DNA of 64,000 nt, taken from assembly GCF_014236795.1 (NCBI RefSeq), contig NZ_CP049017.1:3760001-3824000 (forward strand), read 5' to 3'. The DNA comes from Xanthomonas theicola. Its GTDB lineage: Bacteria > Pseudomonadota > Gammaproteobacteria > Xanthomonadales > Xanthomonadaceae. The position numbers and the translations under genes were made by a program. This document shows positions 1 to 64,000 of this stretch, in pieces; position 1 is the first letter of the stretch; the number at the start of each line of letters is the position of its first letter. Below the pieces are notes generated by a model that made no database searches, was not told where the DNA came from, and saw nothing but the letters and a program-made list of their open reading frames with translations.

Positions 1-3934
<3,934 letters not shown>

Positions 3935-4309
3935 GCGATAGCGCGCGCTCGGCTGCGCAAACACGCTGGGCAGGAGGCGCTACAGATGGGCCACGCGCGG
4001 CAGGGATCGGCAGGGGTCGGCAACCCACGGAAACCGCCCTGAGCGCCAGCAGCGGCGCGCTCGCAAGTGGGCCGCAGGGGCGCAGAAAAACCGGTGCATG
4101 AAGACCGCAGGTGTGGCGGGGCGACAACTGCGCGCGCCGGGGGATGCCCCCTGCCAACCCGCGCCGACCGGGCGCCCCACCTATCTGAGCCGCGTCGGCG
4201 CCGCCTGCGCGTGCCTGCGGCCCGCCCTGATCTTCGACCGTGCGGGCTGCCCACGAAAAAGCCGCCCCGTGGGGCGGCTCCTGTACGGTCTAGCGCTGGG
4301 GGGCCTGAC
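3935..4309. other. Gene-free spacer gltD-hicB
   Basis: 375 bases with no convincing gene. The open frames here are GC-rich and low in complexity, with no domain match and no ribosome-binding site. The only clear structure is the hairpin at 4260-4279. Confidence 0.6.
4260..4279 (-). terminator. Rho-independent terminator after hicB
   Basis: Perfect 9-bp stem (AGCCGCCCC 4260-4268, GGGGCGGCT 4271-4279). Read on the minus strand it is followed by five T (complement of AAAAA at 4256-4260). It lies 30 bases past the hicB stop and fits termination of the hicAB transcript. Confidence 0.8.
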
Positions 4310-4720
4310 TTACTCGGTCGAGGGCTTCCGACCCTCGCCGCGCAACTCATGCTCGGCGGCCAGGGCGAGGAACGCCGAGCGGCTCATGCGCCGGGTAGCA
4401 GCGGCGGCGTCGATCTTGCCGAGCAGGTTCTCCGGCAGGCTGATGTTGAGCCGCACCGCGCGCGTGTTGATCTTCGTCAGGTCGATGTCGACCAGCATCC
4501 AGAACCCGCTCTTGAACTCCCGCTGCCGGCGGTACTTGTCCACGATGTTCGCTCGCGGCGGCGCGCGTTCCTCGTCTTCGTACATCAGCTCGACCGCCTC
4601 CTGCAGCGCGGCCGGAAGATCCTCCAGGCTGTCCACCGCGCTATGCACTCCGGGCATGTCCGGCACGATCGCACCGTAGGCGCTGTTCTCGTCCTTATGG
4701 ACGTACACGGGATAGAGCAT
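4310..4720 (-). CDS. hicB: HicB-family antitoxin
   Basis: 136 residues. HicB antitoxins bind and inactivate the HicA mRNA interferase and repress their own promoter. The N-terminal half is the HicB RNase H-like fold (LYPVYVHKDENSAYGAIVPD, then PGVHSAVDSLEDLPAALQEA). The C-terminal part carries a ribbon-helix-helix-like DNA-binding segment (RLNISLPENLLGKIDAAA). I chose the ATG at 4720 because it overlaps the hicA stop as TGATG and has GGAGG about 6 bases upstream. A TTG at 4732 in the same frame is less likely. The pair looks complete and translationally coupled. Confidence 0.9.
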   Translation of the reverse strand: MLYPVYVHKDENSAYGAIVPDMPGVHSAVDSLEDLPAALQEAVELMYEDEERAPPRANIVDKYRRQREFKSGFWMLVDIDLTKINTRAVRLNISLPENLLGKIDAAAATRRMSRSAFLALAAEHELRGEGRKPSTE

Positions 4721-4899
4721 CACTTCCTCCAACCGGCTTGCCGGAAAATGCTGGCGACCGTACCCGCCGGCAGGTCTTTCTTCGGGTGCGGAACGATGAC
4801 CGTCCGATCACCCTTCCGGAGCTTGTGGTGGCTGCCGCGCACTGAGACGATCTCGAATCCCTCAGCCTGAAGCTGCTTCAGTAGGGTGCGGCTGTCCAT
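4720..4899 (-). CDS. hicA: HicA-family toxin (mRNA interferase)
   Basis: 59 residues, the usual size for HicA, a double-stranded-RNA-binding-fold ribonuclease that cleaves mRNA. The signature is intact: KQLQAEGFEIVSVRGSHHKL, with the catalytic His in GSHHK, then VPHPKKDLPAGTVASIFRQAGW. I start it at the ATG at 4899. A longer in-frame extension upstream (to 4947) would run through the palindromic operator and looks non-coding. It is first in the operon, with hicB overlapping its stop. Confidence 0.9.
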   Translation of the reverse strand: MDSRTLLKQLQAEGFEIVSVRGSHHKLRKGDRTVIVPHPKKDLPAGTVASIFRQAGWRK

Positions 4900-4918
4900 G
4901 TGTGTAAGGATACACACA
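4899..4918. promoter_or_regulatory. Probable HicB operator
   Basis: A perfect inverted repeat TGTGTGTA-AGGA-TACACACA (arms 4899-4906 and 4911-4918) sits exactly at the hicA start codon. More TACACA/CACAC words lie upstream at 4930-4945. Autoregulation by a HicB RHH domain through such palindromes is established for the family. Assigning this site is an inference from position and symmetry. Confidence 0.7.
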
Positions 4919-4986
4919 CTACAACGGAAGCACACACGTTTACACAAACGAAAGTTGGGGCCGCACCTGAATGTGGTCCCTGCCGG

Positions 4987-5595
4987 TCAGGCCTCGTTTG
5001 CCAGGCGCTCGCGCGCCACGTCGGCGTAATGCGCAGTCATCTCGACACCGGTGCAGCCGTAACCTTCCAGCGCCGCCGCCGCCAGCGTCGTGCCACTGCC
5101 GGCAAAGGGATCGAGGATCCGTCCACCCTGCTCGCAGATCCGCACCAGCTGCCGCATGAGCGCCGTGGGCTTGCCAGTGAGGTGGTGCTTGTCGGCCTTG
5201 CACACCGGCTCGCGGATGACGCCAGGCAGCGCGGGCGAGCGGCGTTGCAGCGGCATGTGGCCCTTGCTGCCCCACACGATGTACTCGGCCTGGTTTCGGA
5301 AGCGACCCAGCTGCGGTCGCACGCCCTGAGTCTTGTCCCACACCGTGATGCCGCGCCAGGTGAATCCGGCAATCTGCAGCGCGTCGGTGGTCAGCGGCAG
5401 CTGCCGCCAGTCGGTGAATAACAACACGGGCGCGCCATCCTTCAACAGCCGCGCGCAGTCGGATACGCCACCGGCACCAATCTGGATCACATCGGTGCAC
5501 TGTTCGGCGTCGGCCGACTGAAACTCAATCCAAACGAGGAGCGTCGCAAGGCCCGGGCGCGCGGCATCACCCTGCGGGAAGGGCTGGACCTGCAC
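4987..5595 (-). pseudogene. 5'-truncated phage-type DNA methyltransferase
   Basis: The frame resembles site-specific N4-cytosine/N6-adenine methyltransferases found in prophages. It has LLKDGAPVLLFTDWRQLP, then GRFRNQAEYIVWGSKG, and the SAM-binding motif ILDPFAGSGTTLAAA near the C-terminus. The N-terminal half with the catalytic DPPY/SPPY motif is missing: upstream of about residue 30 the sequence is unrelated (MQVQPFPQGDAARPG). Without that motif it should be inactive, so I treat it as a deletion remnant. It lies beside two other phage-type scraps on the same strand. Confidence 0.7.
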
Positions 5596-5609
5596 CTGAA
5601 CTCCCGGCG

Positions 5610-5740
5610 GCTGTCGCGAGCGAGCATGTCGTGCAGGAAGGCGGCCCGCCCTCCATTGTCGAGCTGGCGGTTCAGCGCGTCGAAGAACGCGTGGTCGTTT
5701 TTGCGGGAGTCCACGTCCACGACCAGGTCCGTCAAGCCGA
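5610..5740 (-). pseudogene. Fragment of a phage/plasmid primase-helicase-like gene
   Basis: One minus-strand frame reads LTDLVVDVDSRKNDHAFFDA followed by LNRQLDNGGRAAFLHDML. This resembles the 'FWDAL..QLENGG..A.LHDLL' stretch found in primase/D5-type replication proteins of prophages and integrative elements. Only about 40 residues are recognisable, with no start and no neighbouring motifs in frame. It is probably decay debris from the element that also left the methyltransferase and HTH pieces. Family assignment is from memory of the motif and is tentative. Confidence 0.4.
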
Positions 5741-5935
5741 GGCGCGCGCCCAAGTTGCCGCCGCGCACGCGCGCCTCAGCTTCGGGCCGACGCGGGAGAA
5801 CTTCGGGCCGACGCCCTGGCAGCGGTACCAGGCGAGCGTCGTGTACTTGAGGCACAGGAACTGCGCGGCCTCGTCGGCGGTGAGCAGGGCTTCGTCGGGC
5901 AGCGAGTGCAGTTCCGCGAGCAGGTTTGTTTCCAT
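5732..5935 (-). pseudogene. Excisionase/AlpA-like helix-turn-helix protein, C-terminus altered
   Basis: 67 residues from an ATG at 5935. The N-terminal part is a MerR-like HTH of the kind found in excisionases and small element regulators (LLTADEAAQFLCLKYTTLAW, then YRCQGVGPKFSRVG). After GPK the expected 'V.Y...DL..W' wing is replaced by Ala/Arg-rich sequence, consistent with a deletion joining it to the neighbouring primase-like fragment. It lies upstream of the methyltransferase remnant on the same strand, the order expected for a decayed integrative element. Confidence 0.5.
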
Positions 5936-6354
5936 CTCTTGTGACTCCGGGCAGGCTCCCGGCGCGGCGAAGTGCCGCGTCGGGACTGCCTGCTGTGCGT
6001 CGCAGAGATGGACCCGTTATTCCCCTCAGTCGGCGGGGCGGGCCTCGGCTGTTTGGGCCACCGAAAACCTGGCGGCGTCGGCAGCTGGTGCCGCCGACAC
6101 GACACATGATGCAACAAGCCGGCGCGCGAATATGCCAACGTTTGTGCGGTCGCCCCGGTGAGTCCAGGAGGTCCGGTCAGGTCCGGGCAGCTCAGCGCCT
6201 AGGCCGATGCGCCTGGACGCGACACGGGCTACCTGATGAACTTATTAAGGCCGGACAAGTCAGGAACAACGGCTACTTACAGCCACGGCAAGCGGTGGCG
6301 CTCTCTAGAACGAGCCAGTGACTAGGGATACAGTGAGTTCGTCAAGGAGGGGAG
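5936..6354. other. Gene-free spacer
   Basis: About 420 bases between the HTH remnant and the next plus-strand gene, with no recognisable coding region. Its last bases carry a strong ribosome-binding site (AAGGAGG) for the gene starting at 6355. Confidence 0.5.
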
Positions 6355-7139
6355 ATGGGGCGAAATGTCTGCTGGCGATTCGTAGGGGTGCTAGGCCTGT
6401 GCTTGGCGCTCATGGCTGCTTCTGCCTGGGCGGCCACGTCCGCTCCCCAGGAAACAACACCACGTCTCCTGCTGCTGCAGCCAGAAGGTTCCATCGATTT
6501 GGCAAGCGCCAAGGTCGCGATCGACCGAATGATTGATCCTTCCATCGACTCTGACGCCACGTTGCGCGAGGTCGATCAGTGGGCAGCGAAGGCGCGGGCT
6601 TCCCAGCCGGTGCGTCGAACAAGGTCAAGATGGATCTGCTCATTTCGACGCTCTACGAGCCAGGCCTGTGGAATGACCATCGGCTGTTCGGATACGACTA
6701 CACCGACCCGTTCGGCCACGACATCAAGAAAGGTCTGCTGTCGCATTACTTCGCCACGCGCAAGGGCCAGTGCGTCATCATGCCAATCGCCTTCTTGGTC
6801 ATCGGCCAGCGGCTGGGCTTGCCGTTGACCATGACCACGGCACCGTATCACTTGATCGTCAAATACGGCGACGAAGAACAGGGCCAGTGGACGAATTTCG
6901 AGGCCACCAGCGCCTTGTTCCATCCGGATAGTGGCGACGAACAGGCCATAAGCATTCCGCCCGAGGCGACGCGCAACGACACGTTTCTACGCCCTTTCTC
7001 GCAACGGGAAACGGTGGCCCTGTTCGCAACAGCTTCCCTATTGCCCCACTACCGGGAGAGGAAGCAGGCCGAACGCATGCTGGCAGCAAGTGACTTGAAC
7101 CTGCCCCGCAGGAACGTACGCCAGGAAGCGATACTTTGA
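6355..7139 (+). pseudogene. Exported transglutaminase-like protein, frameshifted
   Basis: The first part (6355 to about 6597) starts with a clear signal peptide (GLCLALMAASAWA) behind AAGGAGG. The rest (about 6598-7139) continues in another frame and carries a SirB1/transglutaminase-like core: GLLSHYFATRKGQCVIMPIA with a candidate catalytic Cys, then TTAPYHLIVKYGD with a candidate His. The two frames join around 6590-6600 (GCGCGGGCTTCCC), where a one- or two-base loss would explain the break. Such folds act in the periplasm as peptidases or amidases, but the substrate is unknown. The stop codon lies two bases before the IS3 element, so the natural 3' end may also have been lost. Confidence 0.6.
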
Positions 7140-7203
7140 TCGGGTTCTACCCCGTTATCACGGACACTGACGAGAAGGCCGATGCGGCCGATGAGGAGTG
7201 TTC

Positions 7204-7491
7204 ATGTCGAAGCGAAGAAAGTTCAGTGTGGAGTTCAAGCGTGGTGCGCTTGAACAAGCTAGCCAGCCGGGCGTCAGTTGTGCACAGGTGGCTCGGGAGG
7301 TGGGTATCCGTGACAACCTGTTGACCCGCTGGAAGCGTGAGGCCACAAGCCGAGGCAACGGTGCCTTTGCTGGCGCGGGCACACCACGCGATGAGGAGCT
7401 GGGGCGTCTGAAGCGTGAACTGGCGCGGGTGAAGAAGGAACGGGATTTTTTGCGCGAAGCGGCGACGTTCTTTGCCAAGGGATCATCCTGA
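7204..7491 (+). CDS. IS3-family transposase OrfA
   Basis: 95 residues. OrfA supplies the DNA-binding N-terminal part of the IS3 transposase. A helix-turn-helix ([20 protein letters not shown], then [16 protein letters not shown]) is followed by a leucine-zipper segment ([20 protein letters not shown]). The frame is intact. The downstream orfB lies in the -1 frame relative to orfA, as expected if OrfAB is made by programmed frameshifting. Confidence 0.9.
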
Positions 7492-7499
7492 GGTATCAG

Positions 7500-8360
7500 G
7501 TGATCGAACGTTGCCGCCATGCGTTTCCGATCCGGCTGATATGCCGTTGCCTGCGGGTGTCGGCCAGTGGTTATTACGGTTGGAGCCGGCGCTTGCCGAG
7601 TGCCCGCCAGCGCGAGAACGAGCGCCTATCATGCCGCATCCGTGAACTGCACGAGGATAGCCGGTGCACGCTAGGTGCTGGTCGAATGCACGAAGACCTG
7701 GCCGATGAAGGCCAGCGGGTCGGCTTGAACCGTGTGGCTCGGTTGATGGCCGTTGATGGCTTGCAAGGTTGGCCCCGCCCGAAGCGTCGGGGGATGCGAG
7801 CCCGGCCGGCACTCACTCCGCCGGGCGTGCGCAACCGGCTGGAACGGGACTTCACCGCTCTGGAGCCGGATAGCAAATGGGTCACCGACATCACCGAGAT
7901 CAAGACCGGGGAAGGCAAGCTCTATCTATGCGTTGTCTTGGACCTGTTCGACCATCGGGTGGTGGGCTGGTCCATGCATCATCGGCAAGATCGGCAGATG
8001 GTGATCCGGGCCGTGCAGACGGCTGTATGGCAGCGACAGGGCGACGAACCGGTGATCTTGCATTCGGATAGAGGCAGTCAGTTTCGAAGCGGTGACTATC
8101 AGACGTATTTGCTGACCAACACCCTGGTGTGCTCGATGAGCGCCGTGGGTCACTGCGCAGACAACGCCGCATGCGAGGGCTTCTTTGGCCTGCTCAAGCG
8201 CGAACGGATCTACCGCATGACCTATCCGACACTCGATGCGGCAAGAGCCGATGTGTTCCAATACATCGAGCGGCGCCACAACCCAAGGATGCGGCGAAGG
8301 ATTGACAGAGAGGATTTGAAGTTTTCCACCCTTTCACGACCGGCCGTGATTTCGGGGTAG
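7500..8360 (+). CDS. IS3-family transposase OrfB (DDE integrase domain)
   Basis: 286 residues as an independent frame. In IS3 elements it is mostly expressed fused to OrfA. The rve/DDE catalytic core is present: first Asp in [11 protein letters not shown], second Asp in [14 protein letters not shown], Glu in [16 protein letters not shown]. The HTH_21-like segment ([12 protein letters not shown]) precedes it. The stop codon falls inside the right inverted repeat. The element looks transposition-competent. Confidence 0.92.
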
Positions 8361-8365
8361 AACCC

Positions 8366-9141
8366 TCGATGTTCAACCGTTCCATCAGCTCGGCATAGCG
8401 CGTCATTTCGGTGCCACGGTCATAGGTCAAGCTGGTTCGCATGGATGCGGGGAGCTTCTTCATCTGACGGGTGAAACCTTCCAGTGCGTCTGTGGCGGTG
8501 CAGCCGTCCATCCGGCACAGCACCACAAAACGCGTCTTGCGCTCCACCAGGGTGCCAACACAGGAACGATTGAACGCTCCCTTGATCAAGTCACCTTCCC
8601 AATGTCCTGGGACCAACCGCTGTTGCACCTCTTCGGGTCGGTGCACGATCCGCGGTTCCTCAGGCACCCAGCTGCGTTTGGCGGCGGTCGTGCGCCGTGA
8701 TCCCCGGGACGGCCTGCGCTGGCGCAACGCCTCCACAAGCTCCTTTTTCAGGCCGCCGCGCGGGTGCGCGTAGATCGTGGCGTAGATGGTTTCGTGACTG
8801 ACGCGCTGGGCAGGATCATCCGGGGACATGAGGAGCAGCTTGGCAGCAATCTGCTGGGGCGACCAGCGCCACAGCACCAGATGATCGCGCACCATCTGGA
8901 ATAAATCCGTTCCCGGTGTCAGCCGTCGCCGCCGAACGCTGTGCTGACGTCGTGTCCGGTAACGCATGGCCGCCTCTCGAGCACGGTAGACCGTGGCTTG
9001 CTGCCTGGCCAGCTCCCTGCTCGATGTCGACGGGCTTCTATCCAGCAGCCTGGATATCGAGCGTAAGCTCTGACCACGTCGCGTTTCGATTTGGAGTACC
9101 GCGCGCTCTTCTGCGCTCAGGTGGAGATAGCTTCTTGACAT
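8366..9141 (-). pseudogene. Truncated IS30-family transposase
   Basis: Starts MSRSYLHLSAEERAVLQIE at 9141 and matches the intact copy at 33073-34089 through MERLNI. Then the reading frame runs into the IS3 inverted repeat and ends in unrelated sequence at 8194. The N-terminal HTH (QSLRSISRLLDRSPST) and first catalytic region are kept. The C-terminal DDE segment with the catalytic Glu (NENTNGLLRQFLP in the intact copy) is lost, so it should be inactive unless complemented by the other copy. Confidence 0.88.
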
Positions 9142-9195
9142 GCATACACCCTACTGGCTGAGAGGGTGTCGCGCTTGGAAGTTGAGTCTAAGCTC
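8366..9195 (-). mobile_element. IS30-family element, 3' part deleted
   Basis: Near-identical to the 5' three quarters of the complete IS30 copy at 33025-34091. The transposase-proximal end (ACACCCTCTCAGCCAGTAGG, TTGAGTCTAAG) is retained near 9150-9195. The distal quarter and its inverted repeat are missing, replaced by the IS3 element at 8365. Confidence 0.85.
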
Positions 9196-9292
9196 CTTCC
9201 TGCAGCGCGCCTTTGACCCCCAGAACAACCAGTCCAGGGGAGTGTGGTCGCAGAGCGCCGAAGAGATCACACGGCGGGCCCAGCAGCCATGA
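9194..9292 (+). pseudogene. C-terminal tail of a gene cut by IS30
   Basis: The frame reads SFLQRAFDPQNNQSRGVW and SQSAEEITRRAQQP, then stops with TGA at 9290-9292. That stop overlaps the ATG of the next gene as ATGA. The overlap and good codon usage suggest this is the true 3' end of a gene whose 5' part was removed by the IS30 element. The family is not recognised from 32 residues. Confidence 0.5.
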
Positions 9293-9621
9293 AAGCGCTA
9301 GCTCCCATCGCCTTGCTGGCATCACTGGCACTCTACCTCGCGCAGATTTTCCTTTACACGAAGGATCAAGAAATCATCGTGTACGGTGTGTTCGGCGCGC
9401 TGTGGTTCTTGGCTATGTACCTCAATGCGTTCAGCGTCCAAGTCAGGACCACGACCACGGGCATCATCCTTCTTTCCGGTATAGCCGCTTTCGGCTTTGG
9501 GTTCGTTCCTCATCGCCTGCGCCTTGGCCCAGGGTTCGACATCTACGTGGCCCTGTTCCCAGTGATCCACTTCCTGGCGACCTTCGCCTTCTTGTCAGCC
9601 CAGCGCAAGGCTGCGAGCTAA
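9289..9621 (+). CDS. Small four-helix inner-membrane protein, unknown function
   Basis: 110 residues with about four predicted hydrophobic helices (ALLASLALYLAQIFLY, GVFGALWFLAMYLNAF, GIILLSGIAAFGFGF, VALFPVIHFLATFAFL) and short loops. I do not recognise the family. The ATG at 9289 overlaps the stop of the truncated upstream frame (ATGA), so it was probably the second gene of a two-gene unit. If the lost partner was a toxin this could be an immunity protein, but nothing in the sequence shows that. Confidence 0.6.
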   Translation: MKALAPIALLASLALYLAQIFLYTKDQEIIVYGVFGALWFLAMYLNAFSVQVRTTTTGIILLSGIAAFGFGFVPHRLRLGPGFDIYVALFPVIHFLATFAFLSAQRKAAS

Positions 9622-9711
9622 GGCCGCCCCTACTTCGCTTGGGCCACGCCTCGACCTGAAAAAACCATTCCCGCTGGCGCTTGCAGCGGCTGGAACGCTG
9701 ACTGCGTAGGA

Positions 9712-9787
9712 TGGTGCCGCTTGTCCGAATCGAACGGACGACCTACTGATTACAAATCAGTTGCTCTACCGACTGAGCTAAAGCGGC
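9712..9787 (-). tRNA. tRNA-Thr (UGU)
   Basis: On the minus strand the 76-nt cloverleaf starts GCCGCTTTAGCTCAG and ends GCGGCACCA, so CCA is encoded. The anticodon stem-loop is CTGAT-TTGTAAT-CAG with anticodon TGT (Thr). The T-arm GTCCGTTCGATTCGGAC pairs fully. It closely resembles enterobacterial tRNA-Thr(UGU). Confidence 0.97.
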
Positions 9788-9870
9788 AAGAACGACGGCA
9801 GTGCCCGCGCTCGGGCTGTCGCGGTCTACTTGGCGGCGGCCGTGGCACGCCTGCGGCGCTGCGCTCCATT

Positions 9871-10698
9871 CTAGCGCAGCGTGACGCAGTCCAGCACGCG
9901 CTGCCGCTGTGCGCCGAACTGCCGGCGCAGCAACCCGGCCTGCGCCGCGGAGTCCGCGCGCAGGTCCAGCCACCAGCGCGACTGGCCGCGGCCGCCGCTG
10001 GGAATCAGGTCGACGTTGAAGCCGGCACGGGCCAGTTCGGCCTGGCGGCGTTCGGCGCCTTCACGGCTGCGGTATTGGCCCAGGGCGATGGCGTCGCCCG
10101 CATCGCCCTGGTGGATCGGATAGTAGTCGCGGATGCCAGCGGCGGCGATGCGCTCGACCGCGGCCTTGATCCCGTCCCGGCCGCCGATGGTCGGCAGCAG
10201 TACGCGGAAACGGGTGGCGTCGCCATCGCCGACCTCGCGCAGGCGCGGGCGCGGCATGCTGGCGCCCGCGGCGGCAATCGCCGCCTCCGCGGCGGCACGG
10301 TCCGGATACGGGCCCAGGCTCAGGCAGGCGGCGGCAGGCGCGGCCGCAGCGACGGGTGCGACACTGGACGGTTCGGGCGGCGGCGCAGCGATGGCCTGGG
10401 CTGCGGTGATGGGCGCCGCAGTGGTCGCAGACGCGGCCGCAGCGGGCGTGCCAGGGATCGCGGCGACGGCGGTCGGCGCGCTGGCTGCGCGGTCGCTCGG
10501 TGCCGCAATGGAGGCTGTCGGCGCTGGAGGGGATGCCTGTGGCGCGGCCGCCGACGCCTGCACCAATTGCAGCGTCGCCACCCCGGCGGGGAGTGCCGGC
10601 ATCGGCGCCGGGTCCGGCGTCTGCGGCTGCGACGCCCACCACAGCGCGACGCCGAGATTGAGGATGGCCAGGACGACGAGCAGGGCGCGGACGGGCAT
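9871..10698 (-). CDS. SPOR-domain cell-envelope protein
   Basis: 275 residues. One N-terminal membrane anchor (ALLVVLAILNLGVALWWA, residues 5-22) is followed by an Ala/Pro-rich linker (about residues 28-120) and a C-terminal pair of SPOR-like repeats (YPDRAAAEAAIAAAG, then LGQYRSREGAERRQAELARA). SPOR domains bind denuded peptidoglycan, often at the septum. Its place directly downstream of birA-coaX on the same strand is common in this family of bacteria, so it is probably the last gene of that operon (9 bases after coaX). Confidence 0.8.
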   Translation of the reverse strand: MPVRALLVVLAILNLGVALWWASQPQTPDPAPMPALPAGVATLQLVQASAAAPQASPPAPTASIAAPSDRAASAPTAVAAIPGTPAAAASATTAAPITAAQAIAAPPPEPSSVAPVAAAAPAAACLSLGPYPDRAAAEAAIAAAGASMPRPRLREVGDGDATRFRVLLPTIGGRDGIKAAVERIAAAGIRDYYPIHQGDAGDAIALGQYRSREGAERRQAELARAGFNVDLIPSGGRGQSRWWLDLRADSAAQAGLLRRQFGAQRQRVLDCVTLR

Positions 10699-10707
10699 GC
10701 GCGGATT

Positions 10708-11447
10708 CTACCCGGCGCGCGCGGCCGCGGCATGCGCCTGCGCCCACAGCGCCAGCCCGTCGAGCACCAGCGACGGGCGCTGCTCGGCGGCCGGCAACGC
10801 GTGCAGCAACGCCGGCGCGCCGCCGCCATGCAACAGCAGGCGCGGCCGCCGCGCCAGCAGCGCTGCGCCGTGCCGCAGGCTGCGCTCGATCAGCGCCAGC
10901 GCCGCGCCGTCGCAGCCGGAGGCGAGCGCATCGGCGGTGTCGGCGGCGAACTCGTGGTAGTCGCCGCCTTCGGCCGGCAGTTGCGCGGCGCGCTGCTGCA
11001 GGGCCTGGCGCATCGTGGTCGGTGACGGCGCGATGCGCCCGCCGTGGTGCAGGCCGTCGCGGTCGAGCAGGTCCAGGGTCAGCGCGGTGCCGACCCCGAC
11101 CACCAGCACGTCGCCGCCGCCGCCGTGCGCGGCGAGCAGCGCCAGGAAGCGGTCCACCCCGAACCTGTGCGGCTGCGCGTAGGCGATGCGCACGCCGGCG
11201 CAGGCGGCCTCGGTACGCACCACCTGCACCTGCGCGAAGCGGGTGCGCAGCGCGTCCAGCACCGCCGCGGTCGACGCCGGTGCCGCGACGCTGGCGACAT
11301 GGGCGGTCTGGCCGCGCGGCAGCGCCGCCGCCGCCGCCGCATCCATCGCGTCGCCGCCATGCGCCCAGGCCTGCACCGCGCCGGTGCGACCACGTTCCAG
11401 CGCGGCGAACTTGAAGCGCGAATTGCCCAGGTCGAACAGCCAGTCGC

Positions 11448-11451
<4 letters not shown>
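10708..11451 (-). CDS. coaX: Type III pantothenate kinase
   Basis: 247 residues. CoaX phosphorylates pantothenate in the first step of coenzyme A synthesis, needs a monovalent cation and is not feedback-inhibited by CoA. Motifs: phosphate loop FDLGNSRFKFA at the N-terminus, GVDRFLALLAAHG, and VGVGTALTLDLLD, with LHHGGRIAPSP after it. The ATG at 11451 overlaps the birA stop by 4 bases (ATGA). The length is normal (about 240-260). Confidence 0.93.
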
Positions 11452-12413
<962 letters not shown>

Positions 12414-12528
12414 GCCGCTTCCATCGCCTCGAATCGGAAAATTATGCGGTAAGCGCCTGTCCGCGCCCAGCGGCCCTGCAGCGGGAGGAAACCGCGTTAG
12501 AATGGGCATTCACCGCCGCTCGCCCTGG

Positions 12529-12804
12529 ATGCCGACGATGCGCCGCTTCCTGCCGTGCCTGATCTTGCTGCTCCCGCTGGCGGCCGCCCACGCGTCCGAT
12601 GCGCTGGCGAGCAAGCAGCGCAACGACTGTGTGTACACCGATGCGGCCGACGCGCAGGCACACCCGGCTCCGGCGGGGCGCCGGCCCGCCGCCGCGGCCA
12701 AGCCCCCCGGCGCTGCCCCGAACGGCGGCGGCAGCGACAGCGACCTGGTGCCGCGCCTGCGCATGCCCAAGTGGCACAGCTTCCTGCCGGGGATGTTCCG
12801 CTGA
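12529..12804 (+). CDS. Small exported protein, unknown
   Basis: About 91 residues. A signal peptide (MRRFLPCLILLLPLAAAHA) is followed by a Pro/Ala/Gly-rich low-complexity middle and a short C-terminus (LVPRLRMPKWHSFLPGMFR). Starts at 12529 or 12538 are both possible, and neither has a strong ribosome-binding site. The last codons overlap the start of mtfA (CTGA), so the two are likely co-transcribed. Function unknown; probably periplasmic. Confidence 0.6.
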   Translation: MPTMRRFLPCLILLLPLAAAHASDALASKQRNDCVYTDAADAQAHPAPAGRRPAAAAKPPGAAPNGGGSDSDLVPRLRMPKWHSFLPGMFR

Positions 12805-13559
12805 TCCCACGCTGGTTGCGTTGGCTGTCGCCGGCGCCTGCCCCGATCGACGATGCGACCTGGCATCTGATACGGCAGCGCTGCGCCTGGGTGGCGGCGC
12901 TGGATCCGGCGCGCGAATGGACGCTGCGCGCGCTGGCGGCGCAATTCCTGCAGCGCAAGACCATCTCGCCGCTGGCCGGCCTGACCCTGGATGCAGTGCA
13001 GCGCACCTTGCTGGCCGCGCTGTGCTGCCTGCCGCTGCTGGAATTCGGCGCGGCCGGCCTGCGCGGCTGGTCGCAGCTGCTGGTGTATCCGGACGCGTTC
13101 CGCGTGCAGCGCAGTCATGTCGATGCGGCCGGCGTGCTGCACGAATGGGATGACGAACTGATCGGCGAATCCTGGGACGGCGGCCCGCTGATCCTGTCCT
13201 GGGCCGACGTGCAGGCCGACCTGGACGCCCCCCGCACCGGCTACTGCGTGGCGGTGCACGAGATGGCGCACAAGCTCGACGTGCTCGACGGCGCGCTGGA
13301 CGGCACGCCGCCGCTGCCGCGCGACTGGCAGCGGCGCTGGGCCACCGACTTCCAGCGCAGCTACGACGTCTTCTGCCAGCGGGTGGACCGCGGCCGCGCC
13401 ACCGAGATCGATGCCTACGCCGCCGAGGCGCCGGAAGAATTCTTCGCGGTGGTCAGCGAATACCACTTTTCCGCGCCGCAGCGATTGCAGCGCGAGATGC
13501 CGGAGGTCGCCGCGCACCTGGATCGCTTCTACGGCCGCTCCCCCTTCGCGGCTGGCTGA
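12801..13559 (+). CDS. mtfA: MtfA-type zinc peptidase (M90 family)
   Basis: About 252 residues. MtfA is a cytosolic zinc aminopeptidase-like protein; in E. coli it binds the repressor Mlc and influences PTS glucose uptake. The metal motif HEMAHKLD is intact, with a downstream Glu-rich helix (AEAPEEFFAVVSEYHF) that supplies the third ligand in this family. No ATG, and no GTG in a good place, occurs at the 5' end. The family-like N-terminus LIPRWLRWLSPAP begins at a CTG (12801) overlapping the TGA of the preceding gene; the next option is a TTG at 12816. Confidence 0.85.
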   Translation: MIPRWLRWLSPAPAPIDDATWHLIRQRCAWVAALDPAREWTLRALAAQFLQRKTISPLAGLTLDAVQRTLLAALCCLPLLEFGAAGLRGWSQLLVYPDAFRVQRSHVDAAGVLHEWDDELIGESWDGGPLILSWADVQADLDAPRTGYCVAVHEMAHKLDVLDGALDGTPPLPRDWQRRWATDFQRSYDVFCQRVDRGRATEIDAYAAEAPEEFFAVVSEYHFSAPQRLQREMPEVAAHLDRFYGRSPFAAG

Positions 13560-13574
13560 TCGGCGGGGCGGCGC

Positions 13575-13700
13575 CGAGAGGCGCTACGCGACTGGCTGCA
13601 TCACGACTACAACTGGCATAGACCACACATCGCCCTGGACGGACTTCCACCGGTCTCTCGACTGCTGCTCAGCCGAGGCAACCTATCGAAGCTCCACAGG
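13575..13700 (+). pseudogene. C-terminal fragment of an IS481-type transposase
   Basis: One plus-strand frame reads REALRDWLHHDYNWHRPHIA followed by LDGLPPVSRLLLSRGNLSKL. This is the characteristic tail of IS481/rve transposases ('..HHYNWHRPH.AL...PP.SR'). Nothing upstream of the tail is present. It sits 15 bases after mtfA and overlaps the 3' end of the frameshifted minus-strand gene. Confidence 0.7.
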
Positions 13701-14074
13701 CGTGCTGCTGCAACGCCTTCTTCGCCGCGATTTTGGCCTCGCCGCCGGGCATCGCCTTGATGTACCGCTGGCGCGGCTCCAGTTGCCTGAGCAGTTGCTG
13801 CACCGGCGCCGGCAGAGGCCTGTTGCAACTGGCCGCGCAGGAAGCCACTGCGCCCGTCGCGCTGCAGCTGCGACACGCTGGCGCTGTCCAGACCGGCGGC
13901 CATCGATTGCAGCCAGCGCGCGTCGTCGCGCTCAAGCACCTTCTGGCTGCCGGCGATGGCGGCCACGGTGAACAGCACCAGCAGCAACGACAGCAGCAGC
14001 CGCTGCGCGTTGCGCAGCGCACGCCGCCCATGCACGCGCAGACGCGATGCGGGACGATGCCGGGGTTCGGGCAT
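13669..14074 (-). pseudogene. Membrane-anchored protein, frameshifted and 3'-altered
   Basis: From an ATG at 14074 the frame has a basic N-terminus and one membrane helix (LLLSLLLVLFTVAAIAG), then KVLERDDARWLQSMAAGLD and LRGQLQQA. After that the sensible sequence shifts to another frame (APVQQLLRQLEPRQRY, then KAMPGGEAKIAAKKALQQ). A frameshift near 13810-13830 explains this. The extreme C-terminus runs into the IS481 fragment, so the original stop was probably lost as well. I do not recognise a named family. Confidence 0.5.
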
Positions 14075-14256
14075 GCGGCGCTCCTTGGACCGGAAACCGG
14101 GCGTGGCGAATCCGCGCAGTATCCGCGCATGGCCTCGGCCCGCGTTAAGCCGATGTCGGAACCCGGTGCGGCGTTTGCGCGGGATTCACTTGCCGACCAT
14201 GCCGGCCGCCGGCGCGCCTTGGTCGGCCCTGGCCTGCCGCGTTGGCGCTCGTGGGC

Positions 14257-15672
14257 TCAGAGCCCGGGCGGCATGCTCACCAGGAACCGCGCGCCGCCCA
14301 GTTCCTCGGAACGGGTCACCTGCAGTTCGCCGCGATAGCCCTTCACCAGATCCTGCACGATCGCCAGGCCGATGCCGTGGCCTTGCACGCGCTCGTCGCC
14401 GCGTACGCCGCGTTGCAAGATGTGCGCGACCTCGTCGGGGGCGATGCCGGGGCCGTCGTCCTCCACCGCCATCACCAGCCCGGCCCGGCGGCTGCCGGCG
14501 GCCGGGGTCGGTCGCACGCTCAGCAGCACCCGCCGCCGCGCCCACTTGAACGCGTTCTCGAGCAGGTTGCCGAGCAGTTCCTGCAGGTCGCCGGGCTCGC
14601 CATGGAAGCGCGCGCTCGGCTCGATGTCGAACTCGCACAGCACGCCCTTGCTCGCATACACCTTCTCCAGGCCGCGCACGATCTCCTCGGCGTTGGGCTC
14701 GATCGGCAGCGGCGCGGCGAACAGCTTGTGGCCGCTGGAAGCAGCGCGGGTCAGCTGGTAGGAGACCAGATTGTTCATGCGCCGCAACTGCGCGTCCAGT
14801 TCCTTGCGCAACTCCGGGCCCTGGGTGCCGCTGTCGATCTGGGTGCGCAGCACCGCCAGCGGCGTCTTCAGGCTGTGCGCCAGGTCGGCCAGGGTGTTGC
14901 GCTGGCGGTCCAGGTTCTCGCGCTCGCTCTCGATGAAGGCGTTGATGCTGTCGGTCAGCGGTTCCAGTTCGCGCGGATGGCGATCGCCCATGCGCACCGC
15001 TTCGCCGCGCTGCACCTTGGTCAGCTCGTTGATCACCCGTCGCAGCGGGCGCAGGCTCCATTGCAGGATGAAGGCCTGCAGCAACAGCAGGATCAGGCCG
15101 GCGCCGCCGAGGTTGAACCACACCCGGCCACGGAACACGCGCAGCTGCGCGCCCAGGGCGCGGGTGTCTTCCATGATGTAGATGGTGACCGGGGTTTCCT
15201 TGTCGCGGCGCACGTAGGCCAAGCCGATGCCGTAACGGTAGACTTCGCCTTCGCTGCCGTCGATCTGGGTCATCGGCCAGGGACCGTCGAAGGTTTCCTG
15301 GCGCGGTTCGAGCATGCCGCCCCTGGGCGGCAGCGGGCCTTCGCTGGACATCGAGATCCAGCGTTCGTTGGGCATCACGATCTGCGCGTACAGGCCGCTG
15401 CCCGGCCGGTCGAAATGCGGGTCCGGCGGCGGCTTGTCGTTGTTGATGTACAGCGAGCCGTCGCGCGCCACGTCGACGTTGTTGGCGTAGGCGGTGGCGT
15501 AGCTCTTCAAGCGCTCGCGCAGATTGCTCAGCGCGGTGTCGGCGAAGGCCTGGTCCAGCGCATAGCCGGCCGCGGCCAGGAACGCCACCAGGCTCAGGCT
15601 GGCGGCCAGCAACTGGCGTGCCTGCAGCGAACGCGGGCGCCAACGCTTGTACCACTTGGGCCGCGCCGCCAC
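14257..15672 (-). CDS. phoQ: PhoQ-like sensor histidine kinase
   Basis: 471 residues. An N-terminal membrane helix (LLAASLSLVAFLAAAGYAL) is followed by a periplasmic sensor of about 130 residues, a second helix (GAGLILLLLQAFILQW), HAMP, and the kinase core. All boxes are intact: H box LADLAHSLKTPLAVLR, N box NLLENAFKWA, G1 VEDDGPGIAPDE, G2 GHGIGLAIVQDL. The sensor lacks a recognisable PAS or Cache fold but matches PhoQ in layout. It lies 40 bases downstream of phoP on the same strand. In Xanthomonas PhoPQ responds to low divalent cations and affects virulence; the stimulus here is inferred. Confidence 0.92.
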   Translation of the reverse strand: MAARPKWYKRWRPRSLQARQLLAASLSLVAFLAAAGYALDQAFADTALSNLRERLKSYATAYANNVDVARDGSLYINNDKPPPDPHFDRPGSGLYAQIVMPNERWISMSSEGPLPPRGGMLEPRQETFDGPWPMTQIDGSEGEVYRYGIGLAYVRRDKETPVTIYIMEDTRALGAQLRVFRGRVWFNLGGAGLILLLLQAFILQWSLRPLRRVINELTKVQRGEAVRMGDRHPRELEPLTDSINAFIESERENLDRQRNTLADLAHSLKTPLAVLRTQIDSGTQGPELRKELDAQLRRMNNLVSYQLTRAASSGHKLFAAPLPIEPNAEEIVRGLEKVYASKGVLCEFDIEPSARFHGEPGDLQELLGNLLENAFKWARRRVLLSVRPTPAAGSRRAGLVMAVEDDGPGIAPDEVAHILQRGVRGDERVQGHGIGLAIVQDLVKGYRGELQVTRSEELGGARFLVSMPPGL

Positions 15673-15712
15673 GCCTTCGCGTCCTTCGGTTGCTCGCCGC
15701 GGGCGCGTGGGA

Positions 15713-16396
15713 TCAGCCTTCGGTGCGCGGGATCGCGAACCGGTAGCCGCGGCCGCGCACGGTCTCGATCGGCTTCAGTTCGCCGTCCGGGTCCAGCTTC
15801 TTGCGCAGGCGCCCGATGAACACTTCCAGCACGTTGGAGTCGCGGTCGAAGTCCTGCTGGTAGATGTGCTCGGTGAGGTCGGCCTTGGAGACCAGTTCGC
15901 CGGCATGCATCATCAGGTACTCGAGCACTTTGTATTCGTAGCTGGTCAGGTCGACATTGCTGCCGCTGACGCTGACCGTCTGCGCCGCCAGGTCCAGCGC
16001 CACCGGGCCGCATTCCAGGGTCGGCTTGCTCCAGCCCGCGGCACGCCGCAGCAGCGCGTTGACCCGTGCCAGCAGTTCCTCGACGTGGAACGGCTTGACC
16101 AGATAGTCGTCGGCGCCCTGCTTGAGGCCCTCCACCTTGTCCTGCCAGCTGGAGCGCGCGGTGAGGATGAGCACCGGGAATTTCTTGCCTTCGTCGCGCA
16201 GCGCCTTGATCAGCTCCATTCCCGACATCTTCGGCAGGCCGAGATCGATGATGCCTACGTCGAAGGGCACTTCGCGGCCCATGTACAGGCCTTCCTCGCC
16301 GTCCTGCGCCGCATCCACTGCAAACCCCTCTCGTTTCAGGCGAGCAGCCAGGGTCTCTCGCAGCGGTGCTTCGTCTTCGACCAGAAGGATACGCAT
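15713..16396 (-). CDS. phoP: PhoP-like OmpR-family response regulator
   Basis: 227 residues. Receiver domain with acidic pocket (LLVEDE), phosphoacceptor Asp in DVGIIDLGLPKMSG, Thr in LILTARS and Lys in DDYLVKPF. The C-terminal winged helix matches OmpR/PhoB (LTSYEYKVLEYLMMHAGELV, RGRGYRFAIP). It sits between a small exported PepSY-like protein and phoQ in one minus-strand transcription unit. Confidence 0.94.
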   Translation of the reverse strand: MRILLVEDEAPLRETLAARLKREGFAVDAAQDGEEGLYMGREVPFDVGIIDLGLPKMSGMELIKALRDEGKKFPVLILTARSSWQDKVEGLKQGADDYLVKPFHVEELLARVNALLRRAAGWSKPTLECGPVALDLAAQTVSVSGSNVDLTSYEYKVLEYLMMHAGELVSKADLTEHIYQQDFDRDSNVLEVFIGRLRKKLDPDGELKPIETVRGRGYRFAIPRTEG

Positions 16397-16473
16397 GAAC
16401 TCTCCCTAGTGACTTACAGAATGGCCGGCGGCCGGGGCAGTGTGGATCGCAAGCGGAACCGAACTATCCAGGC

Positions 16474-16845
16474 TCAAGGGTTATCGTCGCGTGGTGGCTC
16501 GTCCGCGCCGGTCGGGTGGGGAACCCGCGGCGTCGCGCGGCCCGGCTGCGGATCGTCCATGTAGCGCACACGGCCGCGATCGTCCATGTACTTGACCCGG
16601 TTGATGTCGCGTCCGTCGAACGGCACGCGCTCGGCGCCGAGGATCTGTCCACCGGTGGACCGCTGCACCCGGCGTACCGCATCGGACAGCGAGCTAGCGG
16701 AGTAGTCGCGGCCCCGGGACGGCTCGCGGGCCTGCACCATCGCAGCCCCCGGACGCGGCTGCTGTGCCCGGCCATGACCGACGGCCACGAGCGCGATGGC
16801 GATCATGGCGGCGGTGCGGCAGCGGCGGAGCATGGTGAAGGTCAC
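16474..16845 (-). CDS. Exported PepSY-like protein upstream of phoP
   Basis: 123 residues with a signal peptide (AAMIAIALVAVGHGRA) and a C-terminal PepSY-like segment (SLSDAVRRVQRSTGGQILGA then RVKYMDDRGRVRYMDDP). Proteins of this kind often lie beside two-component systems and may modulate the sensor in the periplasm, which is inference here. An alternative ATG at 16833 gives the same mature protein. 77 bases separate it from phoP, so co-transcription is likely. Confidence 0.75.
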   Translation of the reverse strand: MTFTMLRRCRTAAMIAIALVAVGHGRAQQPRPGAAMVQAREPSRGRDYSASSLSDAVRRVQRSTGGQILGAERVPFDGRDINRVKYMDDRGRVRYMDDPQPGRATPRVPHPTGADEPPRDDNP

Positions 16846-17193
16846 GATTTGGCATCCTAGCGGACTGATCGGAAACGTTCAAAACTTGTGAAACGGCGCG
16901 TCTGGCGACGCTGCCCTTGTTTTCGCAAAGTTTGAGCCAAATTCTTGATTTTTCGGAGTGAATCCGATCTGAACTTTCCCCACCGCGACTGCCGATGTTC
17001 AGTCAAATGAACTCCGCCTTGCGCTGCCTGGCGGTGACCAGCAGGTGCCTGGCAGCGCCTCGACGGGGCCTGCCGGCCCGCGCGCAGCGGCCGCGACCGC
17101 CGCGGCACGCTGAACCAAATGAACGCCTGCCGGAACGCACGCACGGCGCCCGCCTGCACAGCACTGGATCGCTGCATCCCCGCCGCCGCGCCG
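16846..17193. promoter_or_regulatory. Promoter region of the phoPQ operon
   Basis: 348 gene-free bases between dusA's end and the PepSY-like gene. The first 150 bases upstream of 16845 are comparatively AT-rich (TTTCGCAAAGTTTGAGCCAA, ATTCTTGATTTTTCGG). A GTTCA-N6-TGAAC palindrome at 16997-17012 shares CAAATGAAC with a second site at 17116-17124. These are candidates for regulator binding. No terminator for dusA is obvious. Confidence 0.5.
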
Positions 17194-18180
<987 letters not shown>

Positions 18181-18321
18181 GTTGCTTCGATATTGGTGCG
18201 GTGCTGGTGCATCCAAACTCCCGCTAAGTCCCTGTTTTTCACCCTCATTCCCGGGGTAATGTACCCGCACTGCACCAAGCAGATGGGGTTGCACCAGGTG
18301 GCTGATCGAGAAACGGGGGGA

Positions 18322-19320
18322 ATGAAGTGGCGCGCCATGGCGCGCATCAAGGGACATCCTACCGCCAAGACGTTCAACCAACGGTAAGAAAGCCGCGGAG
18401 GACTGGGCACGCCTCACGGAGAACGCCATTCGGGGCAGCACCGCGCCGCCACAGGAGAGCATGACGCTCTCGGCGCTGATCGACCGCTACGTGAAGGATC
18501 TGGGCAAGTTCCGCCCCATGTCTGCGACACGCGGGAACCTCAAGCGCTGCGAGGAATCGCTCGGCGAGCGTGAGGTGACGACCCTGACCGGCCAGGACAT
18601 TCTCACCCATATCGGCCAGCGCAAAGCCGGCCCGGCCACCGTGACAATCGAACTCGGCTTCTTGGACGAGGTGCTGGCGGCGGGCCGCTCCCTATGGAGC
18701 ATGACGATCCCGGACGTGGCGACTGCCACGCGGCCGGTGCTGCGCCGCGCCGGCGCCATCGCCAAACCCGTGAGCGCAACCGGTGGCCGTCGGCGAAGGA
18801 GCTGGACAACCTAGCCGCGTTCTTCCGATTCAACTTGGGCGCCATCCCGATGCGCGACCTGATCCCCTTTGCGATCGACTCGGCGATGCGCATGAGCGAG
18901 ATCGTCGCCCTACGGTGGGAGGACTACCGGCCGGGCGACAAGCCGACGATCCTGATCCGCGACCGCAAGGATCGGCAGGAGAAACGCGGGAACAACCAGT
19001 GGGTGCCGCTGCTGGGGCGCACGGTCGAGATCATCGAGCGCCAGGAGCGCGCGGGGCCGCTGATCTTTCCCTACAAGCCAGACAGCATCGGCGCTGCGTT
19101 TCGGCGTGCATGCACGCGCCTGCAGATCGCTGCAGATCGAGGATCTGCACTTCCACGACCTGCGGCACGAGGGTGCATCGCGGCTGTTCGAACAGGGCTA
19201 CGACATCCCGGAAGTCGCCATCGTCACCGGCCACCGCGACTGGAAGTCGCTCAAGCGCTACACGAACCTGGCGCCGGAATCGCTGTACCGGGAGCCGAAG
19301 GCCGGGCGACCCGGTTTAGA
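18322..19320 (+). pseudogene. Tyrosine recombinase (island integrase) with several frameshifts
   Basis: An integrase can be assembled from four frame segments. (1) ATG at 18322, MARIKGHPTAKTF. (2) From about 18385, KKAAEDWARLTENAIRGST and the SAM-like core-binding domain (SALIDRYVKDLGKFRPM). (3) From about 18775, KELDNLAAFFRF and the catalytic Arg region MRMSEIVALRWEDYRPG. (4) From 19129, LHFHDLRHEGASRLFEQG with His-x-x-Arg and the Tyr in GHRDWKSLKRYTNLAPE. The last break is caused by a 10-base tandem duplication (CTGCAGATCG at 19120-19129 and 19130-19139). Arg, His, Arg and Tyr are all still encoded. It is a dead integrase of the class that inserts at dusA. Confidence 0.85.
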
Positions 19321-19350
19321 CTTGGACCTCGACCAGGCCAGGGAGAGGGC

Positions 19351-19790
19351 CATGGGCCAGACCGGACAGGTAATCGCCGCGGCATGCAGCCTAGCCGTGC
19401 TGCTGCCGGCCGGGCATTTCGTCGTCGGCACCCACCTATGGGTGGCCACCGCCGCGCATCCGTTTCCCACGGCATCCCGGTTCCGGCGCTGCGCCGGCTC
19501 CGGCTATCCTCGCCCTGGCCTGGGCCGGCATCGTGCTGGTCGCCGGGCTCGGTACGGCCGACATGCTGGCGTGGGCGCCGGGTTCCTGGGGAGGCGCGGA
19601 CGAGGACGGCACCTACACCTCATTCGGCGCCGCCGCCGGATATCTCGCCGGCCTGGCGCTGGGGACAATGGTGTTCCTCTCGCTGCTGCGCCGCGCTGAG
19701 GCCAGCCCAGGCGGCCAGCGCCGGATTCGGCAGGCCGAGCTGCGCGACGCCGCCTCGGCGACGACCTGCTGCGCTTTGCGGATGAATGGT
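19351..19790 (+). pseudogene. Decayed small membrane protein of the island
   Basis: From an ATG at 19351 one frame gives AAACSLAVLLPAGHFVVGTH and LWVATAAHPFPTAS. From about 19490 another frame gives AILALAWAGIVLVAGLGTAD, WGGADEDGTYTSFGAAAG and GLALGTMVFLSLLRR. Together they look like one protein with three hydrophobic helices split by a frameshift near 19480-19500. I do not recognise the family. Part may belong to the 3' end of the integrase frame, which has no stop here. Confidence 0.35.
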
Positions 19791-19879
19791 GCGGCGGCGA
19801 CCTGTTCCATCGGTGGCGCGTTCCCGCCGCGCAGGTCCAGCATGAAATCGATGAAGTCGAGCGCCGCCTGACTCAGGTA

Positions 19880-20143
19880 TTGCGAGCGGGCGGTCGCTGC
19901 GTCATCAATCTGCGCCGCATCATCGAGCTGCCCGGCGAAGCGGACACGGTCTGGACCGACGTCATGACCCGGCGCTGCTACAAGCTGCCTGCCGAGATGA
20001 TGCCGCTGCTGGACCGGCTATCGGCAAGCGATCGGGGGGTCGACATGAAATGGTTGGCACGACACGACGAGACGCAACGATCGCGCATGCGGCGCCTCAT
20101 GTGCCAGCTGGCATCGCGCGAAGCGATTCGTTCTTGCGTATAG
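19880..20143 (+). CDS. RRE (PqqD)-like small protein, tentative
   Basis: 88 codons from a TTG, with the frame open upstream to 19700 but without another start. The informative part is LPGEADTVWTDVMTRRCYKL, PAEMMPLLDRLSASD, then SRMRRLMCQLASREAIRSC. This follows the PqqD/RiPP-recognition-element pattern: a beta-hairpin with an Asp and Thr before a Tyr-x-Leu, then three helices of a winged helix. RREs bind RiPP leader peptides. It lies 155 bases before a precursor-like peptide, which fits that role. The assignment is by pattern only. The start is uncertain, and the sequence before CVINLRR may derive from another decayed gene. Confidence 0.4.
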   Translation: MRAGGRCVINLRRIIELPGEADTVWTDVMTRRCYKLPAEMMPLLDRLSASDRGVDMKWLARHDETQRSRMRRLMCQLASREAIRSCV

Positions 20144-20236
20144 CTTGGGGCAGAGGCCTGGCGTGGATTATCGTGTTTGTTCGTCTCTGGTGCACGGGAT
20201 GAACAGTGTGCGTGGCAAGGAAGTGCATCAATCGTG

Positions 20237-20264
20237 GGAATGGAAACGCACTTCGATCCATTCC
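20237..20264. promoter_or_regulatory. Inverted repeat upstream of the precursor-like peptide
   Basis: GGAATGGA (20237-20244) and TCCATTCC (20257-20264) form a perfect 8-bp inverted repeat with a 12-base spacer, 35 bases before the ATG at 20299. It could be an operator or an mRNA hairpin. Confidence 0.45.
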
Positions 20265-20298
20265 TTTACATCTCAGTGCATAGAGTGGGAAAGTAGGC

Positions 20299-20436
20299 AT
20301 GAACAACAAAACGATCGAAAATACCGAGATTCTGCTGATCGACGAGTTCGAGATCATCGAGCTGGAAGATCGCCTGGAACTGGCCAGTCGCTGCAACGGT
20401 CGCTGTGATTCGGACAGCGAACTCACGGTGGGTTGA
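20299..20436 (+). CDS. Putative RiPP precursor peptide (45 aa)
   Basis: The peptide has an acidic, leader-like N-terminal two thirds (MNNKTIENTEILLIDEFEII then ELEDRLELAS) and a short distinct C-terminus (RCNGRCDSDSELTVG) with two Cys spaced C-x3-C. This charge split, the size and the position between an RRE-like protein and an M50-type peptide protease are what one expects of a ribosomally synthesised, modified peptide precursor. The ATG is preceded by a weak purine-rich stretch (GAGTGGGAAAG). No known RiPP class is recognised. Modification enzymes and transporters are not present in the window, so it is probably an orphan left after deletion. Confidence 0.5.
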   Translation: MNNKTIENTEILLIDEFEIIELEDRLELASRCNGRCDSDSELTVG

Positions 20437-20587
20437 TCGACGGACGACACTGAAAAACTGCGACGGGATCGGCGCCCACCTGACGTCTGTTCCGCCGCAG
20501 CCGTCAGCATATTTCTGCACTTCGCAGTCTGCTCGTGTCGATGCCGCTCGATCCGATCACGGTGCGGAGAACGCCAGGATAGACGCC

Positions 20588-21130
20588 ATGAACGACTCCT
20601 CTGCACTCTTCGCCAATCCGCTGCTGGAGGTCTCGGATTTCGATTCGGCTTCCGGCAGGCCGATGAAGCTGTGCGTCGTTCCCAGCGCGCGAGAACCTGT
20701 ACGGTTCGCGATTCCGTCCATCTACATGGAACTGGTAGGCGAGTTCGACGGAGCGCGCAGCCTCAATGAAGCCGTAGACGCGTTCTGCGAGCGCCACCCA
20801 GGCATCTACGCAAGGGATTGGTCATGTCGCCTGGTGCAGCAATCGCTGCTGCCCAAGGGCATTCTTGTGCATGCACAGCAGGATCCCGGGCGGGTAGCGG
20901 TCAGCGCGCAGCCGCGGCGCGCCTTCCTGTTCATCAAGTTGCCGATCATCAAGCCGGGCGTGGTCGATCCGGTCGCCGAGCGCCCGGGATTCATGTTCGC
21001 ACGGCCGGCACTGCTCCTTGGCCTGCTGCTGTTCATCGGCTCGCATGTGTACGTGGTCGCCGCGGACGGCAACAGCCCGCAACTGCTGAAGGCGCACGCC
21101 TTGCGTCCTGCACGCGCCCCCCATGCCTGA
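20588..21130 (+). pseudogene. N-terminal part of a PqqD-M50 peptide metalloprotease/exporter-like protein
   Basis: 181 codons from an ATG with AGGAT upstream. The first half resembles the PqqD-like N-terminal domain of YydH-type M50 proteins (PVRFAIPSIYMELVGEFDGA, RSLNEAVDAFCERHPGIY). Then comes LFIKLPIIKPGVVDPVAERP and the first membrane helix (ALLLGLLLFIGSHVYVVAA). Family members continue for several hundred residues with HExxH and further helices. Here the frame ends 20 residues after the first helix in unrelated sequence (LRPARAPHA). It is therefore a 3' deletion remnant that can no longer act as a protease. Confidence 0.55.
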
Positions 21131-21295
21131 GCGGGGTCGGCGACAGGCCGGTTCTTGGCTTGGACGATGCGATTGGAGAGACGGCAGCCGCGACGGGCAT
21201 TCCCTGTAGCGCCTGCCGCGGCCGCAGCGGCTCCTCGTATCTGCACAAATGTAGATGCCCGTGGAAAAAATGCTCCCGCCACCCGGACATGCCAT

Positions 21296-21776
21296 TCAAA
21301 GGCCCAGGTCGGACAATCCAGGATGATCGTCCGGCCGACGACCGGGCGGCCAGTGGAACTTGCGTTCGGACTCCTCGATCGGCAAGTCGTTGATGGACGA
21401 ATAGCGATCCACCATCAGACCGTCCGGGCCGAATTCCCAATTTTCGTTCCCATATGAGCGGAACCAGTTGCCCGAATCGTCGTGCCATTCGTATGCGTAG
21501 CGAACGGCGATACGGTGGTCGGTGAACGCCCACAACTCTTTATATCAAGCGATAGTCCAGTTCCTTCGCCCACTTGCGTTCGAGGAATGCGCGCGCCTCG
21601 TCGCGGCCATCGACGAACTCGGCGCGATTACGCCAGCGTGCATCCGGGCGATAGGCGAGCACCACCTTGGCCGGATCGCGGCTGTTCCAGCCGTCTTCGG
21701 CCAGGCGGACTTTCTCCAGGGCGGTTTGGCGGGTGAACGGCGGCAACGGCGGGCGTGATTCGATGGCGGACGACAT
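21296..21776 (-). pseudogene. DUF1348 (NTF2-like) protein, single-base frameshift
   Basis: The frame from the ATG at 21776 reads [20 protein letters not shown] and [18 protein letters not shown], then stops at TAA. The next frame resumes [20 protein letters not shown] and ends [20 protein letters not shown] and [11 protein letters not shown]. Together they give about 158 residues, the normal DUF1348 length. One extra T near 21541 (TTGATATAAAGAG instead of TTGATAAAGAG) accounts for the break. The family has an NTF2/SnoaL fold and no assigned reaction. It lies directly downstream of the TetR gene and was probably its target. Confidence 0.85.
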
Positions 21777-21786
21777 GACGGCGATC

Positions 21787-22386
21787 TCATGGTTTGGTGT
21801 CGAGAGAGGGCAGTCCCAGGAATCGACGGGCGGCATGCTTGGCACTGCCTGCGGCGTTGGCGCCGCCGAGGACCAGCACAACAGAGATTGCGCCGTCGAT
21901 CAGGATCAGGAATTGTTCTGCCAACTCGCTCGAATCCGGGTGGCCGGTGGCGGTGACGAGTTCGAGCAGGTAGTCGCGCAGGCAACGCTTGTGTCCGTGC
22001 GAAACCGCGCGAATGCGGCTGCCCGGGTCGCCGATCTCGCCAGCCGCATTCAGAAACGCACAGCCATGGAAGTCGCTGGATCCGAACCAATCGCGCAGCG
22101 CATCGAAACACGACAGCAGGCGTTCGACGGGATCGTCGCTCGCCGACGTGGCAGCGACGAACCACCGCATCCAACGCGCGTCGCGACGCAACAGCGCGGC
22201 CTCGACCAGGGCTTCCTTCGTCGAGTAATGGCGGTAGAGCGTCTTGCGAGCCACCCCAGACGCGTTGACGATCGCGTCCATGCCGGTGGCGTGGATGCCA
22301 CCCGCGTAGACGAGGCGCTCGGTCGCGTCGAGCAATGCCGATTGCGCAGGAGACAGATCGGATAACGTGACCATTGCGCAGGCCAT
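21787..22386 (-). CDS. TetR-family transcriptional regulator
   Basis: 199 residues. The N-terminal HTH is clear ([20 protein letters not shown], then [16 protein letters not shown]). The C-terminal ligand domain has [19 protein letters not shown], typical of the TetR_C group near DUF1348 and oxidoreductase genes. An ATG at 22374 is an alternative start. A perfect palindrome lies just upstream at 22393-22410. The gene ends 10 bases before the broken DUF1348 gene, so the regulator may have lost its purpose. Confidence 0.9.
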
Positions 22387-22392
22387 CCATTC

Positions 22393-22410
22393 GGAGAACG
22401 ATTGTTCTCC
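22393..22410. promoter_or_regulatory. Probable TetR autoregulatory operator
   Basis: Perfect inverted repeat GGAGAAC-GATT-GTTCTCC, 7 bases upstream of the TetR start codon. A partial half-site, GGACAATCG, follows at 22419-22427. The size and position fit a TetR-family operator. Confidence 0.7.
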
Positions 22411-22469
22411 CGGCTGTAGGACAATCGTTTTACGAGATCAAGACCGACACACAGCGCGATAGGCCGAAA

Positions 22470-22493
22470 AAAGCCCCGCCGAAGCGGGGCTTT
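22470..22493 (-). terminator. Rho-independent terminator of fadL
   Basis: Perfect 10-bp stem AAAGCCCCGC / GCGGGGCTTT with a CGAA loop (22470-22493). On the minus strand it is followed by a run of T (complement of A at 22467-22472). It lies 45 bases past the fadL stop. Confidence 0.9.
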
Positions 22494-22537
22494 GGGTGCG
22501 CGCGGCCTGCGCCGCAGCGGCGCCGCGCAAGCGGCGA

Positions 22538-23875
22538 TCAGAACTTGTAGTTGACCGCGGCGGCCAGCACGTTGCCGCTCACATCGTAGCGACCGACCAG
22601 CGTGTTGCCGGTGGCGCTGGTGGAGGCGATGCGCGGATCGCTGGTGAACAGGTGGGTATAGCCGAAACTGTACTCGGCCTGTTCGGACGGACGCCAGCTC
22701 AGGCCCAGCGAAACCCATTTGCGGCTCGCATCGGGCACGCGCACGTCGCGGTGCGCGTCGGTGGTCGGGGTCTGGTCGTAGGCCAGGCCGCCGCGCAGGG
22801 TCAGCGTATCGCTCATGCGGTAATCGGCGCCGACCGAGACGAAGGTGGTGTCGCGGTAGGAGAAGTCCAGCACGCTGTCGGGCTGGTTGGACGCGAAGTC
22901 CACCGTGACCCGGTCGAACTTGCTCCAGGCGGTGCGGCTGACATCGGCCATCACCGTCCACTGCTCGTTGACGTTGTGGGTGAAGCTGGCGGTCGCGCTG
23001 GCCGGCAGCTTGACCGTGGCGCGGCCCTTGGTGTCGACGAAGGTACCCGGCGCGGCGATGCCGAGCACGGTGGCAGCATTGGACGGGGTGGTGAAGTCGG
23101 CGTCGCCGTCGGTGATCTTGTGCTCGACCTGCGAACGGTAGCTGAAGCCGATATGGGTGTTCTCGTCGACACTGAACAGGCCGCCGAGGGTGAAGCCGAC
23201 ATCGGTGCTGTTGCCCTTGATCCGCGAGTAGCCGTCGGCGCTGCCCGGCGCGAAGCCCGGCACCCGACGCGCGGCCAGGATGGTGCCGAAATCGACGGCG
23301 TTGGACAGGTCGATGTCCAGGCGCTCGGCGAACACCGACGCGCCGAACGACACGTACGGGTTCACGTCGTAGGAGAACGCCAGATTCAGGTCGATCGCCT
23401 GCAACTCGGTCTTGACGCCGTTGTAGCGGCCGACCCAATTGCGGTCGTATTCGGTCTTGAAGCCGAACGGCACGGTCAGCGAGGTGCCGAAGTGCATGTT
23501 GTTGTTCTCGCCGAACGGCACGTGGAAGTAGACCGCCGGGACCGGCGCGATCATACCGGCGTCGCCGCCGTCGCCGCCGGAGATCGGTGTGCCGGTGGCG
23601 TAGGTGCCGCCGCCCCGATACTTGGCCGAGAACTGGATGGCGCTGAGGTCGGCCTGGAACGTGTTGCCGTCGAGCTGGCGCATGCCGGCCGGGTTGGCGG
23701 CGATGATCGAGGCGTCACCGGCGGCGCTGCCGGAGCCGGCGAAGGCGCGGCCCAGGCCCTTGGCGCTGTTTTCCTTGAGCTGGAACGCGGCGCTGTGCGC
23801 CTGGCCAATGGCCAGGGCGCCGACGATGCCGACGGCCAGGGCGGTGAAACGGGCGAACTGGGTTGCGGTTTGCAT
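22538..23875 (-). CDS. fadL: FadL-family outer-membrane long-chain fatty acid transporter
   Basis: 445 residues from an ATG at 23875 behind GGAGAG. FadL barrels pass hydrophobic substrates such as long-chain fatty acids through the outer membrane by lateral diffusion. Signal peptide LAVGIVGALAIGQAHS; the mature protein starts AAFQLKENSAKGLGRAF with the family NPAGM motif in the hatch region. A 14-strand barrel pattern runs to the terminal VNYKF with C-terminal Phe, as required for BAM recognition. It is a monocistronic gene with its own terminator. Confidence 0.93.
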   Translation of the reverse strand: MQTATQFARFTALAVGIVGALAIGQAHSAAFQLKENSAKGLGRAFAGSGSAAGDASIIAANPAGMRQLDGNTFQADLSAIQFSAKYRGGGTYATGTPISGGDGGDAGMIAPVPAVYFHVPFGENNNMHFGTSLTVPFGFKTEYDRNWVGRYNGVKTELQAIDLNLAFSYDVNPYVSFGASVFAERLDIDLSNAVDFGTILAARRVPGFAPGSADGYSRIKGNSTDVGFTLGGLFSVDENTHIGFSYRSQVEHKITDGDADFTTPSNAATVLGIAAPGTFVDTKGRATVKLPASATASFTHNVNEQWTVMADVSRTAWSKFDRVTVDFASNQPDSVLDFSYRDTTFVSVGADYRMSDTLTLRGGLAYDQTPTTDAHRDVRVPDASRKWVSLGLSWRPSEQAEYSFGYTHLFTSDPRIASTSATGNTLVGRYDVSGNVLAAAVNYKF

Positions 23876-24108
23876 GGCTTGTAACTCTCCGGAAGACGGT
23901 AAGTGCCTGTGTACGCGCCTGCGCATCCCCAGCTGAGCATGCCGGGACGCGCGCCGGATTCCCCTCCCGACGTACGACGCCGTACGCAGTATAACCACCG
24001 GCGTTAACCCAACGATAACAATACCTGTCGTTCAGCTTGGCGCGGAGTAGGCGTGCGTTCAGCCGGATGAAGCCGGTATCGTGACAGGCCGAGTGACCCG
24101 GTACTGGC

Positions 24109-24801
24109 ATGTTCGTCTCCATCCCTTCCCGCGATCGGACCACGTTGCGCTGGGCCATGCCGCTGCTGTTCGCCGCGATGTGGCTGGCCTTCCTGTGGTC
24201 GATCAGCCGCCCCGACGAGGCGCGGGCGACGCTGTGGCTGGACTGGGGCGCGCTCTCGGCTGGGGTCGCCAGCCCGCGCGACTGGCTGGCGACGGTGCAG
24301 GACGGCAGCGTGCTGCGCCTGTTCACCGCGCTGTTCCTGCACGCGGACTGGTCGCACCTGCTCGGCAACCTGGTGTTTCTGCTGATCTTCGGCCTGCCCG
24401 CCGAGCGCGTGCTCGGGCCGTGGCGCTTCCTGCTGCTGTTCCTCGGCGGCGGCGCCATCTCCAACCTGGCCGCGGTGTTCGCGATCGGCGCCCCGGACCG
24501 GGTCATCATCGGCGCCAGCGGCGCGGTCTCGGCGCTGATCGGCACCTACCTGGCGTTGTTCCCGCGCGCCAAGCTCGGCGTGGTGCTGCCGTTGGGGCTG
24601 TTCCTGGAATTCGTGCGCGCACCGGCCTCGCTGCTGATCGGCACCTGGGCGGCGCTGCAGGTGGTGTTCGCCTACATCGGTCCGGCGTTCGGCATGGTCG
24701 CCTGGTCGGCGCACCTGACCGGCTTCGGCTTCGGCATGGCGTACGGGCTGTACGTGCGCGCGGCGATCGCGCGGCGCCTGCGCAAGCGCAAGGGTTTCTG
24801 A
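24109..24801 (+). CDS. Rhomboid-family intramembrane serine protease
   Basis: 230 residues with six hydrophobic helices. Catalytic Ser in IIGASGAVSALIG and His in SAHLTGFGFGM match the rhomboid dyad. The helix-2 motif FLHADWSHLLGNLVFLLIFG has the conserved HxxxN. Rhomboids cleave single-pass membrane proteins within the bilayer; the substrate here is unknown. DUF1820 follows after 24 bases. Confidence 0.93.
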   Translation: MFVSIPSRDRTTLRWAMPLLFAAMWLAFLWSISRPDEARATLWLDWGALSAGVASPRDWLATVQDGSVLRLFTALFLHADWSHLLGNLVFLLIFGLPAERVLGPWRFLLLFLGGGAISNLAAVFAIGAPDRVIIGASGAVSALIGTYLALFPRAKLGVVLPLGLFLEFVRAPASLLIGTWAALQVVFAYIGPAFGMVAWSAHLTGFGFGMAYGLYVRAAIARRLRKRKGF

Positions 24802-24825
24802 GCTGCCGCGCCTTATACTCCGCGC

Positions 24826-25146
24826 ATGGCCAAGCCCCTGTACAAGGTGACGTTCCTCAACCACGGCAAGGTGTACGAACTGTACGCGCAGCATGTGGGC
24901 AGCAGCCACCTGTGGGGCTTCAGCGAGATCGGCGCGCTGCTGTTCGATCTGCGCGACGGCCTGGTCATCGATCCCACCGAAGAGCGCCTGCGCGAGGAAT
25001 TCGGCGGCACCAAGATGCTGCACCTGCCGATGCAGAGCATCGTGCGCATCGAGGAAGTGGAAAAGAAGGGCCAGTCCGCGATCCGCGACGCGGCCACTGG
25101 CGAAAAGGTGATCACGCCGTTTCCGATGCCGAGCAAACCGCGCTGA
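24826..25146 (+). CDS. DUF1820 family protein
   Basis: 106 residues. The sequence (YKVTFLNHGKVYELYAQHVG, LWGFSEIGALLFD, VDPTEERLREEF-like segment, MQSIVRIEEVEKKG) matches the DUF1820 family, small cytoplasmic proteins conserved in gammaproteobacteria and lacking a known function. Codon usage is core-like. It is likely co-transcribed with the rhomboid gene upstream. A 2-hydroxyacid dehydrogenase pseudogene begins 5 bases after its stop. Confidence 0.88.
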   Translation: MAKPLYKVTFLNHGKVYELYAQHVGSSHLWGFSEIGALLFDLRDGLVIDPTEERLREEFGGTKMLHLPMQSIVRIEEVEKKGQSAIRDAATGEKVITPFPMPSKPR

Positions 25147-25150
25147 ACCG

Positions 25151-25920
25151 ATGCGGATCCCGATCGCGGATGACCACCAGGACGCGGTCGGGCACTTGCC
25201 CTGCCATGGGCGGCTGCAGGCGCACGCCGGCGGGGTGCTGACCGCGCCGCTGCCCGGCTGCGCTGCCTTCGTGCGGCGTGCCGCCGATGCCGACGCGCTG
25301 GTGCTGATCCGCGAACGCACCCGCGTCGATGCCGCGCTGCTCGCGCGCCTGCGGCGACTGCGCCTGATCGGCAGGATCGGCAGGATCGGCGAGCTACCTG
25401 CACCTGACCGCGTGCACCGCGCACGGGATCGCGGTGGCCGAAGGCGTCGGCTCGCCGGTGGCGCCTGCGGAGTTGACCTGGGCGCTGCTGCTGCGCCTAC
25501 CGGCCTACCGCGATGCCCTGTACGGCGGACGCTGGCAGGCCACCGGCGATCCGCGGCTGGGCCGCAGCCTGCATGGCCTGACCCTGGGCGTGTGGAGCTA
25601 CGCGCGTGGCCGCCTATGCGCGCGCGTTCGGGATGCATGTGCAGGTATGGGGCGGCGAGGCCTGCTGCGCGCAGGAGGCCTCGCTGTCCGCCGACAGCGA
25701 CGTGCTGAGCCAGCACCGGCGCCTGTTGGGCGGCGACCCGGCATCAGATCATGCGCCACGGCCTACTGCGCCACCCGCGCGTGCTGGCGACGCCACATCT
25801 GGGCTATGTCGAGCAGGCCAGCTATGCGCCATACTTGGACGCCGCATTCGACAACCTGCTGGCCTTCGCCCCGCCCGAGCGCAGTTGGCGCCAACCCGGA
25901 GCCGCGCCTACAGGGACTTG
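25151..25920 (+). pseudogene. D-isomer 2-hydroxyacid dehydrogenase, multiply disrupted
   Basis: Pieces of one SerA-like NAD-dependent dehydrogenase appear in three frames. They are IPIADDHQDAVGHLPC and DADALVLIRERTRVDAALL (from 25151), then VAEGVGSPVAPAELTWALLL and SLHGLTLGVWSYARG (about 25390-25600), then RAFGMHVQVWGGEA (about 25610), and finally HPRVLATPHLGYVEQASYAP with AAFDNLLAFAPPERSW (about 25760-25890). The NAD loop GxGxxG, the catalytic Arg segment and the Glu segment are missing through internal deletions. The C-terminal catalytic His (ATPHLGYVE) remains. The start follows DUF1820 closely, so it was part of that unit. Confidence 0.85.
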
Positions 25921-26048
25921 CGACGAGCGCTCCGCGTGCACTGTAGGAGGGACTTCAGCCCCGACGACTTCCCGAGCCGTCGAGCCTGCCGCTTCGCTCG
26001 TCGCGGCTGATGGCCCGAAGCCGCCCGGAGCCGTCCTGCAGGGCCGCG

Positions 26049-27368
26049 CTATGCCTGCTGCGCGGCCAGGTCCGCGCTCCAGAACGGGCCGTCCGGATAC
26101 AGGTACTGGGCGACCGACTGCGCGTGCATCTCGGCCGAGAAGCCGGGCAGGGTCGGCGCCAGATAGCGGCCGTGCGCGATCCGCACCGGATCGACGAAGT
26201 GCTGGTGCAGGTGGTCGACGAATTCGATCGCGCGGTCCTCCATCTTGCCGGTGATGGCGACGAAATCGGCCATCGCCAGGTGCTGCACCAGTTCGCACAG
26301 GCCGACGCCGCCGGCATGCGGGAACACGCGCACGCCGAACTTCGCCGCCAGCAGCAGGATCGCCAGATTCTCGTTGACCCCACCCACGCGCGCGGCGTCG
26401 ATCTGGATCAGGTCCACCGCGCCGGCCTGCAGCAGCTGCTTGAACACCACCCGGTTCTGGGTGTGCTCGCCGGTGGACACCGGCACCGGCGCGATGCCCT
26501 GGCGGATCGCGGCGTGGCCGAGTACATCGTCGGGGCTGGTCGGCTCCTCGATCCAGGCGATGTCGAACTCGGCCAGCTGGCGCATCCAGGCGATCGCCGG
26601 GCCCACGTCCCAGCGCTGGTTGGCGTCCACCGCCAGCGCGATGTCCGGACCGATCGCGGCGCGCGCCAGGCGGCAGCGGCGGATGTCGTCCTGCACGTTG
26701 GCGCCGACCTTGAGCTTGATGGTGCGGAAGCCGTCGGCCACCGCCTGCTTGGCCAGGCGCACCAGCTTCTCGTCGGAGTAGCCGAGCCAGCCGGGCGAGG
26801 TGGTGTAGGCCGGATAGCCCTGTTCGAGCAGCGTCTGCAGGCGCTCGGCGCGCAGCGGTTCGGCCGCGCGCAGCAGCGCCAGCGCGTCGTCGGGGGTCAG
26901 CGCGTCGGTGAGGTAGCGGAAGTCGATGGTGGTCACCAGCTGTTCCGGCGACAGCTCGGCGATGTAGCGCCACAGCGGCTTGCCGGCGCGGCGCGCGGCC
27001 ATGTCCCAGGCGGCGTTGATGACGCCGCCGATGGCCATGTGCATCACACCCTTCTCCGGGCCCAGCCAGCGCAGCTGCGAATCGTCGGTGAGGGTGCGCG
27101 CGAAGCCGCCCAGGTCGCCGATGACCTCCTCCACCTCGCGTCCGACCACGTGGTGTGACAGCGCCGCGCTCGCCGCGCTCTGCACGTCGTTGCCGCGGCC
27201 GATGGTGAACACCAGGCCGTAGCCGGCCAGGCCGTCGTCGGCATCGGTGCGCAGGCGCAGGTAGGCGGCCGAGTAGTCCGGATCCGGGTTCATCGCATCG
27301 GAACCGTCCAGTTCGCGCGACGTGGGGAAACGCACGTCGAAGGTCTCGAGGGCAACGATTTTGCTCAT
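26049..27368 (-). CDS. L-fuconate dehydratase (enolase superfamily)
   Basis: 439 residues. It removes water from L-fuconate to give 2-keto-3-deoxy-L-fuconate, the second chemical step of non-phosphorylated L-fucose oxidation. It closely resembles the X. campestris enzyme solved as an enolase-superfamily member. Catalytic groups are visible: the KxK base in [14 protein letters not shown], metal ligands in [20 protein letters not shown] and STGEHTQNR, and the His base in [11 protein letters not shown]. The start is the ATG at 27368, and the length fits (about 440). Other genes of the pathway lie upstream on the same strand. Confidence 0.94.
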
Positions 27369-27598
27369 AGGCATCCTGATCGGTGAGGCGGAAAGGAAAA
27401 AGGAAACATGCGAGCCACTCCACTGGCCGCGCGCGCCCGGGAGGAGCTTGCGGCGAAGGTGCGGTGCGCCAGCGCCTTCGCCACCAAAGGCACAAACGGG
27501 CATCGGCACGCAGCCGTTGCCACAGGGGGGAAGAAGGCGCCGGCGGGCTGCAGCCGAAGCCACATAGGTGAGGATGCGCGGTGACGTCGCCCCGCGCG

Positions 27599-27628
27599 CC
27601 CTGTCCCCTTTCCCGCCAAGGGACAGGG
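27599..27628 (-). terminator. Hairpin after the diketo-acid hydrolase gene
   Basis: 9-bp inverted repeat CCCTGTCCC (27599-27607) / GGGACAGGG (27620-27628), 3 bases past the stop at 27631. It has no T-run, so it may attenuate or stabilise the operon mRNA rather than end it. The remainder of the 262-base spacer to the fuconate dehydratase gene holds no gene. Confidence 0.5.
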
Positions 27629-27630
27629 GG

Positions 27631-28488
27631 TTACTGCGCGTCGCGCGGGTGCGCGACCACGGTCTGGCGCTGCTCGCCGAGGCCTTCGATGCCCAGCGCC
27701 ATCACGTCGCCCGGCTGCAGGTAGACCGGCGGCTTCTGCCCCAGGCCCACGCCCGGCGGCGTGCCGGTGCTGATCACGTCGCCCGGCAGCAGCGTCATGT
27801 AGCGGCTGATGTAGCTGACCAGCTCGGCCACGCCGAACACCATCGTGCGCGTGCTGCCGTCCTGGTAGCGATGGCCGTTGACCTCCAGCCACATCGACAG
27901 GTTCTGCGGGTCCGGCACCTCGTCGGCGGTGACCAGCCACGGGCCGAGCGGGCCGAAGCCGTCGCAACTCTTGCCCTTGACCCACTGTCCGCCGTGCTCG
28001 AGCTGGAACTCGCGTTCGGACAGGTCGTTGACCACCGCATAGCCGGCGACGTGCTGGAGCGCGTCCTCCCGCGGCACATCGCGGGCGACGTCGCCGATCA
28101 CCACGCCCAGTTCCACTTCCCAGTCGCTCTTCCTGGAACCGCGCGGGATCGTCACGGTGTCGTTGGGACCGCTGATCGCGGTGGTGGCCTTCATGAACAG
28201 CACCGGCATCGCCGGCACCGCCATGCCCGACTCGGCGGCATGGTCGGCGTAGTTGAGCCCGACGCAGATGAACTTGCCGACCCGGCCCACGGCCGGCCCG
28301 TAGCGCACCTCGCCGTCCACCTTGGGCAGTGTGGCCGGATCGAGCGCACGCAGCTTGTCCAGGCCGGCGGCGGTGAGGTGCTCGCCGGCGACATCGTCGA
28401 TGAGCGCGGACAGGTCGCGCAGGCGGCCGTCGGCGTCGAGCAGGGCCGGGCGTTCGTGGCCGGGTTCGCCATAGCGCAGCAGTTTCAT
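27631..28488 (-). CDS. Fumarylacetoacetate hydrolase family protein (2,4-diketo-3-deoxy-L-fuconate hydrolase)
   Basis: 285 residues. FAH-family C-C hydrolases split beta-diketo acids; in this operon the expected substrate is 2,4-diketo-3-deoxy-L-fuconate, giving pyruvate and L-lactate. Motifs: [16 protein letters not shown], the metal-binding Glu set in [37 protein letters not shown] and the C-terminal [15 protein letters not shown]. Start is the ATG at 28488, 32 bases after the SDR stop. Pathway role is inferred from neighbours; the family fold is clear. Confidence 0.9.
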
Positions 28489-28520
28489 GGGGCGTCCTCT
28501 GTGAAGGGGAAGGCAGGCGG

Positions 28521-29267
28521 TCAGTTCGACCAGCCGCCGTCGATGATGTGGGTCTGGCCGGTGGTGAAGGACGCGGCGTCCGAGGCCAGGTACACCACCA
28601 GCTGCGCGATCTCGCGCGGGTCGCCGAGGCGGCCCATCGGCTGGCGGTCGGTGAAGCTCTTCCACACCGCCTGCTCGTCGCCGCCCAGCGCCTGCACGCG
28701 CTGCGCCAGCGACGGGGTCTTGATCGTGCCCGGGCAGATCGCGTTGCAGCGGATGCCCTTGGCCACGTAGTCGGCGGCGATGGCCTTGCTCAGCCCGATC
28801 ACCGCGGCCTTGGTCACGCCGTAGGCGAAGCGGTTCGGCACGCCTTTGATGCTGGAGGCCACCGAGGACATGTTGACGATGCTGCCGCGGCCCTGTTCCA
28901 GCATGCCCGGCAGCACCGCCTGGCACAGGTAGTACATCGCGTCGACGTTAATCGCGAACGAGCGCCGCCACGCCGGCGCGTCGCAGTCCAGAATGCTGCC
29001 CTGGTGCACGTAGCCGGCGCAGTTGAACAGCACGTCGAACGGCGGATTCGCCGCGACCAGCGCCTGGATCGCGCCTGCATCGGTGACGTCCAGCGTCTGC
29101 GTGGCGATCGCGGCCGATTCGGCGGCCAGCGTCTGCAGCGACGCCGCATCGATGTCGGTGGCCAGCACCTGCGCGCCTTCGCGCGCGCAGGCCAGCGCGC
29201 TCTCGCGGCCGATGCCGGCGCCGGCGGCGGTGATCAGGCAGCGCTTGCCTTGCAGCCGGCCGCTCAT
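28521..29267 (-). CDS. SDR dehydrogenase, probable 2-keto-3-deoxy-L-fuconate dehydrogenase
   Basis: 248 residues. Classical short-chain dehydrogenase: cofactor loop LITAAGAGIGRESA, acidic LATDIDAAS favouring NAD, NCAG, and the Ser-Tyr-Lys triad in VNMSSVAS and AYGVTKAAVIGLSKA. The C-terminus GQTHIIDGGWSN is typical. In this operon it should oxidise 2-keto-3-deoxy-L-fuconate at C4. A Ser in the second Gly position region is absent and no catalytic residue is missing. It is followed closely by the FAH gene. Confidence 0.9.
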   Translation of the reverse strand: MSGRLQGKRCLITAAGAGIGRESALACAREGAQVLATDIDAASLQTLAAESAAIATQTLDVTDAGAIQALVAANPPFDVLFNCAGYVHQGSILDCDAPAWRRSFAINVDAMYYLCQAVLPGMLEQGRGSIVNMSSVASSIKGVPNRFAYGVTKAAVIGLSKAIAADYVAKGIRCNAICPGTIKTPSLAQRVQALGGDEQAVWKSFTDRQPMGRLGDPREIAQLVVYLASDAASFTTGQTHIIDGGWSN

Positions 29268-29298
29268 GAGCGGCTCCCGGAGTGAAACCCTGGCGTGG

Positions 29299-30171
29299 TC
29301 ATCGTGGCGGTGTCCGGTCAGTAAAAGGGGGCGGGTCGGGCAAGCGGTAGAAGCGGCGTGCGGTGCCGGCGAACACGTCGGCGGCGGCGCCGGCGGCATG
29401 GCGCGCGACCAGCGCCTGCGCCTGCGCGAACCAGTCGCGGTAGCCGGCGCGCTGGGTCAGCACCGGCCAGTCGCTGCCCCACATCACCCGGCGCGGGCCG
29501 AAGCTGGCGAACACCTGCGCCACGTATGGTTCGATCGCGGCAACGTCGGCGTCCGCGGGCAGTTCGGTGAGCAGGCCGGACAACTTGCACAGCACGTTCT
29601 GGTATTGCGCCAGCTGCGCCAGGCCATCGGCCCAGGCAGCGAAACCGGCGCCGCCGATCACCGGCTTGGCAGCATGGTCGAGCACCACGCGCAGCTGCGG
29701 GTGGCGCTGCAGCCGCACCTGCAGCGCCGGCAGCTGCAGCGGCCTGACCAGCGCGTCGAACGCCAGGTCGTACCGCAGCATCGCGTCGAACGCGGAATCC
29801 AGCCGCGGCCGCGCCAGCCACTGTGGATCGGCCAGGTCCTGCACCATCGGCCGCAGGCCCTTGAGCAAACCGTCGCCCTCGGCGCACAGCGCAGCGATGC
29901 GCGCGGCGACGTCGCCGGCCTCGAAATCGACCCAGCCGACTACGCCGGCGATGCGCGGCTGCGCGCGTGCCAGTTGCAACAGGTAGCGGCTTTCCGCTTC
30001 GGTCTGCGCCGCCTGCACCGCGATGACCGCGCCCACGCCGTGCGCATCGAGCGCGGCGATCAGATCATCGGGCACGAAGTCGCGGTACAGCGCGGCGAAA
30101 TCGGGCGCCAGCCAGTCGTAGTCGCCGCGCGCCAGCTGCCAGAAGTGCACGTGCGCATCGACCACGTTCAT
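29299..30171 (-). CDS. Amidohydrolase-2 family lactonase (L-fucono-lactone hydrolase)
   Basis: 290 residues from the ATG at 30171, which overlaps the upstream aldo/keto reductase stop (ATGA). Metal-binding residues of the COG3618 amidohydrolases are visible: NVVDAHVHFW at the N-terminus, VLDHAAKPVI in the middle and MWGSDWPVLT near the end. Related enzymes open L-fucono-1,5-lactone, the step between L-fucose dehydrogenase and fuconate dehydratase, which fits this position. Confidence 0.9.
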   Translation of the reverse strand: MNVVDAHVHFWQLARGDYDWLAPDFAALYRDFVPDDLIAALDAHGVGAVIAVQAAQTEAESRYLLQLARAQPRIAGVVGWVDFEAGDVAARIAALCAEGDGLLKGLRPMVQDLADPQWLARPRLDSAFDAMLRYDLAFDALVRPLQLPALQVRLQRHPQLRVVLDHAAKPVIGGAGFAAWADGLAQLAQYQNVLCKLSGLLTELPADADVAAIEPYVAQVFASFGPRRVMWGSDWPVLTQRAGYRDWFAQAQALVARHAAGAAADVFAGTARRFYRLPDPPPFTDRTPPR

Positions 30172-31208
30172 GGCGTCGGCACCTGCGCCTGCAGCAGGCC
30201 ATGTTCGCGCAACGCTTGCCACAGCGTTGGCGGGATCGACGCGCGCAGGCGGGCGGCGGCGCTGGCCACCTCGGCCGGTGTGCGCATGCCGGCGACCACG
30301 GCGGCGACCGCCGGGTGCGCAAGCGGGAATTGCAGCGCCGCCGCGCCCACGTCCACGCCCTGCGCCGCGCAGGCGGCGAACAGGCGCTGCGCATGCACCA
30401 AGGTGAGCGGATCCACCGGCGCATAGTTGTAGGTCTGGCCGGGGCCGCGCGCATCGCCGAGCAGGCCCGAACTGTACGGGCCGGCGACCAGGATGCCGAC
30501 CTGCTGCTGCAACGCCTGCGCCATGATCCGCTGCGCCGCGTGCTGCTCGAGCAAGGTGTAGCGGCCGGCCAGCATCACGCAGTCCAGCGGGAACAGCGGC
30601 ATCAGTTCCAGCGCGATGTCTTCCTCGTTGACGCCGATGCCGATCGCGCGGCAGGCGCCGCCGGCCTTCAGCTCGGCCATCGCCGGCAAGGCTTCATCCA
30701 GCGCCTGGCGCAGCATCGCCGGGTGACGCTCGCCATGGGTGAGGCGGCCGATGTCGTGTAACAGCAGCACGTCCACGTGGTCGGTACCGAGCCGCTGCAG
30801 GCTGGCCTCGAACGCGCGCAGCACGCCGTCGCGGCTGTAGTCGAACGCCGCACCGCGCCCGACCACGGCAAAGCCGTCGCGGCCGGGCACAGCATCGGCA
30901 TCGTCGTAGACGCGGCGCCCGACCTTGGTCGACAGCGTATAGCTGACGCGCGGCAGCCCGCGCAGGCCCCGGCCGAGCCGGCTTTCGCTGAGTCCGTAGC
31001 CGTAATAGGGGGCCGTGTCGAAATGGCGGATGCCAGCGGCGTGGGCGGCGGCGACGGCCGCCTCCGCGGCCGCATCGTCCACCTCCGCGTACAGGTTGCC
31101 GATCGGCGCCGCGCCGAAGCCGAGCGTGGCGACGCGCACGCCGCTGCGGCCCAGCGGGCGCTGCGCGACGGCATCGCACGCGGCGCGGGCGGCGGCATTC
31201 AACGCCAC
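30168..31208 (-). CDS. Aldo/keto reductase, probable L-fucose dehydrogenase
   Basis: About 346 residues. AKR fold with the Asp-Tyr-Lys-His tetrad in HFDTAPYYGYGLSESRLGRG, STKVGRRVY and VLLLHDIGRL. The N-terminal LGRSGVRVATLGFGAAPIGN is typical of galactose/fucose dehydrogenase-type AKRs, which oxidise the sugar C1 to the lactone. I prefer the GTG at 31208, with AGGCGGAC just upstream; an ATG at 31265 lacks a ribosome-binding site. It is the first gene of the fucose operon. Confidence 0.87.
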   Translation of the reverse strand: MALNAAARAACDAVAQRPLGRSGVRVATLGFGAAPIGNLYAEVDDAAAEAAVAAAHAAGIRHFDTAPYYGYGLSESRLGRGLRGLPRVSYTLSTKVGRRVYDDADAVPGRDGFAVVGRGAAFDYSRDGVLRAFEASLQRLGTDHVDVLLLHDIGRLTHGERHPAMLRQALDEALPAMAELKAGGACRAIGIGVNEEDIALELMPLFPLDCVMLAGRYTLLEQHAAQRIMAQALQQQVGILVAGPYSSGLLGDARGPGQTYNYAPVDPLTLVHAQRLFAACAAQGVDVGAAALQFPLAHPAVAAVVAGMRTPAEVASAAARLRASIPPTLWQALREHGLLQAQVPTP

Positions 31209-31509
31209 CGGCGTCCGCCTGCGCCGGTGGCCGCCGAGGACGGCAGGCACACGCGCCAGGACCATTTGTTGCTGCGATTGCGCATGGCACACCTCCGCCA
31301 GGGTGGGGCTAGATCGGAATGGCGCCGCAACGCGCCGCCACAGCCGGCGCTGCGTTGCGACTGTTCGCATATGAATATAGCAATCATAAGTGAACATCAC
31401 GCTGCGATGCAGCAAGGACGCGGGACGAAAGTGGGAACGGACCATCGACAGCGGCAGTCCTGGCGTGGCGGCCGCGGCGCCGGCTCGTAGCTGGAGCGGC
31501 GCGGCCGGC
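31209..31509 (-). promoter_or_regulatory. Promoter region of the fucose operon
   Basis: About 300 gene-free bases upstream of the aldo/keto reductase. An AT-rich block around 31366-31400 contains TATGA (31370-31374) and TCATA (31384-31388) as an inverted repeat with a 9-base spacer, a candidate regulator site. No regulator gene (LacI, GntR or IclR type) is adjacent. Confidence 0.4.
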
Positions 31510-32154
31510 TCAGGCCGGGGGCGTCAGGCCCAGTCTGGCCCACAGGTCGGCCGGGCGTTGCAGCAGCGGCAGCGGCGTGTGCGGCTGCAACGCCGCCGGC
31601 AAGGTGTAGCCCCAGCCCACGCCGGCGAAGGCGATGCCGGCCTGGCGCGCGGCGTCGGCGTCGCGAATCTCGTCGCCCACGTACAGGGCGCGCGCGGCCG
31701 GGATCCGGCATGCCTGCAGGGCCGCGCGCAGTTTGCGGTGCTTGCCCAGCAGCGCGGCGCCGCAGCCGATGTGGTCCAAGCGCGCGACCAGTTCGGCGCC
31801 GAGCACGCGCTCGACGTTGCCACGGCTGTTGGAGGTCACCAGGGCCAGCCGCACGCCGGCGCGCGCGAGCGCGTCCAGCAGTTCGGCCACGCCGTCGAAC
31901 ACGGCGATGCGCTCGATCTGCGCCGCCATCAGCGCGCACATGCGCCGCGCCACCGCCGGCACCTGCCACCAGCGAATGCCGCTGTGCGCCATCAGCTCGC
32001 GCGCGCTCAGGCTGCGGATTTCCTGCAGCCGCTCCACTTCGAAACGGTGGAAGCCGAATTCTTCGGCAACGCCGTTGATGGTGTCCAGGAACCAGCCGAA
32101 GGAATCGGCCAGGGTGCCGTCGAAATCGAAGATGACCAGGTCGTAGCGGCGCAT
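31510..32154 (-). CDS. HAD-family hydrolase, phosphoglycolate phosphatase-like
   Basis: 214 residues. HAD motifs are complete: I DLVIFDFDGTLADS, II LALVTSNSRGN, III around KHRKLRAALQ, IV ALYVGDEIRDADAARQAG. The alpha-helical cap (residues 20-80) fits the Gph/PGP subgroup. The substrate is not fixed by sequence. It stands alone on the minus strand, and the 356 bases upstream hold only degenerate sequence. Confidence 0.88.
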   Translation of the reverse strand: MRRYDLVIFDFDGTLADSFGWFLDTINGVAEEFGFHRFEVERLQEIRSLSARELMAHSGIRWWQVPAVARRMCALMAAQIERIAVFDGVAELLDALARAGVRLALVTSNSRGNVERVLGAELVARLDHIGCGAALLGKHRKLRAALQACRIPAARALYVGDEIRDADAARQAGIAFAGVGWGYTLPAALQPHTPLPLLQRPADLWARLGLTPPA

Positions 32155-32510
32155 GTGCCGTCAGGATGCCGCAGCGCGCGTCTCGAAACCACCCTGGCGG
32201 CGGTTGGCGCGCGAGCCGGCGCCGGCCGCGGCCGGCGCCCACTCAGCCGCAGCAGTCGCGGACCAGCGGCTCGCCGGGACCGCCCGGCCCCAATTCGCCC
32301 CCGAACGGCGCGCATTCCTGACCGACATGCCCAGGCGCTGCACGACGCGTCCTGCGCGATCCCGTCGCCCGCGGTCGCCTGCACCGCGCCGAAGCGCATG
32401 CTGGCCCGGCCAGGAACGCGGCCGCGGCCATCTCCGTTGCGCAATGCGGTCCAACGCTGTTTCAAGTGTTGGGGTTCTACGCCGGAACCGCCGAAATTTC
32501 CGCCACTTAG
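32155..32510. other. Gene-free, degenerate stretch
   Basis: 356 bases between the HAD gene and the IS5 remnant. Open frames exist on both strands but show no recognisable domain, start signal or consistent codon usage. It may be a decayed gene. Confidence 0.4.
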
Positions 32511-33024
32511 AACCTGTTCACGATCTTTTGAGTAGTAGTGTCAGGCATGCCAGGTGGATGAACTGCAAGCTGGTGTTGAGCTTACGCTCGCAGTTCTTCC
32601 ATAGCCTTCGGTTCTTTTCCAGCCACGCAAAGCTGCGTTCGACGCTCCAGCGCTTGGGCATGACCTTGAAGGTGTGCAGTTCGCTGCGTTTGGCGATCTG
32701 CACCGTGACTTGCTTGCCCAGGATCTCTCGTACGCCTTCGGCGAATGGTTCTGCGGTATAGCCGCTATCGCACAACAGGCTTTGCACGTGTCCCAGGTTC
32801 GGCTTGCAACGATCCAGGGATTGGAGCGCGCCTTTGCGGTCGGTCACTTCCGCCCTCGTCACCGCGACCGCATGCGGCAGGCCTTGGGTATCGACGGCGA
32901 TGCGACGCTTGATCCCCAAGACCTTCTTGCCCGCGTCATAACCCTTCTGGCCGGCCGTGTCCGTGTTCTTCACGCTCTGTGCGTCCACGATCAAGAACGT
33001 GCTGCAAGCGTTGCGCCCCTGCTT
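32511..33024 (-). mobile_element. IS5-family element, 5' part lost to IS30
   Basis: The element retains its transposase 3' two thirds and the distal end (AGAACCTGTTCACGATC near 32511). The other end is replaced by the IS30 element at about 33025. The matching 5' fragment is not found on the far side of the IS30. Confidence 0.75.
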
Positions 33025-33048
33025 AGACTCAACTTCCAAGCGCGACAC
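32518..33048 (-). pseudogene. IS5-family transposase, N-terminus missing
   Basis: Recognisable from about GRNACSTFLIVDAQSVKNTD to LNTSLQFIHLACLTLLLKRS. DDE residues are visible: Asp in FLIVDAQSVKN, Asp in LLCDSGYTAEPFA, Glu in WSVERSFAWLEKNRR. The first eight codons (MSRLEVES) read IS30 end sequence. The N-terminal domain present in full-length IS5 transposases is absent, so it should not transpose by itself. Confidence 0.85.
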
Positions 33049-34091
33049 CCTCTCAGCCAGTAGGGTGTATGCATGTCAAGAAGCTATCTCCACCTGAGCG
33101 CAGAAGAGCGCGCGGTACTCCAAATCGAAACGCGACGTGGTCAGAGCTTACGCTCGATATCCAGGCTGCTGGATAGAAGCCCGTCGACATCGAGCAGGGA
33201 GCTGGCCAGGCAGCAAGCCACGGTCTACCGTGCTCGAGAGGCGGCCATGCGTTACCGGACACGACGTCAGCACAGCGTTCGGCGGCGACGGCTGACACCG
33301 GGAACGGATTTATTCCAGATGGTGCGCGATCATCTGGTGCTGTGGCGCTGGTCGCCCCAGCAGATTGCTGCCAAGCTGCTCCTCATGTCCCCGGATGATC
33401 CTGCCCAGCGCGTCAGTCACGAAACCATCTACGCCACGATCTACGCGCACCCGCGCGGCGGCCTGAAAAAGGAGCTTGTGGAGGCGTTGCGCCAGCGCAG
33501 GCCGTCCCGGGGATCACGGCGCACGACCGCCGCCAAACGCAGCTGGGTGCCTGAGGAACCGCGGATCGTGCACCGACCCGAAGAGGTGCAACAGCGGTTG
33601 GTCCCAGGACATTGGGAAGGTGACTTGATCAAGGGAGCGTTCAATCGTTCCTGTGTTGGCACCCTGGTGGAGCGCAAGACGCGTTTTGTGGTGCTGTGCC
33701 GGATGGACGGCTGCACCGCCACAGACGCACTGGAAGGTTTCACCCGTCAGATGAAGAAGCTCCCCGCATCCATGCGAACCAGCTTGACCTATGACCGTGG
33801 CACCGAAATGACGCGCTATGCCGAGCTGATGGAACGGTTGAACATCGACCTGTGGTTTGCCGATCCGCACGCACCGTGGCAGCGCGGAAGCAATGAGAAC
33901 ACCAACGGTCTACTTCGCCAGTTCCTGCCCAAGGGGGCGGACCTATCCGCCGTCAGCCAGGAATACCTCAATCACATCGCGTTGCTGATGAACACTCGCC
34001 CTCGCCAGACACTTGGCTGGAAGACGCCTAGCGAGGCAATGGAAGCGGACATCGCAGCGTTCAAATCACGTGTTGCACTTGAATCTTGAGA
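33025..34091 (+). mobile_element. IS30-family insertion sequence, complete
   Basis: Imperfect terminal repeats flank one long gene: CTCAACTTCCAAGCGCGACAC near 33029 and, reversed, CTCAAGATTCAAGTGCAACAC near 34088. The left neighbour is an IS5 transposase gene and the right neighbour an esterase gene, with no target duplication visible. The boundaries are accurate to about 5 bases. The same element occurs truncated at 8366-9195. Confidence 0.88.
33073..34089 (+). CDS. IS30-family transposase, intact
   Basis: 338 residues. N-terminal HTH (LSAEERAVLQIETRRGQSLR, SISRLLDRSPSTSSREL), then the rve/DDE core with Asp in VPGHWEGDLIKGAFNRSC, Asp in SLTYDRGTEMTRYAEL and Glu in QRGSNENTNGLLRQFLPKG. The C-terminus NTRPRQTLGWKTPSEAM is typical of IS30. 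All catalytic groups are present, so this copy could mobilise the truncated one. Confidence 0.95.
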   Translation: MSRSYLHLSAEERAVLQIETRRGQSLRSISRLLDRSPSTSSRELARQQATVYRAREAAMRYRTRRQHSVRRRRLTPGTDLFQMVRDHLVLWRWSPQQIAAKLLLMSPDDPAQRVSHETIYATIYAHPRGGLKKELVEALRQRRPSRGSRRTTAAKRSWVPEEPRIVHRPEEVQQRLVPGHWEGDLIKGAFNRSCVGTLVERKTRFVVLCRMDGCTATDALEGFTRQMKKLPASMRTSLTYDRGTEMTRYAELMERLNIDLWFADPHAPWQRGSNENTNGLLRQFLPKGADLSAVSQEYLNHIALLMNTRPRQTLGWKTPSEAMEADIAAFKSRVALES

Positions 34092-34965
34092 CCGCCGTTC
34101 GACGTACTCCACCGGCACGCCCGCCGCCCGCAGCGCCTCGGCGTACAGGCGGCCGTCGTCGAGCAGCGCGTCGCAGTCGGCGGTGAACACCAGCGCCGGC
34201 GGCAGGCCGGAAAAATCCGCGGCCTGCAGCGGCGACAGGCGCGGATCGCGCGGATCCAGGCCCGAGGACAGGAACGGAGCGGACATGGCCTGCATCAGTT
34301 CCAGCGTCAATGGCGGGACCGCGCCATGGCTGCGACGCGCCGGCAAGGCATTGCCGGCCGGCGACAGGTCGGTGCCCGGATAGAACAGCACCTGCGCGCG
34401 CAAGGCGACCGCGCTGCCGCGCAACAGCTGGCAGGCCATCGCCGCCAGCCCGCCGTCGGCGCTGTCGCCGGCCACCGCGATGCGCGCCGGGTCCAGGCCG
34501 AGCTCGGCGGCGTGCGCGGCCAGCCAGCGCAGCGCGGCCGAGCACGTCGTCCGGACCGGCCGGCGCCGGATGCTCCGGGGCCAGCCGGTAATCCACCGCG
34601 ATCACCGTACAGCCGGCGGCCTGCGCCAGGCGCCGGCAGACCCGGTCGTGGCTGTCCAGGTCGCCCAGGATCCAGACGCCGCCGTGCAGGTAGACGGTGG
34701 CCGCCGCCGGCGCCACGGCATCGGCGGGCAGGTAGCGCCGCAGCCGGATCGGCCCCAGCGGGCCGTCGGCCTGCAGATCGTGCACCGCCTGCATCGGCCA
34801 CGCGTCGCCGCCGAGCAGCGTGGTGACCTGGCGGTAGGCCTTACGCATCGCCGGCATCGGCAAGGTATGCAGCGGCGGTGCGCCGGCCGCGGCCGCCGCC
34901 ATGGTCGCCAGCGCCCGCAGTACGTCGGGCGCCAGGCGCGCCGGGTCGAACGGATCTGCTTGCAT
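34090..34965 (-). pseudogene. HSL-type alpha/beta-hydrolase (acetyl esterase-like), frameshifted and truncated by IS30
   Basis: Starts MQADPFDPARLAPDVLRAL at 34965 behind GGAGCG. The HSL oxyanion motif VYLHGGVWILGDLDSHDRVC is intact, up to VDYRLAPEHPAPAG. A one-base insertion near 34545 shifts the frame; it resumes as LRWLAAHAAELGLDPARIAV. The nucleophile motif reads GDSADGG where the family has GDSAGG. The acid region DCDALLDDGRLYAEALR follows, and the gene is cut at YVERR by IS30, losing the catalytic His. Three independent lesions mean it is not functional. Confidence 0.9.
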
Positions 34966-35016
34966 GGGGCGCTCCGTGTTGCGTCGCATAGGAGGAACGC
35001 CGGCCGCGCGGCCGGA

Positions 35017-37170
35017 TCAGTCGATCAGCATCAGCGCATCCAGCGCGAGCACGCCGCGTCCCTGCGGGTAGACGACCACCGGATTGAGGTCGATCTCGCG
35101 GATGCGCGGTTGCGCGCGCAGCACCGCGCCCAGCCGCACCACCAGTTCGGCCAGCGCGACCACGTCCAGCGCCGGCGCGCCGCGATGGCCGTGCAGCAGC
35201 GCCGCGCCCTTGAGCCGTTCCAGTTCGCGGATCACCGAGGCCGCCGGCAGGTCCGGCGCGAGCAGGCGCACGTCGCGGATCACTTCGGCGGCGACGCCGC
35301 CGAAGCCGACCAGGACCACCGGCCCCCACTGCGGATCGTGGCGCGCGCCGACGATCATCTCCATGCCGCGCTCGGCCATCGCCTCGACCAGCACGCCCTC
35401 CAGCGGCGCATCCGGCGCATGCCGGGCCAGGTTGGCGTGCAATCGCTCCCAGCCCTGCGCCAGCGCCGCCGCATCGCCGAGGCCGAGGATCACGCCGCCG
35501 ACGTCGCTCTTGTGGCCCAGCTGCACCGATTGCACCTTCAGCGCCACCGGATAGCCGATCCGCGCCGCGGCCGCCTGCGCCTGCTGCAGCGTGCCGGCCA
35601 GTTCGCCGGGCGCGAACGGCAGCCCGAGCGGCGCCAGCAGCGCCTTGGCGCGGTGCTCGGGAATCACCCCGCCCTGCGCCGGCAAGGCGAGCTGCACCGG
35701 CACCGCCGCGGCTTCGTCGAAGTCACGCGCGGCCAGCGCCGCCAGGCGTGCGAGCGCACGCAACGCGCGCTCGGTGCTGGGGAAGTACGGCACGCCCAGT
35801 TCGCGCAGCTGGGCGAGATAGTCGGCCGGCAACGCCGCGCCCTCGTCCAGGCCGGCGAAGATCACCGCCTTGCGCGGGCGCAGTTCGCGCACCGCGCGCA
35901 GCACCGGCGGCAGCTTGATCGCGCAGGTCACCGGATCGGTCTGGATCAGGCCGACCACGATCGAGGCGCAGCGCGGGTCGTCGAACAGCGCCGCCAGCGT
36001 GCGCTGGTACAGGTCCGGATCGACCAGTCCCTGCGCGGTGAGATCGAGCGGATTGCTGACCGCGACGAACGGCGGCAGCGCCGCGCGCAGCGCCGGCGAA
36101 TCGGCATCGTGCAAGGGCGGCAGGGCCAGGCCCAGGTCCTCGCACAGGTCCAGGCACAGCGCCTTGAACGCGCCGGACTCGCCCAGGATCGCGGTGCCCG
36201 CCGCCGGCAGGAACTGGCAGCGCAGCGCGATCTCGGCGATGTCGCCCAGTTCTTCCAGGGTGTCGGCCAGCACCACGCCGGCGCGTTCGACCAGCGTGCG
36301 CATCACCTGATGGTCGCCGGCGAGCGCGCCGGTGTGGGTGGCGGCCGATTCGCGCGCGGCGCTGCTCTTGCCCGGATGCAGCAGCACCAGGCGGGTGCCG
36401 GCGGCGCGCGCGCGCCGCGCCAGCACCAGCAGCCGCTGCGGCTGGCGGAACTGCTCGGCGATCATCGCGATCACCCGCGTGCCCGGATGATCGAGCAGGA
36501 ACGCGATGTAGTCCTCGATGTGGCTGGCGGCCTCGTTGCCGGTGGAGATCGCGTAGGACAGCGGCAGCTCGCGGCTGGCCAGGGTGGTGTTGAGCACCGT
36601 CATCATCGCCCCGCTCTGCGAGAGGATGCCGATCGCCGGCGCGGCGCGGTTGCGCGCGGCCTGTTCGGCGCTCACCTCGGCCTCGATGAAGGTCAACGGG
36701 ATGCGCGCCAGGTAGTTGATGCAGCCCAGGCAGTTGGGGCCTTCGACCAGCATGCCGGCCGCCGCGGCGATGCGCGCGATCTCGCGCTGCTGCGCCTGCC
36801 CGGCCTCGCCGGCCTCGGCGAAACCGGCCGAGAAGATCACCGCCGCGCCCACGCCGCGCGCGGCCAGCGCGCGCACCGCGTCGAGCACCGCCGGCTGCGG
36901 GATCGCCAGCACCGCCACGTCCACGCCGTCGGGCAGCTGTTCGATCGACGCCAGGCACGGGCGCCCGCCGATCTCCTCGCGCTTGGGGTTGATCAGGTGG
37001 ATCCGCCCGGCATAGCCGTTGCGTTCGAGATTGCCCAGCACCGAGGCGCCGAGCGCGCCGGGCGTCGGCGAGGCACCGACGATGGCGATCGAGGCCGGCT
37101 CCAGCAGGCGCTGCACCGGGGTCCGCGCCGCGCCCAGCGGCGGCGCGGCGGAAGTCGTGCTCATGTCCAT
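35017..37170 (-). CDS. NDP-forming acyl-CoA synthetase, probable hydroxycinnamate-CoA ligase
   Basis: 717 residues in one chain: CoA-binding Rossmann domain (ASIAIVGASPTPGALGASV), ligase-CoA domains with the phosphohistidine loop (SAATHTGALAGDHQVMRT), and a C-terminal ATP-grasp domain (GLPFAPGELAGTLQQAQAAA, IGYPVALKVQSVQLGHKSDV). Members activate acids with CoA using ATP to ADP. Its place 16 bases after a hydroxycinnamoyl-CoA hydratase/lyase gene implies feruloyl- or coumaroyl-CoA formation, as for NDP-forming feruloyl-CoA synthetases. Substrate is inferred from context; fold and active His are seen. Confidence 0.88.
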   Translation of the reverse strand: MDMSTTSAAPPLGAARTPVQRLLEPASIAIVGASPTPGALGASVLGNLERNGYAGRIHLINPKREEIGGRPCLASIEQLPDGVDVAVLAIPQPAVLDAVRALAARGVGAAVIFSAGFAEAGEAGQAQQREIARIAAAAGMLVEGPNCLGCINYLARIPLTFIEAEVSAEQAARNRAAPAIGILSQSGAMMTVLNTTLASRELPLSYAISTGNEAASHIEDYIAFLLDHPGTRVIAMIAEQFRQPQRLLVLARRARAAGTRLVLLHPGKSSAARESAATHTGALAGDHQVMRTLVERAGVVLADTLEELGDIAEIALRCQFLPAAGTAILGESGAFKALCLDLCEDLGLALPPLHDADSPALRAALPPFVAVSNPLDLTAQGLVDPDLYQRTLAALFDDPRCASIVVGLIQTDPVTCAIKLPPVLRAVRELRPRKAVIFAGLDEGAALPADYLAQLRELGVPYFPSTERALRALARLAALAARDFDEAAAVPVQLALPAQGGVIPEHRAKALLAPLGLPFAPGELAGTLQQAQAAAARIGYPVALKVQSVQLGHKSDVGGVILGLGDAAALAQGWERLHANLARHAPDAPLEGVLVEAMAERGMEMIVGARHDPQWGPVVLVGFGGVAAEVIRDVRLLAPDLPAASVIRELERLKGAALLHGHRGAPALDVVALAELVVRLGAVLRAQPRIREIDLNPVVVYPQGRGVLALDALMLID

Positions 37171-37186
37171 CGCGGCCTCGCTGTGG

Positions 37187-38029
37187 TCAGGCGTCGCGGC
37201 GTTGCCGGGACAGGTCGTAGGCGCCCAGGCCGGGCTTGTAGGTCTTCTCGTCCAGGAACTGCTTCAGGCCTTCCTTGCGGCCGTCGTTGTCGTAGCTGTT
37301 GGCCGCCTCCTGCGCGCGCACCAGGTAGTCCTCGGCGTTCTCGTAGGTCATCTCGCGCACGCGGCGGACCACGTCCTTGGTCGCCTTCAGCGCCACCGGA
37401 TTCTTCTTCGACAAGGCCCGCGCCACCTCCGCCACGCGCGCGCGCAGGCGCTGGCCCGGCAACGCCTCGTTGACCAGGCCCCACTCGGCGGCGGTGCGGC
37501 CGTCGATCGGTTCGCCGAGCATGGCGTGGTACATCGCGCGCCGGAACGACAGCAATTCCGCCGCCACCTTGGAAGCGCCGCCACCGGGCAGGATGCCCCA
37601 GTTGATCTCGGACAGGCCGAACTTGGCCTCCTCGGCGGCGAAGGCCAGGTCGCAGGCGAACAGCGGGCCGTAGCCGCCGCCGAAGCACCAGCCGTTGACC
37701 ATCGCGATGGTCGGCTTCTGGTACCAGCGCAGGCGCCGCCACCAGCCATAGCTCTCGCGCTGCGCCTTGCGCGTGCCGGCCAGGCCATGCGCCTCGGTGT
37801 CGCGGAAGTATTCCTGCAGGTCCATGCCGGCGGTCCAGGCGCTGCCCTCGCCGCTCAGCACCAGCACGCGCACATCGTCGCGGAACTCGAGCGCGTCCAG
37901 CACCTCCATCATCCTGCGGTTGAGCGCCGGACTCATCGCGTTGCGCTTCTCCGGGCGGTTGAATTTCACCCAGGCCACGCCGTCCTCGACGGCATAGGCG
38001 ACGGTGTCTTGTTCGGTGTTGCTGCTCAT
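37187..38029 (-). CDS. p-Hydroxycinnamoyl-CoA hydratase/lyase
   Basis: 280 residues. Crotonase-fold enzyme converting feruloyl- or coumaroyl-CoA to vanillin or 4-hydroxybenzaldehyde plus acetyl-CoA. Similarity to Pseudomonas HCHL is strong at the start (EDGVAWVKFNRPEKRNAMSP). Other marks are the oxyanion loop GEGSAWTAGMDLQEYF, the active Glu in FGLSEINWGILPGGG and VNGWCFGGGYGPLFACDLAF. The ATG at 38029 and stop spacing support an operon with the CoA ligase downstream. Length matches the family (276-280). Confidence 0.94.
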   Translation of the reverse strand: MSSNTEQDTVAYAVEDGVAWVKFNRPEKRNAMSPALNRRMMEVLDALEFRDDVRVLVLSGEGSAWTAGMDLQEYFRDTEAHGLAGTRKAQRESYGWWRRLRWYQKPTIAMVNGWCFGGGYGPLFACDLAFAAEEAKFGLSEINWGILPGGGASKVAAELLSFRRAMYHAMLGEPIDGRTAAEWGLVNEALPGQRLRARVAEVARALSKKNPVALKATKDVVRRVREMTYENAEDYLVRAQEAANSYDNDGRKEGLKQFLDEKTYKPGLGAYDLSRQRRDA

Positions 38030-38065
38030 GTGTGGATCACCTTCAGCGGGGGAAGAATGGGGACT

Positions 38066-38094
38066 CCCTTCTCCCGACGGGAGAGGGGCTTTTT
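38066..38094. repeat. Small hairpin repeat between the ALDH and lyase genes
   Basis: CCCTTCTCCCGACGGGAGAGGGG forms an almost perfect stem (one bulge) followed on the plus strand by CTTTTT. It resembles the gltB-gltD hairpin at 2326-2421. Since neighbouring genes read on the minus strand, it is more likely a dispersed repeat than a functional terminator. Confidence 0.55.
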
Positions 38095-38099
38095 CCAAA

Positions 38100-39569
38100 T
38101 CAAAACGGGTACTGCGGCACCGCATCCTTGATCGTGACCCACTGCCATTGGGTGTACTGCTCCCAGTCGGCCGGGCCGCCGACGCTGGTGCCGTTGCCGG
38201 AGGCGCCGGTGCCGCCGAACGGGTTGACCACCTCGTCGGCTACGGTCTGGTCGTTGATGTGCAGCAACCCGGTGTACAGGCGTTCGCCGATCGCCAGCGC
38301 ACGGCCCACCGAGGCCGAGATCACGCCCGCCGACAGGCCGTACTCGGTGCGGTTGGCCAGTTCCACCGCCTCGTCGTCGCTGTCGAAGACGATGATGTTG
38401 GCGACCGGCCCGAACACCTCTTCCTCGAACGCGCGCATGCCCGGCTGTACGTTGGACAGCACCGTCGGCGCGTAGAACAGGCCATCAAAGCTGTCGCCGG
38501 CCGCGACCACCGCGCCGGCCGCGACCGAGGCGGCGACGATGTCCGCGATGTTCTGCAACTGGCGCTGGTCGATGATCGGCCCCAGCGCGACCTGGCCGCT
38601 GGCCGGGTCGCCGACCGGCAGGTGCCGCGCCTTCTCGGCCAGGCGCCGGGTCAGCTCGGCGGCGATGCCGCGCTGGACCAGCACGCGGCCGGTGGCCATG
38701 CAGATCTGGCCCTGGTGGAAGTAGGCGCCGAAGGCGATCGCCGAGACCGCACGGTCCAGGTCCGCGTCCTCCAGCACGATCAGCGCGTTCTTGCCGCCCA
38801 ATTCCAGCGCGACCTTCTTCAGGTGCCTGCCGGCCAACTCGCCAATCTTGCGGCCGGCCGCGGTGGAGCCGGTGAAGGCGATCATCGGCACGCCGGGCGC
38901 CTCGACCAGCGCCTGGCCGGCATCGGCGCCGCCAGGCAGCACGTGCAGCAGGCCCTTGGGCAGGCCGGCGGCGGCCAGCACCTCGGCGATGACGAAGCCG
39001 CCGGCATACGGGGTGCGCGGATCGGGCTTGAGCACCACCGCATTGCCGACCGCCAGCGCCGGCGCCACCGAGCGCAGCGACAGCACCAGCGGGAAGTTGA
39101 ACGGCGAGATCACGCCGATCACGCCCAGCGGCAACTGCCGCGCCAGGCTCAGGCGGCCCGGCACGCTCGGCAGCACCTGACCGCTGGCATGCAGCGGCAT
39201 CGCCGCGGCGCGATGCAGCACCACGATCGCCTCGCGCACCTCGTGTTCGCCCTTGGCCAGGATGCCGCCGGTCTCGCGCGCGATCAGCGCCGCGGCGGCG
39301 GGCGCCTGTTCCTGCAGGATCGCCGCGGCGCGATGCAACACCGCGGCGCGCTCGCGCGGCGGCGTCGCGGCCCAGGCGCGCTACGCGGCGCGCGCCTTCG
39401 CCACCGCGGCGCCAACCTTGGCCGGCCCGGCCTTGCCGACCGAGTACAGCGGCTGGCCGGAGCCCGGTTCGATCACCTCGAGGGTCTGCGCCGCGGCGAT
39501 CCAGTCGCCGTCGAACAGCGTGCCCTGCCAGGTCGCGGCATGGGCCAGGGGAGTGCGGGTGACATTCAT
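38100..39569 (-). pseudogene. Vanillin/benzaldehyde-type aldehyde dehydrogenase with a premature amber stop
   Basis: The frame from the ATG at 39569 gives MNVTRTPLAHAATWQGTLFD and VIEPGSGQPLYSVGKAG, then a TAG at codon 63 (39383-39381). The same frame continues without any other break to 38100 (490 codons in all). Catalytic residues are intact downstream: ALELGGKNALIVLEDADLD with the general base Glu and FHQGQICMATGR with the nucleophilic Cys. A C-to-T change at a CAG Gln codon would explain the stop. An internal GTG at 39341 would give 413 residues without the N-terminal strands. It should oxidise the aldehyde made by the lyase next door. Confidence 0.88.
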
Positions 39570-39607
39570 GGCGCGTGGTCTCGGAAAATGGACGGGAGAA
39601 CGAAGGG

Positions 39608-40375
39608 TCAGATCGCGGTGGCGGCCAGGCCGCCATCCACCGGCAGGTTGACGCCGTTGATCCAGCGCGCGGCATCGGAGGCGAGGAACACGATCGCCTC
39701 GGCGACCTCGTCGGCATAGGCCGGGCGCTTCATCTTGCCGGCGTCGGCCTGGATGCGCTGCGGCCCGAGCATGGTCACGAAATCGCCGAGGATCGGCGTG
39801 AACACCGGGCCGGGCGCGACGCTGTTGACGCGCACGTCGTGGCCGGCGAACCAGTCCTGCGAGCGCAGCGCGCTCCACACGATCAGCGCTTCCTTGAAGT
39901 ACTGGTAACAGGCGGCCTGCGCCACCGGATGCGCCTGCAGCCAGCGTTCGCCGGCGGCGTAGTCGGGGGTCTGCGCCAGTTCGCGATGCACATCCAGCCG
40001 TTGCGGCCATTCCGCGCCGAGGATCGAGGCGACGTTGACGATGCCGCCGCCGCGCGTGATCCGCGGCAGCAGCGCCTGGCTGAGATGGCGCAGGCCGAGA
40101 TAATTCACCTTCGCCACCAGCGCCACCGGCGCGGTGCCGGGCACGCCGGCGATGTTGGCCAGCGCGTCGATGCGCTCGGGCAATTGCGCCACCAGCGCAT
40201 CGATCGCGGCCGGATCGCCGAGGTCGGCCTGGTGGAAACCGTCCAGCGTCATGTTGACCGGGTTGCGGTCCACGCCGATCACGCGCGCGCCATGGAAGCG
40301 CGCCAGCCGCGCCACCTCGCCGCCGATGCCCGAGGCCACGCCGGTCACCACGAGAGTCTTGTTGAGCAGGGTCAT
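39608..40375 (-). CDS. SDR oxidoreductase, coniferyl-alcohol dehydrogenase-like
   Basis: 255 residues. Cofactor loop LVVTGVASGIGGEVA, NIAGVPG, Ser in NVASILGAEW, and the Tyr-Lys pair within CYQYFKEALIVWSALRSQDW, an extended active-site region shared with CalA-type coniferyl-alcohol and 3-alpha-hydroxysteroid dehydrogenases. C-terminus WINGVNLPVDGG. Position in the hydroxycinnamate operon (38 bases upstream of ALDH) suggests oxidation of hydroxycinnamyl alcohols. Substrate is inferred. Confidence 0.88.
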   Translation of the reverse strand: MTLLNKTLVVTGVASGIGGEVARLARFHGARVIGVDRNPVNMTLDGFHQADLGDPAAIDALVAQLPERIDALANIAGVPGTAPVALVAKVNYLGLRHLSQALLPRITRGGGIVNVASILGAEWPQRLDVHRELAQTPDYAAGERWLQAHPVAQAACYQYFKEALIVWSALRSQDWFAGHDVRVNSVAPGPVFTPILGDFVTMLGPQRIQADAGKMKRPAYADEVAEAIVFLASDAARWINGVNLPVDGGLAATAI

Positions 40376-40391
40376 GAGAAGGAAATCCGGT

Positions 40392-41390
40392 TCAGAACAC
40401 GTGGATGTACTGGAAGTTGACGTTGTTGCCGGAGGCGGCGTTCTTCACCTCCACCGGCAGGTACACATTGGCATTGAGGATGTTGTGCGCATCGATCCGC
40501 CACGACGCGCCGGGGCCGAGATAGAACTGGCTCTGCTTGGTGTCGGCCACGCGCTCGCCGTTGCTGCGGTTGTCGCGCAGCTGCTTGAGGTAGTAGCCGT
40601 TCACGCCCAGCCGGAACGCCGGGGTCAGCGCGTAGGAGCCGGTGAAATTGACCCAGAACGCATCGCCGGCCCGGCCGTTGCGGAACGCGAAGCCGGCCAG
40701 CTGCGGCGCGTTGGCGGCCTTGTCGGCGCGGAAGTTGTAGAGGTAGTTCAGGCGTGCGCTGAGCTCCCACTGCGGCGTGGGCAACACGGTGAACGCCCAG
40801 CTCGGGATCAGCGACCAGTAGCCCGAGCTCTGGTTGAGATCGCGGTGGCGATCGAACTTGCCGACCGGCGCGATCGCGTCGAACTCGAAGCGCTGGATGA
40901 ACACCGGACGCCCGTCGCGCATCGTCGGCAGCATCTGCAGATACGGGCCGAAAGTGATGTCGCCCAGGCCGACGCCGTTGTCGCGCAGCCGCGCCGGGCT
41001 GTCGCTGGCGAACGAGGCGTGGAGGTCGACCAGCGGCGCCAGCGCGTTGAGGCCGAGCACGCCGCCGAACAGCTTGTACGGCGTGGCGTAGGCGAACTGG
41101 GTCAGCAGCAGCGTGGAGCCGATGTCGGTGCCGCGGAACGCCGGCACGTCGTTGCCGCGCGCGTCCTCGATCGCGTCCAGGTGCGTGTAGCGTGCGTATT
41201 GCACGATTCCCCAGCCTGGCTCGGTGCGGGTGAAGCCATCCAGGAAGCTGGTGCCGCCGGTGTTCAGCCCGTTCGGCAGCTGCACCGTCTGCGGCACGCT
41301 CTGCGCCCAGGCCGGGGCGCCGGCAAGCGAGAGCAGGAGGGCGAAGGCGAGATGCCGCGGACGCGGCGTTGCGGGGACGGCGGCGGACAT
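40392..41390 (-). CDS. Outer-membrane transporter of the MetA-pathway phenol-degradation (SphA) type
   Basis: 332 residues with signal peptide (LAFALLLSLAGAPAWA). The mature part has repeated amphipathic strands and a terminal NFQYIHVF ending in Phe, as expected for a beta-barrel. Family-like segments: LPNGLNTGGTSFLDGFTRTE, IGSTLLLTQFAYATPYKLF, YWSLIPSWAFTVLPT. Such proteins lie in aromatic degradation operons and are thought to import hydrophobic aromatics. A GTG at 41399 is an alternative start. Confidence 0.85.
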   Translation of the reverse strand: MSAAVPATPRPRHLAFALLLSLAGAPAWAQSVPQTVQLPNGLNTGGTSFLDGFTRTEPGWGIVQYARYTHLDAIEDARGNDVPAFRGTDIGSTLLLTQFAYATPYKLFGGVLGLNALAPLVDLHASFASDSPARLRDNGVGLGDITFGPYLQMLPTMRDGRPVFIQRFEFDAIAPVGKFDRHRDLNQSSGYWSLIPSWAFTVLPTPQWELSARLNYLYNFRADKAANAPQLAGFAFRNGRAGDAFWVNFTGSYALTPAFRLGVNGYYLKQLRDNRSNGERVADTKQSQFYLGPGASWRIDAHNILNANVYLPVEVKNAASGNNVNFQYIHVF

Positions 41391-41536
41391 GCGACTCACG
41401 GCGAGGGTTCTCCTGGACAGGATGGAACGGCCGAGCGCGGGGGGGAGAAGAACGCCGCACGCGCTGCACGCGCCGGCCGGGGCACACGGCAGCGTGGAGC
41501 GGGACGCGGCGGGGCGGCGCGCAGGCGCCGCGGGAA

Positions 41537-42052
41537 TCAGGTCGGTTCGATCCTGTCCAGCAGGTCGAGCAGGCGCAGCAGCGAGCGCCGTGCGGACGGC
41601 CCCAGGGCCTGCAGCAATCGCGCCTCCATCTGCTGCACCGCGGCCTCGGCCTCGTCCAGCAGCGCCTTGCCGGCCGCGGTCAGATGCAGATGCTGCATGC
41701 GCCGGTCCTGGCGTCCGCGCACCTGACGCAGCAGCCGGCGCTTGATCAGCCGCGCGATCACGATCGCCAGGCTGGGCGGGGAGACGTCGAGCACCTCGGC
41801 GAGCTGGCGCTGGTTGGCGCCGCTGTTCGCATCCACCAGCACCAGCACCGAGAAGTCGACCGGCTTGAGTTCGTAGGCGCGCACGCAGTCCAGGAACATC
41901 CGCCGGATCTGCAGCTCGCTGCGGGTCAGCCGGAAGCCGAGCAGCCGGGTCAGCCGGGCCTGGTCGATCGATTCGGCCGGCGCGCTGCTGTCGGGGAGTT
42001 CCGTGTTGCTCAAGGGCGGTGTGCCATGTGCGGGAAGCGGTGCACACAGCAT
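41537..42052 (-). CDS. MarR-family regulator of the hydroxycinnamate operon
   Basis: About 171 residues from an ATG at 42052; a TTG at 42013 (LSNTELPDSS) is a plausible later start. The winged helix is clear: NQRQLAEVLDVSPPSLAIVI, ARLIKRRLLRQVRGRQDRRM with the wing Asp-Arg, then LTAAGKALLDEAEAAVQQME. MarR proteins of hydroxycinnamate operons respond to the CoA thioester; here that is inferred from position as first gene before the transporter-SDR-ALDH-lyase-ligase run. Confidence 0.88.
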   Translation of the reverse strand: MLCAPLPAHGTPPLSNTELPDSSAPAESIDQARLTRLLGFRLTRSELQIRRMFLDCVRAYELKPVDFSVLVLVDANSGANQRQLAEVLDVSPPSLAIVIARLIKRRLLRQVRGRQDRRMQHLHLTAAGKALLDEAEAAVQQMEARLLQALGPSARRSLLRLLDLLDRIEPT

Positions 42053-42295
42053 AGCGCAGGCGTTCGCCGGTCCCCGCCGCCAGCGGCGCGCGGCGGCATG
42101 GCGCCGCCGCCGCACGCACCGCGGGCGCCGGCATGGCCGGCAAGAACGACGCACTGCCTCGCTGCTGCATCCGCATCCTCCCGGATCCGACCACACGCCA
42201 TGGACACCGCGGCTTCGGACTGGTGCGCAACCGCTATGGTCCGATCCGTCCCGCGCCGGCAACCCGGACCGGGCGCCGCACGCTTCCGTTACTTG

Positions 42296-42325
42296 AAATA
42301 ATAGTTATTTATCATAATCATTATG
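42296..42325. promoter_or_regulatory. AT-rich double palindrome (regulator site, Fur-box-like)
   Basis: Two perfect palindromes lie side by side: AAATAA-TAG-TTATTT (42296-42310) and CATAAT-C-ATTATG (42313-42325). They sit in a sharply AT-rich island between the MFS gene and the MarR gene. The second matches the right half of the Fur-box consensus (TAATCATTAT) completely. A MarR operator is the other reading. The rest of the 335-base spacer has no gene. Confidence 0.6.
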
Positions 42326-42387
42326 GAAAGCTGCACTGCAGCATTCGGCAACCTGTCCTGGCGCCGCCGCCAGGCCGGCGCCCGGGC

Positions 42388-43698
42388 TCAGCGCGCGCTG
42401 CGTTGCAACAGCAGACAGACCGCGGCGGCCAGCAGCAGCGGCACCGCGCAGACCACGTACAGCGTCGACGGCGTCCAGCCGCGGTCCACCAGCAGGCCCA
42501 CCGTCAGCGGCGACAGGATCGCGCCGAGCCGGCCGATGCCGATCGCCCAGCCCAGCCCGGTGCTGCGCACCTGCGGCGCGAACACCGCCGGCGCGGTCGC
42601 GTACAGGCCGGCCATCGCCGCGAACAGCGCCGCGCCGATCACCAACGCCACCGGGAAGGCGATGCCGAGCCGGGTGTTGAAGCCGGCGAACAGCGCCATG
42701 CCCAGCCCGGCCAGCAGCAGGCTGACGACGGTCAGGCGCGACAGCGGCAGGCGCGAGGCCAGCCAGCCGAACAGGCTGCCGCCGACGATGCCGCCCAGGT
42801 TCAGCAGCACCCCGCCGGTGATGCCCTGCTGCGCCGAGACGCCGGCGGCGACCAGCAGCTTGGGGGTCCAGCTGAGCACGAAGTAGAACGCGAACATGTG
42901 CAGGAAGAACGCCAGCGCGATCAGCAGCGCCGGCCTGCGCAGGGTGCCGACGAACAGCGCCGCGTAGCCCTGCCTGTCGCCGATGGCGCGCACCGGCAGC
43001 GGCGGCAGTTCGGCCAGCGGCGCCATCCGCATCCGCGCCAGCAGCGCGTTGAGCCGCGCCAGCGCGCCGGGCGGGCGCCGCGCGACCAGGAAGTCCAGCG
43101 ACTCCGGCAGCCAGCGCAGCACCAGCGGCACGCACAGCAGCGAGGCCGCCGCGCCCAGCAGGAACACCGCATGCCAGCTCCAGCGCTCGAGCACGAACGC
43201 GGCGATCAGCCCGCCCAGGGTGGCGCCGACCGGATAGCCGGTCGCCTGCAGCGCCACCGCGGTGCTGCGCCACTTGGCATCGGCGTACTCGGCGGTGATC
43301 ACGCCGACGCTGGCCAGCATGCCGCCGATGCCGACGCCGGTGAACACCCGCAGCAGCCCGAGCTGCCACGCATCCTGCGCCAGCGCCGACAGCGCCATGC
43401 CCACGGTCAGGATGCCCAGGCACCACAGGATCACCGCGCGCCGCCCGATGCGGTCGGCCAGCGGCGCCAGGAACAGCGAACCGATCGCCATCCCGACCAG
43501 GCCGGCGCTGAGCATCAGCCCCAACACCTTGCCCGACAGCTGCCAGTCGCCGGAGATATGCGGCGCGGTGAACGCCATCACCATCACGTCGAAGCCGTCG
43601 AGCATGTTGAGCAGCACGCAGATCGCGATCGCGATCCACTGGAAGCCGCTCATGCGCTCGAGCACGACGGAGGATGGCGCGGCGGCGGCGTGGCTCAT
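42388..43698 (-). CDS. MFS aromatic-acid:H+ symporter (PcaK/HcaK-like)
   Basis: 436 residues with 12 predicted helices. The AAHS-family signatures are present: LLNMLDGFDVMVMAF in helix 1, with the Asp needed for transport, DRIGRRAVIL in loop 2-3, and GVGIGGMLASVGVITAEYA in helix 4. The second DRIG-like loop before helix 9 is less conserved, as usual. It lies between the exported dehydroquinate dehydratase and the MarR-controlled catabolic genes, so likely substrates are hydroxybenzoates, hydroxycinnamates or quinate-related acids. Confidence 0.9.
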   Translation of the reverse strand: MSHAAAAPSSVVLERMSGFQWIAIAICVLLNMLDGFDVMVMAFTAPHISGDWQLSGKVLGLMLSAGLVGMAIGSLFLAPLADRIGRRAVILWCLGILTVGMALSALAQDAWQLGLLRVFTGVGIGGMLASVGVITAEYADAKWRSTAVALQATGYPVGATLGGLIAAFVLERWSWHAVFLLGAAASLLCVPLVLRWLPESLDFLVARRPPGALARLNALLARMRMAPLAELPPLPVRAIGDRQGYAALFVGTLRRPALLIALAFFLHMFAFYFVLSWTPKLLVAAGVSAQQGITGGVLLNLGGIVGGSLFGWLASRLPLSRLTVVSLLLAGLGMALFAGFNTRLGIAFPVALVIGAALFAAMAGLYATAPAVFAPQVRSTGLGWAIGIGRLGAILSPLTVGLLVDRGWTPSTLYVVCAVPLLLAAAVCLLLQRSAR

Positions 43699-43726
43699 GG
43701 CGGAACTCCTGGGTGGCGGGATCGGC

Positions 43727-44611
43727 TCAGCGCGCGGCGCTGGCGGCCTGGTGGATCGTGTCGAGCACTTCGCGCAGCCGGCCGACCTCGACCTGCCCCG
43801 GCGCCGAGGCCTTGCCGAGCATGCCGAAGGTCAGCACCTGGCCGAAGGTCTCGCCGGACAGGCGCGAGACCACGCCGGTGCCGCCCATCGCCATGGTCAG
43901 CAGCGGGCGGTCGTTGCGGCGGCGCAGCTGCCAGGTGGCGTCGAGCAGCTTGAGCACGTCGCCGGCATCGTGCGGCATCACCGCGATCTTCAGCACGTCC
44001 GCGCCCAGCGCCTGCTGGCGCTGCAGGCGCGCGACGATCTCGGCGGTGTCGGGGGTGCGCTCGAAGTCGTGGCTGGACATGACCACGGCCACGCCGGCGG
44101 CGTGCGCCTGCGCGACCAGCGCCTGCACCACTGCCGCATCGCGGAACATCTCCACGTCCAGCAGGTCGGCGAAGCGCGTCTTCAGCAGCGTCGCATAGAG
44201 CTTGCCATAGTCGGCGTCGGCGATCGGCTTGGCGCCGCCCTCGGCCTTGGTGCGGAAGGTCAGCAGCAGCGGCTTGCCGTGCAGGGCCTTGGCCACTTGC
44301 GGCCCCAGCCGCGCCAGCGCCTTGCGGTCGAGAGCGATGTCCAGATAGTCGATGCGCCATTCGGCGATGTCGGTATCGGCATTGGCGGCGATGCGCGCGG
44401 CCTGCGCCAGCGCCTCGTCGGCGGTGGCGGCGGTGATCGGCACGATGGTCTTGGGCGCGCCTTCGCCGATGCGCACCCCGCGCACGTCGAGCACCTTGGT
44501 CGGCGGCAATGTCGTTGCCGCCGCAGCGGACTGCGCCGACGCCGGCGCCGCGGCCAGGATCAGCAGCCCGGCCAGGGCGGCGGCGCAAACGCGCGACGGG
44601 AACAGGGTCAT
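43727..44611 (-). CDS. Exported type I 3-dehydroquinate dehydratase
   Basis: 294 residues. Dehydrates 3-dehydroquinate to 3-dehydroshikimate via a Schiff base. Unlike biosynthetic AroD it has a clear signal peptide (AALAGLLILAAAPASAQ), so it should act in the periplasm, like QuiB of quinate catabolism. Active-site groups: Glu-Arg in DIAEWRIDYLDIA, catalytic His in VVMSSHDFERTPD, Schiff-base Lys in ADVLKIAVMPHDAGD, and SAPGQ near the end. Start is the ATG at 44611, 62 bases after the porin gene. Confidence 0.92.
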   Translation of the reverse strand: MTLFPSRVCAAALAGLLILAAAPASAQSAAAATTLPPTKVLDVRGVRIGEGAPKTIVPITAATADEALAQAARIAANADTDIAEWRIDYLDIALDRKALARLGPQVAKALHGKPLLLTFRTKAEGGAKPIADADYGKLYATLLKTRFADLLDVEMFRDAAVVQALVAQAHAAGVAVVMSSHDFERTPDTAEIVARLQRQQALGADVLKIAVMPHDAGDVLKLLDATWQLRRRNDRPLLTMAMGGTGVVSRLSGETFGQVLTFGMLGKASAPGQVEVGRLREVLDTIHQAASAAR

Positions 44612-44673
44612 CGGAACACCTCGTGGAAGCGATGGAGGGCGCAGCGCAGCGCGCCGGGACGCGGCGGCCTGCA

Positions 44674-46008
44674 TCAGAACGTGACCTTGGCCTGCAGGCC
44701 GACCACCCAGGCGTCGTCGGTCTGGCGGTAGGCGAAGGTGCCGGGATTGACCATGTACTGCACATCCGGCCGCAGCATCAGCCAGGGCGTGGCCTGGAAG
44801 CTGTAGGACAGTTCGTACAGTTCCTCCGCCCCGCTCAGCGCGTACAGCGGCGAGTCCGCCGGCACCCCGACCTCGACCAGCCAGGCGCGGCGCGCATCGA
44901 CCAGCGTGCGGTTGATGTCGCCGCCGACATAGCCCAGCGCGATGCGGTCCTGGCTGCGCGCGCCGATGCCCTGGTAGATGCCGCCCAGCGCGTACCAGCG
45001 GCGGATCTGCGCGGTGGCGCGGTCGGACTGCATGTATTCGCCGAACACGCTGAAGCCGCGCGCCGGATCGGCCGTCTCGCTGTACAGCTTCTGCTCGGCC
45101 AACAGGTAGGCGCCGTGGCGGCCGGTGGCGTCGCGGCTGTCCAGGCCCTTGCGCGGCACGCGCGAGGCGTCGTAATAGCCACCGAACGTGTACATGCCGG
45201 CGTGGCGCGTGCCCTTGCCCGGGGTCCAGGTCAGCTCGACCGGGAACAGCCCGCCGGTGGTGCCGCCGACGAACGGGCGGAACGCGTTGTGCACGTTGTC
45301 GCCGGCCAGGTTCGGGTTGACCTGGAACCAGCCCACGCGCAGGTTCAGCGCCGGACTCACCTGCTGCGCGACTTCGCCGCCCCAGCGCGCCACCGGGTAG
45401 TTGTACCAGCCGCTGTTGCCGGACATCGCCAGCGGATGCGCACAGAACGCGGCATTGACGACGCTGGTGCCGGCGCCGAGCAGGCCGAACTGGTTGCCCA
45501 TCGCGTAGTAGCCGAGCTTGAAGTAGGTGCCGCCGGCGAACGTCTGGTCGTAGCTGAACTCGGACAGGCGCGTGTACTGGCCGCCATAGGCTTCCTGCAC
45601 CGGGAAGCGGTTGCCGATCAGGTCCACCGAGGCGCTGCGGCCGCGGCGGTCGTTGAGGGTGAAACGGAAGGCGCCGCCATCCCAGCCGGCGAGCTTGCCC
45701 ATGTCCAGGTCCAGCCCCAGCCGCAGCTGTTGCGCATAGCGCGCGCCCGTGCGGCCGTAGCCGCCGTCGGTCACGCCCAGCGCTTCGCCGACGTAGTCGC
45801 CGCGGACGCTCACTCCGTTCGCAGCCCAGGCGCTGCGCGTGCCGCCCCAGTCGCCGGTGAGAGTGTTGCCGGCGTAGGCGTTGGCGTTGGCCGCGGACTG
45901 CGCGGCGGCCGCGGCGGGCAGCGCCAGCGGCACGGCGACGAGCAGCAGGCGGGATGGACGCGGCGATGCGGACATGCGGAAACGCTTGCTGGGCGGAAGC
46001 AGGGTCAT
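44674..46008 (-). CDS. OprB-family carbohydrate-selective porin (QuiX-like)
   Basis: 444 residues. Signal peptide LLLVAVPLALPAAAAAQ, then the OprB start TLTGDWGGTRSAWAANGVSV and barrel strands ending in VGLQAKVTF with a C-terminal Phe. OprB porins pass sugars or polyols; an OprB-type porin (QuiX) is part of quinate operons. The ATG at 46008 lies 5 bases after the upstream stop, so translation is probably coupled. Substrate is inferred from the neighbouring dehydroquinate dehydratase. Confidence 0.9.
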   Translation of the reverse strand: MTLLPPSKRFRMSASPRPSRLLLVAVPLALPAAAAAQSAANANAYAGNTLTGDWGGTRSAWAANGVSVRGDYVGEALGVTDGGYGRTGARYAQQLRLGLDLDMGKLAGWDGGAFRFTLNDRRGRSASVDLIGNRFPVQEAYGGQYTRLSEFSYDQTFAGGTYFKLGYYAMGNQFGLLGAGTSVVNAAFCAHPLAMSGNSGWYNYPVARWGGEVAQQVSPALNLRVGWFQVNPNLAGDNVHNAFRPFVGGTTGGLFPVELTWTPGKGTRHAGMYTFGGYYDASRVPRKGLDSRDATGRHGAYLLAEQKLYSETADPARGFSVFGEYMQSDRATAQIRRWYALGGIYQGIGARSQDRIALGYVGGDINRTLVDARRAWLVEVGVPADSPLYALSGAEELYELSYSFQATPWLMLRPDVQYMVNPGTFAYRQTDDAWVVGLQAKVTF

Positions 46009-46013
46009 GGCGA

Positions 46014-47522
46014 TCAACGCAGCAGCGCCAGCGGCGCGCTCAGTGGCGAGGTCGCGCCGTCGGCGCTGGTGACGGTGGCGGTGAGGTTGGCCAGCTCGGC
46101 GCTGTCCGGCGGCAGGCAATAGCGGAAGCGTGCATGGCCGTCGCCATCCACCACCGCGTCGAGGCGGCCGAGGTAGCGCTCGGCCTCGTCGCTGCCGGCG
46201 GCGCGGTTGCCGAATACCTCCACCGTGTAGCGGCTGCGCGGGGTACCGGCGAACTCGCCCTGCAGCTCGCGCTGGCCGTCGCCGCCGCGCAGCCCCAGCA
46301 ACCGCGGCGGCGCCTGGCCGTGGTTGGGCGCCGGCTGGCAGTCCGTGGTCTCGCCGGCGGCGCAGATCCTGGCGCACCTGGACGGATCGGTGTCCACGCC
46401 GAGCCCGTGCGAGCCGACGAAGCTGGCATGCTCCAGCCCCGGCACGCCGAACACGATCGCGCCGCGCGGCTGCCCCGGCACGCAGGCGCCACCGGCTTGG
46501 CAACGCTCGATCTTCAGGCCGTTGCCGGTCAGCAGGTTGGCGGTGAAGCGGTTGGCCTCGCTGCGTGGCTGCGGGCGCACCGCGATGCCGATGCCGTTGC
46601 CGCTGAGGGTGTTGCCGTCGACCACGTTGTCGCGGCCGCTGATGCTGACCCCGATCGAGTTGCCGGTGAAGGTATTGGCGGCGATGGTGTTGCGGTTGCC
46701 CCAGTTGATCTGCAGCCCGTCGGAGTAGTTCTCGAAGCGGTTGCGCAGCACGCTGTTGTCGTTGCCCCACAGGATCTCGATGCCTTGCGACGGCTCGTGA
46801 TTGGCGTCGGTGGAGCGGAACAGGTTGTCGGCCACCAGGTTCCAGGCCGCGCCACGGGTCAGTTCCAGACCGTCGCCGTTGTCGATGAACTCGTTGCGCA
46901 CGATGCGGTTGTGCACCGTGGTGGTGGCGGTGGACTGGCCGCTGCCGTCGTCGCCGGTCAGCATCACCCCGGCGCCGCCCTTGTTGGCGACGATGCGGTT
47001 GTCGTGAATCTCGTTGCCCCTGGCGCGATTGATCAGCACGCCGATGCAGAAGTTGCGGATCTCCAGGCCGCTCAGTTCCACGCCCTGGGTGTCGCGCAGC
47101 ACCAGCCCGGGCAGCGTGGTGGCGCGCACGTTGGCGCCGAACTGGCCTTTCTCCGCGCCGGGGCAGGCGTCGGTGCCCTTGCCGCGCACGTAGGCCGAAC
47201 CGTCGATGACGATGTACTGCCCGTCCACGTCGCGCGCGCTGCCCACGATCTGCACCGGGCCCTTGATCTCCGGCAGCGGCGACGCCGGCCGGATCACGTA
47301 CGGCGGCCGCCCCACCGCGGCGATCTCGATGCGATGGCGGCCCGGCGCCTGGTTGGCGGTGGCGATCGCCCAGCGCAACGAGCCCGGGGCGCCGTCGTCG
47401 GCATAGCGGTCCACCGTGAGCACGCTCAACGCCGCCGGCGCCGGCTCGGCCTGGTAGGCGGACACGCACGGCGGCAACACCGCTGCGGCCAGCAGCGCAC
47501 ACCCGGACAACATACGACGCAT
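46014..47522 (-). CDS. Exported right-handed parallel beta-helix protein
   Basis: 502 residues with signal peptide (LSGCALLAAAVLPPCVSAYQ, lipobox-like Cys absent in the right place). The centre is a chain of NosD-like coils rich in Asn-x-Ile/Val (GNEIHDNRIVANKG, NTIAANTFTGNSIGVSISGR, NVVDGNTLSGNGIG) with stacked Asn ladders. The C-terminal 130 residues form a separate beta domain. Such proteins bind or cleave polysaccharides, but no catalytic set is evident. It is first in the porin-dehydratase-MFS unit. Confidence 0.85.
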   Translation of the reverse strand: MRRMLSGCALLAAAVLPPCVSAYQAEPAPAALSVLTVDRYADDGAPGSLRWAIATANQAPGRHRIEIAAVGRPPYVIRPASPLPEIKGPVQIVGSARDVDGQYIVIDGSAYVRGKGTDACPGAEKGQFGANVRATTLPGLVLRDTQGVELSGLEIRNFCIGVLINRARGNEIHDNRIVANKGGAGVMLTGDDGSGQSTATTTVHNRIVRNEFIDNGDGLELTRGAAWNLVADNLFRSTDANHEPSQGIEILWGNDNSVLRNRFENYSDGLQINWGNRNTIAANTFTGNSIGVSISGRDNVVDGNTLSGNGIGIAVRPQPRSEANRFTANLLTGNGLKIERCQAGGACVPGQPRGAIVFGVPGLEHASFVGSHGLGVDTDPSRCARICAAGETTDCQPAPNHGQAPPRLLGLRGGDGQRELQGEFAGTPRSRYTVEVFGNRAAGSDEAERYLGRLDAVVDGDGHARFRYCLPPDSAELANLTATVTSADGATSPLSAPLALLR

Positions 47523-47670
47523 GGGCACATCTCCGCACAAGGACGTTGATCGGCGCCGCCACGCGGCGCGCACTCCCGGCGGTCATCCCCTGCACCCGAC
47601 CTCGGCACGCAAGTGCCGCCCTCGCCACGTCGGGGATGGAACGCTGGAACGAGAGGCAAAGCTAGTTTTA

Positions 47671-47694
47671 TCGCACTGCATCATTCAAGTGCGA
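47671..47694. promoter_or_regulatory. Inverted repeat upstream of the beta-helix operon
   Basis: TCGCACT (47671-47677) and AGTGCGA (47688-47694) form a perfect 7-bp inverted repeat with a 10-base spacer, in a locally AT-rich stretch 150 bases upstream of the operon start. It is a candidate operator. Confidence 0.45.
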
Positions 47695-47759
47695 ATATCG
47701 ATTTTGTGTGCGGTAATCGGATAAAGTGGTCGTTGCGGGGGGGGATGCTTGCTGTTGTC

Positions 47760-47789
47760 GGGACTCGGGATCGGGGACCGGGGACCCGG
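47760..47789. repeat. GGGACTCGGGA-type intergenic repeat, single arm
   Basis: GGGACTCGGGATCGGGGACC plus GGGGACCCGG resembles one arm of the large inverted repeat at 55253-55398. It lies between divergent genes, upstream of the carbonic anhydrase gene. Confidence 0.6.
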
Positions 47790-47899
47790 AAAAGGGGGGG
47801 AGCCGTTGGTCCGGGTTGTGCGGGTCCTTGATGGGCAGGCGCTATCATCGGCGCGCGCTGCGATCTGGCGCATGCCCCGCCCGATCGCCGGAGACTGCC

Positions 47900-48451
47900 G
47901 TGAACCCGATCCGCCCGTTCCTGGACAAGACGCCGCAGCTGGGCGCACGCGTCTACGTGGATCCGGCCTGCACCGTCATCGGCGACGTGGTGCTGGACGA
48001 GGACGTGTCGGTGTGGCCGGGCACGGTGATCCGCGGCGACGTCAACCACGTGCGCATCGGCGCGCGCAGCAACATCCAGGACGGCACCATCATCCACGTC
48101 AGCCACCACAGCCCGTTCAACAAGGCCGGCTGCCCGACCCTGATCGGCGCCGACGTGACCGTGGGCCACGGCTGCATCATCCACGCCTGCACCATCGAAG
48201 ACCTGTGCCTGATCGGCATGGGCGCGTGCATCCTCGACGGCGCCACGGTGAAGCAATACGGCTTCGTCGGCGCCGGCGCGGTGGTCGGGCCGGGCAAGAC
48301 GGTCGGCGAGCGCGAGCTGTGGCTGGGCAATCCGGCGCGGCTGGCACGCACGCTCAGCGACAAGGAAGTGGAAAGCCTGCACTACTCCGCGCAGCACTAC
48401 GTGCGGCTGAAGGATCGCTACCTGGGCATGGCGGCGCCGGCGCCGCAGTAG
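47900..48451 (+). CDS. Gamma-class carbonic anhydrase family protein
   Basis: 183 residues from a GTG at 47900 behind GGAG. Left-handed beta-helix of hexapeptide repeats (TVIGDVVLDEDVSVWPGTVI, RGDVNHVRIGARSNIQDGTI). The three zinc His of gamma-CA are in place: IIHVSHHSP, then VGHGCIIHAC. A short C-terminal helix follows (SAQHYVRLKDRYL). It matches YrdA-type proteins, which bind metal but often show little CO2 hydration. Monocistronic. Confidence 0.92.
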   Translation: MNPIRPFLDKTPQLGARVYVDPACTVIGDVVLDEDVSVWPGTVIRGDVNHVRIGARSNIQDGTIIHVSHHSPFNKAGCPTLIGADVTVGHGCIIHACTIEDLCLIGMGACILDGATVKQYGFVGAGAVVGPGKTVGERELWLGNPARLARTLSDKEVESLHYSAQHYVRLKDRYLGMAAPAPQ

Positions 48452-48579
48452 ACCGCAACGGTGCACGCGCCGGCGCCAGCCGCGCGCGACACGGTGGGCG
48501 GCCGCACGACTGGCGCGGCATGGCGCTTTGCGCGACACTGCGCGCCTCTGGCGCGAGGACGCCACCGAATGGATTCGCG

Positions 48580-49491
48580 ATGACCAAGACACGTCCGCTG
48601 CGCGGCCTGCTGGCCGCTTTCCTGCTTGCGCTGGGCGCCAGCGCCGGACCGGCCGTGGCCGCAGACGGCATGACCGCCGAACAGTTCGTCGCCTCGCTGC
48701 ATTTCCAGGACGGGCACATCGCCATGCCGCAGGCCAAGGTGCATTTCGACCTCAACCACGACTTCCGCTATCTGGGCCAGGCCGACGCGCGGCAGGTGCT
48801 GGAGGCAAGGGCCTGTTGACGCAATGGGGATAGGCCCTTGGGGCAACCCGCCCGACGACACCGTTCTCGGCCTGATCGTGCCGCGCCAGCCCGCGCTCGA
48901 CGAGAAGGGCAGCTGGGCGGTGGTGGTCACCTGCGCCGACGACGGCTACGTGTCCGACGAGGACGCCAGCAAGATCGACTACAAGGACATGCTCGCGGAC
49001 ATGCAGAAGGAGACCCGCGAGGAAAACACGCAACGCAAGGAAGCCGGCTACGGGAGCGTGGACCTGATCGGCTGGGCGGTGCCGCCGCGCTACGACGCTG
49101 CGAGCAAGAAGCTGTACTGGGCGCGCGATCTGGCGTTCCAGGGCAACCAAGGCCACACCCTCAACTACGACATCCGCGTAATCGGCCGCCACGGCGACCT
49201 GAGCCTCAACGCGATCGCCGGCATGGACGCACTGCCGCAGGTGCGCGCCGGCATGCGGCAGTTGCTGCCGATGGCCGAATTCGACAGCCGCGCGCGCTAC
49301 GCCGACCACAACCCGTCCACCGACAAGATCGCCATGGCCTGGCCACGCTGATCGGCGGCGGCCTAGCGGCCAAGGCCGGCCTGGTCCTGGCCAAAGCATG
49401 GAAGCTGGTGGCGCTGGGGCTGATGGCGCTGGCCGGCGGCATCGGCAAGCTGTTCTCCGGCCGCAGGCGCGACGGCGGCACGGTGCGCTGA
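48580..49491 (+). pseudogene. DUF2167 membrane protein, at least two frame disruptions
   Basis: Frame 1 (48580-48819) has a signal peptide (LLAAFLLALGASAGPAVA) and FDLNHDFRYLGQADARQVLE, then TGA. Frame 2 (to 49351) has PWGNPPDDTVLGLIVP, WAVVVTCADDGYVSDEDASK, YWARDLAFQGNQGHTLNYDI and ARYADHNPSTDKIA. The C-terminal membrane helices (LIGGGLAAKAGLVLAKAWKL, VALGLMALAGGIGKLFSGRR) return to frame 1 after about 49335. The first break lies in a short insertion carrying an 8-bp inverted repeat (48806-48840). DUF2167 proteins are membrane proteins of unknown role. Confidence 0.87.
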
Positions 49492-49717
49492 GCCGCCCGC
49501 GCGGCGTGCCCGCCGCGCCGCGGTGGTCATCGCGAGCAGCATCCGCCGCCGGCGCGGCGGCGGCGGCCGGCTGGGCAATTGGCGCCGCGCCGGCTAAAGT
49601 CGCGGTTCGGAGCAGGACGCAGTCGAGATCACGCATGCCGCCACAGGCAGCCGGCCGGACGGAAGGACGGCCTCCCTACATCGCAGGCGCACAGGCGCGC
49701 CGCGCCGCAACCCGGCG

Positions 49718-50404
49718 ATGAGCGGCATGCTCGACACCTACCGTGAAGTGATCACGCCCGAAGGCGTGCCGCTGCATCTGCCGGCCGCCGGCGCGGTGCC
49801 GCGCGCGCTGGCCTGGCTGATCGACCTGGCGGTGCGGTTCGGCGTGCTGACCCTGATGGGCATGCTGCTCGGCATGCTCGGCGGCTTCGGCCAGGGTCTT
49901 TACCTGGTGGCGATGTTCCTGGTGTTCTGGGCCTACCCGATCGTGCTCGAAGGCTGGTTCGGGCAGACCCTGGGCAAGAAGGCGCTGGGCCTGCGCGTGG
50001 TCTCGCGCGACGGCGCGCCGGCCGGGTGGATGGCGGCGATCACCCGCAACCTGCTGCGCACCGTGGACATGCTGCCGTTCGGCTACGCCATCGGCCTGAT
50101 CGCCTGCCTGTTCGACGCGCATGCGCGGCGCCTGGGCGACATGGTCGCCGGCACCCTGGTGATCCACCAGGCGCCGCGCCACGAGGCGGCGCTGCCGCCG
50201 ATCGCCAGCGCGGTGGCGCCGCCGCGCCGCCTGCTGCCGGCCGAGCAGGCGGCGTTGATCGCCTTCGCCGAGCGCGCGCCGCGGCTGGCCCCGGCACGGC
50301 AGCTGGAACTGGCGACGCTGGCGCTGCCGTTGACGCAGACGCCCGGCCAGGCCGGCGTACTGCGGCTGTACGCGATGGCCAACTGGTTGCTGGGGCGGCG
50401 ATGA
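49718..50404 (+). CDS. RDD-family membrane protein
   Basis: 228 residues. The RDD domain has GAVPRALAWLIDLAVRFGVL, with Arg and Asp in helix 1, then LGKKALGLRVVSRDGAPAGW and RRLGDMVAGTLVIH. Three membrane helices and a cytoplasmic C-terminal tail of about 70 residues follow. The role of RDD proteins is not settled. It opens a six-gene run; its stop overlaps the next start (ATGA). Confidence 0.9.
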   Translation: MSGMLDTYREVITPEGVPLHLPAAGAVPRALAWLIDLAVRFGVLTLMGMLLGMLGGFGQGLYLVAMFLVFWAYPIVLEGWFGQTLGKKALGLRVVSRDGAPAGWMAAITRNLLRTVDMLPFGYAIGLIACLFDAHARRLGDMVAGTLVIHQAPRHEAALPPIASAVAPPRRLLPAEQAALIAFAERAPRLAPARQLELATLALPLTQTPGQAGVLRLYAMANWLLGRR

Positions 50405-51414
50405 GGCAGGAGCAGTTCATCGCCCGCCACCAGCACGAGTGGCAGGCCTTCGAAACCTGGCTGCAGACGCATGGACGCAAGGCCGCCGGGTCCGCGGCGG
50501 ACGGCGCCGCGGACCCGGCGCGGCTCGCCGACGAGGACGTGCCGGCACGCTACCGGCGGCTGTGCCAGCAGCTGGCGCTGGCCCGCAAGCGCGGCTACAG
50601 CGCGCTGGTCACCACGCGCCTGCAACAGCTGATGCAGCAGGGCCACACCACGCTGTACCGGCCGCCGCGGCCGCGCTGGCGGCGCGCGGCCGAGTTCCTG
50701 TTCGCCGATTTCCCGCAGCTGGTGCGCAGCCAGGCCGGCTGCATGGCCGCGGCCACCGCGCTGTTCCTGGTACCGCTGGTGACGATCTTCGTGCTGCTGC
50801 AGTACCGGCCGGAACTGATCCACGGGCTGCTGGATCCGATGCAGGTCGCGCAGATGGAGCGGATGTACGACCCGGCCGCGACCGCGCACAAGCTCGGCCG
50901 CGACAGCGGTGACGACTGGCAGATGTTCGGCCACTACATCATGAACAACATCAGCATCGGCCTGCGCACCTTCGCCAGCGGCCTGCTGGCCGGGCTCGGC
51001 ACGGTGCTGGTGCTGCTGTTCAACGGCGTCACCATCGGCGCGGTGGCCGGGCACCTGCACCAGATCGGCTACGGGGTCACGTTCTGGCGCTTCGTCGCCG
51101 GGCATGCGCCGTTCGAGCTGACCGCGATCGTGATCGCCGGCGGCGCCGGCCTGCAGCTGGGCCTGAAGCTGCTGGCGCCAGGCCGGCGCCGGCGCATCGA
51201 TGCGCTGGTCGAAGGCGGCACCATCGGCGCCAAGCTGTGCCTGGGCGTGGCCTTCATGCTGCTGGTCGCCGCCTTCATCGAGGCGTTCTGGTCCTCGATC
51301 GGTACGCTGCCGGCGTGGGTGAAGTACGGCGTGTCCGGCCTGCTGTGGACGCTGGTGCTGGTGTGGCTGTGGCGCGGCGGACGCGGCGCGGCGGAGGCCG
51401 GCGATGCGGATTGA
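50401..51414 (+). CDS. SpoIIM-family (stage II sporulation protein M-like) membrane protein
   Basis: 337 residues. A soluble N-terminal helical part (FIARHQHEWQAFETWLQTHG) is followed by five to six helices. DUF95/SpoIIM marks: FGHYIMNNISIGLRTFASGL, LLFNGVTIGAVAGHLHQIGY and GHAPFELTAIVIAGGAGLQL. The family occurs in non-sporulating bacteria next to MoxR ATPases and DUF58 proteins. The start overlaps the RDD stop; the end overlaps the next gene by 11 bases. Confidence 0.9.
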   Translation: MRQEQFIARHQHEWQAFETWLQTHGRKAAGSAADGAADPARLADEDVPARYRRLCQQLALARKRGYSALVTTRLQQLMQQGHTTLYRPPRPRWRRAAEFLFADFPQLVRSQAGCMAAATALFLVPLVTIFVLLQYRPELIHGLLDPMQVAQMERMYDPAATAHKLGRDSGDDWQMFGHYIMNNISIGLRTFASGLLAGLGTVLVLLFNGVTIGAVAGHLHQIGYGVTFWRFVAGHAPFELTAIVIAGGAGLQLGLKLLAPGRRRRIDALVEGGTIGAKLCLGVAFMLLVAAFIEAFWSSIGTLPAWVKYGVSGLLWTLVLVWLWRGGRGAAEAGDAD

Positions 51415-53077
51415 GCGGCTGGACGTGGTGCTGCGCGCGCGCTCGGCGTGGGAGGCGATGGAGTTGGGCAGCGCGCTGGTGCGCCGCCATGCCGGCGCGA
51501 TCTGGAAACCGTGGCTGCTGCTCACCGTGCCGCTGTTCGCGCTGCTCAATCTCGGCGCCTGGGCGATCGACCAACTGTGGCTGGCCGGCCTGCTGCTGTG
51601 GTGGCTGAAGCCGGTGCTGGACCGGATCCCGCTGTTCGTGATCTCGCGCGGCGTGTTCGGCGACGTGCCGCGCGTGCGCGACACGCTGCGCGCGCAATGG
51701 GGCTGGGGCTGGGGCACGCTGTTCGGCTACCTGACCTGGCGCCGGCTGAGTCCGGCGCGCAGCGTGTTCATGCCGCTGGAGCTGCTCGAAGGCGCCAGCG
51801 CCGAGCAGCAGCGGCAGCGCCGCCGCAGCCTGGGCGGGGCGGTGTACGGGCACGCGCTGCTGCTGGCCGGCGTGTGCTGGCATTTCGAGGCGATGCTGTG
51901 CCTGGCCTGCATCGCCGCGATCCTGATGTTCGTGCCGGTGGACCTGCTGCCGGAAACGGTGCGCGCAGCCTGGGCGCTGGTCGGCGAGGAGAATCCGCTG
52001 TGGGCCGACATCGGCCTGAACGTCTTCGGCTGGCTGGCGATGACGCTGATCGAACCGTTCTTCGTCGGCGCCGGCTTCGGCCTGTATCTCAACCGGCGCA
52101 CCGAGATCGAGGCATGGGACGTGGAAATGGCGCTGCGCCGATTGCGCGAGCGGCTGGCCGGGGCCGCGCCGCTGCTGGTGCTGGCCGTGGCCCTGCTCGC
52201 TGCGCCGGGCGCTGCGCTGCGCGCGCAAACCGCGTCGCCGGGCGCCGCCAACGACGCGGTCGCGGCCGAGCCGCATGCGCATCCCGACCCGACGACGCGA
52301 CAGGCGCAGCGGGCCGCCGGCGACGGCGACGCCATCAAGGCCCCCGAGAAGGAGCAAGACGCCAGCGAGGACGACGCGAACGCGCCGGTCGCGCTCGACG
52401 ACGTCTTCGACACCGTGCCCGCCGCCGACGCGCGCTTCGACCGCGCCGCCGACCGCGCCTACGAAGACCCGCTGCTGTCGGGCAAGCGCAGCATCGGCTA
52501 CTGGAAGAAGCGCGACCGCAACGAGGACGAGAAGCCGCCCGACGCCGACAAGACCGATCCGCGCTTCGGCCAGGCGCTGTTCGCCAGCGTGGCGCGGGTG
52601 TTCGCGTTCGCCGGCGAATGGGGCATGTGGCTGCTGGCCGGCATCCTGCTGCTGGTGCTGCTGCTGACCATGAAGCACTGGCTGCCGTGGATGCGCGGCA
52701 GCGTGCGCCGCCGCGCCCCGGCCGAGGCGCCGGTGGCGCAGGCGCCGGTGCTGCCGACCGAGCCGCTGCCGGACGACGTGGCGACCATCGCGCGTCGCCT
52801 GTGGGCCGAGGGCCAGCACCGCAACGCGCTGGCGCTGCTGTACCGCGCCAGCGTGCAGACCGTGTGCGAACGGGCCAATCTGGTGCTGCCGCCCGGCGCC
52901 ACCGAGGCGCAGTGCCTGCGCGCCTCCAAACGCCTGGCGGAGGAAGCGGACCGCAGCCTGTTCGCGCGCATGGTGCGCACCTGGCAATACGCCGCCTACG
53001 CCGGGCGCCTGCCCGACGACGACGACTTCGCCGGCCTGCTCGATGAACTGCAGCGACAGTACCGGTGGCGCGCGTGA
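51404..53077 (+). CDS. DUF4129 domain-containing membrane protein
   Basis: 557 residues. The N-terminal half has several helices (LLLTVPLFALLNLGAWAIDQ, LLLAGVCWHFEAMLCLACIA). A long acidic, charged segment (about residues 270-385) then leads to a helix (MWLLAGILLLVLLLTMKHWL) and the C-terminal DUF4129 domain (ARRLWAEGQHRNALALLYRA, SLFARMVRTWQYAAYAGRLP). DUF4129 is typically found with transglutaminase or MoxR/DUF58 systems. Overlaps on both sides mark strict co-expression. Confidence 0.85.
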   Translation: MRIERLDVVLRARSAWEAMELGSALVRRHAGAIWKPWLLLTVPLFALLNLGAWAIDQLWLAGLLLWWLKPVLDRIPLFVISRGVFGDVPRVRDTLRAQWGWGWGTLFGYLTWRRLSPARSVFMPLELLEGASAEQQRQRRRSLGGAVYGHALLLAGVCWHFEAMLCLACIAAILMFVPVDLLPETVRAAWALVGEENPLWADIGLNVFGWLAMTLIEPFFVGAGFGLYLNRRTEIEAWDVEMALRRLRERLAGAAPLLVLAVALLAAPGAALRAQTASPGAANDAVAAEPHAHPDPTTRQAQRAAGDGDAIKAPEKEQDASEDDANAPVALDDVFDTVPAADARFDRAADRAYEDPLLSGKRSIGYWKKRDRNEDEKPPDADKTDPRFGQALFASVARVFAFAGEWGMWLLAGILLLVLLLTMKHWLPWMRGSVRRRAPAEAPVAQAPVLPTEPLPDDVATIARRLWAEGQHRNALALLYRASVQTVCERANLVLPPGATEAQCLRASKRLAEEADRSLFARMVRTWQYAAYAGRLPDDDDFAGLLDELQRQYRWRA

Positions 53078-54255
53078 ACAGCGGCACCCGCAATGCGCTG
53101 ATCTTCCTGGTCGGGCTGCTGGTGACGAGCGTGCTCGCCGCCTGGTTCCTGGGCCGCTACGAACGCGCCGAACGCGAACTGGCGCTGCCGCCGCGCGGCG
53201 AGGCCGCGTACAACCCGCTGTACGCGCTGCGCCAGACCTTGCGCGCCGATGGCGTGCGCGCCGAGTCGCGGCAGCGGCTGGACCTGGCGGCGATGCGCCT
53301 GCAGCCGCACGACAGCGTGCTGCTGCTGGGCGACCCGCGCACGCTGAGCAAGCCCGACAGCCAGGCGCTGCTGGCCTGGGTCGCGCGCGGCGGGCACCTG
53401 ATCCTGCGCACGCCGGCGGCCGACGGCGACGACAAGACCACGCTGCCGATCTTCGATGCGCTCGATGTCGGCCTCGAGGACGGCAGGCCGGACGACTGCC
53501 TGAAGCTGGCCATTCCCGGGCAGCCGGAGCACAGCGAGTTCTGCAACGGCCGGCGCTTCCAGATCGACGAGGACGCGGCCAGCAACTGGTGGGGCGGCAA
53601 CGAGGACTACGCCTACGCGCGCCTGCCGCACGGCGACGGCAACGTCGACGTGCTGGCGGAGATGGATTTCCTGCAGAACGGCGGCAGCGGCAACCGCGTG
53701 CGCGACGACGCGCTGGATGCCGCGCCCGCCCCGCCCAGCGGCGGCATGCGCGACGTGCCGCACCGCCTGCTGGCGCGGCAGATCCTGGCGCCCAACTACG
53801 GCCATGGCACCGTGTACCTGGTCTACGCCGCGGAACTGCCGTCGCTGTGGCGCACGCTGTTCACCCGCGGCTGGCCGGCCTGGCTGCCGGCGCTGCTGAT
53901 GCTGCTGGCCTGGCTGTGGTCGCGCATGCAGCGCTTCGGCCCGCTGCTGGCCTCGCCGGCCGGCGACCGCCGCTCGCTGCTGGAACACGTGCGCGCCAGC
54001 GGCGAGCACCTGTTCCGCTACGGCAAGGCGTCGCTGCTGTACGCGGCGATGCGGCAGGCGTTCCTGGCGCGGCTGCGGCGGCGCGCGCCGCTCGCCGCCG
54101 CGCTGCAGGGCCCGGCCCAGGCCGCCGCCATCGCCGAACGCCTGAACCTGCCGGCGGCGCAGATCGAACAGGCGCTGCAGCCGCCAGCGCCCAAGCAACA
54201 CGCCGCCTTCCGCGATCGCATTCGCCTCCTCGTCCAGATGAGAAACCAGTTATGA
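53074..54255 (+). CDS. DUF4350 domain-containing membrane protein
   Basis: 393 residues from a GTG at 53074 that overlaps the upstream stop (GTGA); a GTG at 53065 is the alternative. One N-terminal helix (ALIFLVGLLVTSVLAAWFLG) is followed by a periplasmic GATase-like domain (LLLGDPRTLSKPDSQALLAW, VARGGHLILRTPA), a second helix (WPAWLPALLMLLAWLWSRMQ) and a cytoplasmic tail (SLLEHVRASGEHLFRYGKAS). DUF4350 accompanies MoxR/DUF58 clusters; function unknown. Confidence 0.87.
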   Translation: MNSGTRNALIFLVGLLVTSVLAAWFLGRYERAERELALPPRGEAAYNPLYALRQTLRADGVRAESRQRLDLAAMRLQPHDSVLLLGDPRTLSKPDSQALLAWVARGGHLILRTPAADGDDKTTLPIFDALDVGLEDGRPDDCLKLAIPGQPEHSEFCNGRRFQIDEDAASNWWGGNEDYAYARLPHGDGNVDVLAEMDFLQNGGSGNRVRDDALDAAPAPPSGGMRDVPHRLLARQILAPNYGHGTVYLVYAAELPSLWRTLFTRGWPAWLPALLMLLAWLWSRMQRFGPLLASPAGDRRSLLEHVRASGEHLFRYGKASLLYAAMRQAFLARLRRRAPLAAALQGPAQAAAIAERLNLPAAQIEQALQPPAPKQHAAFRDRIRLLVQMRNQL

Positions 54256-55244
54256 CCACCGCACCCGCCGATTCCGTCGCGCCGCTCGCCGGCCCCGCCC
54301 TGATCGAACGCGTCGAGGCGATCCGCGACGCGGTCGGCCAGGCCTTCATCGGCCAGCCGGAGGTGCTCGAGCAGATCCTGACCGCGCTGCTGGCCGGCGG
54401 CCACGTGCTGATCGAAGGCGTGCCCGGGCTGGGCAAGACCCTGCTGGTGCGCGCGCTGGCGCAGGCGCTGGAACTGAACTACGCGCGCGTGCAGTTCACC
54501 CCGGACCTGATGCCCAGCGACGTCAGCGGCCACGCCGTGTACGACCCCAAGACCGAGAGCTTCAAGATCCGCCGCGGCCCGGTGTTCACCCACCTGCTGC
54601 TCGCCGACGAGATCAACCGCGCCCCGGCCAAGACCCAGTCGGCGCTGCTGGAAGTGATGCAGGAAGGCCAGGTCACCATCGAGGGCAAGCCCTTCCCGCT
54701 GGCGCCGCCGTTCCTGGCCCTGGCCACGCAGAACCCGGTCGAGCAGGAAGGCACCTATCCGCTGCCGGAAGCGCAGCTGGACCGCTTCCTGCTGAAGATC
54801 CTGATCGACTACCCGCAGCTGGAGGACGAGAAGCGGATGGTGGAAGCGGTCACCACCGGGCGCAGCGCCGGCGACTTCGACCTGTCGCAGGTGCCGCGCG
54901 TGCTCAGCGCCGCCGACGTGGTGGCGATGCAGCTGGGCACCGCGGCGATCGCGGTGGACCCGCAGGTGATCGACTACGCGGTGCGCATCGTCGCCGCCAC
55001 CCGCAGCTGGCCGGGCATCGCGCTCGGCGCCGGCCCGCGCGGCAGCATCGCGCTGATCCGCGCCGCGCGCGCGCAGGCGGTGCTGTCCGGCCGCGACTTC
55101 GTCACCCCCGACGACATCCGCGACATCGCCAAGCCGGCGCTGCGCCACCGCATCACCCTGGCCCCGGAACTGCAGATCGAAGGCCAGCGCGCCGACGACG
55201 CGCTGGGCGCGCTGCTGGCGAAGGTGGAGGCGCCGAGAAAATGA
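54252..55244 (+). CDS. MoxR-family AAA+ ATPase
   Basis: 330 residues. AAA_3 ATPase with Walker A in LIEGVPGLGKTLLVRALAQA, Walker B LLLADEINRAPAKTQSALLE, sensor 1 ATQNPVEQEGTYPLPEAQLD and the arginine finger in QLDRFLLKI. MoxR proteins are chaperone-like ATPases that work with VWA or DUF58 partners to mature or activate client proteins. The ATG overlaps the DUF4350 stop (ATGA). Confidence 0.95.
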   Translation: MTTAPADSVAPLAGPALIERVEAIRDAVGQAFIGQPEVLEQILTALLAGGHVLIEGVPGLGKTLLVRALAQALELNYARVQFTPDLMPSDVSGHAVYDPKTESFKIRRGPVFTHLLLADEINRAPAKTQSALLEVMQEGQVTIEGKPFPLAPPFLALATQNPVEQEGTYPLPEAQLDRFLLKILIDYPQLEDEKRMVEAVTTGRSAGDFDLSQVPRVLSAADVVAMQLGTAAIAVDPQVIDYAVRIVAATRSWPGIALGAGPRGSIALIRAARAQAVLSGRDFVTPDDIRDIAKPALRHRITLAPELQIEGQRADDALGALLAKVEAPRK

Positions 55245-55252
55245 TCTGCATC

Positions 55253-55398
55253 GGGACTCGGGACTCGGGACTGGGGACTCGGAACAGCACGGCGGTGCGA
55301 GGAACCTCGCTGCGCCACGCGTCCCATGACGCATGCCATGCCCGCACTCCATCCGCCACGACCCGGCGCCGAGTCCCCAGTCCCCAGTCCCCAGTCCC
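55253..55398. repeat. Large inverted repeat between the MoxR and DUF58 genes
   Basis: A 30-base left arm (55253-55282; GGGACTC units) and a 30-base right arm (55369-55398; AGTCCCC units) are complementary at 28 of 30 positions, around an 86-base loop. Each arm is itself built of 7-8-base tandem units. A single-arm relative is at 47760-47789. It looks like a dispersed, possibly mobile, intergenic element lodged in an otherwise gapless operon. Confidence 0.85.
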
Positions 55399-55410
55399 GG
55401 CCAGTTCCCG

Positions 55411-56709
55411 ATGAGACCCGCCCCGCCACTGCTGGCCTTGCTCGGCCTGTGGGCGCTGTGCGGCGTGGCCACGGCGCTGGACCTGCTGCCGCTGTGGCCG
55501 TGGCAGGCGCTGGGTGCGGCAATTGCCGCCGGCGCCGCGCTGGATGCATGGCGGCTGTGGCGCCGGCCCACGCCGCAGCTGCACCGCGAACTGCCCGAGG
55601 CGCTGCCGCTGGGCGTGGAACGCGAGGCCGGGCTGCGCATCGACAGCGCGCGGCGGCTGACGCTGGACGTGTTCGACCTCGTCCCCAGCGGCTGGCAGCA
55701 GCAGGGCCTGCCGCGGCGGCTGACCCTGCCCACCGCCAGCCAAACCCACCTGACCTACCGGCTGCGCCCGACCGCGCGCGGCCGCTTCGACTTCCCCGGC
55801 ACGCACCTGCGCCTGCATTCGGCCTGGCGCCTGTGGCGGCAGCGGCGCGTGGCCGGCCTGGCGCAGACGGTGCGCGTGTATCCGAACTTCGCCCCGCTGA
55901 CCCGCTTCGCCCTGTTCAGCGCCGAACAGGCCTCGCGGCTGATCGGCGCGCACCTGAAGCGGCGCCGCGGCGAAGGCACCGACTTCCACCAGATGCGCGA
56001 GTACCGCCTCGGCGACAGCCTGCGCCAGATCGACTGGAAGGCCACCTCGCGCGCGCGCAAGTTGATCTCGCGCGAGTACCAGGACCAGAAGAACCAGCAA
56101 CTGCTGCTGCTGATCGACACCGGGCGGCGGATGATGGCCAGCGAACGCGGTCTGTCGCACTTCGACCACGTGCTCAACGCCGCGCTGGTGGTGTCGTACC
56201 TGGCACTGCGCCAGGGCGATGCGGTCGGGCTGATGGCCAGCGGCGGCGACGCGCGCTGGGTCGCGCCCCAGCGCGGCATGGGCGCCGTCGATGCGCTGCT
56301 GCGCGCCAGCTACGACCTGCAACCGCGGGCGGTGGCCACCGACTACCTGGCCGCGGCGACGGAACTGTCGCTGCGCCAGCGCCGCCGTTCGTTGGTGATG
56401 CTGGTCAGCAACGTGCGCGACGAGGACATCGAAGACCTGCTCGCCGCGGTGCGGCTGCTGCGACGCCGGCACCTGGTGTGCGTGGCCAGCCTGCGCGAGC
56501 GCGCGCTGGATCAGGCGCTGGCGCAGGACGTGCGCGACCTGCCGCAGGCGCTGCAGGCCGGCGCGGTGGCGCGCTACCTGCAACAACGCGGCGACGCCCA
56601 CGACGCGCTGCGCAGCCACGGCGTGATGGTGCTCGACGTCACCGGCGAGGAACTGCCCGGCGCGCTGGTGGAGCGCTACCTCGCGGTCAAGCGCGACGGT
56701 TTGCTGTAG
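55411..56709 (+). CDS. DUF58 domain-containing protein
   Basis: 432 residues from an ATG at 55411. Two N-terminal helices (LLALLGLWALCGVATALDLL, LWPWQALGAAIAAGAALDAW), then the DUF58 core RRGEGTDFHQMREYRLGDSL, RQIDWKATSRARKLISREYQ, and a VWA-like fold with a degenerate MIDAS (LLLLIDTGRRMMAS). DUF58 proteins are the usual partners of MoxR ATPases. It closes the six-gene cluster. Confidence 0.92.
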   Translation: MRPAPPLLALLGLWALCGVATALDLLPLWPWQALGAAIAAGAALDAWRLWRRPTPQLHRELPEALPLGVEREAGLRIDSARRLTLDVFDLVPSGWQQQGLPRRLTLPTASQTHLTYRLRPTARGRFDFPGTHLRLHSAWRLWRQRRVAGLAQTVRVYPNFAPLTRFALFSAEQASRLIGAHLKRRRGEGTDFHQMREYRLGDSLRQIDWKATSRARKLISREYQDQKNQQLLLLIDTGRRMMASERGLSHFDHVLNAALVVSYLALRQGDAVGLMASGGDARWVAPQRGMGAVDALLRASYDLQPRAVATDYLAAATELSLRQRRRSLVMLVSNVRDEDIEDLLAAVRLLRRRHLVCVASLRERALDQALAQDVRDLPQALQAGAVARYLQQRGDAHDALRSHGVMVLDVTGEELPGALVERYLAVKRDGLL

Positions 56710-56954
56710 CGCGGCGCCGGCCGACGGCGCGGCCGGCACGCCTGCACGGCGGTGCACTGGATGCGCGTTCGCGGCGGCGCCCCCGCGCCGAGCGCACGAC
56801 CTGGCGCAGCGCGGCACCGGCCGATCGCCGCTGCCGAGCGCGCGGGCGCAATCGGCTGGCGTCGGTCAATGGCGGGAACGCGGCGGCGGGCGCGCCGCCG
56901 CGCCGGATCGCCGGCACTACGGCCACGCCTGGCCCGCGGTACGCCCGGCACCCG

Positions 56955-57146
56955 CTACGCCGTGGGCGCCGGCAGCTGCTCGTACTCGCCCAGCAGCTCT
57001 TCCAGCGCCTGGATCGCGCCATCGATGCGCGACAGCATGTTCTGCAGTTCGCGCTGCCGGGCCTCCATCTCCTGCAACCGGGCGTGGCCGGCACAGCGCT
57101 CGTCGTTCAGCGCCTGCAATCGTTGCGCGATCGAATGGCGGTCCAA
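56955..57146 (-). CDS. Short coiled-coil protein, SlyX-like in size
   Basis: About 63 residues from a TTG at 57146 with GGGAG upstream. The sequence is nearly all heptad-patterned helix (SIAQRLQALNDERCAGHARL, QEMEARQRELQNMLSRIDGA, IQALEELLGEYEQL). No family is recognised with certainty. Its codon periodicity and clean start make it more credible than the surrounding shadow frames. The 245 bases between DUF58 and this gene hold nothing recognisable. Confidence 0.5.
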   Translation of the reverse strand: MDRHSIAQRLQALNDERCAGHARLQEMEARQRELQNMLSRIDGAIQALEELLGEYEQLPAPTA

Positions 57147-57419
57147 GGCGCGGCTCCCGGGTGGAGTCGGCCATGACGGGCCCGAGGCCTGGACAGGCGG
57201 CGGCCCGGATCGCGCCGCGGCGCCGGCCGGCCTGGTGCTGCCGGGCGGCATGCGCAAGGCGCCGGTTCATCGGCGACGGGGGCAGCCGCGCAGGCAGCGT
57301 GATACCGTGACGGGCGGCCCTCCACCATGGGCAAGAAGGTTGCAACTGCAACCCTTTCGCGCCCGCCGCGCCGATGTCTCCCGCCAGTTCCCCGCCGCCT
57401 TCCAGCCGTCCACGCCCCC

Positions 57420-59258
57420 ATGCCCGACTACCGCTCCAAGACCTCCACCCACGGCCGCAACATGGCCGGCGCGCGCGCGCTGTGGCGCGCCACCGGCATG
57501 CAGGACGCCGACTTCCACAAGCCGATCGTCGCCATCGCCAACTCCTTCACCCAATTCGTGCCCGGCCACGTGCACCTGAAGGACCTCGGCCAACTGGTGG
57601 CGCGCGAGATCGAACGCGTCGGCGGCGTGGCCAAGGAATTCGACACCATCGCCGTGGACGACGGCATCGCCATGGGCCACGACGGCATGCTGTACTCGCT
57701 GCCCAGCCGCGAGATCATCGCCGACTCGGTGGAGTACATGGTCAACGCGCATTGCGCCGACGCGCTGGTGTGCATCTCCAACTGCGACAAGATCACCCCC
57801 GGCATGCTGATGGCCGCGCTGCGCCTCGACATCCCCACCGTGTTCGTGTCCGGCGGGCCGATGGAAGCGGGCAAGACCAAGCTCGCCGACCACAACCTGG
57901 ACCTGATCGACGCGATGGTGATCGCCGCCGACCCCAACGCCTCCGACGACAAGGTCGCCGCGTTCGAGCGCAGCGCCTGCCCCACCTGCGGCTCGTGCTC
58001 GGGCATGTTCACCGCCAACTCGATGAACTGCCTGACCGAGGCGCTGGGCCTGGCGTTGCCCGGCAACGGCACCGTGGTGGCCACCCATGCCGACCGCGAA
58101 CAGCTGTTCCTGCAGGCCGGACGCACCGCGGTGGAACTGTGCCACCGCTGGTACGGCGCCGAGGACCCGACCGCGCTGCCGCGCGGCATCGCCACCTTCG
58201 AAGCGTTCGAGAACGCGATGACCCTGGACATCGCGATGGGCGGTTCCACCAACACCATCTTGCACCTGCTCGCCGCCGCGCAGGAAGCCGAGGTACCGTT
58301 CACCCTGCGCGACGTCGACCGCCTGTCGCGGCGCGTGCCGCAGCTGTGCAAGGTCGCGCCCAACATCCAGAAGTACCACATCGAGGACGTGCACCGCGCC
58401 GGCGGCATCCTCGCCATCCTCGGCGAACTGGCGCGCGGCGGCCTGTTGCACACCGACCAGCCCACCGTGCACAGCCGCCGCCTGGCCGACGCCATCGCGC
58501 AGTGGGACATCACCCGCACCGGCGACGCCGCCGTGCATACCTTCTACAAGGCCGGCCCGGCCGGCATCCCCACCCAGGTCGCGTTCAGCCAGGCCACGCG
58601 CTGGCCGAGCCTGGACACCGACCGCAGCGGCGGATGCATCCGCGACGTCGCCCACGCCTACTCGGCCGAGGGCGGCCTGGCGGTGCTGTACGGCAACATC
58701 GCGCTCGACGGCTGCGTGGTTAAGACCGCCGGCGTGGACGCGGCGATCCACGTGTTCGAGGGCAGCGCCAAGGTGTTCGAGAGCCAGGATGCGGCGGTCA
58801 AGGGCATTCTCGCCGACGACGTGGAGCCCGGCGACGTCGTGGTGATCCGCTACGAAGGCCCCAAGGGCGGCCCCGGCATGCAGGAGATGCTGTACCCCAC
58901 CAGTTACCTCAAGTCCAAGGGCCTGGGCAAGCACTGCGCGCTGCTGACCGACGGCCGCTTCTCCGGCGGCACCTCCGGCCTGTCGATCGGCCACGCCTCC
59001 CCGGAAGCGGCCGCCGGCGGCGCCATCGGCCTGATCCGCGACGGCGACCGGATTTTGATCGACATCCCCAAGCGCGCGATCAGCCTACTGGTTGCCGACG
59101 AAGAACTGGACGCCCGCCGCGCCGAACAGGACGCCAGGGGCTGGAAGCCCGCGCAGCCGCGCGCGCGCAAGGTCAGCACCGCGTTGAAGGCGTATGCGTT
59201 GCTGGCCACCAGCGCGGACAAGGGCGCGGTGCGCGACAAGGCGATGCTGGAGGGGTGA
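57420..59258 (+). CDS. ilvD: Dihydroxy-acid dehydratase
   Basis: 612 residues, as in E. coli (616). IlvD dehydrates 2,3-dihydroxy-isovalerate and -3-methylvalerate to the keto acids of valine and isoleucine, using an Fe-S cluster. Cluster ligands and signatures: [34 protein letters not shown], and [16 protein letters not shown] at the C-terminus. The upstream in-frame ATG at 57327 gives an unlikely Arg/Pro-rich extension. It stands alone and is intact. Confidence 0.96.
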
Positions 59259-59263
59259 GCGGC

Positions 59264-59350
59264 GATTGGATCGGCCTCTACAACCGGCAACGTCCACGCC
59301 AGGCGCTGAAGATGACGACCCCGGATGCGCGGCGGATGCCGCTGCACTGA
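59264..59350 (+). pseudogene. C-terminal tail of an IS3/rve-type transposase
   Basis: DWIGLYNRQRPRQALKMTTP then DARRMPLH and TGA at 59348-59350. This matches the end of many OrfB transposases ('..YN..RPH.AL...TP...'). Only 28 codons remain, starting 5 bases after the ilvD stop. Confidence 0.65.
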
Positions 59351-60114
59351 CCGCATGACCTGTGTAGAAACCGGTGGGTCGTTACAGTTCTTCTATAGGC
59401 CTCGTTGCAGGCACGCCGCACGACCTGGCCAGCGTCGTTGGTCGTCGATGACGGGCGACCAAGACGGTCGGTACGGACATGGCAGACCTTGTCCGCACGC
59501 ACCATGCCCACCCGTCGCCCCGAACCGCAGATAGTCGCTCCAGCTGGACGACGATTCCCTTTCCGCCACGAGCTGGTTCTGCCCGGCGAAAACGTAACTC
59601 GCCAAGCTGCCATCGGCGCGCAGCTTGCCGCTGCATATGTCAGCGCCGAAGTAAAAGGGCAGACTCAACTCGCAAGTGCAGCACCCAACTGAATGCAAGG
59701 TGTTGCGATGGGCAAACGGTACAGTCGTTTGTTCAGAAGCACGCGCGGTGCTGCAGGTCGAGCGCGATCGGGGAGACGCGCTTGCGCACCATCGGTCGGC
59801 GCCCTGGGCGTAGTCCTTCGACGCCGAGCCGCGGTTCGGCGCTTGGCCGCTGCGGTGTACGGGGCGCACGCAGCCGCGGTGGGCGATCGGCGGCGGCGCC
59901 AGCGCAGCGTGCGGGCGCGCCGTGGCACGGCCTTGTTTCAGCGGGTCCATGACCCCCTGGCGTATGCGCGCCGGTCTGCCCGGCAGATCGCGGCCAGACG
60001 GCGCGCCATGCATCCCGACGACGCCAACCAGCGTACCAGCCACGAGACGAATCACCTTTCGGTAAGCGAAAGGCGCCTGCGACGAATCCACTTCCCCCCA
60101 CTGGAGCCATCGAA
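59351..60114. other. Degenerate stretch with possible Rhs-like remnant
   Basis: 764 bases without an intact gene. A minus-strand frame at about 59510-59690 reads LPFYFGADICSGKLRADGSL, ASYVFAGQNQLVAERESSSS and WSDYLRFG. This resembles the 'FaGqN.iAE....WSDY' block of Rhs/YD-repeat proteins. No start, YD repeats or toxin end is present. The rest (59700-60114) has only GC-rich shadow frames. Confidence 0.35.
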
Positions 60115-60603
60115 ATGAAAATCCGCCTGCATGTGTGCCTGTTCGCCTTGCTACTCGCGCTCCCGGCCGCTTCCGCGTTCGCGCAAACTGCGGTCGTCGC
60201 CAATCCCAACCACCAGCAACTGCTGCAGGGGTCGGATCGGCGGACCACGGCGAACAAGCGCCTGGTCTACGACTTCTGGCGCATCGTGTTCGAAGCCGGG
60301 CATACCGAATACGCGCCGATGTACATGGCCAAGGACTATATCCAGCACAATCCCACCGTCGCCAATGGCCGCGATGCGTTCCTGCAGTTCCTGACCGCGT
60401 TCGTCGAACCGCAGCCGATCCAGCCGCGCGTGCGACTGCCGCTGGTGGCGATCCTTGCTCAGGGCGACGACGTGACCCTGGTATCGGTCCGCACCTTGCC
60501 CGATCCGAAGGATACGACCAAGACCTATACGACCACCTGGTTCGACATGTTCCGCATCCAGAACGGCAAGATCCAGGAGCATTGGGATCCGGCGACCAAA
60601 TGA
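60115..60603 (+). CDS. Exported SnoaL-like (NTF2-fold) protein
   Basis: 162 residues with a signal peptide (CLFALLLALPAASAFA). The mature part matches predicted SnoaL-like aldol-condensation-type proteins (ANKRLVYDFWRIVFEAGHTE, YIQHNPTVANGRDAFLQFL, TTWFDMFRIQNGKIQEHWDP). The conserved YIQHNP and EHWD give a polar pocket in an NTF2-like fold. The true substrate is unknown. It is flanked by degenerate sequence on both sides. Confidence 0.85.
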   Translation: MKIRLHVCLFALLLALPAASAFAQTAVVANPNHQQLLQGSDRRTTANKRLVYDFWRIVFEAGHTEYAPMYMAKDYIQHNPTVANGRDAFLQFLTAFVEPQPIQPRVRLPLVAILAQGDDVTLVSVRTLPDPKDTTKTYTTTWFDMFRIQNGKIQEHWDPATK

Positions 60604-60757
60604 CGGCGGCCCGGGCGCAAGCCACGGCAATGCTTCGCCATGCGGCACACAGCTGGGTGCGCCGCTGCAGTGGCCGGCGCGTGCCGCTGGCGCGCCCACC
60701 TGCCGCTGGCGCGCTATGCCAACCCAGGGACTGCGGTGTAGCGCACGCATGAGCAAG

Positions 60758-60793
60758 ACTGGCCCGCGCCGCCAGGGGGCGGCGCGGGCCAGT
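60758..60793. repeat. Perfect 16-bp hairpin
   Basis: ACTGGCCCGCGCCGCC (60758-60773), loop AGGG, then the exact complement (60778-60793). It lies in the 306-base gene-free spacer between the SnoaL-like gene and the hydrolase gene. No T-run follows on either strand, so it is more likely a REP-type element or strong attenuator than a simple terminator. Confidence 0.7.
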
Positions 60794-60909
60794 TCCTGCG
60801 ATGACGGTCCAGTCATGCGTAGCTGTCGAATTCCGGTGGCCGGCAAGGGCGCTAGACTCTGGTTGCGGCCGATGGTCGCGCGCCTCTCCTGCTTGCCGAC
60901 ATCGCCGCC

Positions 60910-61689
60910 ATGCCCTTGCTCGAACTTCCCACACATCGCCTGCACTACCGCATCGACGGCAGCGACGGCCGTCCATGGCTGACCTTCTGCAATTCGCTCG
61001 GCACCGACCTGCACATGTGGGACGCGCAGATCGAGGCGTTGGCGCCGTACTACCGCGTGCTGCGCTACGACCGCCGCGGCCACGGCGCCTCGAGCGCGGC
61101 GCCGGGGCCGTACCGGATCGCGGACCTGGCCGGCGATGTGCTGGCCTTGCTCGACGCACTGTCGGTGCAGCGCACCCATTTCTGCGGCCTGTCGATCGGT
61201 GGGCTGACCGGGCAATGGCTGGGCATGCACGCCGGCGCGCGCCTGCACACATTGAGCGTATGCGCGACCGCCGCCAAGATCGGGACCGAGGACGGCTGGC
61301 AGGCGCGTATCGCCCAGGTTCGGGCCGAGGGGCTGGCGGGGTTGCTCGCCGGCACCCGCGAGCGCTGGTTCACGCCGGCCTTCGTCGACATGCAGCCGGC
61401 GGCGGTCGAGGCGATCCTGGCCACCTTCCTGGCCACCGATGCGCAGGCCTACGTGGCCTGCTGCGAGGCGGTGGCCAGCGCCGATTTCCGCGGCGCGCTG
61501 GGCGCGATCGCCACGCCGCTGCTGGCGCTGGCCGGGCACGACGATCCGGTGTGCCCGGCCGAGGGCCTGCAGGCGATCGCCGCGCAGGCCGCGCGCGGCA
61601 GCTTCGCCCAGGTGCATGGCCGCCACCTGTGCAACCTGGAATCGCCGCACGCCTTCAACGACGCGCTGCTGCGCTTCCTGCTGCAGTAG
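60910..61689 (+). CDS. pcaD: 3-Oxoadipate enol-lactonase-like alpha/beta-hydrolase
   Basis: 259 residues. PcaD hydrolyses 3-oxoadipate enol-lactone in the protocatechuate branch of the beta-ketoadipate pathway. Triad: Ser in FCGLSIGGLTGQWLGMH, Asp in LALAGHDDPVCPAEGL, His in GRHLCNLESPHAFN. The start NSLGTDLHMWDAQIEALAPY is typical for PcaD. It stands apart from other pca genes in this window, so its role is by similarity only. Hydroxycinnamate catabolism elsewhere in the window would feed this pathway. Confidence 0.82.
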   Translation: MPLLELPTHRLHYRIDGSDGRPWLTFCNSLGTDLHMWDAQIEALAPYYRVLRYDRRGHGASSAAPGPYRIADLAGDVLALLDALSVQRTHFCGLSIGGLTGQWLGMHAGARLHTLSVCATAAKIGTEDGWQARIAQVRAEGLAGLLAGTRERWFTPAFVDMQPAAVEAILATFLATDAQAYVACCEAVASADFRGALGAIATPLLALAGHDDPVCPAEGLQAIAAQAARGSFAQVHGRHLCNLESPHAFNDALLRFLLQ

Positions 61690-61780
61690 TCCCGGACGCA
61701 GGAAAGGGGGAGAGGATGCGTGGCCGCGACGCGGGTCGCATCGCACCATCGCTCTGCCCATTCTCCGATCCGGCCATCGC

Positions 61781-62821
61781 TCAATCGTCCAGCCGCACCA
61801 CCAGCTTGCCGAAGTTGCCGCCGCCGAGCATGTCGATGAAGGCCTGCGGGGCGTTGTCCAGCCCATGCACGACATGCTCGCGATAGCGCACGCGGCCGTC
61901 GGCCAGCCATGCGCCCATCTCGCGCAGGAACTCCGGATAGAGCTTGACGAAATCGCCGACGATGAAGCCGCGCAGGATCAGCCGCTGGCGCAACACCTGG
62001 CCCATCAGCGCCGGCAGGCGGTCCGGCCCCGGCGGCGGCACGCCCTTGCTGTTGTAGGTGGCGACGGCGCCGCACACCGGCACCCGCGCGAAGTCGTTGA
62101 GCAGCGGCAGCACCGCGTCGAACACGTGGCCGCCGACGTTCTCGAAGTAGACGTCGATGCCGTCGCGCGCCGCATCGCGCAGCTGTTCGGCGAAATCGGC
62201 GGCGCGATGATCCAGCGCCACGCCCAACCCCAGGTCCTCGCGCAGGTAGCGGCATTTCTTGGCGCCGCCGGCGATGGCGATCACCTTCGCGCCGCGCAAC
62301 CTGGCGATCTGCGCGACGCTGGCGCCGACCGGGCCGGTGGCGGCAGCGACCGCCACGGTCTCGCCGCTCTGCGGCTTGCCGATCTCGTGCAGGCCGGCAT
62401 AGGCGGTGAAACCGGGCATGCCGTAGACGCCGAGCGCGGTGCTCGGCGGCAGCGGCGACTGCGGGTCGAGCTTGCGCCGCAGGCCGCCGCCATCGGCCAC
62501 GACATGCGTCTGCCAGCCGCCGTTCTGCGCCAGCACCAGGTCGCCGGGCTTGAGGTCGGCATGGTGCGATTCCAGCACTTCGGCGACGGTGCTGCCGACC
62601 ATCGCCTCGTCCAGCTGCACCGGCGGCGCGTACGACGGCGCATCGCTCATGCGTCCGCGCATGTACGGATCCAGCGACAACCAGCGGTTGCGCAACAGCA
62701 CCTGACCGGGGCCGGGCGGCGCCAGCGACGCCTGCTCGATACGGAAATCCTGCACCGTCGGCGCGCCCTGCGGGCGCGATGCGAGGACCACGCGGGTGGT
62801 GTTGTGGACAGTGGTACTCAT
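61781..62821 (-). CDS. NADP-dependent MDR oxidoreductase (leukotriene B4 dehydrogenase/CurA-like)
   Basis: 346 residues. Zinc-independent medium-chain reductase: LLRNRWLSLDPYMRGRMSDA, NADPH loop VAAATGPVGASVAQIARLRG, AGGAKKCRYLREDLGLGVAL and IDVYFENVGGHVFDAVLPLL. Members reduce alpha,beta-unsaturated carbonyls. The ATG at 62821 overlaps the stop of the upstream aldo/keto reductase (ATGA), suggesting joint use in carbonyl detoxification. Confidence 0.92.
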   Translation of the reverse strand: MSTTVHNTTRVVLASRPQGAPTVQDFRIEQASLAPPGPGQVLLRNRWLSLDPYMRGRMSDAPSYAPPVQLDEAMVGSTVAEVLESHHADLKPGDLVLAQNGGWQTHVVADGGGLRRKLDPQSPLPPSTALGVYGMPGFTAYAGLHEIGKPQSGETVAVAAATGPVGASVAQIARLRGAKVIAIAGGAKKCRYLREDLGLGVALDHRAADFAEQLRDAARDGIDVYFENVGGHVFDAVLPLLNDFARVPVCGAVATYNSKGVPPPGPDRLPALMGQVLRQRLILRGFIVGDFVKLYPEFLREMGAWLADGRVRYREHVVHGLDNAPQAFIDMLGGGNFGKLVVRLDD

Positions 62822-63777
62822 GCGTCTTCCTTGCTGGCCGCATCCAGCTGCGCGACCTCGTCGGCCGACAGGTCCAGGTGCGCAGCGGCCAACAGGTCCT
62901 GCAGTTGCGCGATGCTGGTCGCGCTGGCGATCGGAGCGGTGATGCCGGGGCGCGCGATCAGCCACGCCAGCGCCACCTGCGTCGGCGTAGCCGAATGCTT
63001 GCCGGCGACGTCGTCGAGCGCGGCCAGGATGCGCAGGCCGTGCGCATTGAGATAGCGCGCGACCACGGCTGCGCCGCGCGCCGGGCTCTTGGCGGCATCG
63101 CCGGCGCTGCGGTACTTGCCGCTGAGGAAACCGCGGGCCAGGGCGTAATAGCAGATCACGCCCAGGCCCTGCTCGCGCACCAACGGTTCCAGGCCGGCCT
63201 CGTAGCCGCTACGGTCGTACAGGTTGTACTCGGGCTGCAGCGTTTCGTAGCGCGGCAGGCCGTACTGCGCCGAGACCTTCAGCGCCTCGGTCAGGCGTTG
63301 GGCGCTGTAGTTGGAAGCACCGATCGCGCGCACCTTGCCTTGCTCGATCAGCCGCCCCAACGCGGCCAGCGTCGCTTCCAGCGGCACCGCTTCGTCGTCC
63401 TCGTGCGCCTGGTACAGATCGATCGCGTCGGTCTGCAGGCGCTGCAGCGATTCCTCCACCGCCGCGGCGATGTTGTCGGCGGACAGGCCCGGGCGCTCGT
63501 CCCACTTGCCGACCTTGGTCGCGATCAGCACCTTGTCGCGCTTGCCGCTGCGCTTGAGCCACTGGCCGATGATGGTTTCCGACTCGCCGCCGCGGTGGCC
63601 GGGTGCCCACGCCGAATAGGCATCGGCGGTGTCGATCAGGTTGAAGCCGGCGTCGACGAAGGCGTCGAGCAATTCGAACGAGGTCTTGGCATCGGCACTC
63701 CAGCCGAACACATTGCCGCCGAATGCAAGCGGCATCGCGTGCAGGCCGGAACGGCCGAGTTCGCGCGTGCGCAACAT
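62818..63777 (-). CDS. Aldo/keto reductase
   Basis: 319 residues. AKR tetrad: Asp/Tyr in LIDTADAYSAWAPG, Lys in VLIATKVGKWDERPGLS, His in IDLYQAHEDDEAVPLEATL. NADPH-binding GASNYSAQRLTEAL and the C-terminal ASATSIAQLQDLLAA fit the AKR tas/YajO-like group. Start is the ATG at 63777. Substrate unknown; coupled with the MDR reductase downstream. Confidence 0.92.
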   Translation of the reverse strand: MLRTRELGRSGLHAMPLAFGGNVFGWSADAKTSFELLDAFVDAGFNLIDTADAYSAWAPGHRGGESETIIGQWLKRSGKRDKVLIATKVGKWDERPGLSADNIAAAVEESLQRLQTDAIDLYQAHEDDEAVPLEATLAALGRLIEQGKVRAIGASNYSAQRLTEALKVSAQYGLPRYETLQPEYNLYDRSGYEAGLEPLVREQGLGVICYYALARGFLSGKYRSAGDAAKSPARGAAVVARYLNAHGLRILAALDDVAGKHSATPTQVALAWLIARPGITAPIASATSIAQLQDLLAAAHLDLSADEVAQLDAASKEDA

Positions 63778-63952
63778 GGAAACACTCCGCTGTGATGAAG
63801 CGCGACATGATAGTCGCCCGAGGTTTCGATATCGCGGCAATGGTCGCGAAAACAGCGTTGCGTCTGCGTGATCCGCGCTAACGCGGCGACAACATCCAGG
63901 CTCGCGCGCATGCATGCTAGGCTCGCGCCACATCTCCAGCGGACGTACGCCC

Positions 63953-64000
63953 ATGACGCTTCGAACGACGCTTGCCTGCGCCTGTACCCTGGCCATCGCC
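63953..64000 (+). CDS. Start of an exported protein (3' end outside window)
   Basis: ATG at 63953 opens MTLRTTLACACTLAIA, the beginning of a signal peptide, and the frame runs off the window. The 175 bases between this start and the aldo/keto reductase start hold the divergent promoters. Nothing more can be said of the product. Confidence 0.5.
   Translation, partial: MTLRTTLACACTLAIA

Follow-up and report, generated by a model that had tools for sequence, protein, structure and literature searches.

Enteropeptins, sactipeptides of the Enterococcus cecorum kgr cluster, have the sequence M-K-G-Orn-C-P-P-S with N-methylornithine and a Cys-ornithine thiomorpholine (PMC12395415), and their arginase KgrD belongs to PF00491 (PMC12703449). 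Selidamides are ornithine RiPPs on which fatty acyl groups are possible (PMC12703449). OspR-type peptide arginases (landornamide, FlmR/OhkR) convert Arg to Orn on the precursor, and biphenomycin clusters (bip/pbs) encode an arginase followed by a JmjC/cupin ornithine hydroxylase. The selidamide maturase is GNAT-like. The metformin hydrolase MefH is a heteromeric ureohydrolase in which one subunit binds metal and the other does not; to our knowledge, it has no RRE-like domain.

Here, we describe the remnant of a RiPP cluster in a stretch of 64,000 nucleotides from Xanthomonas theicola (the window). Intact clusters of this kind combine a radical SAM enzyme (rSAM), an acyltransferase-fold protein (AT), a precursor, an M50 protease and two argA/arg/cup cassettes, in which argA stands for a pseudo-arginase with a predicted RRE-like domain, arg for an arginase and cup for a JmjC-like cupin. 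We are confident that this combination represents an undescribed RiPP type, with a chemistry that we infer, and that the window holds its pseudogenised remnant. The initial annotation had proposed exactly such a remnant of an unrecognised locus, whose intact relatives would define a new cluster type, and the relatives described below support this proposal. Among the matches listed for the open-licence literature, judged on titles and the starts of abstracts, no description of the cluster was found.

The three plus-strand frames first described (19880-20143, 20299-20436 and 20588-21130) are all present, and none of the three proteins has a Pfam or NCBIfam match at E<=1. The frame at 19880-20143, initially read as a small RRE-patterned protein, extends upstream of its TTG; because the frame is open and homologous there, it is the 3' end of a gene. 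It is open from 19700, behind an in-frame stop at 19697-19699, and homology to AT proteins, clear from ~19754 by tblastn and from 19736 by HMM, spans only their last ~130 residues (positions 290-422 of the A1 model, E 2e-53). Frame 19880-20143 is 51% identical to the protein of genome G031, which carries an intact cluster (locus L024); of the 88 AT homologues that it matches, the twelve best show 48-61% identity. Thus, the predicted RRE-like domain stands as the C-terminal end of the AT, the separate small protein does not, and one modification gene is partly present at a locus from which the modification enzyme was thought to be absent. In a phylogenetic tree, the AT fragment falls near P0006, P0007 and P0008 with weak support.

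That the third frame is a cut M50 gene was also borne out (Table 1). Besides the source genome, a family sample of 297 genomes yielded one strong match, an intact 431-aa protein in G031 that is 59% identical over residues 1-158. Homology ends at residue 158 (21061), ahead of the HEFGH at 190; the stop of the frame at 21130 does not mark the end of the M50 gene, and the fragment recurs in a database protein of 206 aa whose tail is different. Assignment to the YydH type did not hold: the L024 M50 resembles both the YydH/LiaK and the daptide RiPP proteases yet scores far below both cut-offs (36 against a curated 225 bits for NF058609; 95 against 300 bits for NF041824). A 180-aa M50 fragment had no relative in 72,556 plasmid and 50,697 phage records, no other copy in the genus sample (20 genomes including the source) and just its own near-copy among 5.8 billion proteins, because full-length relatives exceed the length limits of that search. 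A match in the source genome itself (L002, E 0.029) was rejected, being antisense to a frame assigned by eye to thiE. Because both AT and M50 are cut, the window locus is most probably non-functional; among the cluster genes of this strain, only the precursor is intact.

Table 1. Coordinates of the cluster remnants and of the island around the window remnant (window positions unless stated).
Feature	Position	Strand	Basis
Species-specific low-G+C island holding the remnant, starting at the 5' end of dusA (gene assigned by eye)	18160..22400		G+C, synteny
AT gene, 3' third (acyltransferase-fold protein, predicted C-terminal RRE-like domain); 5' part missing	19736..20143	+	Profile A1, tblastn, AlphaFold model of intact relative
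Intact 45-aa precursor peptide, leader LLIDEFEIIELEDRLEL, core RCNGRC	20299..20436	+	Homologues, codon comparison
M50 gene, 5' third, encoding the N-terminal domain and first membrane helix (residues 1-158); rest missing, HExxH included	20588..21061	+	Homology
Read-through tail of the cut M50 frame, unrelated sequence	21062..21130	+	No homology beyond residue 158
Second cluster fragment: argA1 3' end, then arg1 5' part	L106:9551-10397 = G000:C1 about 4107550-4108396	-	Sequence match

A second fragment of the cluster lies on the same chromosome, 327 kb from the window remnant, flanked by a putA frame and a proteasome-like one, both assigned by eye. It keeps the native gene order, its argA1 part being ~40% identical and its arg1 part 59% identical to Sphingomonas. 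An inversion of ~327 kb that split the cluster would line up both fragments in order (window +, second -); the five other genomes of the genus compared for this idea are syntenic only up to dusA. The source chromosome yielded no other AT and no credible other M50 N-terminal part. It does encode another rSAM related to TIGR04463 (G000:C1:3254112-3255026; L031, L093), which may itself be a remnant because the match stops before the SPASM cysteines.

The island that holds the remnant has a G+C content of 0.52-0.67, lower than that of the window as a whole (0.696). Five other species of the genus are syntenic only as far as the 5' end of dusA, and 19/19 other genus genomes match the end of the dusA gene only. 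A phage-integrase fragment (weak PF00589 match) adjoins the remnant, and from these comparisons the site looks like an insertion hot spot. Directly behind the cut M50 gene, at 21185-21235, is a dispersed repeat of ~50 bp; a 2.5-kb query matched 18 of the 20 genus genomes (source included) at E<=0.001, and nearly all of the matches listed were to this repeat. The DUF1348 frame at 21296-21535 (-) covers only positions 70-130 of the 130 in the model and probably belongs to a gene that is also broken.

What does the intact cluster look like? By tblastn, 7/7 relatives share the order rSAM/SPASM, AT, precursor, M50, argA1, arg1, cup1, argA2, arg2, cup2; cup2 was found in six of them, the exception within the stretch examined being Fulvimonas soli (L030). 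A conserved small precursor thus stands beside modification enzymes, as in a RiPP cluster, and the comparison proposed with the initial annotation found homologues of the peptide next to full-length M50, rSAM and other modifying genes at all seven loci. In L024, the rSAM/SPASM, AT and M50 proteins have 495, 430 and 431 aa, respectively, and cup2 is followed by an HlyD-type adaptor and an ABC ATPase. The five loci examined for exporters, L024-L028, have MacB-type permeases, HlyD or ABC genes as neighbours, judged from flanking proteins picked by eye.

With the AT protein as query, 89 of the 8000 best candidates proved homologous at E<=1e-10, and a profile of 32 AT homologues led to six genomes: Sphingomonas gei, Myxococcus vastator, two Luteibacter, an Erythrobacter MAG and Fulvimonas soli (L090-L092 belong to the same genomes as L030, L027 and L029 and were counted once). 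Identity to L024 is 50-55% for AT and 54-62% for M50. In surveys with A1, 7/398 genomes of the order matched (the source, three full-length and three distant matches) and 1/398 of the phylum, the source alone. Distant AT+M50 pairs also occur in G395, G501 and G332 (loci L094, L095 and L096), where 12-17 kb contained no match to the L024 rSAM or arginases; since such pairs exist, the AT acceptor cannot always be ornithine. Four small peptides lie beside the pair in L094 and one each in L095 and L096, with Cys/Gly-rich tails behind leaders of the type LDELEDRIEF or ITELEQRVEF. Judging from sequence, AT+M50 with an ELE[DQ]R[ILV]E leader may form the core of a superfamily.

The 45-residue peptide, first called precursor-like, proved to belong to a family with 89 homologues at E<=0.01 and lacks a credible counterpart in Pfam or NCBIfam. 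An unaltered RCNGRC core occurs in 88/89 precursors, the columns L-[LM]-[IV]-DEFEII-ELEDRLEL are fixed in those 88, and the residue after the core is D in 80 and N in 8. This constancy is that of the copies found: because the search requires shared 5-residue words, it favours conserved copies and misses divergent ones. In the L024 precursor, which was identified independently, V replaces the second I (EFEIVELED). P0160, the exception among the 89, keeps the leader and ends SRCNINCEADVAAE (SRCNINC); it is without the second core arginine and, if its cluster were known, would bear on the idea of one cassette per arginine. When a 25-codon block of the window precursor is set against nine copies from seven other genomes, 6-11 codon differences are synonymous and 1-2 non-synonymous; the latter count is low partly by construction because the copy-selecting pattern fixes 20/25 residues, and the synonymous changes are not a product of that pattern. 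With same-sized contigs as a proxy, which is supportive only, precursor and AT were linked in 32/89 cases and in 22/44 on contigs of at least 8 kb.

Enteropeptins follow the closest described logic: a small precursor with G-R-C, an rSAM maturase and a PF00491 arginase acting on Arg next to Cys. The present cluster likewise unites an rSAM, core Arg-Cys and PF00491 arginases. It differs in that it has two RC units (the second as G-R-C), arginases each paired with a pseudo-arginase that bears a predicted RRE-like domain, two cupins, an acyltransferase-fold protein and an M50 protease. Among the ten L024 proteins scanned, there was a single rSAM and no match to a methyltransferase, to the Fe-S-dependent ornithine N-methyltransferase of enteropeptin type, to an MNIO or to a B12-rSAM (for the rSAM, among the best 25 of 60 matches). 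Its precursor also differs from that of biphenomycin, whose arginase comes from another family (UPF0489/PF12640).

At E<=0.01, the four L024 arginase-type proteins match only PF00491, and not PF12640 as in the OspR type; the arginases here also differ from that type in coming with degenerate partners. Catalytic residues are kept in intact loci: arg1 and arg2 each retain all six metal ligands at 7/7 loci, whereas argA1 and argA2 have lost most of theirs, a division reminiscent of MefH, whose substrate is a small molecule and not a peptide. The best NCBIfam models for the rSAM (TIGR04463, Clo7bot, geopeptide, CefB) all score below cut-off, its match to the FlmE/OhkG model is weak (122 against a cut-off of 500 bits), and its nearest solved structure is 5wgg. 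The AT has no credible Pfam or NCBIfam match and is related by profile-profile comparison to the lipid A acyltransferase family (prob 89). Selidamides and possibly the product considered here share an ornithine able to carry a fatty acyl group; the AT differs from their maturase in its modelled LpxM/PatA fold. The RRE-like domain at its C-terminus is predicted from the same AlphaFold model; profile comparison with the M50 and argA N-terminal domains was not significant (prob about 5-6; under 1 in another run), and the matches listed included no PqqD entry for AT and no RRE protein for argA1, an absence that carries no weight against such domains. The M50 N-terminal domain is weakly related to the RRE-like domain of argA.

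How might the product be made? RRE-like domains at the AT C-terminus, at the argA1 and argA2 N-termini and perhaps in M50 would hold the leader. The rSAM would join both core cysteines in thioethers, the partner being most likely the arginine just before each, by analogy with the G-R-C of enteropeptin. An argA/arg pair would make up a heteromeric arginase in which argA, devoid of an active site, binds the leader and arg catalyses the reaction; each pair would convert a single core arginine to ornithine, and the paired cupin/JmjC enzyme would turn this into hydroxy-ornithine. Each core RC would then be served by its own arginase/cupin cassette. The AT would probably attach a fatty acyl group, either at the amine of an ornithine or at the newly formed N-terminus, M50 would cut off the leader and a MacB/HlyD-type pump would export the product. 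We tentatively propose, with more reserve than for the cluster itself, a RiPP class thinly spread over Gamma- and Alphaproteobacteria and Myxococcota: one nearly constant acylated bis-thioether peptide with two hydroxy-ornithines from RCNGRC, made by two RRE-guided heteromeric arginases, each with a hydroxylase, and an RRE-fused LpxM/PatA-fold acyltransferase, within a wider AT+M50 superfamily.

Several other readings were weighed. Purely mechanical ORFs are common in this G+C-rich DNA, and the three consecutive frames might be of that kind; their homologues, the shared gene order and the codon pattern confirm them as real and leave the chance reading a negligible probability. Alternatively, the window locus could still work, its precursor being expressed and then matured in trans by enzymes that other parts of the genome encode. 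The fully conserved precursor block would fit this, as would the rSAM at G000:C1:3254112. This rSAM is, however, only 37% identical to the cluster enzyme over a match that ends short of the SPASM cysteines, AT, M50 and argA1/arg1 are all cut, and the M50 C-terminal part and cup1 were not found in the source genome (in a search without a positive control), so that we regard a working locus as very unlikely.

For the intact clusters, the alternatives concern chemistry. The AT may be a degenerate fold kept as a leader-binding scaffold, the product then being a non-lipidated ornithine-containing thioether peptide. In 32 aligned AT proteins the H-x4-E/D dyad is invariably replaced by H-x4-R, 0/32 match the Pfam acyltransferase (PF03279), and the C-terminal RRE-like domain would suit a scaffold. 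Nevertheless, the model of an intact relative keeps the fold with a very high Z, H135 and R140 never vary, as would be expected of catalytic residues, and AT+M50 forms a minimal pair with precursors where no other modification gene was matched; we thus consider a non-acylating AT unlikely, if well worth keeping in mind. A stronger contender, although one that we still doubt, is that the rSAM makes ranthipeptide-type side-chain thioethers, to Asn or to the conserved Asp/Asn after the second Cys, instead of thiomorpholines at Arg C-alpha. The scores of the rSAM against PapB, CefB and Clo7bot maturases speak for it, as does the D or N that follows the core in 88/88 copies. Against it, PapB substrates have a C-x3-D spacing, which this core lacks, and each Cys comes directly after Arg in a cluster with PF00491 arginases, as in enteropeptin.

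Under the proposed pathway to an acylated, hydroxy-ornithine-containing peptide, the constancy of the core among the copies found, set against AT and M50 proteins that are 50-62% identical, points to a conserved target or role and not to an arms-race bacteriocin. The product could be a metallophore, a signal or a compound with an essential target as for darobactin, and so constant a core makes its purpose a question that harmless environmental bacteria could serve to test. The motif LLIDEFEIIELEDRLEL-x2-RCNGRC and the seven clusters provide a ready search handle for this RiPP type, which would bring to RiPP chemistry peptide arginases that combine an active subunit with an inactive one for leader binding, a lipid-acyltransferase fold fused to an RRE, and a separate tailoring cassette for each core residue.
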